Source: a virus
Virus record (IMG/VR): IMGVR_UViG_3300034375_007237
Location: 1-39,698 of that record
Length of the DNA: 39,698 bases
Direction: 5' to 3' (one strand)
The first letter of the stretch is position 1, and every line of letters begins with the position of its first letter. A model generated the notes under the pieces. It did not search any database. It saw only the letters and a list, made by a program, of their open reading frames with translations, and had not been told where the DNA came from. The position numbers and the translations under genes were made by a program. Positions 1-39,698 of this stretch are shown one piece after another.

Positions 1-94
1 TGATATATTCTCTATACCTATTGTCACCATTTTCTACTCTTTCAATCATCGAATCCCAGTTCTCTTGCCAGTATTCCACTGAATAAAAATCCAT
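1..94 (-). CDS. Partial hypothetical protein, N-terminal 31 residues
   Basis: An open frame starts at the ATG whose first base is 94 and runs off the left edge without a stop. The visible 31 residues begin MDFYSVEYWQENWDSM and are acidic and aromatic-rich. There is no clear Shine-Dalgarno sequence before the start. It lies 20 bases downstream of tRNA-Pro on the same strand. No family is recognised, and only the continuation outside the window can confirm the gene. Confidence 0.4.
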   Translation of the reverse strand, partial: MDFYSVEYWQENWDSMIERVENGDNRYREYI

Positions 95-113
95 AGTTGT
101 GATATTTAGTAAG

Positions 114-189
114 TCCGGATACTCAGATTTGAACTGAGATTATTCCTGCTCCCAAAGCAGGTGCCATGACCAAGTTAGGCGATATCCGG
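114..189 (-). tRNA. tRNA-Pro (anticodon UGG)
   Basis: The minus strand folds as a complete cloverleaf. The 7-bp acceptor is CCGGATA/TATCCGG, the D arm is closed by GCC/GGC, the anticodon stem is CCTGC/GCAGG with loop TTTGGGA (anticodon TGG), and the T arm is CTCAG-TTCAAAT-CTGAG with discriminator A. No CCA is encoded. Its 5' 15 bases are shared with the end of the HNH endonuclease gene upstream. Confidence 0.93.
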
Positions 190-534
190 ATGTAATTGTA
201 ATTCACCTGAATGAACTGCTGCATGACAACAAGCACATAATAGCACACATTCTTGTATCTCGTCAAGTATACGCTGTTCACTCCATCCTCTTATAGAAGC
301 AAATGCTTTGTCTTTAATACTGGGATTTAAATGGTGAACCTGCAAGGCAGATTGATATTTATTAAATCCACAAGAAACACATTTACCACCCATTTGCTCA
401 ACGATAAACTTTCGTTTCTTTTGCCCCAATTCAAGTGTATATTTGTTGTGGCACGAACCACAAACACTTTTTTTGTGCCCATAAAATTTAGATGGGTTTG
501 TTTCACCGCAATGGCTACATTTGTGTGTTTTCAT
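175..534 (-). CDS. HNH endonuclease, free-standing (putative homing)
   Basis: A 119-residue protein with two zinc-knuckle pairs near the N terminus (CSHC at 6-9 and CGSC at 25-28), a further CVSC at 52-55, and a C-terminal HNH core: His-His at 67-68, then C100, C103, H104 and H108 of the CVLLCACCHAAVH segment. This is the pattern of phage HNH nucleases that bind structural zinc and cut DNA. The reading frame ends inside tRNA-Pro: its last codons, for HPDIA and stop, are the acceptor and D-arm bases of the tRNA. A NATAAATA late-promoter motif lies 27 bases before the start. The target is unknown, and homing is inferred from family and position. Confidence 0.8.
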   Translation of the reverse strand: MKTHKCSHCGETNPSKFYGHKKSVCGSCHNKYTLELGQKKRKFIVEQMGGKCVSCGFNKYQSALQVHHLNPSIKDKAFASIRGWSEQRILDEIQECVLLCACCHAAVHSGELQLHPDIA

Positions 535-560
535 ATTGGTAGAACAAACTTATCTACCAT

Positions 561-568
561 TATTTATG
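561..568 (-). promoter_or_regulatory. T4-type late promoter motif (CATAAATA) for the HNH gene
   Basis: The minus strand reads CATAAATA, matching the NATAAATA element recognised by gp55-type late sigma factors. It lies 27 bases upstream of the HNH start in a short intergenic gap. Confidence 0.55.
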
Positions 569-584
569 TTACCTAATAATTATA

Positions 585-737
585 CTACTTCTTGTGGTGC
601 TTGTCAAATGGTGCCCAGTGCTGCCAGTTGTATTTGTGGACTGCCCAGATACCGATGATAGGCACAAACACAAGTATATAACAGATAAACGCTAAAAACA
701 AGTCGTTGTTAAGTGCTGCTGCTGCAAAGTGTCCCAT
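585..737 (-). CDS. Small membrane protein, 50 aa
   Basis: An ATG at 737 opens a 50-residue frame ending in TAG at 585-587. The protein begins MGHFAAAALNND, then has one hydrophobic helix (about residues 14-31) followed by a basic, His/Trp-rich tail ending DKHHKK. The start overlaps the stop of the 24-residue frame upstream as TAATG, so translation is probably coupled. No family is recognised. The support is the coupled arrangement and a plausible single-pass membrane topology. Confidence 0.5.
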   Translation of the reverse strand: MGHFAAAALNNDLFLAFICYILVFVPIIGIWAVHKYNWQHWAPFDKHHKK

Positions 738-811
738 TAGATTATAGACATAAAGAACAAGAAAAAACCGAATGCTATGAAAAATCCAAGAATTAAAAAT
801 TGTGATTCCAT
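737..811 (-). CDS. Tiny hydrophobic peptide, 24 aa
   Basis: A 24-residue frame, MESQFLILGFFIAFGFFLFF followed by MSII, is almost entirely one membrane helix. Its start at 811 lies inside the 3' end of the 71-residue gene upstream, behind a GAGAA sequence. Its stop overlaps the next start as TAATG. It is too short for homology reasoning, and the tight coupling on both sides is the only support. Confidence 0.35.
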   Translation of the reverse strand: MESQFLILGFFIAFGFFLFFMSII

Positions 812-1008
812 AGTTCTCTAAAATATCTGTCTGTGTGGTTTAAACAATCAAGTGGTGCTGTTTCATCTTTTAGTGCCCATTCATAACAAAAGTCAATCAT
901 ACCAGATGAAACATGATTGACTCCAAAGATTCTTGAGAATGCTGATGCTGCGAAATGAAACCTTTGTCTAGTGTGCGGTTCCATTGCCCTTATAGTGTTC
1001 GGATTCAT
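793..1008 (-). CDS. Hypothetical protein, 71 aa
   Basis: The start at 1008 is preceded by AAGGGA at good Shine-Dalgarno spacing. The soluble protein (MNPNTIRAMEPHTRQRFHFA) has no motif I recognise. The gene overlaps the end of the 43-residue gene upstream by 41 bases and the following 24-residue frame by 19. It belongs to the run of small overlapping genes between 585 and 1874 that probably form one transcript. Confidence 0.55.
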   Translation of the reverse strand: MNPNTIRAMEPHTRQRFHFAASAFSRIFGVNHVSSGMIDFCYEWALKDETAPLDCLNHTDRYFRELWNHNF

Positions 1009-1099
1009 AGTAGTGTCCCTTCTTAGAACCGAAATAGATTGTAGCGATTACAAAGGGTATTGCAACTATAATGAGTGCTTTTCCTAACAGATGTTCCAT
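968..1099 (-). CDS. Small membrane protein, 43 aa
   Basis: ATG at 1099, stop TAG at 968-970. A strong Shine-Dalgarno sequence, GAGGAGG, precedes the start. The protein begins MEHLLGKALIIVAIPFVIAT, a single N-terminal membrane helix, followed by a short polar tail rich in Lys, His and Tyr. The start overlaps the stop of the upstream 39-residue gene as TAATG. No family is recognised. The strong ribosome site makes it a likely real gene. Confidence 0.6.
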   Translation of the reverse strand: MEHLLGKALIIVAIPFVIATIYFGSKKGHYYESEHYKGNGTAH

Positions 1100-1218
1100 T
1101 ACTTTTCCTCCTCATCCTCGTATGTTGATGGCTCTTCAAATAGTTCTTCCATTTTTTGTTCTAAAACTCTTTTTTGGAGTTTGAGTAAATCTTCCTCTGT
1201 GATTTGTATCTTGTCCAT
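1099..1218 (-). CDS. Small acidic protein, 39 aa
   Basis: A 39-residue frame beginning MDKIQITEEDLLKLQKRVLE. It is highly charged, probably one long helix or coiled coil, and ends in an acidic tail (YEDEEEK). The codons of that tail form the GAGGAGG Shine-Dalgarno sequence of the next gene. The start overlaps the preceding stop as TAATG and its own stop overlaps the following start in the same way. Function unknown. Confidence 0.55.
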   Translation of the reverse strand: MDKIQITEEDLLKLQKRVLEQKMEELFEEPSTYEDEEEK

Positions 1219-1421
1219 TAGTTAAGTGTAATTTTTAACCACGGCAATAATGGTGGGATAGCACCAACTAATCTCAAAAGTCCCTCAGCAAATAAAGCAA
1301 GAACCACCCAACCGACGCACATACTAATGATAGAAGCATTACGGTTGTGTTGTCGTATTGCTGCATCGATCATCTCCTGGCATTCTGAGCGTGTGATAAA
1401 TTCTTCTTGTTCATGCATCAT
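1218..1421 (-). CDS. Small membrane protein, 67 aa
   Basis: The protein has a polar N-terminal part (residues 1-29) with an ITRSECQEMIDAAIRQHNRN helix, then a membrane helix (about 30-52), then a short Pro-rich tail. I recall proteins of this layout in other T4-like cyanophages, without assigned function. The start overlaps the upstream stop as ATGA, and the stop overlaps the next start as TAATG. Confidence 0.65.
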   Translation of the reverse strand: MMHEQEEFITRSECQEMIDAAIRQHNRNASIISMCVGWVVLALFAEGLLRLVGAIPPLLPWLKITLN

Positions 1422-1663
1422 TCAGGAAAATCCTCACTAAGTTCAGTCAATCTCTTTTGCCATGTAACACCACCTTCCATGCCCACACATGGATTGATGC
1501 AAGTGTCATCACCTAGTTTATTACAAACAAGTCCAGCAAGGTCAAGTTCGTTTCCTTTCTTACCTGTGCCAGACCAGTAGTGCTCTCCGTTGATCCACAA
1601 CGCACCACACTTTGGGCATTCCTTTCTTTCAATAGAAAGATCGGACAGCTCTTTATTGGACAT
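1418..1663 (-). CDS. Zinc-ribbon-like conserved cyanophage protein, 81 aa
   Basis: The protein contains CPKCGALWINGEHYWSGTG (Cys at 16 and 19) and a second Cys set (VCNKLGDDTCINPC) that could complete a zinc site. Gly-rich and Trp-containing segments suggest a small globular fold. I recognise it as a conserved hypothetical protein of cyanomyoviruses. It overlaps the upstream gene by 11 bases and the downstream gene by 4. The biochemical role is unknown. Confidence 0.65.
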   Translation of the reverse strand: MSNKELSDLSIERKECPKCGALWINGEHYWSGTGKKGNELDLAGLVCNKLGDDTCINPCVGMEGGVTWQKRLTELSEDFPE

Positions 1664-1874
1664 CTTTGTTGTACTCCTTAAGAAACTTTTGGAAATCGGT
1701 TGTGTCCTTAATTAACTGTCTCTTAAGTTGCCAACCCATCCATTTCATTTGAATCTGAATGGCAGCATGTCGAATTTGTAAGTCCATATACTGAACCAGT
1801 TTCATGGTTTCAGCATAACCAGCATAGGCAACTAATGCAACGAATGTCAGCATTAGAAAATAAAAGACTGCCAT
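1653..1874 (-). CDS. Small membrane protein, 73 aa
   Basis: The frame could open at a TTG at 1910, but I prefer the ATG at 1874 (MAVFYFLMLTFVALVAYAGY), which has AGAAG upstream and starts directly on the membrane helix (about residues 2-20). The remainder is a basic, amphipathic helical domain ending FLKEYNKDVQ. It is first in the chain of small genes that runs to 585. Function unknown; N-in/C-out or reverse topology cannot be decided. Confidence 0.55.
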   Translation of the reverse strand: MAVFYFLMLTFVALVAYAGYAETMKLVQYMDLQIRHAAIQIQMKWMGWQLKRQLIKDTTDFQKFLKEYNKDVQ

Positions 1875-1956
1875 TTTAGATTCTTCTATATTTTTTATGT
1901 AGACATTCAATGTTTTCTTAACATTGTAATATGTTGATACAAAAACTTTTTATAAA

Positions 1957-2043
1957 CGGAAGGTGCCGGAGTCGAACCGGCAAGGGCTTTAACACCTCAA
2001 CTGTTTTCAAGACAGGTCCCGTCACCAATCGGGTTGACCTTCC
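1957..2043 (-). tRNA. tRNA-Ser (anticodon UGA)
   Basis: An 87-base cloverleaf with a long class II variable arm. The acceptor is GGAAGGT/ACCTTCC, the anticodon loop is CTTGAAA (TGA), the T arm contains GCCGG-TTCGACT-CCGGC, and the discriminator is G as expected for serine. No CCA is encoded. Its 5' 22 bases are shared with the end of a 68-residue reading frame. Confidence 0.93.
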
Positions 2044-2228
2044 AAGTATTCTTTTTCTTGTTGATAGGGATAAATCTTACCAGTTTTTAGTTCCCAAACA
2101 TATATTATATCTGGAATTAACCATTTGTCAACGCGATAACAATACTCCCAATTAGCAGGAACTGTTACACAATTCACAACTACAATCTGAAAGAAAGATA
2201 TAGAGTAATTCCAGATAGTATTAATCAA
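2022..2228 (-). CDS. Hypothetical protein, 68 aa, ending inside tRNA-Ser
   Basis: The frame opens with TTG at 2228, overlapping the stop of the zinc-finger gene upstream as TTGA, and contains no internal Met. The translated sequence is rich in Tyr and Trp (for example YRVDKWLIPDIIYVWELKTG) and looks protein-like, with a possible short hydrophobic N terminus. There is no clear Shine-Dalgarno sequence. Its last codons are the first bases of tRNA-Ser. No family is recognised. A non-coding origin is possible. Confidence 0.4.
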   Translation of the reverse strand: MINTIWNYSISFFQIVVVNCVTVPANWEYCYRVDKWLIPDIIYVWELKTGKIYPYQQEKEYLEGQPDW

Positions 2229-2473
2229 CGGATTTCAAAATCCAACTTGCGAACTTTGCGCTGTCTTCTTGCTTCTTGATATGCAAGATCTGAAGAGGAA
2301 AGAACGTTTGACTTTTGTTCTTTCTGTGTAGAGTTTATCATAACTACTCTGCTTAAGTCAAGGGCTGTAACACTATCACCCTTTACAGTCATCATATTTG
2401 GACAACCACATACTTGCGTCTTTGGATTGCTAGTTAATTCCTTATTGCAATCCTTGCATCTTACGACTAACAT
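2225..2473 (-). CDS. Small zinc-finger protein, 82 aa
   Basis: The N terminus carries CKDC (6-9) and a CGC pair near residue 22, a likely zinc knuckle. The rest is polar and ends in a basic helix (ARRQRKVRKLDFEIR). A perfect TATAAATA late-promoter motif sits 33 bases before the start, between this gene and tRNA-Val, so it is probably expressed late. The fold suggests nucleic-acid or protein binding. No specific function is known to me. Confidence 0.6.
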   Translation of the reverse strand: MLVVRCKDCNKELTSNPKTQVCGCPNMMTVKGDSVTALDLSRVVMINSTQKEQKSNVLSSSDLAYQEARRQRKVRKLDFEIR

Positions 2474-2505
2474 TTGTCTGCATCCTATTCAGTTCAATGG
2501 TATTT

Positions 2506-2513
2506 TATTTATA
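2506..2513 (-). promoter_or_regulatory. T4-type late promoter motif (TATAAATA)
   Basis: A perfect match to the T4 late consensus on the minus strand, 2 bases beyond the 3' end of tRNA-Val and 33 bases before the zinc-finger gene. It could also make the tRNA-Ser region late-transcribed. Confidence 0.65.
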
Positions 2514-2514
2514 A

Positions 2515-2586
2515 TGGGCGATGAGGGATTCGAACCCCCGACCCTCTCCGTGTAAAGGAGGTGCGCTACCACTGCGCTAATCGCCC
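2515..2586 (-). tRNA. tRNA-Val (anticodon UAC)
   Basis: Acceptor GGGCGAT/ATCGCCC, D arm GCGC/GCGC, anticodon loop TTTACAC (TAC), T arm GGGGG-TTCGAAT-CCCTC, discriminator A. No CCA is encoded. It is the last tRNA of the Arg-Gly-Asn-Val cluster in transcription order. Confidence 0.93.
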
Positions 2587-2589
2587 TAA

Positions 2590-2630
2590 AGGGTGGAAGG
2601 TACTCCCACTCGCATAAATGCGTCCACCCT
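2590..2630 (-). repeat. Structured inverted repeat in the Asn-Val tRNA spacer
   Basis: The 41-base spacer has an 8-bp outer stem, AGGGTGGA at 2623-2630 against its complement at 2590-2597 on the minus strand. An inner 5-bp hairpin, CGCAT-TT-ATGCG (2611-2622), stacks directly on that stem. An alternative fold pairs GTGGGAG with CTTCCAC around a TAC loop. It resembles a tRNA acceptor arm without the rest of the cloverleaf, so it may be a processing signal or a decayed tRNA. Confidence 0.6.
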
Positions 2631-2631
2631 A

Positions 2632-2703
2632 CTCCCCCACCTCGATTCGAACGAGGAACCTTAGAGTTAACAGCTCTCTGCTCTGCCGTTGAGCTATAGG
2701 GGA
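2632..2703 (-). tRNA. tRNA-Asn (anticodon GUU)
   Basis: Acceptor TCCCCTA/TGGGGGA with one G-U pair, D arm GCTC/GAGC, anticodon loop CTGTTAA (GTT), T arm CCTCG-TTCGAAT-CGAGG, discriminator G as usual for asparagine. The outermost anticodon-stem pair is a G-A mismatch. No CCA is encoded. Confidence 0.92.
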
Positions 2704-2708
2704 ATAAG

Positions 2709-2723
2709 TCCTCTTAAAGAGGA
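2709..2723 (-). repeat. Short hairpin in the Gly-Asn tRNA spacer
   Basis: TCCTCTT-A-AAGAGGA is a 15-base palindrome that fills most of the 20-base gap between tRNA-Gly and tRNA-Asn. It would form at least a 5-bp stem with a 5-base loop in the transcript. Confidence 0.5.
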
Positions 2724-2795
2724 AGCGGATGACGCGATTCGAACGCGCAACCAACAGCTTGGAAGGCTGTGACTCTACCGTTGAGTTACATCCGC
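2724..2795 (-). tRNA. tRNA-Gly (anticodon UCC)
   Basis: Acceptor GCGGATG/CATCCGC, D arm ACTC/GAGT, anticodon stem ACAGC/GCTGT with loop CTTCCAA (TCC), T arm CGCG-TTCGAAT-CGCG, discriminator T as expected for glycine. No CCA is encoded. Confidence 0.93.
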
Positions 2796-2802
2796 AAGTG
2801 AG

Positions 2803-2831
2803 ACAATCATAAACCATTTTGGTTTGATTGT
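2803..2831 (-). repeat. Hairpin in the Arg-Gly tRNA spacer
   Basis: ACAATC/GATTGT and AAACC/GGTTT pair as two stacked helices separated by a 2-base bulge, around an ATTTT loop on the plus strand. The structure occupies 29 of the 39 bases between tRNA-Arg and tRNA-Gly. Confidence 0.5.
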
Positions 2832-2834
2832 CAA

Positions 2835-2907
2835 CAGGCAAGGAGGGACTCGAACCCCCAATCGACATCTTAGAAGGATGCTGCATTATCCATTATGCTA
2901 CTTGCCC
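2835..2907 (-). tRNA. tRNA-Arg (anticodon UCU)
   Basis: Acceptor GGGCAAG/CTTGCCT with a terminal G-U pair, D arm GCAT/ATGC, anticodon stem GCATC/GATGT with loop CTTCTAA (TCT), T arm GGGGG-TTCGAGT-CCCTC, discriminator G. No CCA is encoded. It is the first tRNA of the four-gene cluster in transcription order. Confidence 0.92.
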
Positions 2908-2910
2908 ATA

Positions 2911-2945
2911 TGGTAGTTCCTATCGCCGCTAATCCTGAACTACCA
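2911..2945 (-). repeat. Inverted repeat just upstream of tRNA-Arg
   Basis: TGGTAGTTC (2911-2919) and GAACTACCA (2937-2945) form a perfect 9-bp stem enclosing 17 bases, ending 4 bases before the 5' end of tRNA-Arg. There is no T tract, so it is not a conventional terminator. It may guide 5' processing. Confidence 0.55.
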
Positions 2946-2964
2946 AGGGGATTACCGCAGTTGA

Positions 2965-3192
2965 TTATGATCTCTCAATCCCATCAACGTAATTATCATA
3001 CTCCTCTTCACTGATTTCGTCAAGGCTTACAATTTCAAGTTCATCATCACTAATGTTTATCCATTCAACAAACTCATCGATGATTGCCATTTGATCATAA
3101 ATTTTTGAAATGTCCTGACAATCGTAAGATTCAATTCTACCAAGTGCCCAGTCACGAACATGAGCAACAATTTCTTCAGTCTCCAGTTTCAT
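2965..3192 (-). CDS. Acidic hypothetical protein, 75 aa
   Basis: A longer frame is open upstream, but the ATG at 3192 is chosen because AAGGAC lies just before it and because the upstream part is the antisense-like shadow of the GIY-YIG gene. The protein (MKLETEEIVAHVRDWALGRI) is very acidic, helical at the N terminus and rich in Asp/Glu at the C terminus (SLDEISEEEYDNYVDGIERS). It overlaps the GIY-YIG stop by 17 bases. No family is recognised. Confidence 0.6.
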   Translation of the reverse strand: MKLETEEIVAHVRDWALGRIESYDCQDISKIYDQMAIIDEFVEWINISDDELEIVSLDEISEEEYDNYVDGIERS

Positions 3193-3619
3193 AATAGTCC
3201 TTTCGGAAGTACCTGCTGAGGATGTTGCTATTGTAGTACCTCGGGGTTCCGTCGTCAAGGGATTCTGTGAGAACGTTGTTGGTGAAGAGTTGTCTTGTTT
3301 CTTCGTAGTTTGTTTTGCCAGCTGTCTTATGTAAAGACAAGATAGTTCTACTAAAATTTTGTCTCCCAGTGCGTTCAATTTCCTCTTTAAGTTCTGGACA
3401 AGACCCATAATACTTTTTCCAATCAGATTCCTTTTTTACTCTGCGTTTCTTTCCTGGCGGTTTTCTGTGACTCCAAAAATACTTTCTCCCAATGTACGCT
3501 CGTCCGTTGGTGAGATTGGTAATGAGATAAACAAAACCATAGTTGTCCCCAATATCATCACTGGTAAAAGCAACTTCATTATACATCCAGGGGTTTTCAT
3601 AATCAATACCTGTACTCAT
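3176..3619 (-). CDS. GIY-YIG endonuclease (Seg-like)
   Basis: The ATG at 3619 follows an in-frame TTG. The 147-residue protein shows the GIY-YIG signature as YGFVYLI (27-33) and AYIGRKY (41-47), the conserved Arg of motif II (R45), a basic KKRRVKKESDWKKYYG segment and a later acidic helix. T4-like cyanophages often carry relatives near nrdB. Free-standing GIY-YIG enzymes (Seg family) cut double-stranded DNA and can be homing enzymes. No NUMOD module is visible. A CATAAATA late-promoter motif lies 27 bases before the start, inside the upstream small gene. Confidence 0.78.
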   Translation of the reverse strand: MSTGIDYENPWMYNEVAFTSDDIGDNYGFVYLITNLTNGRAYIGRKYFWSHRKPPGKKRRVKKESDWKKYYGSCPELKEEIERTGRQNFSRTILSLHKTAGKTNYEETRQLFTNNVLTESLDDGTPRYYNSNILSRYFRKDYYETGD

Positions 3620-3761
3620 CAATTATATCAAGAACCTTGTTTAGGTATTTATGAGCAAGGTCCTTGGGGTTAGAATACCAAGTAGGATCATCTTGTAACT
3701 GTGCTTTTAATTTTAACACACGAATTCTAAATTCGTCTTTCTTGAGTTGATTTTTCGACAT
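3603..3761 (-). CDS. Conserved cyanophage hypothetical protein, 52 aa
   Basis: ATG at 3761 and TGA at 3603-3605 enclose MSKNQLKKDEFRIRVLKLKA and a further 32 residues, ending LDIIDEYRY. The N-terminal helix is basic and a short aromatic segment (DDPTWYSNPKDLAHKY) follows. I recall this small protein next to nrdB in related cyanophages. It starts right after the nrdB terminator, whose T tract abuts its start codon, so expression needs read-through. Its 3' end overlaps the GIY-YIG start by 17 bases. Confidence 0.6.
   Translation of the reverse strand: MSKNQLKKDEFRIRVLKLKAQLQDDPTWYSNPKDLAHKYLNKVLDIIDEYRY
3646..3653 (-). promoter_or_regulatory. T4-type late promoter motif (CATAAATA) for the GIY-YIG gene
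   Basis: CATAAATA on the minus strand, located in the coding end of the 52-residue gene and 27 bases before the GIY-YIG start. The position mirrors the motifs before the other endonuclease genes. Confidence 0.5.
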
Positions 3762-3762
3762 G

Positions 3763-3786
3763 AAAAAGGGGGAGATTGCTCTCCCC
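3763..3786 (-). terminator. Rho-independent terminator after nrdB
   Basis: On the minus strand GGGGAGA-GCAA-TCTCCCC forms a 7-bp stem with a GNRA-type tetraloop, followed by CTTTTTC. It ends the primase-nrdA-nrdB transcript 7 bases after the nrdB stop. Confidence 0.8.
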
Positions 3787-3792
3787 TATCTA

Positions 3793-4923
3793 TCAAAGTT
3801 TGAAACCACTAAAGGTATCTTTCTTCACATCCTGTTTTATACCACCAACTACATATGATTCAACTTCTGTCTCCTGTGGAGCAACCTGCAGTCCTTTAGA
3901 GGAAATCCAGTGCTGTGTCCAGGGGAGTGGATTATTGTTTGCTGCAATATCGTATTGGGGCTTTAACCCAATTGCTTTTAATCTTCTATTTGCCACCCAT
4001 TCAACATATTGCTGAAGAAGTTTGTCGTTCAGTCCAATCATGCTGCCATCTTTGAACAGATAATCTGCCCATCTCTTTTCTTCGTTTACAGCGCGATCGA
4101 ACATAGCATACGTCCACTCTTCTTCTTCCTTCATGATTTGCTTCATTTCAGGATCATCACCATCACGCCATTTGTTCAGAATGTTCTGAGTGATTGCTAA
4201 GTGTTGATTTTCGTCTCTTGCGATGAGAGAGATGATCTTAGCGGATCCTTCCATAAGCTTAAGTTCACCAAAGGCGAAACTACAAGCAAAACTAACGTAG
4301 AACCGAATACCTTCAAGAATGTTAACGTTTGCGACTGCTCTGTACAGTTTTCGTTTGACATCGTTGAGTGATTCCTTTGCGTATGATACTCCTTCAAGGT
4401 TGTGCATCCAGGTATCGGATACACCATACTGCTGTGATGCTCGAATGAAGTCATCATATGACTCTGTAACGCTTGTAGCACGTTCTAGAATACGCTCATC
4501 GGAGAGAATAGTATCAAACACCTCACTAGGGTCTGAATATACGTTTTTGATGATGTATGTGTAAGAACGTGAATGAATCATTTCCATAAAACCCCACACT
4601 TCCATACATGCTTCCAATTCAGGAAGAGAGCAGTATGGAATGAATGCCATACCAGGAGCACGTCCCTGAACAGAGTCAAGCATAATCTGATACTTCAGAT
4701 TAGAAGTATAGATGTGCTTCTGCTCAGGACGTAGAGTATGGTAATCACCACGATCTTTCTGAAGAGAAACCTCTTCGGGCCTCCAGAAGTATCCTAGTTG
4801 TTGGGTTGTAAGTTTATCGAAGATAGGATATTTGTACGAATCATATCTCTGGACTCCCAGAGGTTTACCGAAGAACATCGGTTGCTTTTTAGTATTAACT
4901 TGTTCAGTATTGAAAACAGTCAT
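3793..4923 (-). CDS. nrdB: Ribonucleotide reductase class Ia small subunit NrdB
   Basis: NrdB makes the tyrosyl radical used by NrdA to reduce ribonucleotides for phage DNA synthesis. The protein follows E. coli NrdB closely: MFFGKPLGVQRYDSYKYPIF, the FWRPEEV motif, the first metal ligand in IMLDSVQGRAP, EMIHSRSYTYI with metal ligands Glu and His and the radical Tyr, and RDENQHL with the second-half ligands. The C terminus (SGFKL) is the peptide that docks on NrdA. The frame is open to a GTG at 4983, overlapping nrdA. I favour ATG 4923 (MTVFNTEQ, 376 aa), which has AGAAG 8 bases upstream. ATG 4947 is another option. A terminator follows. Confidence 0.95.
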   Translation of the reverse strand: MTVFNTEQVNTKKQPMFFGKPLGVQRYDSYKYPIFDKLTTQQLGYFWRPEEVSLQKDRGDYHTLRPEQKHIYTSNLKYQIMLDSVQGRAPGMAFIPYCSLPELEACMEVWGFMEMIHSRSYTYIIKNVYSDPSEVFDTILSDERILERATSVTESYDDFIRASQQYGVSDTWMHNLEGVSYAKESLNDVKRKLYRAVANVNILEGIRFYVSFACSFAFGELKLMEGSAKIISLIARDENQHLAITQNILNKWRDGDDPEMKQIMKEEEEWTYAMFDRAVNEEKRWADYLFKDGSMIGLNDKLLQQYVEWVANRRLKAIGLKPQYDIAANNNPLPWTQHWISSKGLQVAPQETEVESYVVGGIKQDVKKDTFSGFKL

Positions 4924-4963
4924 GCCTTTAACTTCTGTGTTTGGCATGTCTGTGGAAGAAATT

Positions 4964-7261
4964 TTAAACTGCACAGGATTCACACTCTCCCTCCTCGGCT
5001 GTACTTAACTCACTTAACAGATTTTGTAGATTGGGTTTGTCTTCTTGCACTTCATCAGTCTTAATGTCGTAAGTATTTTGATAGTAAGAAGTCTTCCACC
5101 CGTACTTATATGTAGTCAATAGGTCATTTGCCATGACTGAAACTGGCACTTCATTATCAGGATAATTCTCTGGATTGTAACTCCAATTACCAGATATCGC
5201 CTGATCGAAGAATTTTTGCATTACAGACACTACATGTACGTATCCCTTATTGTCAGGCATTTCCCACAATAGGGTGTAATTATTCTTCAAGGAATGATAC
5301 TGCGGAACAATCTGCTTAAGAGGCCCTTTCTTGGATTTCTTAATGGACAGGTATCCTCTAGGTGGCTCGATTCCATTGGTTGCGTTTGACACAACGGAAC
5401 TGCTCTCTGAAGGCATTTGTGCGGACAACGTGCTGTGCCTGAGTCCTGACTCCAAGATAGATGCTCTAAGACTTTCCCAATCATGTTCCAACTTATTCTC
5501 TACAATCTCATCTACATCCTTCTTGTATGTATCAATCGGAAGAATGCCATCAGCATACTTGGTACGTCCAAAGTATTCACAATGCCCTTTCTCTTTAGCA
5601 AGTTGATTGGATGCTTTCAGAAGATAATACTGGAAGGATTCAGAGAGTCCATGAACTGCGTCCCATGCCTCTTGGGAATTATAGTTAAATCCAAGTTTTG
5701 CCAAATAGTGAGCCAACCCGATAAACCCTATACCAAGCGAACGACGTGCCTTGGTGGCGATTTCGGCTGCCTTAATGGGATAGTTTTGATAGTCAATCAA
5801 CTCATCAAGAGAGCGGACAGAAAGATCACAAAGTTCCTCAAGTTCTTCATCGGACTTAACTTTACCAACGTTGATTGCAGAAAGAATGCACAGAGCAATC
5901 TCACCAAACTCATCGTCGATATGATTAATTGGATAAGTGGGAAGAGTAATCTCTTGGCAGAGATTAGACATGTTTACTTTATCCTTGAAAGAAGAGTGTG
6001 AGTTGCAGTGATCGATATTCATGATATAGATGCGACCCGTCTCTGCCCTCTCTTTCAGGAGATCCAGAATGAGTTCTTGAGCTCCAATAGTCTTTCTTGG
6101 GACAGATGAATCTCGTTCATAACCCACATATAACTCGTCAAATCTATCAGTGCCAAAAGCATCATACAAACCAGGAACATCGTGCGGAGAGAAGAGTGAG
6201 ATTTCTCCGTTTTGAATGAATCGTTCATAGAAGATTTTGCTGATTTGGATTGAGTAATCTAGTTTGCGAACACGATTGTCCTCTGTACCTTTATTATTCT
6301 TGAGAACAAGAATATCTTCTATCTCTTGGTGCCAGATGGGGAAGTGGACTGTTGCGCTTCCACCTCTGATGCCATTTTGTGTGCAGCATCGGACAGTTGC
6401 TTCAAACTTTTTGAGAAATGGAATAACGCCTGTGTGCTGAACCTCACCGCCTCTGATTTTGCTGTTGATGCCACGGATTCTACCTGCGTTGATACCGATA
6501 CCCGCCCTTTGTGCAACATATCTGCCAATAGCCATATCGCTACTAAAGATACTATCGAGGGTGTCATCAGCGTCAATAAGGACACAGCTAGCAAATTGTC
6601 GAAGTGGAGTTCTAACCCCCGCCATGATAGGTGTGGGAATGTTGATTTTGTGCTTGCTGATTGCGTCGTAGTATCGTTTGACATAAGAGAGTCGGGTTTC
6701 TTTTGGATACTCTGCAAAAATAGTCAGAGCAATCATGATGTACATGAATTGCGGAGTTTCATATACTCCACCAGAACTTCTATCCTGTACCAAGTACTTA
6801 TCAACTACCTGGCGCAAGCCAGCATAGGTAAACAAGAAATCACGATCGTGATCAATAAAACTATTTACCTTTTCAATCTCTTCCTTTGAATACTTTGTAA
6901 AAATATCTTTATCATATACATCAACATTAGTACATGAAAGAATATGCTCTTCCAAATGCGGAAGTTCTCTCATCTTCCCGTAAAGACTTTTTCGAAGTGC
7001 AAAGAGTAAGAGTCGTGCAGCAACGAACTGATAGTTAGGATGATCAAGGTCGATAAGATCGCTGGCACTACGAATAAGGATTTCTTGAATTTCTCCAGTG
7101 GTGATACCATTATAAAACTGAATACCAGATTTCATCTCAACTTGACTTGCAGAAACACCTGCAAGTCCCTTTGTTGCCTCTTCAACCATCAAGTGCATCT
7201 TGTCCAAGTCAAGAGACTCAATTCTTCCATCACGCTTTTTAACTTTGGTGCCGTTACTCAT
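4964..7261 (-). CDS. nrdA: Ribonucleotide reductase class Ia large subunit NrdA
   Basis: The 765-residue catalytic subunit has an N-terminal ATP-cone (VKKRDGRIESLDLDKMHLMV), the redox Cys in RQFASC (C226) with its partner Cys near 458, the active-site loop N433-C435-E437 in MSNLCQEITLP, and a C-terminal CESCAV that provides the shuttle cysteines. The length matches the E. coli/T4 enzyme. It reduces NDPs to dNDPs together with NrdB. The start overlaps the primase stop as ATGA. It shares a transcript with primase and nrdB, linking precursor supply to replication. Confidence 0.97.
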   Translation of the reverse strand: MSNGTKVKKRDGRIESLDLDKMHLMVEEATKGLAGVSASQVEMKSGIQFYNGITTGEIQEILIRSASDLIDLDHPNYQFVAARLLLFALRKSLYGKMRELPHLEEHILSCTNVDVYDKDIFTKYSKEEIEKVNSFIDHDRDFLFTYAGLRQVVDKYLVQDRSSGGVYETPQFMYIMIALTIFAEYPKETRLSYVKRYYDAISKHKINIPTPIMAGVRTPLRQFASCVLIDADDTLDSIFSSDMAIGRYVAQRAGIGINAGRIRGINSKIRGGEVQHTGVIPFLKKFEATVRCCTQNGIRGGSATVHFPIWHQEIEDILVLKNNKGTEDNRVRKLDYSIQISKIFYERFIQNGEISLFSPHDVPGLYDAFGTDRFDELYVGYERDSSVPRKTIGAQELILDLLKERAETGRIYIMNIDHCNSHSSFKDKVNMSNLCQEITLPTYPINHIDDEFGEIALCILSAINVGKVKSDEELEELCDLSVRSLDELIDYQNYPIKAAEIATKARRSLGIGFIGLAHYLAKLGFNYNSQEAWDAVHGLSESFQYYLLKASNQLAKEKGHCEYFGRTKYADGILPIDTYKKDVDEIVENKLEHDWESLRASILESGLRHSTLSAQMPSESSSVVSNATNGIEPPRGYLSIKKSKKGPLKQIVPQYHSLKNNYTLLWEMPDNKGYVHVVSVMQKFFDQAISGNWSYNPENYPDNEVPVSVMANDLLTTYKYGWKTSYYQNTYDIKTDEVQEDKPNLQNLLSELSTAEEGECESCAV

Positions 7262-8235
7262 ATTTTCTTCCAGGTGGTAAATTTAAGTTTTGCTTCTAAT
7301 CCAGAGTATGTATTTGATTCTATCACAGACTGAACATCAAGTCCAGACATAACCATATCATTAATATCTTTTTCAGTTATGTTAGATGGCCAGATGACAA
7401 TCTTTTCTCCAGAGTTGATTGTTTTGTCAATTCGATTGAGGATTTCTCTATTGCGTGGTTCGTTATCATAGATATACACAGGATTGCTAATCCCCCAGTT
7501 GCTAATATCAGCATCAGCTCCACACATAGCAATCGCATTGCAAATGAATGTGCTGTCGAATGGTCCTTCTGTAACATAGACTGGAGAGTCTCTTCGGATT
7601 GTATCAAGTCCATAGATTTTTGGTGCATTTTCATTAAACATCACAGTGATATATTTAACAGACTTTGGATTGTTAAAATCCAAACTCCTTCCCTGAATAC
7701 CAATTAAGTTTTGATTATAAAACAAAGGAATAATAATCCTTGCTTCATCATATTTTGTATCCTCAAAGGTAGGTTTGATTGTGTTTACCCACTCTTTAAA
7801 CTTCTCTGCATAATAAAATTGGTTAGAGTCAAGTTTCCTGCCACTCAGATATCCATCTGCAGTTGGATTCTCAGACGCTTTTGGTAGGTTAATTTTTTGC
7901 TTGAACTTTGGTGCTTCAAAATTAAATTTTGGCTCATCAACGACAAAATTCCTACCAGTGTTTCCTTTCTTAAACTTCTCTAGAGAATATTGCTTGTGTA
8001 TAACAGGATCCAACTGCTTCAAAAAGTTACTAAAAGACATTGAAGTGCCACAATTATGACACTTAAAGTTGGTATTTGCCTTTACAGAGTAAATATATCC
8101 CCTCGTTTTGTTTTTGTTACGTTGGGAGTCCCCACAGATAGGGCAGCGGAAGTTGTAGAGATCCGCCTTTACTCTTTTAAATTTTTCTAAACGGGGAGAT
8201 AAGAGTCCAATAAATTTGGAATCAATGTGATCCAT
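7258..8235 (-). CDS. 61: DNA primase (T4 gp61-like)
   Basis: The 325-residue primase synthesises RNA primers with helicase gp41. An N-terminal zinc-binding domain is seen as CPIC (31-34) and CHNC (59-62), followed by a linker and a TOPRIM domain recognisable from PVYVTEGPFDSTFICNA and the later VYIYDNEPRN acidic motif. The zinc fold and TOPRIM order are those of DnaG/gp61 enzymes. The start overlaps the upstream coiled-coil gene by 14 bases and its stop overlaps nrdA as ATGA. Confidence 0.93.
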   Translation of the reverse strand: MDHIDSKFIGLLSPRLEKFKRVKADLYNFRCPICGDSQRNKNKTRGYIYSVKANTNFKCHNCGTSMSFSNFLKQLDPVIHKQYSLEKFKKGNTGRNFVVDEPKFNFEAPKFKQKINLPKASENPTADGYLSGRKLDSNQFYYAEKFKEWVNTIKPTFEDTKYDEARIIIPLFYNQNLIGIQGRSLDFNNPKSVKYITVMFNENAPKIYGLDTIRRDSPVYVTEGPFDSTFICNAIAMCGADADISNWGISNPVYIYDNEPRNREILNRIDKTINSGEKIVIWPSNITEKDINDMVMSGLDVQSVIESNTYSGLEAKLKFTTWKKI

Positions 8236-8623
8236 TCACAAAAGCAATCGCTGGTGCCATTATAGCATTTCCAGACGAAGTTATCAATGGTTTAAGGGTT
8301 TTAATTGCTTGTGGATTGGTAAAGGCTATAACTGCTCCCAATACTCCGATAGCAACCCAAAGTTTCCGTTCAAGTTTTGATAATCTTGTAACAACGCCGT
8401 CATGATCGCTGTCCATTTTATCACGCAATTTGTCGATTTTATCAAACAATATTGAGTCGATTTCTTCTTGTTTACTGATTCTTTCTTCATGGACGGCAAG
8501 CATCCGCGACACATTATTATTTACCTCAGCAATCTTTTCAATTGCAGCATCTAACTTAGAGACAACTGACTCAAAGTTCTGTAATCTTTCTTCTAGTACT
8601 GCAACCTTAACTTGCTCTGCCAT
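8222..8623 (-). CDS. Coiled-coil protein with C-terminal membrane segment, 133 aa
   Basis: Residues 1-88 form a long heptad-patterned coiled coil (VAVLEERLQNFESVVSKLDA onward), followed by a hydrophobic segment (about 89-103, WVAIGVLGAVIAF) and an Ala/Ile-rich tail. The layout resembles conserved cyanophage proteins of unknown function, and also small phage membrane-anchored coiled-coil proteins. It overlaps the structural-type 70-residue gene upstream by 17 bases and primase downstream by 14. Function unknown. Confidence 0.7.
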   Translation of the reverse strand: MAEQVKVAVLEERLQNFESVVSKLDAAIEKIAEVNNNVSRMLAVHEERISKQEEIDSILFDKIDKLRDKMDSDHDGVVTRLSKLERKLWVAIGVLGAVIAFTNPQAIKTLKPLITSSGNAIMAPAIAFVNGSH

Positions 8624-8819
8624 CTTGGGGAGTCCACATCTTTCTTAGACCCTTTTGGTAGATATATCTTTTTCTTTTTCTCCTTCTGACTGGAGGATCA
8701 TCTCCAGCTTCAGCAGTTCCAGCAATTTTACCACCAGCAAGAGAGTTCGTTGGAACCTCTTCATAGAGATAAGAACGAACAATATCTATAATTTTATCAA
8801 GGTTTTCTTTTTTCATCAT
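8607..8819 (-). CDS. Conserved cyanophage protein, 70 aa, possible virion protein
   Basis: The protein has a helical N terminus, a Gly/Ala/Pro-rich middle (NSLAGGKIAGTAEAGDDPP) and a very basic stretch (VRRRKRKRYIYQKG). The middle motif recurs in small proteins that I associate with cyanomyovirus structural regions. The basic tail suggests contact with DNA or RNA. The start uses a tandem ATGATG at 8819/8816. It overlaps the 130-residue gene upstream by 23 bases and the coiled-coil gene downstream by 17. Confidence 0.6.
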   Translation of the reverse strand: MMKKENLDKIIDIVRSYLYEEVPTNSLAGGKIAGTAEAGDDPPVRRRKRKRYIYQKGLRKMWTPQDGRAS

Positions 8820-9189
8820 AGATTTTGTTTAGTTCTGAAAGACAGTAATCATCTAGTTCAATATCATGAATATAACACTTTGGATAACTAGGAAGTTTGT
8901 TCAAAAACACAACAAATGTTTTAATGGAATTCCACAAATCCTCCTCAATCTTAAAAAACAACATTGGAGTAGTTGCTTCACCAAAGATATTATAAAGAAT
9001 AATAAAATGATTAAGAAGAAGGTGAGTTTTTAGCTCACCTGTATTCTTATATCTTTTCAATAATCTTTTGATATATTTGAAATGATTTAAATCTTTCTCA
9101 AAATCTTCTTTTGTTACCGCCTGAGGATTTTCATAATTTTTAATTGCGAATAAAAGGAAATTATCCCCATTCAACTCATTAAATATCAT
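8797..9189 (-). CDS. Hypothetical protein, 130 aa
   Basis: A soluble, mainly helical protein with many Lys, Asn and aromatic residues (MIFNELNGDNFLLFAIKNYE at the start, DYCLSELNKIYDEKRKP at the end). No catalytic motif is visible. It follows the 187-residue late protein by 7 bases and probably shares its TATAAATA-driven transcript, so a role in the virion or its assembly is inferred only from neighbourhood. Confidence 0.65.
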   Translation of the reverse strand: MIFNELNGDNFLLFAIKNYENPQAVTKEDFEKDLNHFKYIKRLLKRYKNTGELKTHLLLNHFIILYNIFGEATTPMLFFKIEEDLWNSIKTFVVFLNKLPSYPKCYIHDIELDDYCLSELNKIYDEKRKP

Positions 9190-9196
9190 ACATCAA

Positions 9197-9760
9197 TCAG
9201 TTTGCGTCAACAATATTAGGATAAGAAGGAGTATTACCAGTTTCAATACCAGACATGGCAACAAGAATTTCCTTCTTGACTCTCAGGTTTCCTGCGTTAT
9301 CAACATAAGTTGTAACACCAACCCAACCAACACCGACTTCATAAGTAGTTGCGTTTGCGTCTTGAGCTCCAGCAGTTGAGATGCCATAAACTCTAGCAGA
9401 GAAATCATTTCCGATTGCCTGCGACTCACTGTAGTGCGAATCAACGATGGTGTACTTAGGAAGTTGTGAACCTTGGAATGATGTTCCAGCGATAGCAGCA
9501 CCACTCAGTCCAGCAGTTGAACCAATGGTTAATTGAGTTGTGCTAGCGATACTTACAACTACCGCATCACCGAAATAGGTTCCTGGCTTCTCCATGGAAC
9601 CAAAACGAATCACATCTCCCTCTTGAATTGAACCCGTCTCACCGAACAGAGTTCCAGAACCAGGAGATTCTAAGTTAGAACCAGTAACGATACCAGTTGC
9701 ATAATTTAGAGTAACGGTGCCCTGCGCGTCACGATTGTCATTATTGCCCCAGAGTGCCAT
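9197..9760 (-). CDS. Putative virion structural protein, 187 aa
   Basis: The sequence is Gly/Thr/Ser-rich and beta-strand patterned (MALWGNNDNRDAQGTVTLNY, TGIVTGSNLESPGSGTLFGE), without Cys and with few Lys, as in phage capsid-decorating or tail proteins. Its short repeated strand units suggest a beta-sandwich. A perfect TATAAATA late promoter lies 35 bases upstream and directly follows a strong terminator, so it is the first gene of its own late unit. It matches proteins labelled structural in cyanomyoviruses by recollection. The exact location in the virion is not known. Confidence 0.7.
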   Translation of the reverse strand: MALWGNNDNRDAQGTVTLNYATGIVTGSNLESPGSGTLFGETGSIQEGDVIRFGSMEKPGTYFGDAVVVSIASTTQLTIGSTAGLSGAAIAGTSFQGSQLPKYTIVDSHYSESQAIGNDFSARVYGISTAGAQDANATTYEVGVGWVGVTTYVDNAGNLRVKKEILVAMSGIETGNTPSYPNIVDAN

Positions 9761-9794
9761 GTCTTTCTTCCGAATAAATTTATTTGCTATAAGA

Positions 9795-9802
9795 TATTTA
9801 TA
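9795..9802 (-). promoter_or_regulatory. T4-type late promoter (TATAAATA)
   Basis: A perfect late consensus on the minus strand, 35 bases before the 187-residue structural-type gene and contiguous with the T tract of the preceding terminator. Confidence 0.75.
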
Positions 9803-9836
9803 AAAATAGGATACCCTGAAATTAGGATATCCTATT
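9802..9836 (-). terminator. Rho-independent terminator fused to the late promoter
   Basis: AATAGGATATCC and GGGTATCCTATT form a 12-bp stem with one G-U pair and an 8-base loop. They are followed by TTTT, which leads straight into TATAAATA. It ends the 68-residue gene transcript. Confidence 0.8.
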
Positions 9837-9839
9837 GGA

Positions 9840-10046
9840 TTATTCTTCGCCTTCGCGTGTTCTAATCGCTTTAGCTACAACTTCTAAAAGTTGATCGTCC
9901 ATTTCAGTTTTAGTCAATTTAACTGCTTTGCCAAGGATAACCAGGCAAATTTCGATTAACTTTTCGCCCAGTTCCTCATTTTCAGGAATCTTGGCAACTG
10001 CATCAGAAATTACTTTCGATGCTAATGGGAGTAAAAATGAAAGCAT
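9840..10046 (-). CDS. Hypothetical protein, 68 aa
   Basis: The ATG at 10046 is preceded by GAGGT at 5 bases, better than the TTG at 10058. The protein starts with a hydrophobic segment (MLSFLLPLASKVISDAVAKI) and continues as amphipathic helices with acidic and basic faces. No family is recognised. A terminator lies 4 bases after its stop, so it is the last gene of a transcript that begins at or before the 711-residue gene. Confidence 0.6.
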   Translation of the reverse strand: MLSFLLPLASKVISDAVAKIPENEELGEKLIEICLVILGKAVKLTKTEMDDQLLEVVAKAIRTREGEE

Positions 10047-10077
10047 GATGAACCTCAATAGGTATACAAACTATATA

Positions 10078-12213
10078 TCAAATATCTTTCTTTTTCTGAA
10101 GAGATTGTTCTCTTCTCTTAGAAATCATTAAGTCAATTTTAGTTTTTTTCTTCTGAAGAGCAAGTTCTTCAGGAGACATTGGCATTTCAGTTGCACCCTC
10201 TTTTACTTCTTTCTTTTCAGGAAGTCCTTTGTGCTTGGTTTTAGCAAAGTCTTTTGCTTCCTTTCCAGTCATTGAAGCAGCTGCTTTTGCAACTTCAGGT
10301 GATGGTGCTGCCATCTTTCCTTTCTTAGTTGCATAAACCATTCCCATAAAGCGTTGTTGTGCTTTAGAGAGTGCCTTCTCATCAATCTGCTCAACACCTT
10401 CAACATACTGAGAACGATACTTGCCACCAGTCTTCTTGTGAGTATCAGCAAGTTCTGCTGCTCTTGCGTCAGCATACTTCTTACTCTTCACAGGTTTACC
10501 AATCTTCTTCTCCTTGCCACCATCAGGAGAACCCATCACTTGAAAAGGCATTTCATCAAGTTGTTCTCCTTCAGGTTCATAAGAACTATAGATACCTGCT
10601 TTCATTCCTCTATACTGCTTTTCCATAGCAGCAAGAGCAGCCTTCTTGTCCTTTCTTTCGTTGGATCTTTTGAGTCTTTCCTTAGACTCTCCTGGTTTTC
10701 TGCCAAGATACCTTCTTCTCTGAAGATCTGTCAACTCTTCAATCTGCTCCACTTCTTCTTTCTGTGATTTTCTTTTTCTTTCATCACGATCATACCAAGT
10801 CTCTTTCTTTTTGGGGTTATCTTGAGACTTTTTTGTCTGAGGAGATACCATGTAGATTTCATCCACATTCTCAACTTCTTCCTTTGCTGTTGTTTTAGCA
10901 GCAGGACTCCTGTATTTGTCTGCCTTAGATGCTTTTTCAGAAGCAGCAGCACCACTGTATGATTTCTTTTTGTTTTCAGCAGCATTCTTTTTGATTTCTC
11001 TATTCAGAAGTGCTTGCTTCAGTTTCATTCTTTTGCTGAGAGCAGGAGGATTTCCTACTGCCTTAGCCATAGTCATTCCAATTCCTTCTTCAATCTCATT
11101 TTCCTCACTCATGCGCTTGGCAACTTTCTCTGCCTGCTTCTTAATGAATCCTTTTACACTTTTCTTTGCTTTTCCAGGAGCATCAGCAACTGCTTGACGT
11201 GCCTTTCTAGTCTTATAACCAGCAGTTTGTGCTACTTCTCTACCTTTATTATATGCAGCAACTTGTGCTTTTGCTGATGCATATTTTGCCGACTTCTTAG
11301 CAGCACCAATTTTTTCACCTACCTTTCTTCTCAGATATCTAAGGCGTCCCTTTGCCTTCTTCATCACATCGTCTTTCTTGGTTGGAGTATCATGTCCAAA
11401 AGTAACCTTTGCTTCAGTTAGTGCATACTCAATTGCTTCTTCAATATCATCTTCACCATAACCTTCCTCAAGAAGTTCATCATATACACTTTCAACAACA
11501 AAATCAAACTCATCAATCTCAACCATTTCAATCAAGGTTGCACCAATTTCCTCAAGTGCTTCGCCCAGAGTAGGATTGATTTTGATTTTATTGTTTACTT
11601 TCTTCTCTTTGATTGGTTTGGAATCAATATCATCATCCATTATTTCAGCTAAGTCAGTTCTCCAGTTAGAGAGAGACTCTGCCATTTTAGTTCTAACCTT
11701 CTTCTTACCATCAGGAGAAGGAACAAACTCACCCATTCCTGTTTCTTTGGGATCGTCCTTATCTACATCACCATCGTTGTCAGCATCAATTCTCTTGACT
11801 GCTTTCTTTACCAATCCTTTGAGATTCTTGTCTGGAACTTCATGAGGAGCATGAACTCCCATTTTTGTAACTTCAGCAAGTTCTTTCTCTTCTTTCATTC
11901 TCTTCTTCATCGCCTTGCCAATAGCCTTGCGACGCTTATGAAGATACTTGTCTGACTTATCTGTGTCGCCATCATTATCAATGTCTGCATCCTCTTGTCC
12001 TACTGGATCAAGTGCTTCCATTGCTGCCTTTCTCTTTGCCGCGCTCTTAGCAAGCAGTCTTTCTTTTGCTGCCTGCTGTTCATCCTTAGGAATGTTGAAC
12101 ATATTTCTATCAGTCTTCAACTTCTCTTTAGGAGGTTCAACTTTTGCCTCAGCAACCTGATCTAAATATACCTTCGAAATAGCATTCAAAGGATTAGGAG
12201 CAATTCCAGACAT
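10078..12213 (-). CDS. Large basic protein with EF-hand-like loops, putative internal virion protein
   Basis: The 711-residue protein is extremely Lys/Ala/Glu-rich and mostly helical. Two 12-residue loops fit the EF-hand pattern exactly: D77-x-D79-x-D81-G-D-x-D85-x-x-D88 and D143-x-D145-x-D147-G-D-x-D151-x-x-D154. The middle (about 285-370) is a very basic helical region. A short motif recurs through the C-terminal half: VENVDE (447-452), VEQIEE (488-493), EQLDE (550-554) and VEQIDE (607-612). These resemble the (L/I)-x-E sites cut by T4 prohead protease gp21. A late promoter lies 32 bases upstream. Residues 119-126 (GVHAPHEV) recur in the 236-residue late protein. Head location is inferred. 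Confidence 0.65.
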   Translation of the reverse strand: MSGIAPNPLNAISKVYLDQVAEAKVEPPKEKLKTDRNMFNIPKDEQQAAKERLLAKSAAKRKAAMEALDPVGQEDADIDNDGDTDKSDKYLHKRRKAIGKAMKKRMKEEKELAEVTKMGVHAPHEVPDKNLKGLVKKAVKRIDADNDGDVDKDDPKETGMGEFVPSPDGKKKVRTKMAESLSNWRTDLAEIMDDDIDSKPIKEKKVNNKIKINPTLGEALEEIGATLIEMVEIDEFDFVVESVYDELLEEGYGEDDIEEAIEYALTEAKVTFGHDTPTKKDDVMKKAKGRLRYLRRKVGEKIGAAKKSAKYASAKAQVAAYNKGREVAQTAGYKTRKARQAVADAPGKAKKSVKGFIKKQAEKVAKRMSEENEIEEGIGMTMAKAVGNPPALSKRMKLKQALLNREIKKNAAENKKKSYSGAAASEKASKADKYRSPAAKTTAKEEVENVDEIYMVSPQTKKSQDNPKKKETWYDRDERKRKSQKEEVEQIEELTDLQRRRYLGRKPGESKERLKRSNERKDKKAALAAMEKQYRGMKAGIYSSYEPEGEQLDEMPFQVMGSPDGGKEKKIGKPVKSKKYADARAAELADTHKKTGGKYRSQYVEGVEQIDEKALSKAQQRFMGMVYATKKGKMAAPSPEVAKAAASMTGKEAKDFAKTKHKGLPEKKEVKEGATEMPMSPEELALQKKKTKIDLMISKRREQSLQKKKDI

Positions 12214-12224
12214 GTTAATACTAC

Positions 12225-13511
12225 TTACTTTTTAACCTTATACTTATTTATGAATTCCTTTATATTAACCCCCTTATAAGGTTTGGCTCCTGTTTGAAGA
12301 TTTGTCTTGTCTCCTTTTTCAAATCCAGGAGTAAGTGCTGCAGCATTCTTGAAATATCCACCAGTTCCTTCTAAGGTATTTGGTTTTCCAGGAACTCTCA
12401 TACGACGTTCCATTTTACGCTCAGTATATTCCATAACGTCACGAATCCATGATTTGAACATGTAGTTCTCTTCTGTGACACAAATAAGGTGATTGGTTCC
12501 TCTGCGAATAATTTCACCAATCAATCCAGTATTTAAGTTCTCTACAATATCACCAATTCTATAAATGAATCCATTGACGTATTGCTCACGAAGTCCTCTT
12601 GGATCACACTTAGGTGCAATCTGCCAAAGTTCGGTAACTTCTTTTTTCTTTTTCTTGGAACCCATTCCTTGACGGACTGCATCAAAGAGTGCTCTTGTAT
12701 CTCCATCATCCAATGACTTTGGTGTTCCTCTACGGAAAGAATCAAAGTCATCATCCATAACAGCCTTTCTCATCTTGGATGCTGACATTCCTTCCACACC
12801 TTCAGCATCAGCATCTCTTACACCAGCAGAGATAACACGAATCAAGTCAAAGTCATACAATTCACCATTGTACTTTTGTGCAAGGTTCTCAAACTCTGCT
12901 TGTCTATCAGAACCCACAACAATATTAACGTTTTCGTATCCAGCTTCACTAGCAGCAATCAATACGTTAAAGATTGATTTCATTTCAGCATCATTAATAA
13001 TGTTCTCATCAAAGTCAGGGAACATCTTCTTCATATACGAAATTTTCATGTCAGGATCCAATGGATTCTTCTTAGGATCTTGAGTTCTTGAAGGATAGAT
13101 TTTTAAGTCTCCACCCTCAGACGCTTTCTGTGCTGACTTCAGAAGTTTCTCATGTCCAACTGTTGGTGGATTGAAACGTCCAAACGCAACAGTCAGAGTA
13201 TCAGACATTTCACCTTCTGCTGGAGTTGCTTCAGGTGCTGCTTTAGCTTTTGGTTTTTCTTCTGGTGCAACTTTTGCTTTTGCAGGTTCTGCTGCTTGTG
13301 GTTTTGCAGCAGCAAGTTTCTTTCCAGGTTCTTCTTCTTTCTTTTTATCTTTCTTATCAACAAAAACAAGTTTTCCTTTTTCAGTAGTCGCAACAAAATT
13401 ACCACGAGTGTCCAACCAACCACCGTGGCCATCACTCTTAAGGTTTAACTTCCTCGCCTGCATACTTGCCTGCGATTGTGCCTCACTTAAAAATTGGAAA
13501 AAACTTTTCAT
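12225..13511 (-). CDS. Nucleotidyltransferase-domain protein with capsid-targeting-like N terminus
   Basis: The 428-residue protein begins MKSFFQFLSEAQSQA, strikingly like the capsid-targeting sequence of T4 internal proteins (MKTYQEFIAEA), with a potential gp21 cut after L-S-E. An Ala/Lys/Pro-rich linker (55-101) leads to a cytidylyltransferase-like domain: GRFNPPTVGH (111-120) is a variant of the GxFxPxHxGH nucleotide site with Thr for the first His, and MSASKMRKA (242-250) matches the ISxxxxR-type motif. A C-terminal segment (about 312-350) looks like a KOW/SH3-type barrel. An AATAAATA late promoter lies 24 bases before the start. Transfer of a nucleotide to an unknown substrate is inferred. 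Confidence 0.75.
   Translation of the reverse strand: MKSFFQFLSEAQSQASMQARKLNLKSDGHGGWLDTRGNFVATTEKGKLVFVDKKDKKKEEEPGKKLAAAKPQAAEPAKAKVAPEEKPKAKAAPEATPAEGEMSDTLTVAFGRFNPPTVGHEKLLKSAQKASEGGDLKIYPSRTQDPKKNPLDPDMKISYMKKMFPDFDENIINDAEMKSIFNVLIAASEAGYENVNIVVGSDRQAEFENLAQKYNGELYDFDLIRVISAGVRDADAEGVEGMSASKMRKAVMDDDFDSFRRGTPKSLDDGDTRALFDAVRQGMGSKKKKKEVTELWQIAPKCDPRGLREQYVNGFIYRIGDIVENLNTGLIGEIIRRGTNHLICVTEENYMFKSWIRDVMEYTERKMERRMRVPGKPNTLEGTGGYFKNAAALTPGFEKGDKTNLQTGAKPYKGVNIKEFINKYKVKK
12245..12252 (-). promoter_or_regulatory. T4-type late promoter motif (CATAAATA) for the 711-aa gene
   Basis: CATAAATA on the minus strand, within the last codons of the nucleotidyltransferase gene and 32 bases before the next start. 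Confidence 0.55.
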
Positions 13512-13534
13512 TTATATTGTTAGTCCTTATACTA

Positions 13535-13542
13535 TATTTATT
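13535..13542 (-). promoter_or_regulatory. T4-type late promoter motif (AATAAATA)
   Basis: AATAAATA on the minus strand at the very end of the putative nuclease gene, 24 bases before the nucleotidyltransferase start. Confidence 0.5.
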
Positions 13543-14329
13543 ACATATTGGCAATTAAGAAATCAATACTATCGTCTTTAGTAATATCAAAAGCAGATCT
13601 TGTTGGTTTTTTATCAATTAATAATGCTGTACTAAATCTATAATTTGGATCGCTACTACTTCCTTTTTTTCTAATTCTAAGTTTTAGAGACCCATTAAAT
13701 TTAATCATTTCAGTAAATCTAGAAATTCCTGCAGGATCTCTACCCATATAATAAGTTCCGTAACCACCAATGTGGATGTAAAATATATTTTTAGAGTTAT
13801 AAAAATTGGACATAGTGGTATTATCTATAGGAATATACTTATCAGGAAAAGTCTTATAATCATATTCCTTATCGCCCCAAGTAACACTTTGTCTATTTGA
13901 TTGTCTCTCAAATAATCTAGGAACTCCAGAATTTCCCCAAGCATCATTAGAGTTTACAAAATCTTCAACACCAAGTTTTTTCAAATTTTCTCTCATAGTT
14001 CTATCTTGAATGGTATTCTTACCATCAAGATACCACTTTTTTGTTGAAACATTATATTTCAATCCACTCTGGCCATAATCTGCGTTTTCATCCAGTTTAA
14101 TTTCTAAATTTTGTGGATTACCATTCCACAAAAACTTACAATCCGGAGCACTATTGTCAGCTCCCGCAGGAGTAAATCCAGAAGGAACTAAATCATTTTC
14201 TTTTAATTTTTCAAAAACAAACTTTTCATACAAAAATCCTTTATTTTTGATATTTTCGGGTTGATCATAATAATCTTTATCTTGAACGTTATCTTCAGTA
14301 TGACGCTTTCTTGCCAATGTTTTTGCCAT
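13541..14329 (-). CDS. Putative PD-(D/E)XK-fold nuclease, 262 aa
   Basis: The ATG at 14329 (MAKTLARKRHTEDN) is preferred to a TTG at 14338. The N-terminal third has the restriction-endonuclease-fold signature: an acidic helix (FLYEKFVFEKL), then PDCKFLWNG supplying Asp, then NLEIKLDENADYGQSGL supplying Glu-x-Lys and a following Gln. The rest is beta-rich with conserved-looking aromatic segments (FYIHIGGYGTYYMGRD). I recall uncharacterised relatives in cyanophages. It lies between tRNA-Ala and the capsid-targeted nucleotidyltransferase. DNA cleavage is inferred from motifs only. Confidence 0.55.
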   Translation of the reverse strand: MAKTLARKRHTEDNVQDKDYYDQPENIKNKGFLYEKFVFEKLKENDLVPSGFTPAGADNSAPDCKFLWNGNPQNLEIKLDENADYGQSGLKYNVSTKKWYLDGKNTIQDRTMRENLKKLGVEDFVNSNDAWGNSGVPRLFERQSNRQSVTWGDKEYDYKTFPDKYIPIDNTTMSNFYNSKNIFYIHIGGYGTYYMGRDPAGISRFTEMIKFNGSLKLRIRKKGSSSDPNYRFSTALLIDKKPTRSAFDITKDDSIDFLIANM

Positions 14330-14361
14330 AACACTCAAACACTATTTCAAGTATTTAGAAA

Positions 14362-14434
14362 TGGAAAATAGCGGACTCGAACCGCTGACATCCTGCTTGC
14401 AAAGCAGGCGCTCTACCAACTGAGCTAATTCCCC
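14362..14434 (-). tRNA. tRNA-Ala (anticodon UGC)
   Basis: Acceptor GGGGAAT/ATTTTCC with two G-U pairs, D arm GCTC/GAGC, anticodon stem CCTGC/GCAGG with loop TTTGCAA (TGC), T arm AGCGG-TTCGAGT-CCGCT, discriminator A. No CCA is encoded. It stands alone, with a strong hairpin 18 bases upstream. Confidence 0.93.
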
Positions 14435-14451
14435 TAACAAAGACATTATAA

Positions 14452-14480
14452 AACCCTCTCAACTAAAAGTCAAGAGGGTT
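14452..14480 (-). terminator. Strong hairpin, terminator or tRNA 5' processing element
   Basis: A 13-bp stem with two G-U pairs and a TTT loop (minus strand AACCCTCTTGACT / AGTTGAGAGGGTT), followed by TTAT. It lies between the 236-residue late gene and tRNA-Ala. The weak T tract makes termination uncertain. It also matches the habit of a hairpin preceding tRNAs seen at 2.6-2.9 kb. Confidence 0.6.
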
Positions 14481-14497
14481 AGAGCAAACTTCCGATT

Positions 14498-14505
14498 TAT
14501 TTATC
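14498..14505 (-). promoter_or_regulatory. Late promoter motif (GATAAATA) upstream of tRNA-Ala
   Basis: GATAAATA on the minus strand overlaps the stop of the 236-residue gene and lies 64 bases before tRNA-Ala. Confidence 0.4.
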
Positions 14506-15214
14506 AGAGACCCTTAGCGTGTCTTGTTTTGCCACTCTCATCAGTCCAGGTTTCTCTTTCGCGTCTTGGAGTTACATAACCTACACCAGGAACAGCACCA
14601 GTCTTTCCTTGGTCTCTTGCAGCATTTCTTGCTGCTGCTCTTTGTGCTGCTCTCTTACGATTCTTCTCATAATTAGTCATTGCCTCATCAAACCATGCTT
14701 CAAACTCTTCCTTCTTATCCTTTTCAATACGAGCAGACATCTTACGAATCTGGTCAATACTCATATTGCCTGTACCAGTGAACCCTGGCTTAGAAGGATC
14801 TGGTTGCTTAGAATGACCCGATTTGCGACCCTCAGGATCTCTTGCCATGCGACGATTCTCGTCAAGTTCATGAATAATATCAATCGCTTCCTCATCAATC
14901 ATGTTTGCCATCATCCACTCTGCTTCTTCCAGAGTTTCTGCAAATCCTTCTGCTTGGAGGAACTCAAGGACTACATCAAAAATATCAAGTTCTTCACCCA
15001 TTCTCTTGCGTTTTGCATAAGCTATTTGCGATAACTTATGAGAAGCATACTTTTCACCTTCTTTTGCTGGAAGAGGTCTATGACCTGCTCTTCTTTCTGC
15101 AGCAAGGTCCTTTCTTCTTTCTGAAGGTTCACCCTTTACTGCTTCATCAACTTCTTGAGGAGCATGAACCTGCTCAAATGCTTCCATCAAACCTCTAAGA
15201 TTATTAAGATCCAT
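14504..15214 (-). CDS. Putative head-associated late protein, 236 aa
   Basis: The protein is charged and helical. It starts MDLNNLRGLMEAFEQVHAPQ, giving a potential gp21-type processing site after L-M-E and a second after E-V-D-E (21-24). The VHAPQEV motif is shared with GVHAPHEV of the 711-residue late protein. The middle (about 71-115) is acidic and the C-terminal part is Arg/Ala-rich (KNRKRAAQRAAARNAARDQG) before a Gly/Pro/Thr tail, suggesting nucleic-acid contact. A perfect TATAAATA late promoter lies 28 bases before the start. No enzymatic motif is seen. Packaging in the head is inference. Confidence 0.6.
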   Translation of the reverse strand: MDLNNLRGLMEAFEQVHAPQEVDEAVKGEPSERRKDLAAERRAGHRPLPAKEGEKYASHKLSQIAYAKRKRMGEELDIFDVVLEFLQAEGFAETLEEAEWMMANMIDEEAIDIIHELDENRRMARDPEGRKSGHSKQPDPSKPGFTGTGNMSIDQIRKMSARIEKDKKEEFEAWFDEAMTNYEKNRKRAAQRAAARNAARDQGKTGAVPGVGYVTPRRERETWTDESGKTRHAKGL

Positions 15215-15241
15215 CTTGGAAAATTTCTATTCTTCTATGGA

Positions 15242-15249
15242 TATTTATA
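15242..15249 (-). promoter_or_regulatory. T4-type late promoter (TATAAATA)
   Basis: A perfect late consensus on the minus strand, contiguous with the T tract of the preceding terminator and 28 bases before the 236-residue gene. Confidence 0.75.
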
Positions 15250-15270
15250 AAAAAAGACCCTCAAGGGGTC
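15249..15270 (-). terminator. Rho-independent terminator fused to a late promoter
   Basis: GACCC-CTTGA-GGGTC followed by seven T residues on the minus strand. The stop codon of the 61-residue gene lies inside the hairpin, and the T tract runs directly into TATAAATA. Confidence 0.8.
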
Positions 15271-15446
15271 TCGATAACAGAAGTGATAGCATCGTCAAGA
15301 TCAGTAATGACTTCACGAATTTCAAAGACACGCTCTGGACAATCAACACCAGTGCTGTATCCTTTCTGAGCATCAAACAGAACTTGACGAACTGCTGCTG
15401 CAGCACGAACGGGCATAGTAATAGTTACTTGTTTTTCTTTAGTCAT
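15261..15446 (-). CDS. Hypothetical protein, 61 aa
   Basis: A small soluble protein (MTKEKQVTITMPVRAAAAVR at the start) with a beta strand, then an Ala-rich helix and a longer acidic helix. The Shine-Dalgarno sequence GGAGG is contributed by the last codons of the gene upstream, and the start overlaps its stop as ATGA. The stop lies in a terminator hairpin. I recall similar small proteins in cyanophages, without function. Confidence 0.6.
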   Translation of the reverse strand: MTKEKQVTITMPVRAAAAVRQVLFDAQKGYSTGVDCPERVFEIREVITDLDDAITSVIETP

Positions 15447-15790
15447 ACTTCCTCCAGCATATTCAAATCCATTAGTTTATTTTTAGTTGTATCATCTTTT
15501 TTTCTAAATTCGTGCAAATCTTCCCAATACTTTATTACATTTTCTCTAACTTTATCAAGTGCTTCTTTACTTTCTTCAGTTTCCTCACCAACTTTCATAG
15601 AAGTAATCGTAACTCCACCAGTTTTATTTCTATAAGAATAGATGACTTTATTAGAACCACTATCAAGTTGCTGTTGAACTCCCTCCATAGTTCCATGCAT
15701 TTTTGCTGAAGGAACTTCCTCAAAATCTACATTAAGATGTGCGAAAGAATACTTAAGAGTATCAACTTGCATTTTCGTTAAAGTAGTCAT
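15443..15790 (-). CDS. Hypothetical protein, 115 aa
   Basis: Soluble alpha/beta protein with an N-terminal Thr/Lys segment, a beta-rich middle (KVIYSYRNKTGGVTITSMKV) and a charged C-terminal helix. The start has a near-perfect Shine-Dalgarno sequence (AAGGAGG) that lies in the coding end of the homing endonuclease gene, and an ATGA overlap with that gene. Function unknown. The tight junction with a mobile gene is notable. Confidence 0.6.
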   Translation of the reverse strand: MTTLTKMQVDTLKYSFAHLNVDFEEVPSAKMHGTMEGVQQQLDSGSNKVIYSYRNKTGGVTITSMKVGEETEESKEALDKVRENVIKYWEDLHEFRKKDDTTKNKLMDLNMLEEV

Positions 15791-16353
15791 ACTTCCTCCT
15801 TACAATTTTTAATTAAATTTTTATTTCCAATTAGAGCATCTCTTATTTTTTGTTTGTGCTCTTCACTTTTTGGTTGTCTACCTTTACCTTTTCTTCTTTC
15901 ACTCATCAACTTTTTTTCTTCGTCTGTTCTTTTTCTACCTTTGGTTGGATTTTTATCCCCAAGCATATATTCTTTTCTTTTTTGCTTGAAGTTTTCATCT
16001 CTACATTTTCCTTTATTTTTAGAACGTATTTGTTCTATTATTTCTGGAGAATGAGTTTTTCCATAAAATGGATTTAACTCACCAGGCATAGAATTTCCAC
16101 TATTAGCACCAGATGCTATGTTACAGAGCATAGGTTTTAGGAAATTAATGAACTCCCATTCTCTTATTAATCCTCTCCATTTTGTTGGATAGTATTTAAT
16201 ATGAATGTTTCTGGTATCTTTTGGTTTAGGAACAAAGTTTCCATTTTTTCTTGGATGTGCTGCATATGCTCTTGTTTTGTAAGAACCATAACCAACATAA
16301 TATGGAGTTTGATTTTCTCTTAACCAAAAGTATACGACAGACATAGTAGACAT
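15787..16353 (-). CDS. GIY-YIG homing endonuclease with NUMOD3 repeats
   Basis: The 188-residue protein begins (ATG 16353; 16344 is an alternative) with a GIY-YIG variant: VVYFWLREN then TPYYVGYGS, followed by the catalytic-type Glu in IREWEFINFLKP. The C-terminal half carries three NUMOD3-type DNA-binding repeats: NPFYGKTHSPEIIEQIRSKN, NPTKGRKRTDEEKKLMSERR, and GRQPKSEEHKQKIRDALIGN. This module order is that of free-standing phage homing endonucleases. It cuts a specific site in a cognate genome lacking the gene, by family knowledge. It has its own late promoter and ends precisely on the start of the next gene. Confidence 0.82.
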   Translation of the reverse strand: MSTMSVVYFWLRENQTPYYVGYGSYKTRAYAAHPRKNGNFVPKPKDTRNIHIKYYPTKWRGLIREWEFINFLKPMLCNIASGANSGNSMPGELNPFYGKTHSPEIIEQIRSKNKGKCRDENFKQKRKEYMLGDKNPTKGRKRTDEEKKLMSERRKGKGRQPKSEEHKQKIRDALIGNKNLIKNCKEEV

Positions 16354-16365
16354 CAAAACTACTAT

Positions 16366-16373
16366 TATTTATG
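16366..16373 (-). promoter_or_regulatory. T4-type late promoter motif (CATAAATA) for the homing endonuclease
   Basis: CATAAATA on the minus strand in the 30-base gap after mazG, 13 bases before the ATG at 16353 and 22 before that at 16344. The short leader favours the second ATG if this promoter is used. Confidence 0.55.
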
Positions 16374-16383
16374 TGTAATAAAA

Positions 16384-16803
16384 TTACAAATCACCTTCTT
16401 TCCTATTCTCCGACCTCCATACGTCAAACGTTCCCTCCGGATAACGAGCACTCAACTTCTCATAATTCATTTCCATAATCTCACGGAAGTTGGTATCAAG
16501 TGCCATACACGCCTGAGCAATATACCACATAATATCACCAAGTTCACGCTTCATATGGAAGACACTTTCTTCATTATAAGGCTTACCTTGGAGGAAGATT
16601 TTCTTCACAACTTCAGTAAACTCACCTGCTTCTGCAGTCATACCAAGAGCAGCAGTCAGAAGACGGGGAACATCAACATCAGATTCAACTTCAAGTTGAC
16701 TAAGGCGAGAAAGCAAGTCTGCATAGTTAGTGCTTGCAGGACTTGTGGTTTGGCGAACAAAGTCAATATACTTATTACTATCAATTACTTTATTTTCAGT
16801 CAT
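16384..16803 (-). CDS. mazG: MazG-like nucleotide pyrophosphohydrolase
   Basis: MazG-type all-alpha NTP pyrophosphatases hydrolyse NTPs or (d)NTPs to monophosphates. Cyanophage MazG has been linked to host nucleotide metabolism during infection. The 139-residue protein has the paired acidic metal site: ALGMTAEAGEFTEVVKKIF (E-x-x-E type, about 52-66) and MKRELGDIMWYIAQ (E-L-G-D). It is a single-domain form, shorter than E. coli MazG. Its start overlaps the upstream 84-residue gene by 8 bases. It is the last gene of the polymerase-uvsX-gp41 block before a homing endonuclease. Confidence 0.9.
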   Translation of the reverse strand: MTENKVIDSNKYIDFVRQTTSPASTNYADLLSRLSQLEVESDVDVPRLLTAALGMTAEAGEFTEVVKKIFLQGKPYNEESVFHMKRELGDIMWYIAQACMALDTNFREIMEMNYEKLSARYPEGTFDVWRSENRKEGDL

Positions 16804-17050
16804 GGTAATCAGGAATAAAAGGTTCTAGTTCAGATTGGGGTAAAATTTGTTGTGCTGGTATTTCTTGTCCTCCGATTTTAATGCTTGGGAGTTCAAGTTT
16901 TGATAGTTGAATATCAACTGTTTGAGAGTATTGGAGTCTGTTTGTTTTGTAAGTTCCTTTTCTATAATCTGCTAATTGTTTGGCATCAGATTCACTGCCA
17001 CAATCAGCAATCTTTTTACCTCCACTATCAAATACCGTATAGTAAATCAA
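16796..17050 (-). CDS. Hypothetical protein, 84 aa
   Basis: The frame opens with TTG at 17050, overlapping the helicase stop as TTGA, with no internal Met. The N-terminal 25 residues (MIYYTVFDSGGKKIADCGSE) resemble a small strand-helix unit. The C-terminal part is Pro/Glu/Gln-rich and ends in PDYHD. The start codon is weak and there is no strong Shine-Dalgarno sequence, so translation is probably coupled to gp41. Conserved position after gp41 is plausible, but I cannot name a family. Confidence 0.55.
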   Translation of the reverse strand: MIYYTVFDSGGKKIADCGSESDAKQLADYRKGTYKTNRLQYSQTVDIQLSKLELPSIKIGGQEIPAQQILPQSELEPFIPDYHD

Positions 17051-18423
17051 AACTTAAATCCCTCAAATGATTTTTTAGGTTTTCTTTCTTCAAAATCATA
17101 CTCCTCTTCTTTGCCGTTGTCAAGAATGTCTTCTTGAGCAGATTGTTCACAGTCATACAAACGCATCTTTGCTCTATCAATACCAACCACAAAACGTTTA
17201 TGAATAGTTGGATCGTTATATCGATTCTTCAATTGCTTCACAAGGATTTGTCCAAGCCCTTCAAGGTCATCAGTAGAAATAAGGGCAAACATAAGATCAG
17301 CAGTAGCAGGGAGGCCAAAGGATTCACTAGTATCAGTAAGTTCAACATCACTGCTACCATAACCAGAGCGAGTGGTCTGCGTGGCAGAAACGATAGGGAC
17401 GTTTGCCTCAACAGCCAACCCTCGAAGTTCCTCAGCAATTGCTTTGATATAAGAATATGAATTGACAGCACTGTTTCCGCGATACCTGCTGGAAGCACAT
17501 ATATTAAGGTAATCAATGAAAATAATATCAGGACGGAATGACTTCTTAAGTGCAAGTTCATTAAGAAGTGACTTAAAGTGTCCACTGTGTGCTGATGCTG
17601 TAGGGTACTCTTTAATAATTAGGGTGCCTTGAGTCTTCTTTGCAAGATTGTTGACTTTGGTATCAAACATCTGCTTTGGAAGTTCAACTATTTCCTGAAT
17701 AGGAACATTAAGAAGGTTGGCATCAATTCTTTCCGCAATTCGTTCCTCTGCCATCTCAAGTGTGATGTAGAGAACGTTCTTTCCTTGCAGTAAGACGGAA
17801 CTAGCGACATGGCACATGAATAGGCTTTTTCCGACACCCGTACCAGCAAGAGCGATGTTGAGAGTTTTATTAGGCAAACCACCTTTTGTGATTTTGTTAA
17901 AGTATTCAAGATCGAAAGAGATTTTCTCCTCTTTTCTATGATATGTCTCGTAACGTGCTTCATAATCTAGAAGATAATCGTGTCCAATGTGAGTATCAAA
18001 TGAAACAGAAAGAGCATCGGATAGAATACTAGGGATGCTATCACGATTTTTCTTTTCATCATTACCATCGGCAATATGAATAGATTCCATCAGAGCAAGA
18101 TAAATTGCTCTATCTCTACACCACTTTTCAGTTGTGTCTACTAACCAATTAAATTCTGAAGGAACATCCTCAAGATAACTGATAATCTGAGTGATTTCCT
18201 TGAATGCATTATCATTAATATCTTGTCTCTTTTCTATTTCAATACAGAGAACTTCTTTTGTTGCAGGTTCATTATATTCCTGAACAAACTTCAATATCTC
18301 CTCAAAAATAATCTTTTGATGTGTATCCTCAAAGTAATCTTCTTTGATAAAAGGAACTACTTTACGGAGATATTCCTCATTAAAAAGAAGATTACGCAGA
18401 ATCAGAATTTCAACTTTATCCAT
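17047..18423 (-). CDS. 41: Replicative DNA helicase (T4 gp41-like)
   Basis: A DnaB-family hexameric 5'-3' helicase that unwinds the fork and partners primase gp61. The 458-residue protein has an N-terminal helical domain, then a RecA-like core with Walker A AGTGVGKS (193-200), an Asp box in PDIIFIDYLNI, and the SATQTTRSGYG motif of DnaB enzymes. The Lys/Glu-rich C-terminal tail (KPKKSFEGFKF) may bind partners. It lies 11 bases after uvsX, as expected for the T4-type recombination-replication block. Confidence 0.95.
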   Translation of the reverse strand: MDKVEILILRNLLFNEEYLRKVVPFIKEDYFEDTHQKIIFEEILKFVQEYNEPATKEVLCIEIEKRQDINDNAFKEITQIISYLEDVPSEFNWLVDTTEKWCRDRAIYLALMESIHIADGNDEKKNRDSIPSILSDALSVSFDTHIGHDYLLDYEARYETYHRKEEKISFDLEYFNKITKGGLPNKTLNIALAGTGVGKSLFMCHVASSVLLQGKNVLYITLEMAEERIAERIDANLLNVPIQEIVELPKQMFDTKVNNLAKKTQGTLIIKEYPTASAHSGHFKSLLNELALKKSFRPDIIFIDYLNICASSRYRGNSAVNSYSYIKAIAEELRGLAVEANVPIVSATQTTRSGYGSSDVELTDTSESFGLPATADLMFALISTDDLEGLGQILVKQLKNRYNDPTIHKRFVVGIDRAKMRLYDCEQSAQEDILDNGKEEEYDFEERKPKKSFEGFKF

Positions 18424-18434
18424 TTAAAATTTAA

Positions 18435-19439
18435 TCAGTTTCCATAACTAAACTCTCGCTTAGCAATCTCATCAAGTTGTTCCATTACTTCTGGAGTGAA
18501 ATAAACTTCGGGCTCTTTGAGAATTGCTTTAGCATAGACTTTTTTGCCGTCAATCTCGTAGCGTCCAGCGACGTTCTTCCAGATACCGCCAATCTCACCG
18601 AGTTCAAGAAGACCGTAATAACGATCAAGGCCACGCTCATCGTAATACAAACGTACCGTAACATCTTTGTTCTCCTTGCTCAGACGCGACTTAGCAGTCT
18701 TAGCTTTGATAAGATTGCCGACAATTTCTGTTCCGTCCTTTTCTTTCTTTTTGCTGAGATAAATGATTGTAGACGCTGCGTATTTGAGTCCGCTGCCTCC
18801 ACCCATTTCTTTAGTTGGTACGTAAGCTCCGATAACATCGTAGGTGTGGTTGGTAACTATCATTGGAATGTTTGCTTGTCCCAACTTGAGTGTGAGCATA
18901 CGGAATGCACCTTTGACTAATTGAGATTTAGTCATGTCACGAACTTGTTTGTCGTTCAGCGCATCAGTAATTTCTTTCTCTGTGGAAAGCATACCCAAAG
19001 AGTCTAGCACAAACATGCAAGGTTTGCGTTCTTCTAAGGGTTTCTTAAGGTATATATCTACTGCTTTGAGTGCTTTGCCACGAAACTCCTCAATTGTTAC
19101 GACATTAACAACGACAAGACGAGAAGTGTCAATACCGCGAGACTCAATTAGAGATTTGGTAATAGCAGCCTCAGTGTCAAAATAGAGGCAGTAACCATCA
19201 GGATTGGAATCAAGGAAATTCTTAACCACAGCGAGAGAGAAGAAAGTCTTTCCAGTAGAAGACTCTCCAGCAATAGCAGTAATCTTATTCCCAGATACAC
19301 CACCAAATACACTACCTGAAACCAGTGCGTTAAAAATGTACGAACCTGTGTCAACATATGTTTCAGTCTCATCAATGTCTGATGCAAGTTTGGTGAAGTC
19401 ATCACCAATCTCTTTTACAATATCTTTAAGAAAATCCAT
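18435..19439 (-). CDS. uvsX: UvsX RecA-like recombinase
   Basis: UvsX forms filaments on single-stranded DNA and catalyses strand invasion, giving recombination-dependent replication. The ATG at 19439 (MDFLKDIVKEIG, 334 aa) is chosen over an in-frame TTG because it overlaps the upstream stop as TGATG. Walker A is GESSTGKT (58-65), Walker B is PCMFVLDSLGML, and GGGSGLKYAASTIIYLSKKK corresponds to the DNA-binding loop region. UvsW, UvsY, gp46 and gp47, which complete the pathway, are also in this window. Confidence 0.96.
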   Translation of the reverse strand: MDFLKDIVKEIGDDFTKLASDIDETETYVDTGSYIFNALVSGSVFGGVSGNKITAIAGESSTGKTFFSLAVVKNFLDSNPDGYCLYFDTEAAITKSLIESRGIDTSRLVVVNVVTIEEFRGKALKAVDIYLKKPLEERKPCMFVLDSLGMLSTEKEITDALNDKQVRDMTKSQLVKGAFRMLTLKLGQANIPMIVTNHTYDVIGAYVPTKEMGGGSGLKYAASTIIYLSKKKEKDGTEIVGNLIKAKTAKSRLSKENKDVTVRLYYDERGLDRYYGLLELGEIGGIWKNVAGRYEIDGKKVYAKAILKEPEVYFTPEVMEQLDEIAKREFSYGN

Positions 19440-19603
19440 CAAGCTACCATCCCGTATTGTTCACGAAGTATTTTTTTATAAGGCAAGTCTTGCTCACGCA
19501 ATTCCTTTACCAGTTTAAGTTTTTGATACAGAGCAGTATCACCACCAAGAGCCATTGCATTCACGATAGTAGCAAGCTCTTTGTCATTAATAGGCAAATC
19601 CAT
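19439..19603 (-). CDS. Small protein between DNA polymerase and UvsX, 54 aa
   Basis: The ATG at 19603 overlaps the polymerase stop as TAATG, and the stop overlaps the uvsX ATG as TGATG. A longer frame upstream is excluded by this coupling. The protein (MDLPINDKELATIVNAMALG) is helical and charged and ends REQYGMVA. The double coupling suggests a role near the polymerase or recombinase. No family is recognised. Confidence 0.65.
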   Translation of the reverse strand: MDLPINDKELATIVNAMALGGDTALYQKLKLVKELREQDLPYKKILREQYGMVA

Positions 19604-22098
19604 TAAAAGAAAAACGATTCTAGGTTTACAGTTTTTTCGACATTCCAACCGATTGCATCCAAGATTGCCTTAAGTGGTTCTAAAAATGCTTTCTCAAATT
19701 GTAAGTCATAGTCAACGTACTTGTCAATTCCCAATTCCTTTGGAAATTCTTGAATGAAGGAAATGATATTTTCGTGAATGATATTTGGTTTTTTCAGATA
19801 GCAGAACTTAATTTTCTCACCATTCTGAATAAGAGAATACTTATTCGACAAATTTTTCTCTTTAATATAATGATTGAACAACAATGCACCACGAATATGA
19901 ATTGGTGTTCCTTTTACATAAATGTCTGACGAAGACTTGTACTTAACAACATCAGACGCTGAACGAGGGAATGAAATATCTTCTGGGGGAAGGTTTTTAA
20001 ATTCCTTACGACTCTTTTCGATAAAGTCAATTACATCATCTTCTGTTCCAGTCATAACCAGATTCAAAGCATTCTTAATCATCTTACGACATGGTGCAGG
20101 TGTAGATGATTTAACAGCTTCAATACCCATCATCTTCAGTTTGGGTTCCGAATATTGAACTCCTTCACTGTTCCAGACATTGAGAATGTATCGCTTCTTC
20201 GCAGTCCAAATACCACGATCAGCAATATTCTCACGCTTCATCTGCATCTTCTGATCATATGCCGATACATAGTCCGCAAGTTCCTGGTAAGATTGTTCAA
20301 TGAACGGTTCAAACTTATCTTGACAGATCTTATCAAGAATTTTGACGATTGACTCTTTATCGTCAGACTTAGAAGCAAAAAATTTATCAACAAGAGGTCC
20401 AAGATTAAGATAAATCGAATCAGTATCTGATGCGACAACATAATCGACATCTTCTGTTTGCAAAAGATTATTTAGATATTGATTCATCTTACCCTCAATC
20501 CAACGGATAGAGACTTGTCCAGAAAGAGTAATAGCCTCTGCATTTGCTAGTTTGTAATACCTGAAGTATTGATTGCCAATAGCACCATAAGCAGAGTTAA
20601 GAGAAATCTTTTTCGCCATTTGAATGTTGTTACAACGGGCGATTTCTTTTTCTAGTGCTTTAGTCGGAGTCTTCTCATACTGCTGTTTTGCTGCAAGCAT
20701 TTTCTTCTTGAAGATAACCCTATCGCCATACATCTTCTCCATCAATTCTGGAAGGAATCCACGGACATCTTTGCGGAACATTGCACCATTAGCACAGATT
20801 GCATTATCCTTATACAACACAAAACTAAGTTCCTCATTCAGAATCTTATCTACTGTCACCGTAGGGTGCCTTTCATCAAGAAGAGTTTCTGGAGAAATGT
20901 TGTATTGCATGATGAGGTGTGGGTATAGAGAGTTCAAGTCAAAGCTCACAACCCAATCATACTTGCCAGGAATAGGTTCTTTAACATATGCACCAGCATA
21001 CTTTTCATTCTTATCAGAACGAACTTTAGGAGGAATAACAATGTTTCTCTTCTTCAAGTAGTTGTAGATAATATTGTCCCACATTCTTACTTGATAGAAC
21101 ACGTCAACATAATTCACCTTGGCATCATAAGCCATGGTGAGAGCGAGTTCAATCAGTTTCATCTTGTCTTCTAGGCGATCGACAAGTTCCACGTCAACGA
21201 TGTTATATTCAATAAACTTTTGCCAACCTTGAGTATAGAAGTCCTTAAAGGTATCAAACTCAGAGTGATCGAGTTTCTTCTGTCCAAGTTCTACTTCAGC
21301 AATATAATCAAGACGATATGATTCTTGTGCTTTATAAGTAAACTTCTTATAAAGATTAAGATAGTCAAGTTGAGTCACACCACCAACATCAAAGGTTGTG
21401 TGTCTACGTCCTTTAACAAAGGCTTCACCCTCACTTACAAGTCCCCAAGGAGAGAAACGTTTCATCAGTTTCTCACCAAGAACCCTATTGAGTCTCTTGC
21501 AGATATAAGGAATATCATACATCTCAATGTTCCAACCAGTAATCACATCTGGAACATCAACCATCCAATAGTTAATGAAGTGATTGAGAAGTTCATACTC
21601 ACTTGGGCAGTGATGATAGGTTACATTACTCTGTTTATTATTAAAGGGTTTAACTCCCCAAGTAATAATCTTCTTTGTAGTGTAGTCCTGAATAGTAATG
21701 GCAAGGATTTCTTCTGAACAAGATTCAACATCAGGGAATCCTTGCTCAGAAGCAACCTCAATATCAAGAGTGACTAGTTTGATTTGACTAATATCAAACT
21801 TGATTTCATCTTCTGGATACTTCTCAGAAATATATTGATAGATGTACCTATCGTTTCCGTAAATGGCAAAGCCATCTACCTCATCATATTTCTTGTAGAA
21901 CTCCCGACAATCCCGAACAGTTCCAGGATTAACTTCTTCTACAGATTCACCATTTAGCGTTTTATACTTAGATTCTTTTTTTGTCTTTACATACAAAGTG
22001 GGAAAAAATTCATCACGATGTTCATACCTTTTCCCATTATCAACCCCCCGAACGAGGAACTGATTGCCAATCAATTGAACATTAGTGTAAAAACGCAT
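19603..22098 (-). CDS. 43: DNA polymerase, family B (T4 gp43-like)
   Basis: The 831-residue replicative polymerase with proofreading has an N-terminal domain, then 3'-5' exonuclease with ExoI LDIEVASEQG (D112, E114), ExoII around GWNIEMYDIPY (189-199), and palm motifs A SFDLNSLYPHL (D387), B KKISLNSAYGAIGNQ (496-510), and C DTDS (558-561), followed by AKKRY in the thumb side. The order and length fit T4 gp43. The C terminus (SLESFFF) probably contains the clamp-binding peptide. It is preceded by two LSm-like genes and followed by a small gene and uvsX. Confidence 0.97.
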   Translation of the reverse strand: MRFYTNVQLIGNQFLVRGVDNGKRYEHRDEFFPTLYVKTKKESKYKTLNGESVEEVNPGTVRDCREFYKKYDEVDGFAIYGNDRYIYQYISEKYPEDEIKFDISQIKLVTLDIEVASEQGFPDVESCSEEILAITIQDYTTKKIITWGVKPFNNKQSNVTYHHCPSEYELLNHFINYWMVDVPDVITGWNIEMYDIPYICKRLNRVLGEKLMKRFSPWGLVSEGEAFVKGRRHTTFDVGGVTQLDYLNLYKKFTYKAQESYRLDYIAEVELGQKKLDHSEFDTFKDFYTQGWQKFIEYNIVDVELVDRLEDKMKLIELALTMAYDAKVNYVDVFYQVRMWDNIIYNYLKKRNIVIPPKVRSDKNEKYAGAYVKEPIPGKYDWVVSFDLNSLYPHLIMQYNISPETLLDERHPTVTVDKILNEELSFVLYKDNAICANGAMFRKDVRGFLPELMEKMYGDRVIFKKKMLAAKQQYEKTPTKALEKEIARCNNIQMAKKISLNSAYGAIGNQYFRYYKLANAEAITLSGQVSIRWIEGKMNQYLNNLLQTEDVDYVVASDTDSIYLNLGPLVDKFFASKSDDKESIVKILDKICQDKFEPFIEQSYQELADYVSAYDQKMQMKRENIADRGIWTAKKRYILNVWNSEGVQYSEPKLKMMGIEAVKSSTPAPCRKMIKNALNLVMTGTEDDVIDFIEKSRKEFKNLPPEDISFPRSASDVVKYKSSSDIYVKGTPIHIRGALLFNHYIKEKNLSNKYSLIQNGEKIKFCYLKKPNIIHENIISFIQEFPKELGIDKYVDYDLQFEKAFLEPLKAILDAIGWNVEKTVNLESFFF

Positions 22099-22355
22099 TA
22101 CTTAATCAAGTCCTGATATTTTTCAAGTAGGGTGGGCATAGGATCTGCAAGAGTTATAATCTTGTCAGAGCTCATCATAAATGTATCTTGCTTTGTGTAT
22201 TCTAGCAAGAATGGTTCCAGGGTGCTTCTATCTTTAATTACAAAAGGATTTATCAGTTTACAATCAGGTTCTCCAATATCAGCACCAACTTCTTCAATCT
22301 GACTGATTAGAATCTGATTGTTCGTCAGAACCAGAACTTTGATTATCTTGTCCAT
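22098..22355 (-). CDS. LSm-like small protein, 85 aa
   Basis: The pattern of an initial strand (KVLVLTNNQILISQIEEV), a central Asn-Pro motif (KLINPFVIKD) and a final strand followed by PTLLEKYQ aligns with the next protein upstream and with the 131-residue protein at 37171. These look like divergent members of one Sm/LSm-like barrel family, which is frequent in T4-like cyanophages without known function. It overlaps the upstream paralogue by 62 bases, with GAGG 12 bases before the start. RNA binding is inference from fold. Confidence 0.55.
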   Translation of the reverse strand: MDKIIKVLVLTNNQILISQIEEVGADIGEPDCKLINPFVIKDRSTLEPFLLEYTKQDTFMMSSDKIITLADPMPTLLEKYQDLIK

Positions 22356-22680
22356 ACGTTAAAACATCCTCAATGTACATTTGTTTTAGTTTTTCTTTTG
22401 GTTCAACCATAGTTACCAACCAATCGGCAGGAACGGGAATGGTTTTATCTGAAGTGAGTGGCATCCATGGAAACAAAGATACCTTAAATGAAGATTTTTG
22501 CTCTGCTTCAACTTCTTCAGTCAAAACCTGAGAATCTCTGAGTTTAACAATACATGGTTTGTGAAGGAAATATCCAACTACTCTTTTATCTTCACCCTCA
22601 CCAGAAGCCATTTCTGCAACATCGGCAATAATGTCTTCACCAGATTTCAGTAATACAAGTTTGATTGTCATAGAATACAT
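22294..22680 (-). CDS. LSm-like small protein, 128 aa
   Basis: The protein opens with strand KLVLLKSGEDIIADVAEM, contains HKPCIVKL and a Phe-Pro-Trp (SLFPWMPLTSDK) motif, then VTMVEPKEKLKQMYIEDVLT, and ends with a Ser/Asp/Gln tail (SSGSDEQSDSNQSD). Strand order and the [KS]-[GN]-[EQ] turn after the first strand resemble Sm/LSm folds. Two starts are possible (22680 and 22671). GGAGG is 3 bases before the first and 12 before the second. It begins the polymerase transcript after the hsp20 terminator. Paralogues lie at 22098 and 37171. Confidence 0.6.
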   Translation of the reverse strand: MYSMTIKLVLLKSGEDIIADVAEMASGEGEDKRVVGYFLHKPCIVKLRDSQVLTEEVEAEQKSSFKVSLFPWMPLTSDKTIPVPADWLVTMVEPKEKLKQMYIEDVLTYGQDNQSSGSDEQSDSNQSD

Positions 22681-22702
22681 TAACCTCCATTTATTCTACC
22701 AA

Positions 22703-22744
22703 TAAAAAAGAGGGGCGTCAACTGGATTTTGCCAGTTGCCCCTC
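22703..22744 (-). terminator. Rho-independent terminator after hsp20
   Basis: On the minus strand GAGGGG/CCCCTC and CAACTGG/CCAGTTG form two stacked helices with a short bulge and a CAAAAT loop, followed by TTTTTTATT. It separates hsp20 from the polymerase operon. Confidence 0.85.
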
Positions 22745-22775
22745 GTGGCATAGCGCCGACGATATTCGTTATTAT

Positions 22776-23207
22776 TTAGAGATAATCCTTACGGGCATGA
22801 TGCTCTGGAACTATTTTTCCGAGGACGATTCTGAGGAGTCCGTCTTCGAAGGTGACTTCCCGTACTTCTGTGTCGTCGGATAAAGTCCACGCTCGTTGAA
22901 AACTTCTTTGAGCCAATCCCTTGTGGACAAACGTCTTTTCGGATTCGGTGTCCTCCCGTTGCCCCTCGACAAAAAGTTTTCCATACTCCGTGAAGACATT
23001 GACCTCTCCTTTCTTAAATCCTGCTAGTGCAATCTCTAAATGAGATTCTACATTATTTACCTGAATTAGATTATAAGGTGGGTAATTCTTTGTAGTTTCG
23101 TGAAGATTAAATAGACGATCGAAGTATTCGTCCATACCAATGCTGTTGCGGGTAATCTTATCCATCAGGTTATTAAGATCCGCAGCAGTATAACGCTGAA
23201 TGTTCAT
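22776..23207 (-). CDS. hsp20: Small heat-shock protein Hsp20
   Basis: Cyanomyoviruses nearly always carry this alpha-crystallin-type chaperone, which holds unfolding proteins. The 143-residue protein has the N-terminal dimer part with YPPYNLIQ (43-50), then the crystallin domain with FERAWTL-like RSFQRAWTLSDDTEV, and EDGLLRIVL, where the L-x-I pair lies before a short C-terminal extension. TAAGGAG stands about 10 bases before the start. A sigma70-like -10 box lies upstream and terminators flank both sides, so it can be a one-gene transcript. Confidence 0.94.
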   Translation of the reverse strand: MNIQRYTAADLNNLMDKITRNSIGMDEYFDRLFNLHETTKNYPPYNLIQVNNVESHLEIALAGFKKGEVNVFTEYGKLFVEGQREDTESEKTFVHKGLAQRSFQRAWTLSDDTEVREVTFEDGLLRIVLGKIVPEHHARKDYL

Positions 23208-23268
23208 TATGGTAGCTCCTTAAAAAAGCGAGTTTGTGTTGTGTGGATCCTTTCGGCATCCACTACTA

Positions 23269-23274
23269 ATTATA
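23269..23274 (-). promoter_or_regulatory. Sigma70-like -10 element for hsp20
   Basis: TATAAT on the minus strand, preceded by TTG, 62 bases before hsp20 and just after the terminator behind regA. No convincing -35 is seen at 16-18 bases, because that space is the terminator stem. Confidence 0.4.
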
Positions 23275-23283
23275 CAAGAAGAC

Positions 23284-23310
23284 AAAAAAAGACGGGTAGT
23301 GAAACCCGTC
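23284..23310 (-). terminator. Rho-independent terminator behind regA
   Basis: GACGGGT-TTCACT-ACCCGTC with a 7-bp stem is followed by seven T residues on the minus strand. It closes the gp45-gp44-gp62-regA transcript. Confidence 0.85.
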
Positions 23311-23358
23311 ATTTTGTAGCGTATATTCCGTATGTAGCGTGTCGCGCACGAAAGGCGA
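23284..23358 (-). ncRNA. Candidate small RNA between a late promoter and a terminator
   Basis: A CATAAATA late motif at 23364-23371 is followed, about 50 bases later, by the perfect terminator at 23284-23310, with no sizeable reading frame between them. The predicted transcript of about 75 bases has a GTCGC/GCGAC hairpin near its 5' end, two copies of ACGCTACA, and the terminator stem. It could instead be an attenuated leader of hsp20. Confidence 0.3.
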
Positions 23359-23363
23359 CTTAC

Positions 23364-23371
23364 TATTTATG
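23364..23371 (-). promoter_or_regulatory. Late promoter motif (CATAAATA) over the regA stop
   Basis: CATAAATA on the minus strand overlaps the last codons of regA. It could drive hsp20 late, or a short RNA ending at the terminator. Confidence 0.4.
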
Positions 23372-23807
23372 CTTCTTGCTCTTGAGTTTTACCCTTCTTA
23401 CCAATGTTATACTTCTGCTCAAGAATCCAATCGCCCTTATCCTTATAAGCAAGAACCTTGATTTGATTCAGAGGAGCAATATCAACAACACTATCCTCTT
23501 TGACAATCGTAATCAATCCCCAGTCTGCAAGCAAACGTGCAATGCGATTACGACGCTGAACATCATTCACTGTGAGGTTAGCGTGTTTGCCATCAAGTGC
23601 AAACAGTTCCTTAAAGTGAACAATAAAATATCTACCCTGTTTATGCAGGATATGGCATGATTGATAGAGTTTCTTCTCTTTGCGTGATGCAACTCCGATG
23701 CGGGTTAAAGTCTCACGGACTTTAAGGAAGTCATCAGGTTCATTAAGAATTACCTCCACCATCTGGTCTTGAGACCACTGTACTGTAGGTTCTACCGTAG
23801 TAGTCAT
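23367..23807 (-). CDS. regA: RegA translational repressor
   Basis: RegA binds early mRNA initiation regions and represses their translation. The core of this 146-residue protein follows T4 RegA almost word for word: DDFLKVRETLTRIGVASRKE, KLYQSCHILHKQGRYFIVHF, and LLADWGLITIV. An N-terminal extension of about 14 residues (MTTTVEPTVQWSQD) precedes the T4 start position. The start overlaps gp62 as ATGA. Gene order 45-44-62-regA matches T4, but hsp20 and two LSm-like genes separate it from gp43. Confidence 0.96.
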   Translation of the reverse strand: MTTTVEPTVQWSQDQMVEVILNEPDDFLKVRETLTRIGVASRKEKKLYQSCHILHKQGRYFIVHFKELFALDGKHANLTVNDVQRRNRIARLLADWGLITIVKEDSVVDIAPLNQIKVLAYKDKGDWILEQKYNIGKKGKTQEQEA

Positions 23808-24172
23808 TTTGTTCCTCCAATGTCAAGTCGTTGTTTAATAAAAGTGATTTGTTCGTTTGTCAGGATTTTCAGTGCTTGGGATGCTTTTTCATTACTATAA
23901 CCATAGTATTGTTTTACACATTCTAAGTCGGTGACTTTATCCTTACGGAGCCAAGGAGAGAATCTCTTCTTTTTCCTGAGACTATTTAGATAAAATGAAT
24001 ATTGCATATCTTTTTCTAGGAAATGATACTTATTCATTTCATTTGCAAACAAAACACAATCAAGATGTCCAGAGAGACAACGATTGATAATATATGGAGG
24101 ATAGGATTTGATATCCTCTGACAAATCTTCTTTTGTAAAGTTAATTGAGTTCAGCCAATCTTTGAGTTCCAT
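23804..24172 (-). CDS. 62: Clamp loader small subunit (T4 gp62-like)
   Basis: gp62 joins four gp44 subunits in the complex that loads sliding clamp gp45. The 122-residue protein has the gp62 pattern of YPPYIINRCLSGHLDCVLFA and a C-terminal helical part with RFSPWLRKDK and a Tyr-rich segment. It is shorter than T4 gp62 (187 residues), as in other cyanophages. It is coupled by TAATG to the DruA-like gene upstream and by ATGA to regA downstream. Confidence 0.9.
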   Translation of the reverse strand: MELKDWLNSINFTKEDLSEDIKSYPPYIINRCLSGHLDCVLFANEMNKYHFLEKDMQYSFYLNSLRKKKRFSPWLRKDKVTDLECVKQYYGYSNEKASQALKILTNEQITFIKQRLDIGGTK

Positions 24173-25296
24173 TATCTAATAATCTGAATGTCGTCATCTT
24201 CTGTCCAGAGTTCAACCTTATCTCTGAACCTACCTTCCTCTTTGAGTTTCTCATATCTCTTCGTTGCTTTCTTTTTCCACCAAGAGATAATATTATCAAG
24301 ATAAAACTTATCCCAGTTCTGTCCACGAATAAGTTCTTCTTGCTCACCATTGATTACTTCGCGGATATTTGAGTATCCGTAGTCGGAAATATAAAATCTC
24401 TTCTTTTGAGTAATACTAAATGCAGAAGCAAGTGTTGTATTGAACAACTCAAGTTTCTCCTTATCCTGAAGAGAGTTGCGGATAATAGAAATCATCTTTG
24501 TCTGACGCTTCATCTTCTTAGAGGAAGCACTGTTGTCAGTCAAAGGAGTGTTGTTGTTCAGATAGGTGAAATGATCATGCAGTTTATGAAACACATCATC
24601 ATGAAGAAGCGGTAGAAACTTACTCTCAGTCAGTCCCTTGTATCTCATGAATGGTTTGAGTCCGTCATACTGAGAGGCATCAGTTACAGAACCATAAAGA
24701 GACGTTGTTTCAAATAGTCCAATGTCCTTCTCAAACTCCTCATTAAGGCGCTCTCTGGCATAGTGAGAGCAGCACAGAAGGGCAAGGAGTTTACCGCCCA
24801 GGTAATTGTAGCCAAAGGGTTGTGCAGGCACGATTACGAACCCCATAGCAGCATGACGATTGAAGATACTCAAGTCAGGACACTTACCCAACCAAAGATT
24901 CCTAGGTTTGGAATTAATCGTTGGAGAACCGAAACGAATGAATCCAAGAATCTTTTTAGTATTCTTCTCAAAGATAACCCACTTCAGTTCTCTACCAGGA
25001 ACATTCTGCTCATTATTATGAGAAGAAACTGCAGCAAGAAGTTCAGTAAAATACTCCTGAGATACTTGAAGAGAACCACCTTTAACTTTTCCACCAACAC
25101 GGACAATTTCAAAGTCCATGTCTTCTGGATGAATGTCTTCATTGAAGAACTCATCCTTAAGAGAAAAGATTCGGCTAGTTCCAGACACTACGTTCATTTT
25201 GACAAAACGCATGTAGTCTTCAATATTTCCCATATGGGAAAAGTATTTGATAAATTCATCTGCTGCCCATACAGCAGTCTCTTCAGAAACTATCAT
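24172..25296 (-). CDS. DruA/DUF4338-like protein of unknown function
   Basis: This 374-residue protein is regularly found between gp44 and gp62 in cyanomyoviruses, usually as hypothetical. Its middle resembles the DUF4338 domain of Druantia protein DruA: LKWVIFEKNTKKILGFIRFG (104-123), NLWLGKCPDLSIFNRHAAMG (133-152), IVPAQPFGYNYLGGKLLALL (155-174), LFETTSLYG (194-202), then YDGLKPFMRYKGLT. These match the order G(F/L)IGF, WIGW, ILP...NLASHVL, LLETFVD and GT-Y in DruA-type sequences. The C-terminal third is basic and Trp-rich. ATGA and TAATG overlaps tie it to the clamp-loader genes. The relation is inferred by eye. Confidence 0.6.
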   Translation of the reverse strand: MIVSEETAVWAADEFIKYFSHMGNIEDYMRFVKMNVVSGTSRIFSLKDEFFNEDIHPEDMDFEIVRVGGKVKGGSLQVSQEYFTELLAAVSSHNNEQNVPGRELKWVIFEKNTKKILGFIRFGSPTINSKPRNLWLGKCPDLSIFNRHAAMGFVIVPAQPFGYNYLGGKLLALLCCSHYARERLNEEFEKDIGLFETTSLYGSVTDASQYDGLKPFMRYKGLTESKFLPLLHDDVFHKLHDHFTYLNNNTPLTDNSASSKKMKRQTKMISIIRNSLQDKEKLELFNTTLASAFSITQKKRFYISDYGYSNIREVINGEQEELIRGQNWDKFYLDNIISWWKKKATKRYEKLKEEGRFRDKVELWTEDDDIQIIR

Positions 25297-25442
25297 TCAC
25301 ACACAACATGAATAGCGGTTGATTTAGTTGCTTCTGCCATCTGACGATAGCCCGTTCCAACGTAGATTTGTCCTGCTACAACAGTAACAGTACAAATACC
25401 CCAGAACACATAATACCAATGAGACTTAATTTGTTTAATCAT
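25293..25442 (-). CDS. Small membrane protein inside the clamp-loader operon, 49 aa
   Basis: The ATG at 25442 overlaps the gp44 stop (ATGA) and the TGA at 25293-25295 overlaps the start of the DruA-like gene (ATGA). The protein (MIKQIKSHWYYVFWGICTVT) has a short basic N terminus, one membrane helix (about 9-30) and a polar tail ending STAIHVVCE. The exact coupling on both sides makes it a real gene. N-in/C-out is likely from the positive-inside rule. No family is recognised beyond cyanophage conservation. Confidence 0.7.
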   Translation of the reverse strand: MIKQIKSHWYYVFWGICTVTVVAGQIYVGTGYRQMAEATKSTAIHVVCE

Positions 25443-26386
25443 TTGAATTCACACTCCACCATAATTTCAGTTAAAGCCGCTAGAAGATTGATTTCTTGAT
25501 CGGCAACAAATGCGATCTGATACTGATACTTAGCAATAATAAGCACAGCAGCAGGAATGCTAGGGTTTTCAAGGGATGTAGTAAGAGCATCGTAAATGCG
25601 ACGCAATAGTACACCAGAATCATTGTCCAGGTTATTGACAACCCATTTACGAACTTCAGCAAAGTTCTTTTCCTTAAGGTTCTTAACCAAGTCATTTACT
25701 TTTACATCACTAAAAGTTGCAAGAATGCCCGTATTGATTTCTCCTCCCGACGAATAGCGTTGGCACTCATTAAGGACTCGTCGCCAATCGGGGAAATGTT
25801 TGTTAATAAGTTCAAGGAGGACTTTTGTGTCATACTTGACACCCTCTGCCTGTAGAATTTCCTGAAGGCGTCCATAAAAACCTGCAGCCAACTGCGCCTT
25901 CTCTTTCCCTTTGATTGAGAAGTCAACGACGGCACATCGGGAGTGAAGAGGTTCAATGATTTTGTTCTTGTAGTTGCAGGTGAAGACGAATCTGCAGTTG
26001 CCACTAAATTCCTCAGTAAACGCACGTAGGAGGAGTTGTACGTCGTTTGTTGTGTTATCTGCCTCATCAATGATGATGACTTTGTGTTTAGCAGTTGACG
26101 AAAGCGATACGGTCGAAGCGAAGTTCTTCGCATTGTTTCGGACAGTATCAAGGAATCTACCTTCGTCGGATCCATTGATGACATATACATCTACTCCAAG
26201 TTCATTACACAGTGCTTTTGCTACGGTTGTCTTTCCACACCCAGCAGGCCCTGCAAGGAGCAGATTAGGAACTTCCCCCTTATCTAGGAAGTCTTTAAAA
26301 GTTTTCTTTGTTGCATCGGGAAGAATGCAATCTTCAATAGTTTTGGGTCGATACTTCTCAACCCAAAGAAATTCATCACGACTCAT
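25439..26386 (-). CDS. 44: Clamp loader ATPase (T4 gp44-like)
   Basis: An AAA+ ATPase that with gp62 opens and loads the gp45 clamp. The 315-residue protein starts MSRDEFLWVEKYRP, with Walker A GPAGCGKT (46-53), Walker B KVIIIDEADN (101-110), and the SRC box (148-150) carrying the arginine finger in trans. The C-terminal collar helices follow. The length matches T4 gp44 (319). It begins 3 bases after the stop of the PF03013-like gene, and its stop is coupled to the small membrane gene. Confidence 0.97.
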   Translation of the reverse strand: MSRDEFLWVEKYRPKTIEDCILPDATKKTFKDFLDKGEVPNLLLAGPAGCGKTTVAKALCNELGVDVYVINGSDEGRFLDTVRNNAKNFASTVSLSSTAKHKVIIIDEADNTTNDVQLLLRAFTEEFSGNCRFVFTCNYKNKIIEPLHSRCAVVDFSIKGKEKAQLAAGFYGRLQEILQAEGVKYDTKVLLELINKHFPDWRRVLNECQRYSSGGEINTGILATFSDVKVNDLVKNLKEKNFAEVRKWVVNNLDNDSGVLLRRIYDALTTSLENPSIPAAVLIIAKYQYQIAFVADQEINLLAALTEIMVECEFK

Positions 26387-26389
26387 AAT

Positions 26390-26917
26390 TTATACCCAAT
26401 CAGGTTTACGCTGTGGCATACGAATATAATTATCGCACACCCATGGTTTAGAAGCAATATACATTTTGTAAGCAGTGAATGTATCAATGCTGTCATCATA
26501 TTTGAATTCGTCAGGCATAGCTCTGGCGAATGGTGTTGTCTCTTTTCCGCTGCGTCCTTGAGGATCAGCATACGGAAAGATTTCTCTTGCTGCAATCAGA
26601 GTTTTGAAACAAGTGTGATGTTTACCATAACGGAGTTTGTATTCATCACACAATGCAATACCGTGCTGAATAAGCCATTGCCAGTTGTTAACAAACTCCG
26701 ATGCCCATTTGGTGCAGGGGTGATTACGAAAAGCACCCTTCTCAGTGGCATAGGGAGTACCGTCTGCCTTAGGAAGAGTGCCGAATCCATGTCCCCATTT
26801 GTCTGATGCTACGATAGCAAGCATCTGACAGGTTTCTAAAGGCATCTTGACAATATGCTTGTCAGGAAGAACTCTTGCAGAAGTCCAGGGATTAGGAGAT
26901 GTTACGAAAATGTTCAT
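26390..26917 (-). CDS. PF03013-like conserved phage protein (pyrimidine-dimer glycosylase family name)
   Basis: The 175-residue protein has the pattern of a widespread phage family: MNIFVTSPNPWTSARVLPDK, then HIVKMPLETCQML, FRNHPCTKWASEFVNNWQWL, CDEYKLRYGKHHTC, FARAMPDEFK and a terminal YIRMPQRKPDWV. Members are often labelled pyrimidine dimer DNA glycosylase, though they do not closely resemble T4 DenV and activity is not shown here. His, Cys and Glu in the first 35 residues are conserved in my recollection and may be catalytic. It is coupled by ATGA to speD upstream. Confidence 0.6.
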   Translation of the reverse strand: MNIFVTSPNPWTSARVLPDKHIVKMPLETCQMLAIVASDKWGHGFGTLPKADGTPYATEKGAFRNHPCTKWASEFVNNWQWLIQHGIALCDEYKLRYGKHHTCFKTLIAAREIFPYADPQGRSGKETTPFARAMPDEFKYDDSIDTFTAYKMYIASKPWVCDNYIRMPQRKPDWV

Positions 26918-27249
26918 TCTAAAGGGCGAATAAATTCATTCATAATGATGTCGGTTGATTCCAACATCTTTTGCATATATTCTACACCCTTTTCTGGTGT
27001 AGTGTGATCGCCACAGGTAAAAGCGTCACATACTGCCATACTTTTCTCTGGCCAAGTATGAATGCTGATGTGAGACTCAGCAAGCATAGCGATACCAGTG
27101 AAACCCTGTGGTTCAAACTTGTAAACAGACAGGTTAAGGAGGGTTGAATTACATTCTTTTGCTGCATTATACAACATTTTTCTCATGTAATTTTCATCCT
27201 CCATCAACTCAACATTGCAACCTTTCAATGTAAAGAGGATATGTCTCAT
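26914..27249 (-). CDS. speD: S-adenosylmethionine decarboxylase proenzyme SpeD
   Basis: SpeD decarboxylates S-adenosylmethionine for polyamine synthesis, and is a known cyanophage auxiliary gene. In this 111-residue prokaryotic class 1B form, self-cleavage makes the pyruvoyl group from Ser59 in LAESHISIHTWPE, with H64 and C79 (TCGDHTTPE) in the active site. The N-terminal Met of MRHILFTLKGC is ATG 27249, overlapping the gp45 stop as TGATG; a TTG precedes it. It sits between sliding clamp and clamp loader genes. Confidence 0.93.
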   Translation of the reverse strand: MRHILFTLKGCNVELMEDENYMRKMLYNAAKECNSTLLNLSVYKFEPQGFTGIAMLAESHISIHTWPEKSMAVCDAFTCGDHTTPEKGVEYMQKMLESTDIIMNEFIRPLE

Positions 27250-27914
27250 CAAGCAAACGTGGAATCAGGTTCCAGAGCGATATAGTAAGTAAGATCGTGA
27301 TTCTTAGAAGCAAATCGTGACAGGAGTTTCTTGGAAACAACAACTTCATAAGTTCCAGGAAGAACTTTGATGTTTTCTACCTTGAAATTGAAGGAGAACT
27401 CAGAATCAGTTTCACCAACAACAATTGCAAAATCGTTAGAAGTTTCGTTCTTCTTATCACGAACAACCAGTTTGACAACACCAGCTTCACCAACAGCAGA
27501 GATATCAGGAAGTTGATACACTGCTGCTGCCTTGAGCAGTTTGTCCAGTTGTTCAGTGCTCACTTCAAAGCAAACATCTTCACTAGGAAGAGTAATGTCT
27601 TTGTCGGGAGGAGTGACGATTACATTAGGATCTGCGAAGAAATACTTAGAACGCATTTTACCTTCACGGATAACGACATAACCATCGTTACCAAAATCAA
27701 GTTCAGGGCTTTGGTGAAGAGTCAAACCATTCAAGAATTGATTCAAGTCATAGATACCAAAATCTTTAGAGAACTCTTCAGTAATCGTTGCTTCTGCAAG
27801 GATGTTCTTCATCACACTAATAGTGCGAAGTTTGCTACCTTCTTTGAACAGAATAGACTGGTTGATAGAAGAGAAGTTCTTGAGAACAGAAAGGGTTTTA
27901 TCAGAAAGTTTCAT
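27249..27914 (-). CDS. 45: Sliding clamp (T4 gp45-like)
   Basis: gp45 is the trimeric processivity clamp and, in T4, the mobile activator of late transcription together with gp55 and gp33. The start at 27914 (MKLSDKTLSVLKNFSSINQS, 221 aa) aligns with T4 gp45 MKLSKDT; an ATG 18 bases earlier (27932) is possible. FGIYDLNQFLNGL and the C-terminal YYIALEPDSTFA agree with the family. It begins inside the end of the DUF3310-like gene and is coupled to speD. Confidence 0.95.
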   Translation of the reverse strand: MKLSDKTLSVLKNFSSINQSILFKEGSKLRTISVMKNILAEATITEEFSKDFGIYDLNQFLNGLTLHQSPELDFGNDGYVVIREGKMRSKYFFADPNVIVTPPDKDITLPSEDVCFEVSTEQLDKLLKAAAVYQLPDISAVGEAGVVKLVVRDKKNETSNDFAIVVGETDSEFSFNFKVENIKVLPGTYEVVVSKKLLSRFASKNHDLTYYIALEPDSTFA

Positions 27915-28461
27915 AGGGTTGCGAATTTTCATTACAAAGGCCAGCGAAGTGATAGAGAAGAATGCAGTAGTGAATTGCTTTTAGAATGTCCTGCTTGGAC
28001 TTTCCATTCTTCTTTCCAAAGCGAGAAAGATATTTAATTGCATTGCTGCGACAGAATGGTTCTGCATCACCAATACCTTCAATCAAATCAAGAGTCTGAG
28101 TCTTGGATTCTTGAGAGGCATAGTGAGCATTGTAAGTGCCACCAAGATAATCACGAATCTCTTTGAGGATTACATCCTCATGATACTTCCAGAAACCATT
28201 CTCATTGGTAGGTGCTTTAGGAAGTTCAGGTACATCATTCATGTTTAATTTAAATGTTGAAGAATCATAGGGAGAGGAGAAAGTAATAATATCTTCTTCC
28301 ATACCACCAGGAAGAAGACTTCCAATGTTTACTGTATCTGCAGCGTATGGGCCCAGATTTCCATCCTCCTCCCAGAAATCACTCCAATCTCTTTCGGTTG
28401 TTTCACTTGCACCACCAATAATGGTGATATCATCATTTTCAGACATAGTGCTGTAAGTCAT
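27901..28461 (-). CDS. Protein with C-terminal DUF3310 (SaV-like) domain, 186 aa
   Basis: The first 105 residues are acidic and low-complexity (for example ERDWSDFWEEDGNLGPYAAD). The last 70 fit DUF3310: HYASQESKTQTLDLIEGIGD, AEPFCRSNAIKYLSRFGKKN, and then an Ile/His/Tyr-rich helix (KAIHYCILLYHFAG). DUF3310 is common in phage nucleotide-metabolism or replication modules and is biochemically undefined. The start has GAGGT 7 bases before it. The stop lies within the gp45 5' region. The fusion of an acidic extension to DUF3310 is a cyanophage feature. Confidence 0.7.
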   Translation of the reverse strand: MTYSTMSENDDITIIGGASETTERDWSDFWEEDGNLGPYAADTVNIGSLLPGGMEEDIITFSSPYDSSTFKLNMNDVPELPKAPTNENGFWKYHEDVILKEIRDYLGGTYNAHYASQESKTQTLDLIEGIGDAEPFCRSNAIKYLSRFGKKNGKSKQDILKAIHYCILLYHFAGLCNENSQPYETF

Positions 28462-28482
28462 AATAACCTCTTTTCAATTATA

Positions 28483-29580
28483 TCAAAGTTGCGATTGCTC
28501 GTCAATGGCAATGGGCATTTGGAAATCAGCATCCACTTTGTCATACAACTCCAAGAATGCCTGTTTGGTTTCATCATCAAAACGGTTTACGCAAACTTGG
28601 ATTGCTTTTGCTTTATCTTGGAAGATGCTAAAAGCACGAATGATATGAACCAAACGACGAGTGCTGATGATTTCCTCAATACCACCATCGTAGAAAGTCT
28701 TGCGGATAATATCTCCCCAGTCCACCAGACGCTTACAGAAATCCTTGTCTTCTACACCCAAGTCCAGAGCAACACCTTCAAGGATTTTCTGCTCAGTTGC
28801 AGGGGCAGGATAGGACTGCTCAAATGTCACAGGAAAACGCTCAAGGAATGCTTCATTGAGAACATTAGTGCCAATGAAGCGCCCATCATCAGAACCTTTG
28901 CCTTTAGTGTTAGCAGTGGCAATCACATTGAAACCATCAGTAGGAACAATGTGCTTACCAATCTTCTTCAAGAACACTCCCTTTCCTTCAAGGATTGATT
29001 GAAGGCAAAGAATTTTGTTGGAAGCCAAGTCAATCTCGTCAAGCAGTAGAATCGCACCGCGCTCCAGGGCTTCGATGACTGGGCCATTATGCCAAACAGT
29101 TTCACCGTTGACGAGACGGAATCCACCAATGAGATCATCTTCATCAGTTTCAATAGTAATGTTTACACGAATCAGTTCACGTTTGAGTTGAGCACACGCT
29201 TGCTCCACACTGAACGTTTTACCGTTACCCGAAAGGCCCGTAATGAACGTAGGATAGAAGAGACGGGACTGAATAATTTTTTTAATATCACCAAAGTTAC
29301 CAAACTTGACGAAGGTATCATCTTTTGCAGGAATAAGGTTTTGCTCTACAGGAGGAACTACAGCGGGTGCTTGGAAGGTACGTTCGATTTCTTCCACCTT
29401 TTGTTTTGTCACTTCAAGATTCCATTTACCACGGCCAACTTTGTAGTCATCAATCTTCTTGGTTACAGTTTGATAGTTGGAATCATTAATATTACACCAG
29501 GCTTTAATGTCAGCACTGGTAATGTTGTTACCATAAAGTGCTTGAAGAGAAGTGCGGATATAATCAGAAGAAAGTGCCAT
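28483..29580 (-). CDS. cobS: CobS/MoxR-like AAA+ ATPase
   Basis: The 365-residue AAA+ protein has Walker A GLSGNGKT (115-122), Walker B ILLLDEID (177-184), a sensor-type IATANTKGKG motif and an Arg-rich sensor 2 region (ISTRRLVHI). An N-terminal 90-residue extension may bind a partner. Cyanophages annotate it as CobS, a cobaltochelatase subunit. However, the adjacent VWA protein and lack of other cobalamin genes fit a MoxR/RavA-type chaperone equally well. Upstream lie a terminator and a TATAAT box; no Shine-Dalgarno is seen. Confidence 0.85.
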   Translation of the reverse strand: MALSSDYIRTSLQALYGNNITSADIKAWCNINDSNYQTVTKKIDDYKVGRGKWNLEVTKQKVEEIERTFQAPAVVPPVEQNLIPAKDDTFVKFGNFGDIKKIIQSRLFYPTFITGLSGNGKTFSVEQACAQLKRELIRVNITIETDEDDLIGGFRLVNGETVWHNGPVIEALERGAILLLDEIDLASNKILCLQSILEGKGVFLKKIGKHIVPTDGFNVIATANTKGKGSDDGRFIGTNVLNEAFLERFPVTFEQSYPAPATEQKILEGVALDLGVEDKDFCKRLVDWGDIIRKTFYDGGIEEIISTRRLVHIIRAFSIFQDKAKAIQVCVNRFDDETKQAFLELYDKVDADFQMPIAIDEQSQL

Positions 29581-29603
29581 GCGTGTTTCGTTTGAACTTC
29601 TTT

Positions 29604-29634
29604 ATTATAAGGCAGAAAGGGGAGTTCTCACCCC
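29604..29634 (-). terminator. Terminator-like hairpin followed by a -10 box
   Basis: GGGG and CCCC pair around TGAGAACT (29619-29634), followed by TTTCTG, and then TATAAT at 29604-29609 on the minus strand. The hairpin would end the VWA transcript, and the TATAAT box could start the AAA+ gene. No clear -35 is seen. Confidence 0.45.
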
Positions 29635-29642
29635 CCCTCGTG

Positions 29643-29786
29643 TCACTTCCCAGACTGTCCATACTTGTATCGCATAGCTTGTAGCAAATATGCTTGCGAT
29701 AAAGATTTTGCTCCTTCTTTGAGAATTTGTATTACTTTAGGATCTTTTTCTGATGCGATTGCAATTTCTTTCCAGTTTTCTTTCAT
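29643..29786 (-). CDS. Small helical protein coupled to the VWA gene, 47 aa
   Basis: ATG at 29786 overlaps the stop of the VWA gene as ATGA, and TGA at 29643 precedes the terminator. The protein (MKENWKEIAIASEKDPKVIQ, then ILKEGAKSLSQAYLLQAMRY and a short KYGQSGK tail) is two basic helices. Its place between a VWA protein and its AAA+ partner suggests a third component or adaptor. No family is recognised. Confidence 0.6.
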   Translation of the reverse strand: MKENWKEIAIASEKDPKVIQILKEGAKSLSQAYLLQAMRYKYGQSGK

Positions 29787-31993
29787 GCCACTAGAGAAAT
29801 GAATTCACCAAGAACTTTCTTATTTAGTTTCTTGGTTTTGAGAGATTTGACAAATGCGGATTTGATTTGAGACTTGGTAGCATCCTCAGCAACTTCAAAC
29901 TCAGTATCTTGAGCCAATGCAGTCGCGGACAATCCAAAGTATGCATCATATCCAGAGTTGGTAATAGTAAAACTCCTAAGTTTCCTCCAGTCACTTTGAA
30001 TTTTATCATACTGCTTGTCTGCCTGAGAATGATAGAGTTGAATGAACCGATTAGCATTTCGACTTTCAAGAACTCGAATACCAATAAAGTTCATATAGGG
30101 AAAATTATCCTTCAGATTCTTGAGAAGAGTATCAGTAAATTCATGATACCCATAACCAACACTATAAGTTGTTCCAAGTTTACGATCGCGAAGGAAAGAC
30201 TTTCCAGGAATCAACCTGCGGCAGCCGATGTAACTTTGTTTTTCCCAATGGCGGTTTACTTCTGCATGATAGGGAATTTGATTTGCTTCACCATCAGTCA
30301 GAATAATGCACTGAACTTTCTGAAGTTTGTTTTCCTTTTGAAACTTAGGAAGAATCTGATGAAGAGAAATCACTGCTTCATTCAAGGGAGTTCCAGAAAG
30401 AGACATACGGTTAGAATAAGTATACAAACAACGATAGTTGTTCGCAAAACAAACAGCAAGACGCCAAATATTGAGCATTTGATTTTCAAGTTCTTTGCCA
30501 GAAACTTTACTGGTAAGAATGTTCATCATAGAGAACATTTCTTCAACGTTAAGCAATCCTTCTTTTTTCTCATAATGAGGAGTTACTTCTACAGCAAGAT
30601 GCTTACCAGTTTCATAATCAAATTCACTGCGACGCCATTCACCAGTAAAAGCATAAACTTCAAAAGGAATGGCAACTTTCTTACAGAACCAAACAAGATT
30701 GAAAAGTTGCTTGCAGGTGTCAGGCATCACCTCAGCCATTGAGCCACTCCAATCAAGAACGAATACCAATCCATGATTCTTACCATCAGCAAGAGTGGTA
30801 ACCTTCTTAAAGAGGTCTTCATTGTACTTGTAGGTATGAAGTTTGGTGCAGTCCAACACACCAGTGCGGGCAGTGGTGGCACGGGCATAGGAGTCTGCTG
30901 CCTTACGGCACTCAAACTCTTTGACCAGATAGTTGACTTCTTTCTGGGCAGACTTCTTGAACTTGTAGAACTCAGTATCAACTTGATTAAAAAGATTTAG
31001 AGCGGGAAATCCTTTCTCTTCAGCATGTTTCTTATGATTTTTTTCTTGATGCAGAAAAGAATTATTAATCTCTTTATGCACGTCAGAGTTTTTAGCAATA
31101 ATGGTATCAAGATTCACTTGAGGAATCTCAACATAAACGTTGTCACAACCTTCGCTGTTCACAAGATCACGAAGTTTTTCTTCCAAGGAATCAGCAGTAC
31201 GAACTTCAGGCTCACCACTGTTTCCAGCAGAACTTGAGGGAATTCCATCATTATTAGAAGCACCACTATCACCCTCAGAATCTTGAGGAGATGACTTATC
31301 ACTCTCACCCTCTTCTTCTGAAGAGGAACTATTGCTCTCTACAAGTTCACTAGCAGGAGATTGAGAATCTCCTTGTTGTTCTTGAGAATCAATATCATCG
31401 ACTTTCTCTTCATTCTCTTTTTGTTGCTTACAAAACCTATAAAGTTGTTCAGCAACAATCAAAACGTCAGCAAACGTTTCAGTTTCAGCAATCATATTGA
31501 TAATCTCCATTTCTTCACCATTCTCAATAGGAATGTCAACATGACTACCAATCTTAAACCAAAGATTGGCTCTATCAGCAAGATTCATTTTAGAGATATC
31601 TTCACCTTCAAGGGAGAAGAAATCAGAATCACTAAGTTCTTTATATCCGTTGAAAAATGATTTTGCAAGTCCCATATACTTGCGCTTCATCAATTTCTCA
31701 ACGCGAGCATCTTCTACAATGTTCACAAACTGAGGAGGAACTTTCACTTCCTCCAACCAATTCTCATCAGGAGTAAACAATGCATGTCCAACTTCGTGTC
31801 CAACCAACAAATCATACACAACATTACTTGCTTTCTCCCACAGAGGAAGAGTCAGCACACGAGTATGAACATTGAATTGAGCCGTCTCAACCCTACGGTG
31901 TTCAACCACCAAATCTTCAGTAGCAAGCAGTTTGGCGAGTTGAGATTTGATTTCGTGTTGAACAGCCATGATTCTCGTTTCGTATGAAGCCAT
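29783..31993 (-). CDS. cobT: VWA-domain protein with HExxH motif (cyanophage CobT-like)
   Basis: I take ATG 31993 (MASYETRIMAVQHEIKSQLA, 736 aa). ATG 32014 lies in a hairpin loop, and ATG 31969 is possible. An N-terminal domain has a zinc-protease-like HEVGH (66-70) with an acidic EDARVEK (94-100) downstream. An acidic Ser/Glu/Asp linker spans about 195-265. The C-terminal VWA domain carries a complete MIDAS: DWSGS (414-418), a later Thr, and ILTDGEAN. MIDAS proteins pair with MoxR/CobS AAA+ ATPases, and the partner is the next large gene. Peptidase or metal-chelatase function is not decided by sequence. Confidence 0.8.
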   Translation of the reverse strand: MASYETRIMAVQHEIKSQLAKLLATEDLVVEHRRVETAQFNVHTRVLTLPLWEKASNVVYDLLVGHEVGHALFTPDENWLEEVKVPPQFVNIVEDARVEKLMKRKYMGLAKSFFNGYKELSDSDFFSLEGEDISKMNLADRANLWFKIGSHVDIPIENGEEMEIINMIAETETFADVLIVAEQLYRFCKQQKENEEKVDDIDSQEQQGDSQSPASELVESNSSSSEEEGESDKSSPQDSEGDSGASNNDGIPSSSAGNSGEPEVRTADSLEEKLRDLVNSEGCDNVYVEIPQVNLDTIIAKNSDVHKEINNSFLHQEKNHKKHAEEKGFPALNLFNQVDTEFYKFKKSAQKEVNYLVKEFECRKAADSYARATTARTGVLDCTKLHTYKYNEDLFKKVTTLADGKNHGLVFVLDWSGSMAEVMPDTCKQLFNLVWFCKKVAIPFEVYAFTGEWRRSEFDYETGKHLAVEVTPHYEKKEGLLNVEEMFSMMNILTSKVSGKELENQMLNIWRLAVCFANNYRCLYTYSNRMSLSGTPLNEAVISLHQILPKFQKENKLQKVQCIILTDGEANQIPYHAEVNRHWEKQSYIGCRRLIPGKSFLRDRKLGTTYSVGYGYHEFTDTLLKNLKDNFPYMNFIGIRVLESRNANRFIQLYHSQADKQYDKIQSDWRKLRSFTITNSGYDAYFGLSATALAQDTEFEVAEDATKSQIKSAFVKSLKTKKLNKKVLGEFISLVA

Positions 31994-32003
31994 AATACGA
32001 CGA

Positions 32004-32024
32004 AACCGCCCCATCGGAGCGGTT
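32004..32024 (-). other. Hairpin before the VWA gene
   Basis: AACCGCTCC-GAT-GGGGCGGTT on the minus strand forms a 9-bp stem with one G-U pair and a 3-base loop, followed by TTCGTCG. It buries the upstream ATG (32014) of the VWA gene. It may be an imperfect terminator of the sulfotransferase transcript or a translational control element. Confidence 0.45.
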
Positions 32025-32106
32025 CATGTGACGCTTTTTAAAGTGGCGTAATGCTTCTCGCCTTGCTCTCATTGCCTGAGGTTTAAGGCGACGTTTCTGT
32101 TCCTTC

Positions 32107-32733
32107 TTACTGTGGTGTTGCCAGTTCGGGGTAGAGTTTGCCAATGTCCTGACGATAGAGTTGCCTTATATTATCTATGAGAGCAGGTGTCTTGTCAAGC
32201 TTGTTACCTTCATTTCTTTTTGTGTATATCAATTCTTGATTCATTGATACTTGTATTTCTAATATATGACTCAACCATTCTGAGAAATCATTTCCAAATC
32301 CAGCCTCAAACTTCCAAACATGAGTTTTATCTGATAGAAAATCAACTTGATTTCTAAACCAATTTCTTGATTCCTCTAAAGGATAGTTTTCAATCATAGA
32401 AAAGAACTGCATAGGATCTTCCATCAATTCTTGGATATCATTCCCATATAAGTGAGTGAGAAAGAATGAAGAAGATATGAATCTTTCTACTGGATTTCTA
32501 ATAATAGAAACGTGAGGTATGTTCTTTACATCTAAGTACTGTTGATAATACTCCCTATGAAAGTGAGCAACTTCAATACCATTAATGCTCTGATACATGT
32601 TAGAGACGTTTACTTTATCGTCCCATATCCAACCTTGAGATTCTAGGTTTCTTTCAATAAATCTTCCAGCAGTTCTTGGAATATGAATAAAGAAAAATCT
32701 TTTTCCTGTTTCTACATGTCTAAATGTAGCCAT
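32107..32733 (-). CDS. Sulfotransferase-family protein
   Basis: The 208-residue protein has the PAPS-binding 5' loop FFIHIPRTAGRFI (14-26) and the 3' element VSIIRNPVERFISSSFF (75-91), in which R-x-P-x-x-R-x-x-S is typical for sulfotransferases of the carbohydrate type. The ATG at 32733 overlaps the dehydrogenase stop as TGATG, so the two enzymes are made together. Transfer of sulfate from PAPS to a sugar or lipid-linked acceptor is inferred. In a phage it could modify host surface polysaccharide or virion glycans. Between this stop and the VWA start lies about 110 bases with no clear gene. Confidence 0.75.
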   Translation of the reverse strand: MATFRHVETGKRFFFIHIPRTAGRFIERNLESQGWIWDDKVNVSNMYQSINGIEVAHFHREYYQQYLDVKNIPHVSIIRNPVERFISSSFFLTHLYGNDIQELMEDPMQFFSMIENYPLEESRNWFRNQVDFLSDKTHVWKFEAGFGNDFSEWLSHILEIQVSMNQELIYTKRNEGNKLDKTPALIDNIRQLYRQDIGKLYPELATPQ

Positions 32734-33521
32734 CAAGTAACATGCCAGTCAATTACTTTGCGAATTTGCTGATTATATTTCCAAATTTCTTTTAGAAAAT
32801 CTGAATTGATTTCATTGTTTTCCATTTGAACAATCAGGGAGTTCAAATCTTTAGGGAAACAAGTCCCACCAAATCCTCTGTCACCATCAATACCAGGAAC
32901 TTTAGTATGAGATTCTCCGATTCTACTATCAGATTTTACTCCCATACAAACTTTATCATAATCCATTCCTAATTTTTCACACATATCATACATCTTGTTA
33001 AAGTATGCTACCTTAAGTGTTAAGAATGTATTAGAAAAATATTTAATCGCTTCACTTTCATCGGAGGATACAATAATATTTGGAATATGCGGAAATATCT
33101 CAGCAAACATTACCGCAAATTTATAACAAATGTCGTAATCCCCACCAATTACATTACGCTCAGAATTTCTAAAATCTTGAACAGCATTTCTTGCTGTCAG
33201 AAATTCTGGATTATGAATAACTTTATATTTTTGAGAATATTTTTTTGTCGTTCCAATCGGAACAGTAGATTTGATGACAAAAATTCCATTCACTTCTTCA
33301 GGAAGGTTTTCAAAAAAGTTATTCAAAATTGAAGTATCACATTCTCCCATGCTTCTCATTGGTGTCGGAAGACACACAAAGATATACCTCTGTTGCAGAA
33401 CTTCTTCTAGAGTGTTGAGAGATCGATTCTTGTCAACATCAAAAACTCTGCACTCTAATTTGTCTCTGAAATTTTGATAAACAGCGTTACCAACAAATCC
33501 ATTACCTACAATTCCAATCAT
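32733..33521 (-). CDS. UDP-glucose/GDP-mannose dehydrogenase-like protein, short form
   Basis: The N-terminal Rossmann domain has GIVGNGFVG (3-11) and VCLPTP (49-54). The central helical domain has EAIKYFSNTFLTLKVAYFN and the catalytic Cys in FGGTCFPKD (C221), so it is an NAD-dependent sugar 6-dehydrogenase by family. At 262 residues it lacks the C-terminal UDP-binding domain of the usual 390-450-residue enzymes. Truncated forms of this kind are known in cyanophages. Its start overlaps the gp46 stop as ATGA. Substrate is unknown. Confidence 0.85.
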   Translation of the reverse strand: MIGIVGNGFVGNAVYQNFRDKLECRVFDVDKNRSLNTLEEVLQQRYIFVCLPTPMRSMGECDTSILNNFFENLPEEVNGIFVIKSTVPIGTTKKYSQKYKVIHNPEFLTARNAVQDFRNSERNVIGGDYDICYKFAVMFAEIFPHIPNIIVSSDESEAIKYFSNTFLTLKVAYFNKMYDMCEKLGMDYDKVCMGVKSDSRIGESHTKVPGIDGDRGFGGTCFPKDLNSLIVQMENNEINSDFLKEIWKYNQQIRKVIDWHVT

Positions 33522-35230
33522 ACAGCCATCCTACTGAATCCTTTAATTTTCTCAAATCTAATACACTGATCGAATCTGTCTTCCATCCCTTGCTTGTGGG
33601 AGATGACAAATACATTTGCATCTTTGATAACGAAGCGGATGATTTTGAGAAACTCTTCTGTCCCAAAGCCATCGAGTGATGAATCAAATACCTCATCCAT
33701 GATTAAAAGATTTGTATTGACTGAGTTCTTCATTCTCGCAACTTCTCTCCAAGTGAAAAGAAGTGCTAAGTCAATTCTCATCTTCTCCCCTTCACTAAAA
33801 GAAGCATAGGAGAAATCTTCATGGATAGGTGACTGGACGGTTTCGTTAAATTCCTCATCAAGTGTGAAGTTAATATAGAAATCCATCATCTGAAGATAAC
33901 GGTTAACTTGCTGATTTATCAGCGGTAGGTACTTCTTAATGATTTTGGATTTTACTCCACCGTCTTTAAGCAAACTATACGAAAAATCGTAGTAGTTGAT
34001 TGTGTCTTTTTTAGAAGCGAGCTCGTCGTATGTAGTTTTTAAGTTTTTATTGAAGGATTCTAACTTCTCATGTTCAGAATTTCGGTTTGCAAGGTTCTCG
34101 GTAAGAACTTGAATTTCATGTTCAATATCTCTGATTTGTCTCTGACATCCAGAAATCTTGATATTGTTTTGAGAAATGCCATTAGTTAGTTTTGAAATCT
34201 CCTTCGATAGAGCAGTGAATTGACGCTCTCGCTCCTCTTCCTCTTTAATTGCCTCCTCCAGTTCTTTGTAACCAGATTGCAACTCCTTTGCTTTATCTTG
34301 AGCGTCCTTAATTCTATTTATTCTAAACTCCTCTTCGATGGACTGTGTGCAAGTAGGGCATACCGTATTCTCAGTAAAGAACTTATGCTCTTTCGTAATT
34401 GCAGATACTTTCTGAGAAATCTTACCCTTAAGGTTTCCCAACTTGCGAAGTTTCTCTGTAGCTCCGATATGTTTTTCTAGTTGTTTTTCTAATAAATTCA
34501 CATTATTAGAAATCTCAATATTTTCATTGATAGTATTGTTTTCTTCTGCAAGAAGTTTTTGAATACTAGTTTCTTTGTCTTTGATATTTTCTTTACCACG
34601 ATTCTCAAGCTCTTCAATAAAGTTCTTCTGCATTTGAACTTTATCTAGAAGAGATTCTTTCTTCAAATCAAGAACTTTGATATCTTCTTTGATAAGACGA
34701 ATCTTGTCTTTAATTACAGAATTCATTGAAGAAAAGATTTTGATGTCGAGCAAATCTTCAATCACTTCTCTACGATTAGCAGCAGTTAGTTGCATAAAAG
34801 GAACAAACGTGCTACTACCCAGAATCACAATCTGAGTGAATGACTTGTAATTCATTTTCAGAACATTCTGCTCCAACCACTTCTGTTGATCTAGAGCAGC
34901 GGAAGCTTGATCGAGAAGAGAATCATCTCGCCATACTTCAAAAATATTAGGTTTGATTCCCCTTACAACTTTCCATTGAGTTCCACCAATAGAAAATTCA
35001 ACTTCAACTCTACAGTCCTTTTCATTTACAGAGTTAATTAGTTGAGGTTTATTGATTTTACGAAAAGGCTTACCAAACAAAGAAAACGTAAGAGCATCAA
35101 GAACGGTTGACTTACCAGCACCGTTCGTACCAATGATTAAGTTTGTATTGTGTTTGGTAAAGTCTAGTTCAGTAAACTGTTGTCCTGTACTAAGAAAATT
35201 TTTCCAACGAATTTTTTCAAATAAAATCAT
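33518..35230 (-). CDS. 46: Recombination exonuclease subunit, SMC/Rad50-like (T4 gp46)
   Basis: gp46 with gp47 forms the nuclease complex that resects DNA ends for recombination and degrades host DNA. The 570-residue protein has Walker A GTNGAGKS (34-41), two long coiled coils flanking a zinc hook CPTC (291-294), and the C-terminal signature YASFSEGEKMRIDLALLFTW, with Walker B LLIMDEVFDSSLD. The length matches T4 gp46 (560). It overlaps the DUF3110-like gene by 14 bases upstream. Confidence 0.96.
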   Translation of the reverse strand: MILFEKIRWKNFLSTGQQFTELDFTKHNTNLIIGTNGAGKSTVLDALTFSLFGKPFRKINKPQLINSVNEKDCRVEVEFSIGGTQWKVVRGIKPNIFEVWRDDSLLDQASAALDQQKWLEQNVLKMNYKSFTQIVILGSSTFVPFMQLTAANRREVIEDLLDIKIFSSMNSVIKDKIRLIKEDIKVLDLKKESLLDKVQMQKNFIEELENRGKENIKDKETSIQKLLAEENNTINENIEISNNVNLLEKQLEKHIGATEKLRKLGNLKGKISQKVSAITKEHKFFTENTVCPTCTQSIEEEFRINRIKDAQDKAKELQSGYKELEEAIKEEEERERQFTALSKEISKLTNGISQNNIKISGCQRQIRDIEHEIQVLTENLANRNSEHEKLESFNKNLKTTYDELASKKDTINYYDFSYSLLKDGGVKSKIIKKYLPLINQQVNRYLQMMDFYINFTLDEEFNETVQSPIHEDFSYASFSEGEKMRIDLALLFTWREVARMKNSVNTNLLIMDEVFDSSLDGFGTEEFLKIIRFVIKDANVFVISHKQGMEDRFDQCIRFEKIKGFSRMAV

Positions 35231-35489
35231 GTTCAGTTCTAGGAGGAATTACAAAGTCATTTTTAGTAATGATAGCATATCTATAATCACTCATCTCGCA
35301 TGTCTTTATCATTATTTCATCTTCAATCTCAATCACATGCATTTCTGGACTTCCGTCTTCTTCCAACATCATGGCAAACCTAACGGCATCATCTTCCTCT
35401 TCAAAGAGATAAAGAATTTGTTCTCCTTCTTCATTCTTTACTGAATATGCGCCTTCAGTTTCTTTTCCATGAATTGTTAGAATAAACAT
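35217..35489 (-). CDS. DUF3110-like small protein between gp46 and gp47, 90 aa
   Basis: The sequence follows the cyanobacterial DUF3110 pattern: MFILTIHGKETEGAYSVKNE, QILYLFEEEDDAVRFAMMLE, a Pro in EEDGSPEMHVIEIEDEI, then CEMSDYRYAIITKNDFVIPP. The family is a single alpha/beta domain of unknown function common in cyanobacteria. The gene is coupled by TAATG to gp47 upstream and overlaps gp46, so it is made with both nuclease subunits. Transfer from a cyanobacterial host is plausible but not shown. Confidence 0.65.
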   Translation of the reverse strand: MFILTIHGKETEGAYSVKNEEGEQILYLFEEEDDAVRFAMMLEEDGSPEMHVIEIEDEIMIKTCEMSDYRYAIITKNDFVIPPRTEHDFI

Positions 35490-36529
35490 TACACTAGTTC
35501 ACAAGCTTCTTGATATATCTCCTGCATCATTCGCTGAACAACTGATTTATCAAGATTAATTTCTGCCTCCTGAATATATCTATTCAAGATAGAAAGGGTG
35601 TCTTCTGACTCAAATGCTTCAAACTCTTCAGATTCTTCAATTACAAAATTTTCTACAACCTTTAAGTCAGAAACATTAGAAGCATAAAGTTTATCAATGA
35701 ACTTTTCAAATTGCTTGGTATCAGTTTTTTTACGAACAATAACCTTTACAATTTTGTTCTCATATTCCCTGGTATCAAATGTTTGGTAGTTTGTATCCTC
35801 ATAGTAGATGCTATAGAACATTCTATAAGGATTATTGATTGGAGTGTGTTCTAACGTTTCAGTATCAAAGATGTGGAAACCTCTTTTATCATTCAAATCA
35901 TTCCAATACAATTCATATGGATTTCCTAGATAAAAGATTCTTCCGTTGTCCGATCGAGTGTGATAGTGTCCCGAGAAGACATGACTGAACTTCTCAAATA
36001 ATTTGCTCTCCATACCGTGTTCCATGACGATACTTTTATTAACTCTAAATCCTTGTAGCTCAAGGTGCCCCATCGCACATATGCTAGATGTAGTTTTAAT
36101 AGATGTGAGAGTAGTTTCATAATTTTCTTGATTAATCCAGGGTATAAAAAGAACTTTAAGTTTATCTAATGTGACTTCAGTTGGTTCGGAATATACGGTT
36201 ACATTGTCATATTCACGTAGAAGTAAATCTACAGCATTTACTTCATTTGTATTTTTATAATATGCAGTATGATTTCCAACAATGGTATGGACAGTTACTC
36301 CCATTGCTTGGAGTCTATCGTAATAATTATTCTTTGCCCAAGAAAGTGCTGAGAAATCAATACCTTTGCGACTGTCAAAGGTATCACCCATATCAATTAC
36401 AGTTGTGATACCTTCTTTTTTTAGTGTAGGAAAGAATACGTTCTCATAAAACTTCAGAAAGTAATCATGAAAAAGTTTTGAATTCTTTCTTGCACCGAAA
36501 TGCTGATCGGTAATAATTGCAACTTTCAT
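35489..36529 (-). CDS. 47: Recombination nuclease subunit, Mre11-like (T4 gp47)
   Basis: The 346-residue metallophosphatase-fold nuclease acts with gp46. Motifs are D8-x-H10 (TDQHFGARK), GDTFDSRK (48-55), GNHTAYY (85-91) and GHYHTRSDN near 197. All metal-binding motifs are intact. The start overlaps gp55 as TAATG and the stop overlaps the DUF3110-like gene. The arrangement 55-47-(small gene)-46 follows T4. Confidence 0.96.
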   Translation of the reverse strand: MKVAIITDQHFGARKNSKLFHDYFLKFYENVFFPTLKKEGITTVIDMGDTFDSRKGIDFSALSWAKNNYYDRLQAMGVTVHTIVGNHTAYYKNTNEVNAVDLLLREYDNVTVYSEPTEVTLDKLKVLFIPWINQENYETTLTSIKTTSSICAMGHLELQGFRVNKSIVMEHGMESKLFEKFSHVFSGHYHTRSDNGRIFYLGNPYELYWNDLNDKRGFHIFDTETLEHTPINNPYRMFYSIYYEDTNYQTFDTREYENKIVKVIVRKKTDTKQFEKFIDKLYASNVSDLKVVENFVIEESEEFEAFESEDTLSILNRYIQEAEINLDKSVVQRMMQEIYQEACELV

Positions 36530-37050
36530 TAACCGCGCAGTTTTGAGTGAACGTTGTCCTTAATGCTATTGTAGTCGGAATAGTTAGAGCCGTCAAGTGT
36601 ATTGCTATCATCAAACACTTCACTGAATCCAGACTTCTCAAGGATTTTGTTCTTGATTTCTAACTGACGCTTTTCTCTTTGGATACGACGAAGGAAAGCA
36701 TAGTGAATGATTTGGGTGAAGTATGCAAAGGGGTTCTGTGACTTCTCTGGATTGAAGTTGTGAATGTATTGAACACAGTTCTCAATCCCATCAGAAATCA
36801 TATCCTCTTTGAACATGTAGTTCACGAAGTTTGGTTTGAATGACAGGTGATTAGCAATCTTCAGGAAACACTCACCAATGTAGCGGGGAATAGGAGGCTT
36901 AGTGTCCCATCTCTGAGAGCGATCTTCTTTGGTTGGTTCTCTACCATACTTCTTGATAAAGGCAATCTCAACATCTTCACGATATTTAATCAGTGCGGAG
37001 AGAAACTCTTTATTGTTTACGTAGTGCTCTGACCTCTTTCTTTTGGCCAT
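36529..37050 (-). CDS. 55: Late sigma factor (T4 gp55-like)
   Basis: gp55 replaces the host sigma factor to recognise NATAAATA late promoters with the gp45 clamp as activator. I place the start at 37050 (MAKRKRSEHYVNNKEFLSAL, 173 aa), since T4 gp55 also has YVNNKELL near its N terminus; ATG 37068 is possible. Region-2-like sequence is seen in FKEDMISDGIENCVQYIHNF and NPFAYFTQIIHYAFLRRIQR. A strong sigma70-type promoter lies upstream. At least twelve NATAAATA motifs in this window are likely targets. Confidence 0.95.
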   Translation of the reverse strand: MAKRKRSEHYVNNKEFLSALIKYREDVEIAFIKKYGREPTKEDRSQRWDTKPPIPRYIGECFLKIANHLSFKPNFVNYMFKEDMISDGIENCVQYIHNFNPEKSQNPFAYFTQIIHYAFLRRIQREKRQLEIKNKILEKSGFSEVFDDSNTLDGSNYSDYNSIKDNVHSKLRG

Positions 37051-37092
37051 AACTGCTGTTGATATCATTAGTTTATCTCATAATATGTATGA

Positions 37093-37121
37093 ATTATACC
37101 ATTTTTAAAAATGCTTGACAA
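37093..37121 (-). promoter_or_regulatory. Early sigma70-type promoter for gp55
   Basis: On the minus strand TTGTCA (37116-37121), a 17-base spacer, and TATAAT (37093-37098) preceded by TGG, an extended -10. It lies in the 103-base gap before gp55 and would also serve gp47 and gp46. It is the best early promoter in the window. Confidence 0.85.
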
Positions 37122-37170
37122 GTCCTCAAATACTCAGTAGAATACCTTTGTTAGGGTTGATAGAGATGGC

Positions 37171-37566
37171 TTAGCTACTCTTATAGAGCTTCTCTAGAAT
37201 CTCTTTAGCATCATTGACATTAGAGACATAACCCATTGTTTTAGTAATATTCTTTTTATTAGTTCCTTTGTCTAAAGGTTCTCTTACGAAAGTTTGATAC
37301 ATCATTATCATTTCAATATCAGAAGATTCAGAGATAGTAAGAACATCTTCTAGATTTAAGATGAACATATCATCAGTTGTTGTTTTAAGCCAAGGTTCTA
37401 ATGAATAACCAACAACACCTTTTCTTCCTGTTATTTCATTAACAATAATTGGATTAGAAACTATTAACATAGTTCTATCTTCTTCTTCAGAAGCTGCTAC
37501 TTTAGCAAATATCTCTTCTCCTGTTTTTAACTTTATTGTTGCATAAAAGTCGTCTTCAATTCCCAT
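37171..37566 (-). CDS. LSm-like small protein, 131 aa
   Basis: Third member of the LSm-like set in this window: YATIKLKTGEEIFAKVAASE opens the barrel, SNPIIVNEI matches the Asn-Pro/Lys-Pro strand of the others, VGYSLEPWLKTTTDDMFIL parallels the Leu-Phe-Pro-Trp turn, and LEDVLTISESSDIEMIMMYQ ends it. The C-terminal extension (NVNDAKEILEKLYKSS) is helical. It overlaps the uvsW end by 11 bases. Function unknown, RNA binding only inferred from fold resemblance. Confidence 0.65.
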   Translation of the reverse strand: MGIEDDFYATIKLKTGEEIFAKVAASEEEDRTMLIVSNPIIVNEITGRKGVVGYSLEPWLKTTTDDMFILNLEDVLTISESSDIEMIMMYQTFVREPLDKGTNKKNITKTMGYVSNVNDAKEILEKLYKSS

Positions 37567-39034
37567 TTTTCTTTAATTGAATAGTGATTATCTCATAGTT
37601 AAAATTCTCTTCATTGTATGTTTTAATTCTTTCAATAAAGTGATTAAGAGTATAATTTTTTCTAGTGTTATAAGTGCAATCGTCAGAGATATCGTAAAGA
37701 GTGGCTTTTACTTTGTCTTTTCCTTTTCTAAGAACTCGTCCAATACTTTGAAGATTTCTGATTCTGGACTTACTTGGAGAGGCAAAGATAACATTATGGA
37801 GGTTTTTAATATTGATACCTGTAGAAAAAGTTCCATAAGAGGCAACAATAATTGCGTTGTTTTCTCTCTCTGTAATCTCTCTGACTAATTCTCTTTCTTC
37901 AGCATCCACTCCACCATGAACAAAGAATACTTTACGTTCTTCACTAGTGTTACTATTTATTTGTTCGTAAAGTACTGCACCATGAGCTTCTACTCTTGCA
38001 AACAAAACAAGAGTATTGCCTTTTAAATCTAAAGTAAGATTACGAATGAACTTATTTCTCTGTTCGTGACCGATTAAATACTGTATCTCATCTTCATAAG
38101 TTTCAAACTTTTGTGGTGGGTGTTTAAGAACAAGACACTGAATGTCAAGTTGAGAAAGATGTCCTTGTCTCATCAACTCATCAGTTCTTGTTACCTTATA
38201 CGATGGGCCAAATAATCCTTCAAGAACCCACTTGTGAGTTTGTGTACCATCTAATGTTCCAGTGAATCCAAATCTATATTTTGCATGATGTAGTTTAGTC
38301 ATGATTTGTATTAATGATTTGGACTTGAAAAGATGTGCTTCATCACCTATAATACATCCATAATCTTCAAAAAAAGATCGCTCTAGTTTATATACTGACT
38401 GCCATGTGGTAATTGTCACTGGAGCATCATTACTCTTCTCTCTACCAGAATAGATACGGTGGCAATATGAGTCAGCATCCCAACCATAATCCAAAAAGTC
38501 CTTGTACATCTGCTCTACAAGAGATGTCGTCGGAACAACTAGAAGAATTTTTTTGCCTTTATCCACATAGTATCTTACGAGGGAATAAATCATTAGTGAT
38601 TTGCCGCTCGCTGTGGGGCTTATCAATAGTTTTCTATTATGCTTTAGGGCACCATATACTCCCTCAATTTGATACTTCCTGGGAGTATGGACACAAATGG
38701 AATGCATATAATCCTTGACACCTTCATATGAGATATGTTCATTTTCCTCATATGGAGTTCCATAGAACTTATTGTCTTCAAACTTATAAGTATATCCGTA
38801 TTGCTTACAGAAATTGACAATCTTATCTAAGAGTCCAACATAAATCTGTTTGGATCTCATATCATATAAATGAATCTCCCCGTTCCAGTTTCTATTTCTA
38901 TATTGGGGCATAAATTTAGCCCCTTCCACTTGAAAGGTAAATTTATCTCTTAATTCGTATTCAATGTGTGGTTGTGTTTCTATTCTTAAAAATACTTCAT
39001 TTGCTTTTTTTATAACAAGATCAGTAGTATTCAT
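37556..39034 (-). CDS. uvsW: DNA/RNA helicase UvsW
   Basis: UvsW is the superfamily 2 helicase that unwinds branched DNA and R-loops and helps switch T4 from origin-dependent to recombination-dependent replication. The 492-residue protein has an N-terminal substrate-binding domain, then SPTASGKS (139-146), DEAH (231-234), and the C-terminal motif V/VI (VIFASPSKSRIRNLQSIGRV). A GATAAATA late promoter lies 21 bases before the start, in line with late expression of T4 uvsW. Confidence 0.96.
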   Translation of the reverse strand: MNTTDLVIKKANEVFLRIETQPHIEYELRDKFTFQVEGAKFMPQYRNRNWNGEIHLYDMRSKQIYVGLLDKIVNFCKQYGYTYKFEDNKFYGTPYEENEHISYEGVKDYMHSICVHTPRKYQIEGVYGALKHNRKLLISPTASGKSLMIYSLVRYYVDKGKKILLVVPTTSLVEQMYKDFLDYGWDADSYCHRIYSGREKSNDAPVTITTWQSVYKLERSFFEDYGCIIGDEAHLFKSKSLIQIMTKLHHAKYRFGFTGTLDGTQTHKWVLEGLFGPSYKVTRTDELMRQGHLSQLDIQCLVLKHPPQKFETYEDEIQYLIGHEQRNKFIRNLTLDLKGNTLVLFARVEAHGAVLYEQINSNTSEERKVFFVHGGVDAEERELVREITERENNAIIVASYGTFSTGINIKNLHNVIFASPSKSRIRNLQSIGRVLRKGKDKVKATLYDISDDCTYNTRKNYTLNHFIERIKTYNEENFNYEIITIQLKKNGN

Positions 39035-39054
39035 ATTAAGATTCTATCTGGAAA

Positions 39055-39062
39055 TATTTATC
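39055..39062 (-). promoter_or_regulatory. Late promoter motif (GATAAATA) for uvsW
   Basis: GATAAATA on the minus strand overlaps the end of the NUMOD3 gene, 21 bases before uvsW. T4 uvsW is also late. Confidence 0.55.
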
Positions 39063-39393
39063 TCTTATATCCAGACTCTCTTCTTTTTTTATAGTATTCC
39101 TTTAAACTATCACTTCTCTTCTTTTTTTCTTCTTCTGTAAGTTTTCTTCCTTTTGTGTAACTATTGCCCTGCATTCTTTTTCTCATTTTTTCTTTAGTCT
39201 CTTCACTGTGAGAAAACCCGGTTAATCCTTTATTCCAAGGTTCTTTCCCTTTTTTTGAAAGAGACATTTTTAATTTTGCTTCTTCTGTATGATTCCATCC
39301 CTTTCTCCAATACTTATGATCAAAAGGTTCAAAATTATTGTCGTCAAAATCAAAATCTTTTAGAGAGGAAAATATATCATCCATACTTTGCAT
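39058..39393 (-). CDS. Orphan NUMOD3-repeat protein, 111 aa
   Basis: After an acidic N terminus (MDDIFSSLKDFDFDDNNFEP), residues about 28-111 carry NUMOD3-type DNA-binding repeats: HTEEAKLKMSLSKKGKEPWN, HSEETKEKMRKRMQGNSYTK and LTEEEKKKRSDSLKEYYKKR. No GIY-YIG or HNH catalytic motif is present. It is therefore either a decayed homing endonuclease or a DNA-binding protein. ATG 39384 is an alternative start and leaves more room after the GATAAATA motif 14 bases upstream. It sits between uvsY and uvsW. Confidence 0.65.
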   Translation of the reverse strand: MQSMDDIFSSLKDFDFDDNNFEPFDHKYWRKGWNHTEEAKLKMSLSKKGKEPWNKGLTGFSHSEETKEKMRKRMQGNSYTKGRKLTEEEKKKRSDSLKEYYKKRRESGYKR

Positions 39394-39406
39394 TTGTTAC
39401 TTCAAA

Positions 39407-39414
39407 TATTTATC
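39407..39414 (-). promoter_or_regulatory. Late promoter motif (GATAAATA) for the NUMOD3 gene
   Basis: GATAAATA on the minus strand directly at the end of uvsY and 14 bases before the ATG at 39393. Confidence 0.45.
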
Positions 39415-39698
39415 TACCCTAGTCCAGCATTGAATCTCATGAACTCAATTGCATTCTTGATTTGATATGTGCGATTAGTAATCTGCTTTAAAATGCTTTC
39501 AATGTAAACAAGCATTGTATCGTAGTAATCAATCTTCAGGCAGATTGTTGAAAGCTTCTCATCCGCATCCAAATATTTTTGCATAGTGTCTTTATCCCTA
39601 ATTTTTTTAGGAAATGGATTCTCCACATAAACATCAGGATCTGCTTTTCCACTAAAATACTCATAGCGTTCGTGTCGAATATTTTTTCTCTGTTGCTC
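39414..39698 (-). CDS. uvsY: UvsY recombination mediator, partial (5' end outside window)
   Basis: The frame runs from the right window edge to a stop at 39414; a GTG at 39626 gives a shorter form, but the upstream frame stays open. The 94 visible residues include RHERYEYFSGKADPDVYVEN, which parallels ARLDYYSGRGDGDEF of T4 UvsY, a YLDADEKLSTI segment like VLSADKDVLKV, and an IKNAIEFMRFNAGLG end like IKHIQDMRAFEAGK. UvsY loads UvsX onto gp32-coated single-stranded DNA. Confidence 0.85.
   Translation of the reverse strand, partial: EQQRKNIRHERYEYFSGKADPDVYVENPFPKKIRDKDTMQKYLDADEKLSTICLKIDYYDTMLVYIESILKQITNRTYQIKNAIEFMRFNAGLG

Follow-up and report, generated by a model that had tools for sequence, protein, structure and literature searches.

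Locus and gene family

By our own ORF interpretation, which we compared with the annotated gene orders of S-SM2, P-SSM2, and Bellamy, the window (the whole 39.7-kb stretch of DNA that was analyzed, an IMG/VR record) carries a T4-like cyanophage replication region that encodes nrdA/B, gp61, mazG, gp41, uvsX, gp43, regA, clamp loader, gp46/47, gp55, and uvsW. The record is a fragment without gp21, gp22, and gp23; the prohead protease gp21 is annotated in relatives. The gene described here, the parts of its product, and an upstream element are listed below (CTS, capsid-targeting sequence).

12225–13511, minus strand: T4-GC190 nucleotidyltransferase gene, 428 aa, stop included in the coordinates (ORF and translation)
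13479–13511, minus strand: CTS-like N-terminal peptide MKSFFQFLSE/A, residues 1–11, with gp21 cleavage predicted after residue 10
13341–13478, minus strand: small SDGHGGW module, residues 12–57, conserved in the window's and P-SSM2 clades and folded in the model
13209–13340, minus strand: low-complexity linker, residues 58–101, pLDDT <50 and disordered in the model; pN/pS 0.97
12654–13202, minus strand: HxGH-type nucleotidyltransferase domain, residues 104–286, with GRFNPPTVGH and MSASKMRKA, invariant motif columns, and VIA-align Z 12–13
12429–12554, minus strand: small C-terminal barrel-like domain, residues 320–361 (model strands 322–361; pN/pS 0.16)
13535–13541, minus strand: late-promoter-like ATAAATA, with its first base 30 nt before the ATG

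The ORF and translation were rechecked, and the ORF, strand, coordinates, length, and all motifs quoted in a preliminary description of this DNA were correct. The protein begins MKSFFQFLSEAQSQASMQARKLNLKSDGHGGW..., with GRFNPPTVGH at residues 111–120 and MSASKMRKA at residues 242–250. The PHROG_395 "cytidyltransferase" profile matches it with E=1e-103. Orthologues are S-SM2 SSM2_161, P-SSM2_194, Bellamy 170, and the S-SCSM1 "NMNAT", which is 64% identical across the full length. The sequence match and the position near mazG/gp41 and gp61/nrdA place it in T4-GC190 (PHROG_395). Judged by sequence, the gene is a member of this cyanophage "cytidyltransferase/NMNAT" group, with the same family, synteny, and N terminus and no essential difference. 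In the comparison of 16 cyanophages by Sullivan et al. (PMC3037559, excerpts), T4-GC190 belonged to the core gene set.

Protein anatomy and predicted chemistry

The AlphaFold2 model of the enzyme has a mean pLDDT of 76.7. The N-terminal ten residues average 55, and a helix is modeled at residues 4–10 within this low-confidence segment. The C-terminal barrel is a separate gene (gp151) in ACG-2014e. In S-CRM01, an SDGHGGW-type module is a separate neighboring protein (SCRM01_128, L355:1899-2450) with an SFIKEA string that may be a second CTS.

The central domain is assigned to the HxGH type from its G-x-F-x-P-x-[HT]-x-G-H motif, an ISSTxxR-like motif, and its fold. It shares the fold and two signature motifs with cellular PPAT (CoaD), NadD, and NadM, at only about 10–19% sequence identity, and differs in adding the N-terminal peptide, SDGHGGW module, linker, and C-terminal barrel. 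VIA-align of the domain model gave Z 13.4 for PPAT (2.9 Å, 150 residues), 12.4 for NadD, and 12.2 for NadM. These three are effectively tied, so NMNAT activity is plausible but unproven, and NAD synthesis by the modeled enzyme is possible at somewhat less than even probability. There is an even chance that it is no NMN adenylyltransferase and adenylylates (or cytidylylates) another phosphorylated compound, e.g., a phosphopantetheine-like one. PPAT is the top structural match, with NadD and NadM within about 1.4 Z units; the motif mixes a NadM-like GRF.P with a PPAT-like T.GH; and none of the NMNAT models scored above its own cut-off. The sequence leads toward NadM/NadR are weak but point the other way (TIGR01526, E=0.023; PHROG_3462, E=0.047; MJ0541, E=0.24). 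Searching PDB sequences with the enzyme profile (hmmsearch) yielded nothing above chance level.

Two other assignments were rejected. "Cytidyltransferase" is a superfamily label, and the listed structural matches are adenylyltransferases. Namat/NARP1-type NAD+ reconstitution does not fit, as the Namat paper itself describes a Nampt-like enzyme and the window enzyme has an HxGH fold.

N-terminal peptide

The N terminus had been likened to the T4 IPIII sequence MKTYQEFIAEA, and the likeness holds: residues 1, 2, 7, 10, and 11 are identical and residues 3, 4, 8, and 9 are conservative. In IPIII, targeting needs no more than the first ten residues; of these, residues 4 and 7 are important for targeting and residues 8 and 10 for processing, and gp21 cleaves after [LI]xE (PMC9026906). 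The window enzyme has the corresponding peptide of about ten residues, with an aromatic residue at 4, F7, L/I8, and E10. Its decapeptide matches the CTS of IPII/IPIII (MKTYQEFIAE/A) in length, spacing, and key residues, and is likewise followed by an [LI]xE/A site. Beyond the CTS the sequences are unrelated; the T4 proteins are small and basic, whereas the window's is an enzyme for which cleavage is predicted.

Comparison of homologues, the check proposed at the outset, showed the motif to be conserved in 251 of 255 distinct IMG/VR orthologues, which span four divergent clades. The pattern was M.{1,2}[FYL]..F[LIM].E, and it matched 11 of 6,486 other ORFs in the same loci; T4 internal proteins account for two of these 11, and one small structural-region protein for three. 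The strict motif is broken in the other four orthologues. Positions F4, F7, L/I8, and E10 are nearly fixed, and positions 3, 5, 6, 9, and 12 vary. The fixed positions are those that IPIII needs, which is taken as support for the CTS reading. In most of the S-SZBM1 clade, the spacing is unchanged but the motif is preceded by one residue less. An alignment of 61 diverse sequences shows no variation at F7 and E10, as at the catalytic motifs.

Fixed residues are encoded by different codons (F by TTT/TTC, E by GAA/GAG, L by five codons), so selection acts on the protein. In the window's clade, the peptide is the most constrained segment: its pN/pS is 0.10, whereas the enzyme domain has 0.21, the SDGHGGW module 0.26, and the linker 0.97. 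Values for the peptide in other clades are 0.17 (S-RIM8), 0.40 (P-SSM2), and 0.36 (S-SZBM1); the last two are higher because non-key positions drift.

A DNA pattern modeled on the T4 CTS, ATGAARNNNTWYNNNNNNTTYNTNNNNGARNC, was scanned in T4 and nine other phage genomes. Its only two sites in T4 begin ORFs of 100 and 193 aa that start MKTYQEFIAEA, which we take to be IPII and IPIII. The nine other genomes have eight sites, five of them in GC190 orthologues, and the reversed pattern had zero sites in all ten genomes. The strict DNA pattern misses Bellamy (L at position 4) and S-SZBM1 (MRF start), though both carry the motif. The peptide has no counterpart in three jumbo-phage homologues that have the enzyme domain (GAP32, Deifobo, and pEa_SNUABM_50). 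Among cyanophages, the exception is ACG-2014e, in which the enzyme lacks the CTS and enzyme and barrel are on separate genes. An IMG/VR search with the S-CREM2 form of the enzyme returned one locus.

Other proteins begin with similar strings. A small conserved structural-region protein starts MKTFKQFMSES, MKSYNEFISES, or MKSFKSFLSES in S-SCSM1 (gp030, L087:44215-44535), S-RIM8 (L185), and S-SZBM1 (L093), and is a second CTS candidate. PSSM2_115 (P-SSM2 record 100269-100529; L182) is a lysine-rich protein of 86 aa that starts MKSFKQFLEEA and is possibly an IP-like small packaged protein.

Late-promoter-like element

The late promoter claimed to precede the gene corresponds to a late-promoter-like ATAAATA, 30 nt upstream of the ATG. 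The string lies upstream in 45 of 64 distinct orthologues of the window's clade, mostly at 26–31 nt, compared with an expectation of about 2; the background rate is 0.034 per 70 nt. Within 70 nt, it precedes four of five cassette genes and six of 45 others (Fisher P=0.004; cassette gene list our own). It is absent directly upstream of the gene in clades other than the window's. A late promoter was therefore rejected as a general feature of the GC190 gene; other clades perhaps transcribe the gene from further upstream. The whole window has 15 ATAAATA strings, all on the minus (coding) strand, and this total is not above shuffles (15 vs 10.2).

Virion detection of orthologues

Mass spectrometry of purified virions detected the family in S-SM1 in 2010 (PMC3037559, excerpts), in S-SCSM1 in 2022 as "NMNAT" in CsCl-purified particles (PMC9602691, excerpts), in S-SZBM1 in 2022 (PMC9146016, excerpts), and in S-CREM2 in 2023 (PMC10665884, excerpts). 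All four orthologues carry the peptide: MKKFSAFLNEA in S-SM1, MKSFLQFLKEA in S-SCSM1, MRFRQFIIEA in S-SZBM1, and MKNFSSFLTEA in S-CREM2. Peptide counts are low, with two in S-SZBM1 (PMC9146016, excerpts) and three in S-CREM2 (PMC10665884, excerpts), and the GC190 protein is given as undetected in the S-PM2 study (PMC3037559, excerpts). The S-SCSM1 and S-CREM2 authors weigh both carriage into the host and carry-over (PMC9602691 and PMC10665884, excerpts). In S-SZBM1, emPAI is 0.26 for the enzyme, 0.30 for gp21, and 27.6 for gp23 (PMC9146016, excerpts), which suggests few enzyme copies per virion or partial carry-over.

Literature searches for a report of a CTS in cyanophages found only a T4 review, and the excerpts of the S-SM1, S-SCSM1, S-SZBM1, and S-CREM2 virion-proteome papers do not mention a CTS. 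Virion presence of the family is thus already published, and what is new is the proposed CTS as its targeting mechanism.

Neighboring genes

The S-SCSM1 genes around the enzyme are labeled virion proteins (gp089, gp282, gp280, gp279, and gp277). The neighbors in the window are:

14504–15214, minus strand: counterpart of S-SCSM1 virion protein gp089 (position and sequence resemblance)
13541–14338, minus strand: gene in the slot immediately upstream of the enzyme, for which an HhaI-like PD-(D/E)XK nuclease is predicted (motif and model)
10078–12213, minus strand: modular protein downstream of the enzyme, S-SCSM1 gp280-like with a gp279-like DUF3008 part
9197–9760, minus strand: counterpart of S-SCSM1 virion protein gp277 (both start MALWGN and keep LRVKKEILVAMSGI)

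The slot protein has invariant E35, P62-D63, and E76xK78, and its model aligned to HhaI endonuclease 6uke with Z 10.5 over 183 residues at 4.4 Å; plain Foldseek of the model gave no significant match. An HhaI-like PD-(D/E)XK nuclease is predicted from this model. The slot is hypervariable in the window's and P-SSM2 clades, with more than a dozen families by blastp, nearly all unrelated by profile comparison, in which slot proteins did not form one detectable family. The S-SCSM1 occupant is a virion protein from a family unrelated to the window's. Library scans of ten slot proteins returned only matches of unknown function or by chance, and PD-(D/E)XK motifs in other slot proteins were regex-level matches only. 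Other GC190 phages have, at or near the upstream position, a gene whose product carries a KWDGAPA-type motif similar to the KxDG motif found in ligase-type nucleotidyltransferases (L179:32296-33270, L174:7614-8510, L177:5478-6671, L175:2323-3579, and L354:293-1498).

The 10078–12213 protein has an ISKVYLDQV-type N-terminal string common to its relatives, followed by differing segments, and its C-terminal DUF3008-like part is a separate gene in relatives. It has 16 [LI]xE sites vs 7.0 expected (P=0.0005), and it may be an internal polyprotein processed by gp21. Two proteins encoded close to the enzyme gene in a methylotroph phage are Melnitz_15 (L175:1254-2339), which starts MQGFKTFLSEA, and the strongly basic Melnitz_17 (L175:3576-3968), which starts MKKFSELTSELIE.

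Proposed packaging, cleavage, and delivery

We propose that a T4-GC190 enzyme with an adenylyltransferase fold would be produced late in infection. Its first ten residues would act as a T4-type CTS, with F4 and F7 docking the protein into the prohead core. Cleavage by a gp21 homologue would follow L8-S9-E10, and the mature enzyme, with the N terminus A11-Q-S-Q, would remain in the head alongside the DNA at low copy number. It would probably enter the host at infection. NMN or a phosphorylated compound related to it is the best guess for its substrate. The motif, its strongly selected conservation, and its specificity are shown here, and the virion presence of orthologues was shown by others; docking, cleavage, injection, and substrate are the parts that we infer.

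The suggestion in the preliminary description that the enzyme is packaged gains support from the conserved N-terminal motif and from orthologues in purified virions of four phages. Packaging of the window enzyme through a T4-like CTS is very likely. Removal of the peptide by gp21, predicted from the cleavage motif, is likely. Candidate gp23 maturation sites, assigned by us from motif and position, resemble the predicted FLSE/A: FLAE/AP in S-SCSM1, LLTE/AP in S-CREM2, LTE/AA in S-SZBM1, and FLSE/AP in P-SSM2. P-SSM2-type GC190 proteins have T, S, or N after E10, so cleavage there is less certain. Given the tag match and the related enzymes in virions, the virus probably carries the enzyme into the host with the DNA; injection itself is favored, with less confidence than cleavage, and the enzyme may then act on the host before early expression. 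T4 Alt, a packaged and injected ADP-ribosyltransferase, resembles the proposed role as a head-carried, gp21-processed enzyme (PMC9026906). The chemistry and fold differ; Alt uses NAD+, whereas the window enzyme may make it.

The peptide could instead dock the protein to the prohead core for a role in head assembly, which T4 IPIII or the core proteins have in part, and would then be no host-directed effector. IPIII does affect head assembly (PMC9026906), and the core-gene status of GC190 in the 16 cyanophages of Sullivan et al. (PMC3037559, excerpts) would fit. However, the catalytic motifs are invariant, which assembly alone does not require, and the estimated abundance of the enzyme is low, about that of gp21 in S-SZBM1, and we consider such a role unlikely. 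Still less probable is that the enzyme acts late in the dying host, with virion presence as carry-over and the N-terminal helix serving oligomerization or another cellular role. The low peptide counts, the authors' own caution, and the undetected S-PM2 protein (all from the excerpts cited above) speak for carry-over. Against it stand the independent detection in four phages (same excerpts), conserved residues at exactly the CTS positions, the rarity of the motif in other proteins, and the neighboring gene products also found in S-SCSM1 virions. The reading of a late T4-GC190 enzyme that is CTS-packaged, cut, kept in the head, and probably delivered at infection is therefore preferred with good confidence. 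The late-promoter-like element, the resemblance to candidate gp23 sites, and the peptide-free jumbo-phage homologues also speak for this reading; the residues after E10 in P-SSM2-type proteins, the four orthologues that break the strict motif, the ACG-2014e enzyme, and the lack of the directly upstream element in other clades speak against it.

The virion-labeled S-SCSM1 neighbors, the hypervariable slot with its predicted nuclease in the window, and Melnitz_15 make a delivered-effector cassette a serious possibility. In full, positions 9197–15214 would be a late virion-delivered cassette comprising a CTS-targeted nucleotide-cofactor enzyme, a hypervariable slot (here with an HhaI-like nuclease of restriction-endonuclease type), and a modular polyprotein processed by gp21, and the genome would be injected together with all of them. 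This full form is tentative and rather unlikely. If true, cofactor supply would be secured and host DNA or defenses attacked before early expression.

GC190 is a core gene of T4-like cyanophages whose repeated appearance in virion proteomes lacked a mechanism, and the conserved CTS, very likely functional, would supply one and yields point-mutation predictions. The T4 code for head targeting would then apply in marine phages as well, and also to an enzyme that is probably metabolic. The CTS may also provide a simple N-terminal signature for predicting other phage proteins that are delivered to the host with the DNA.
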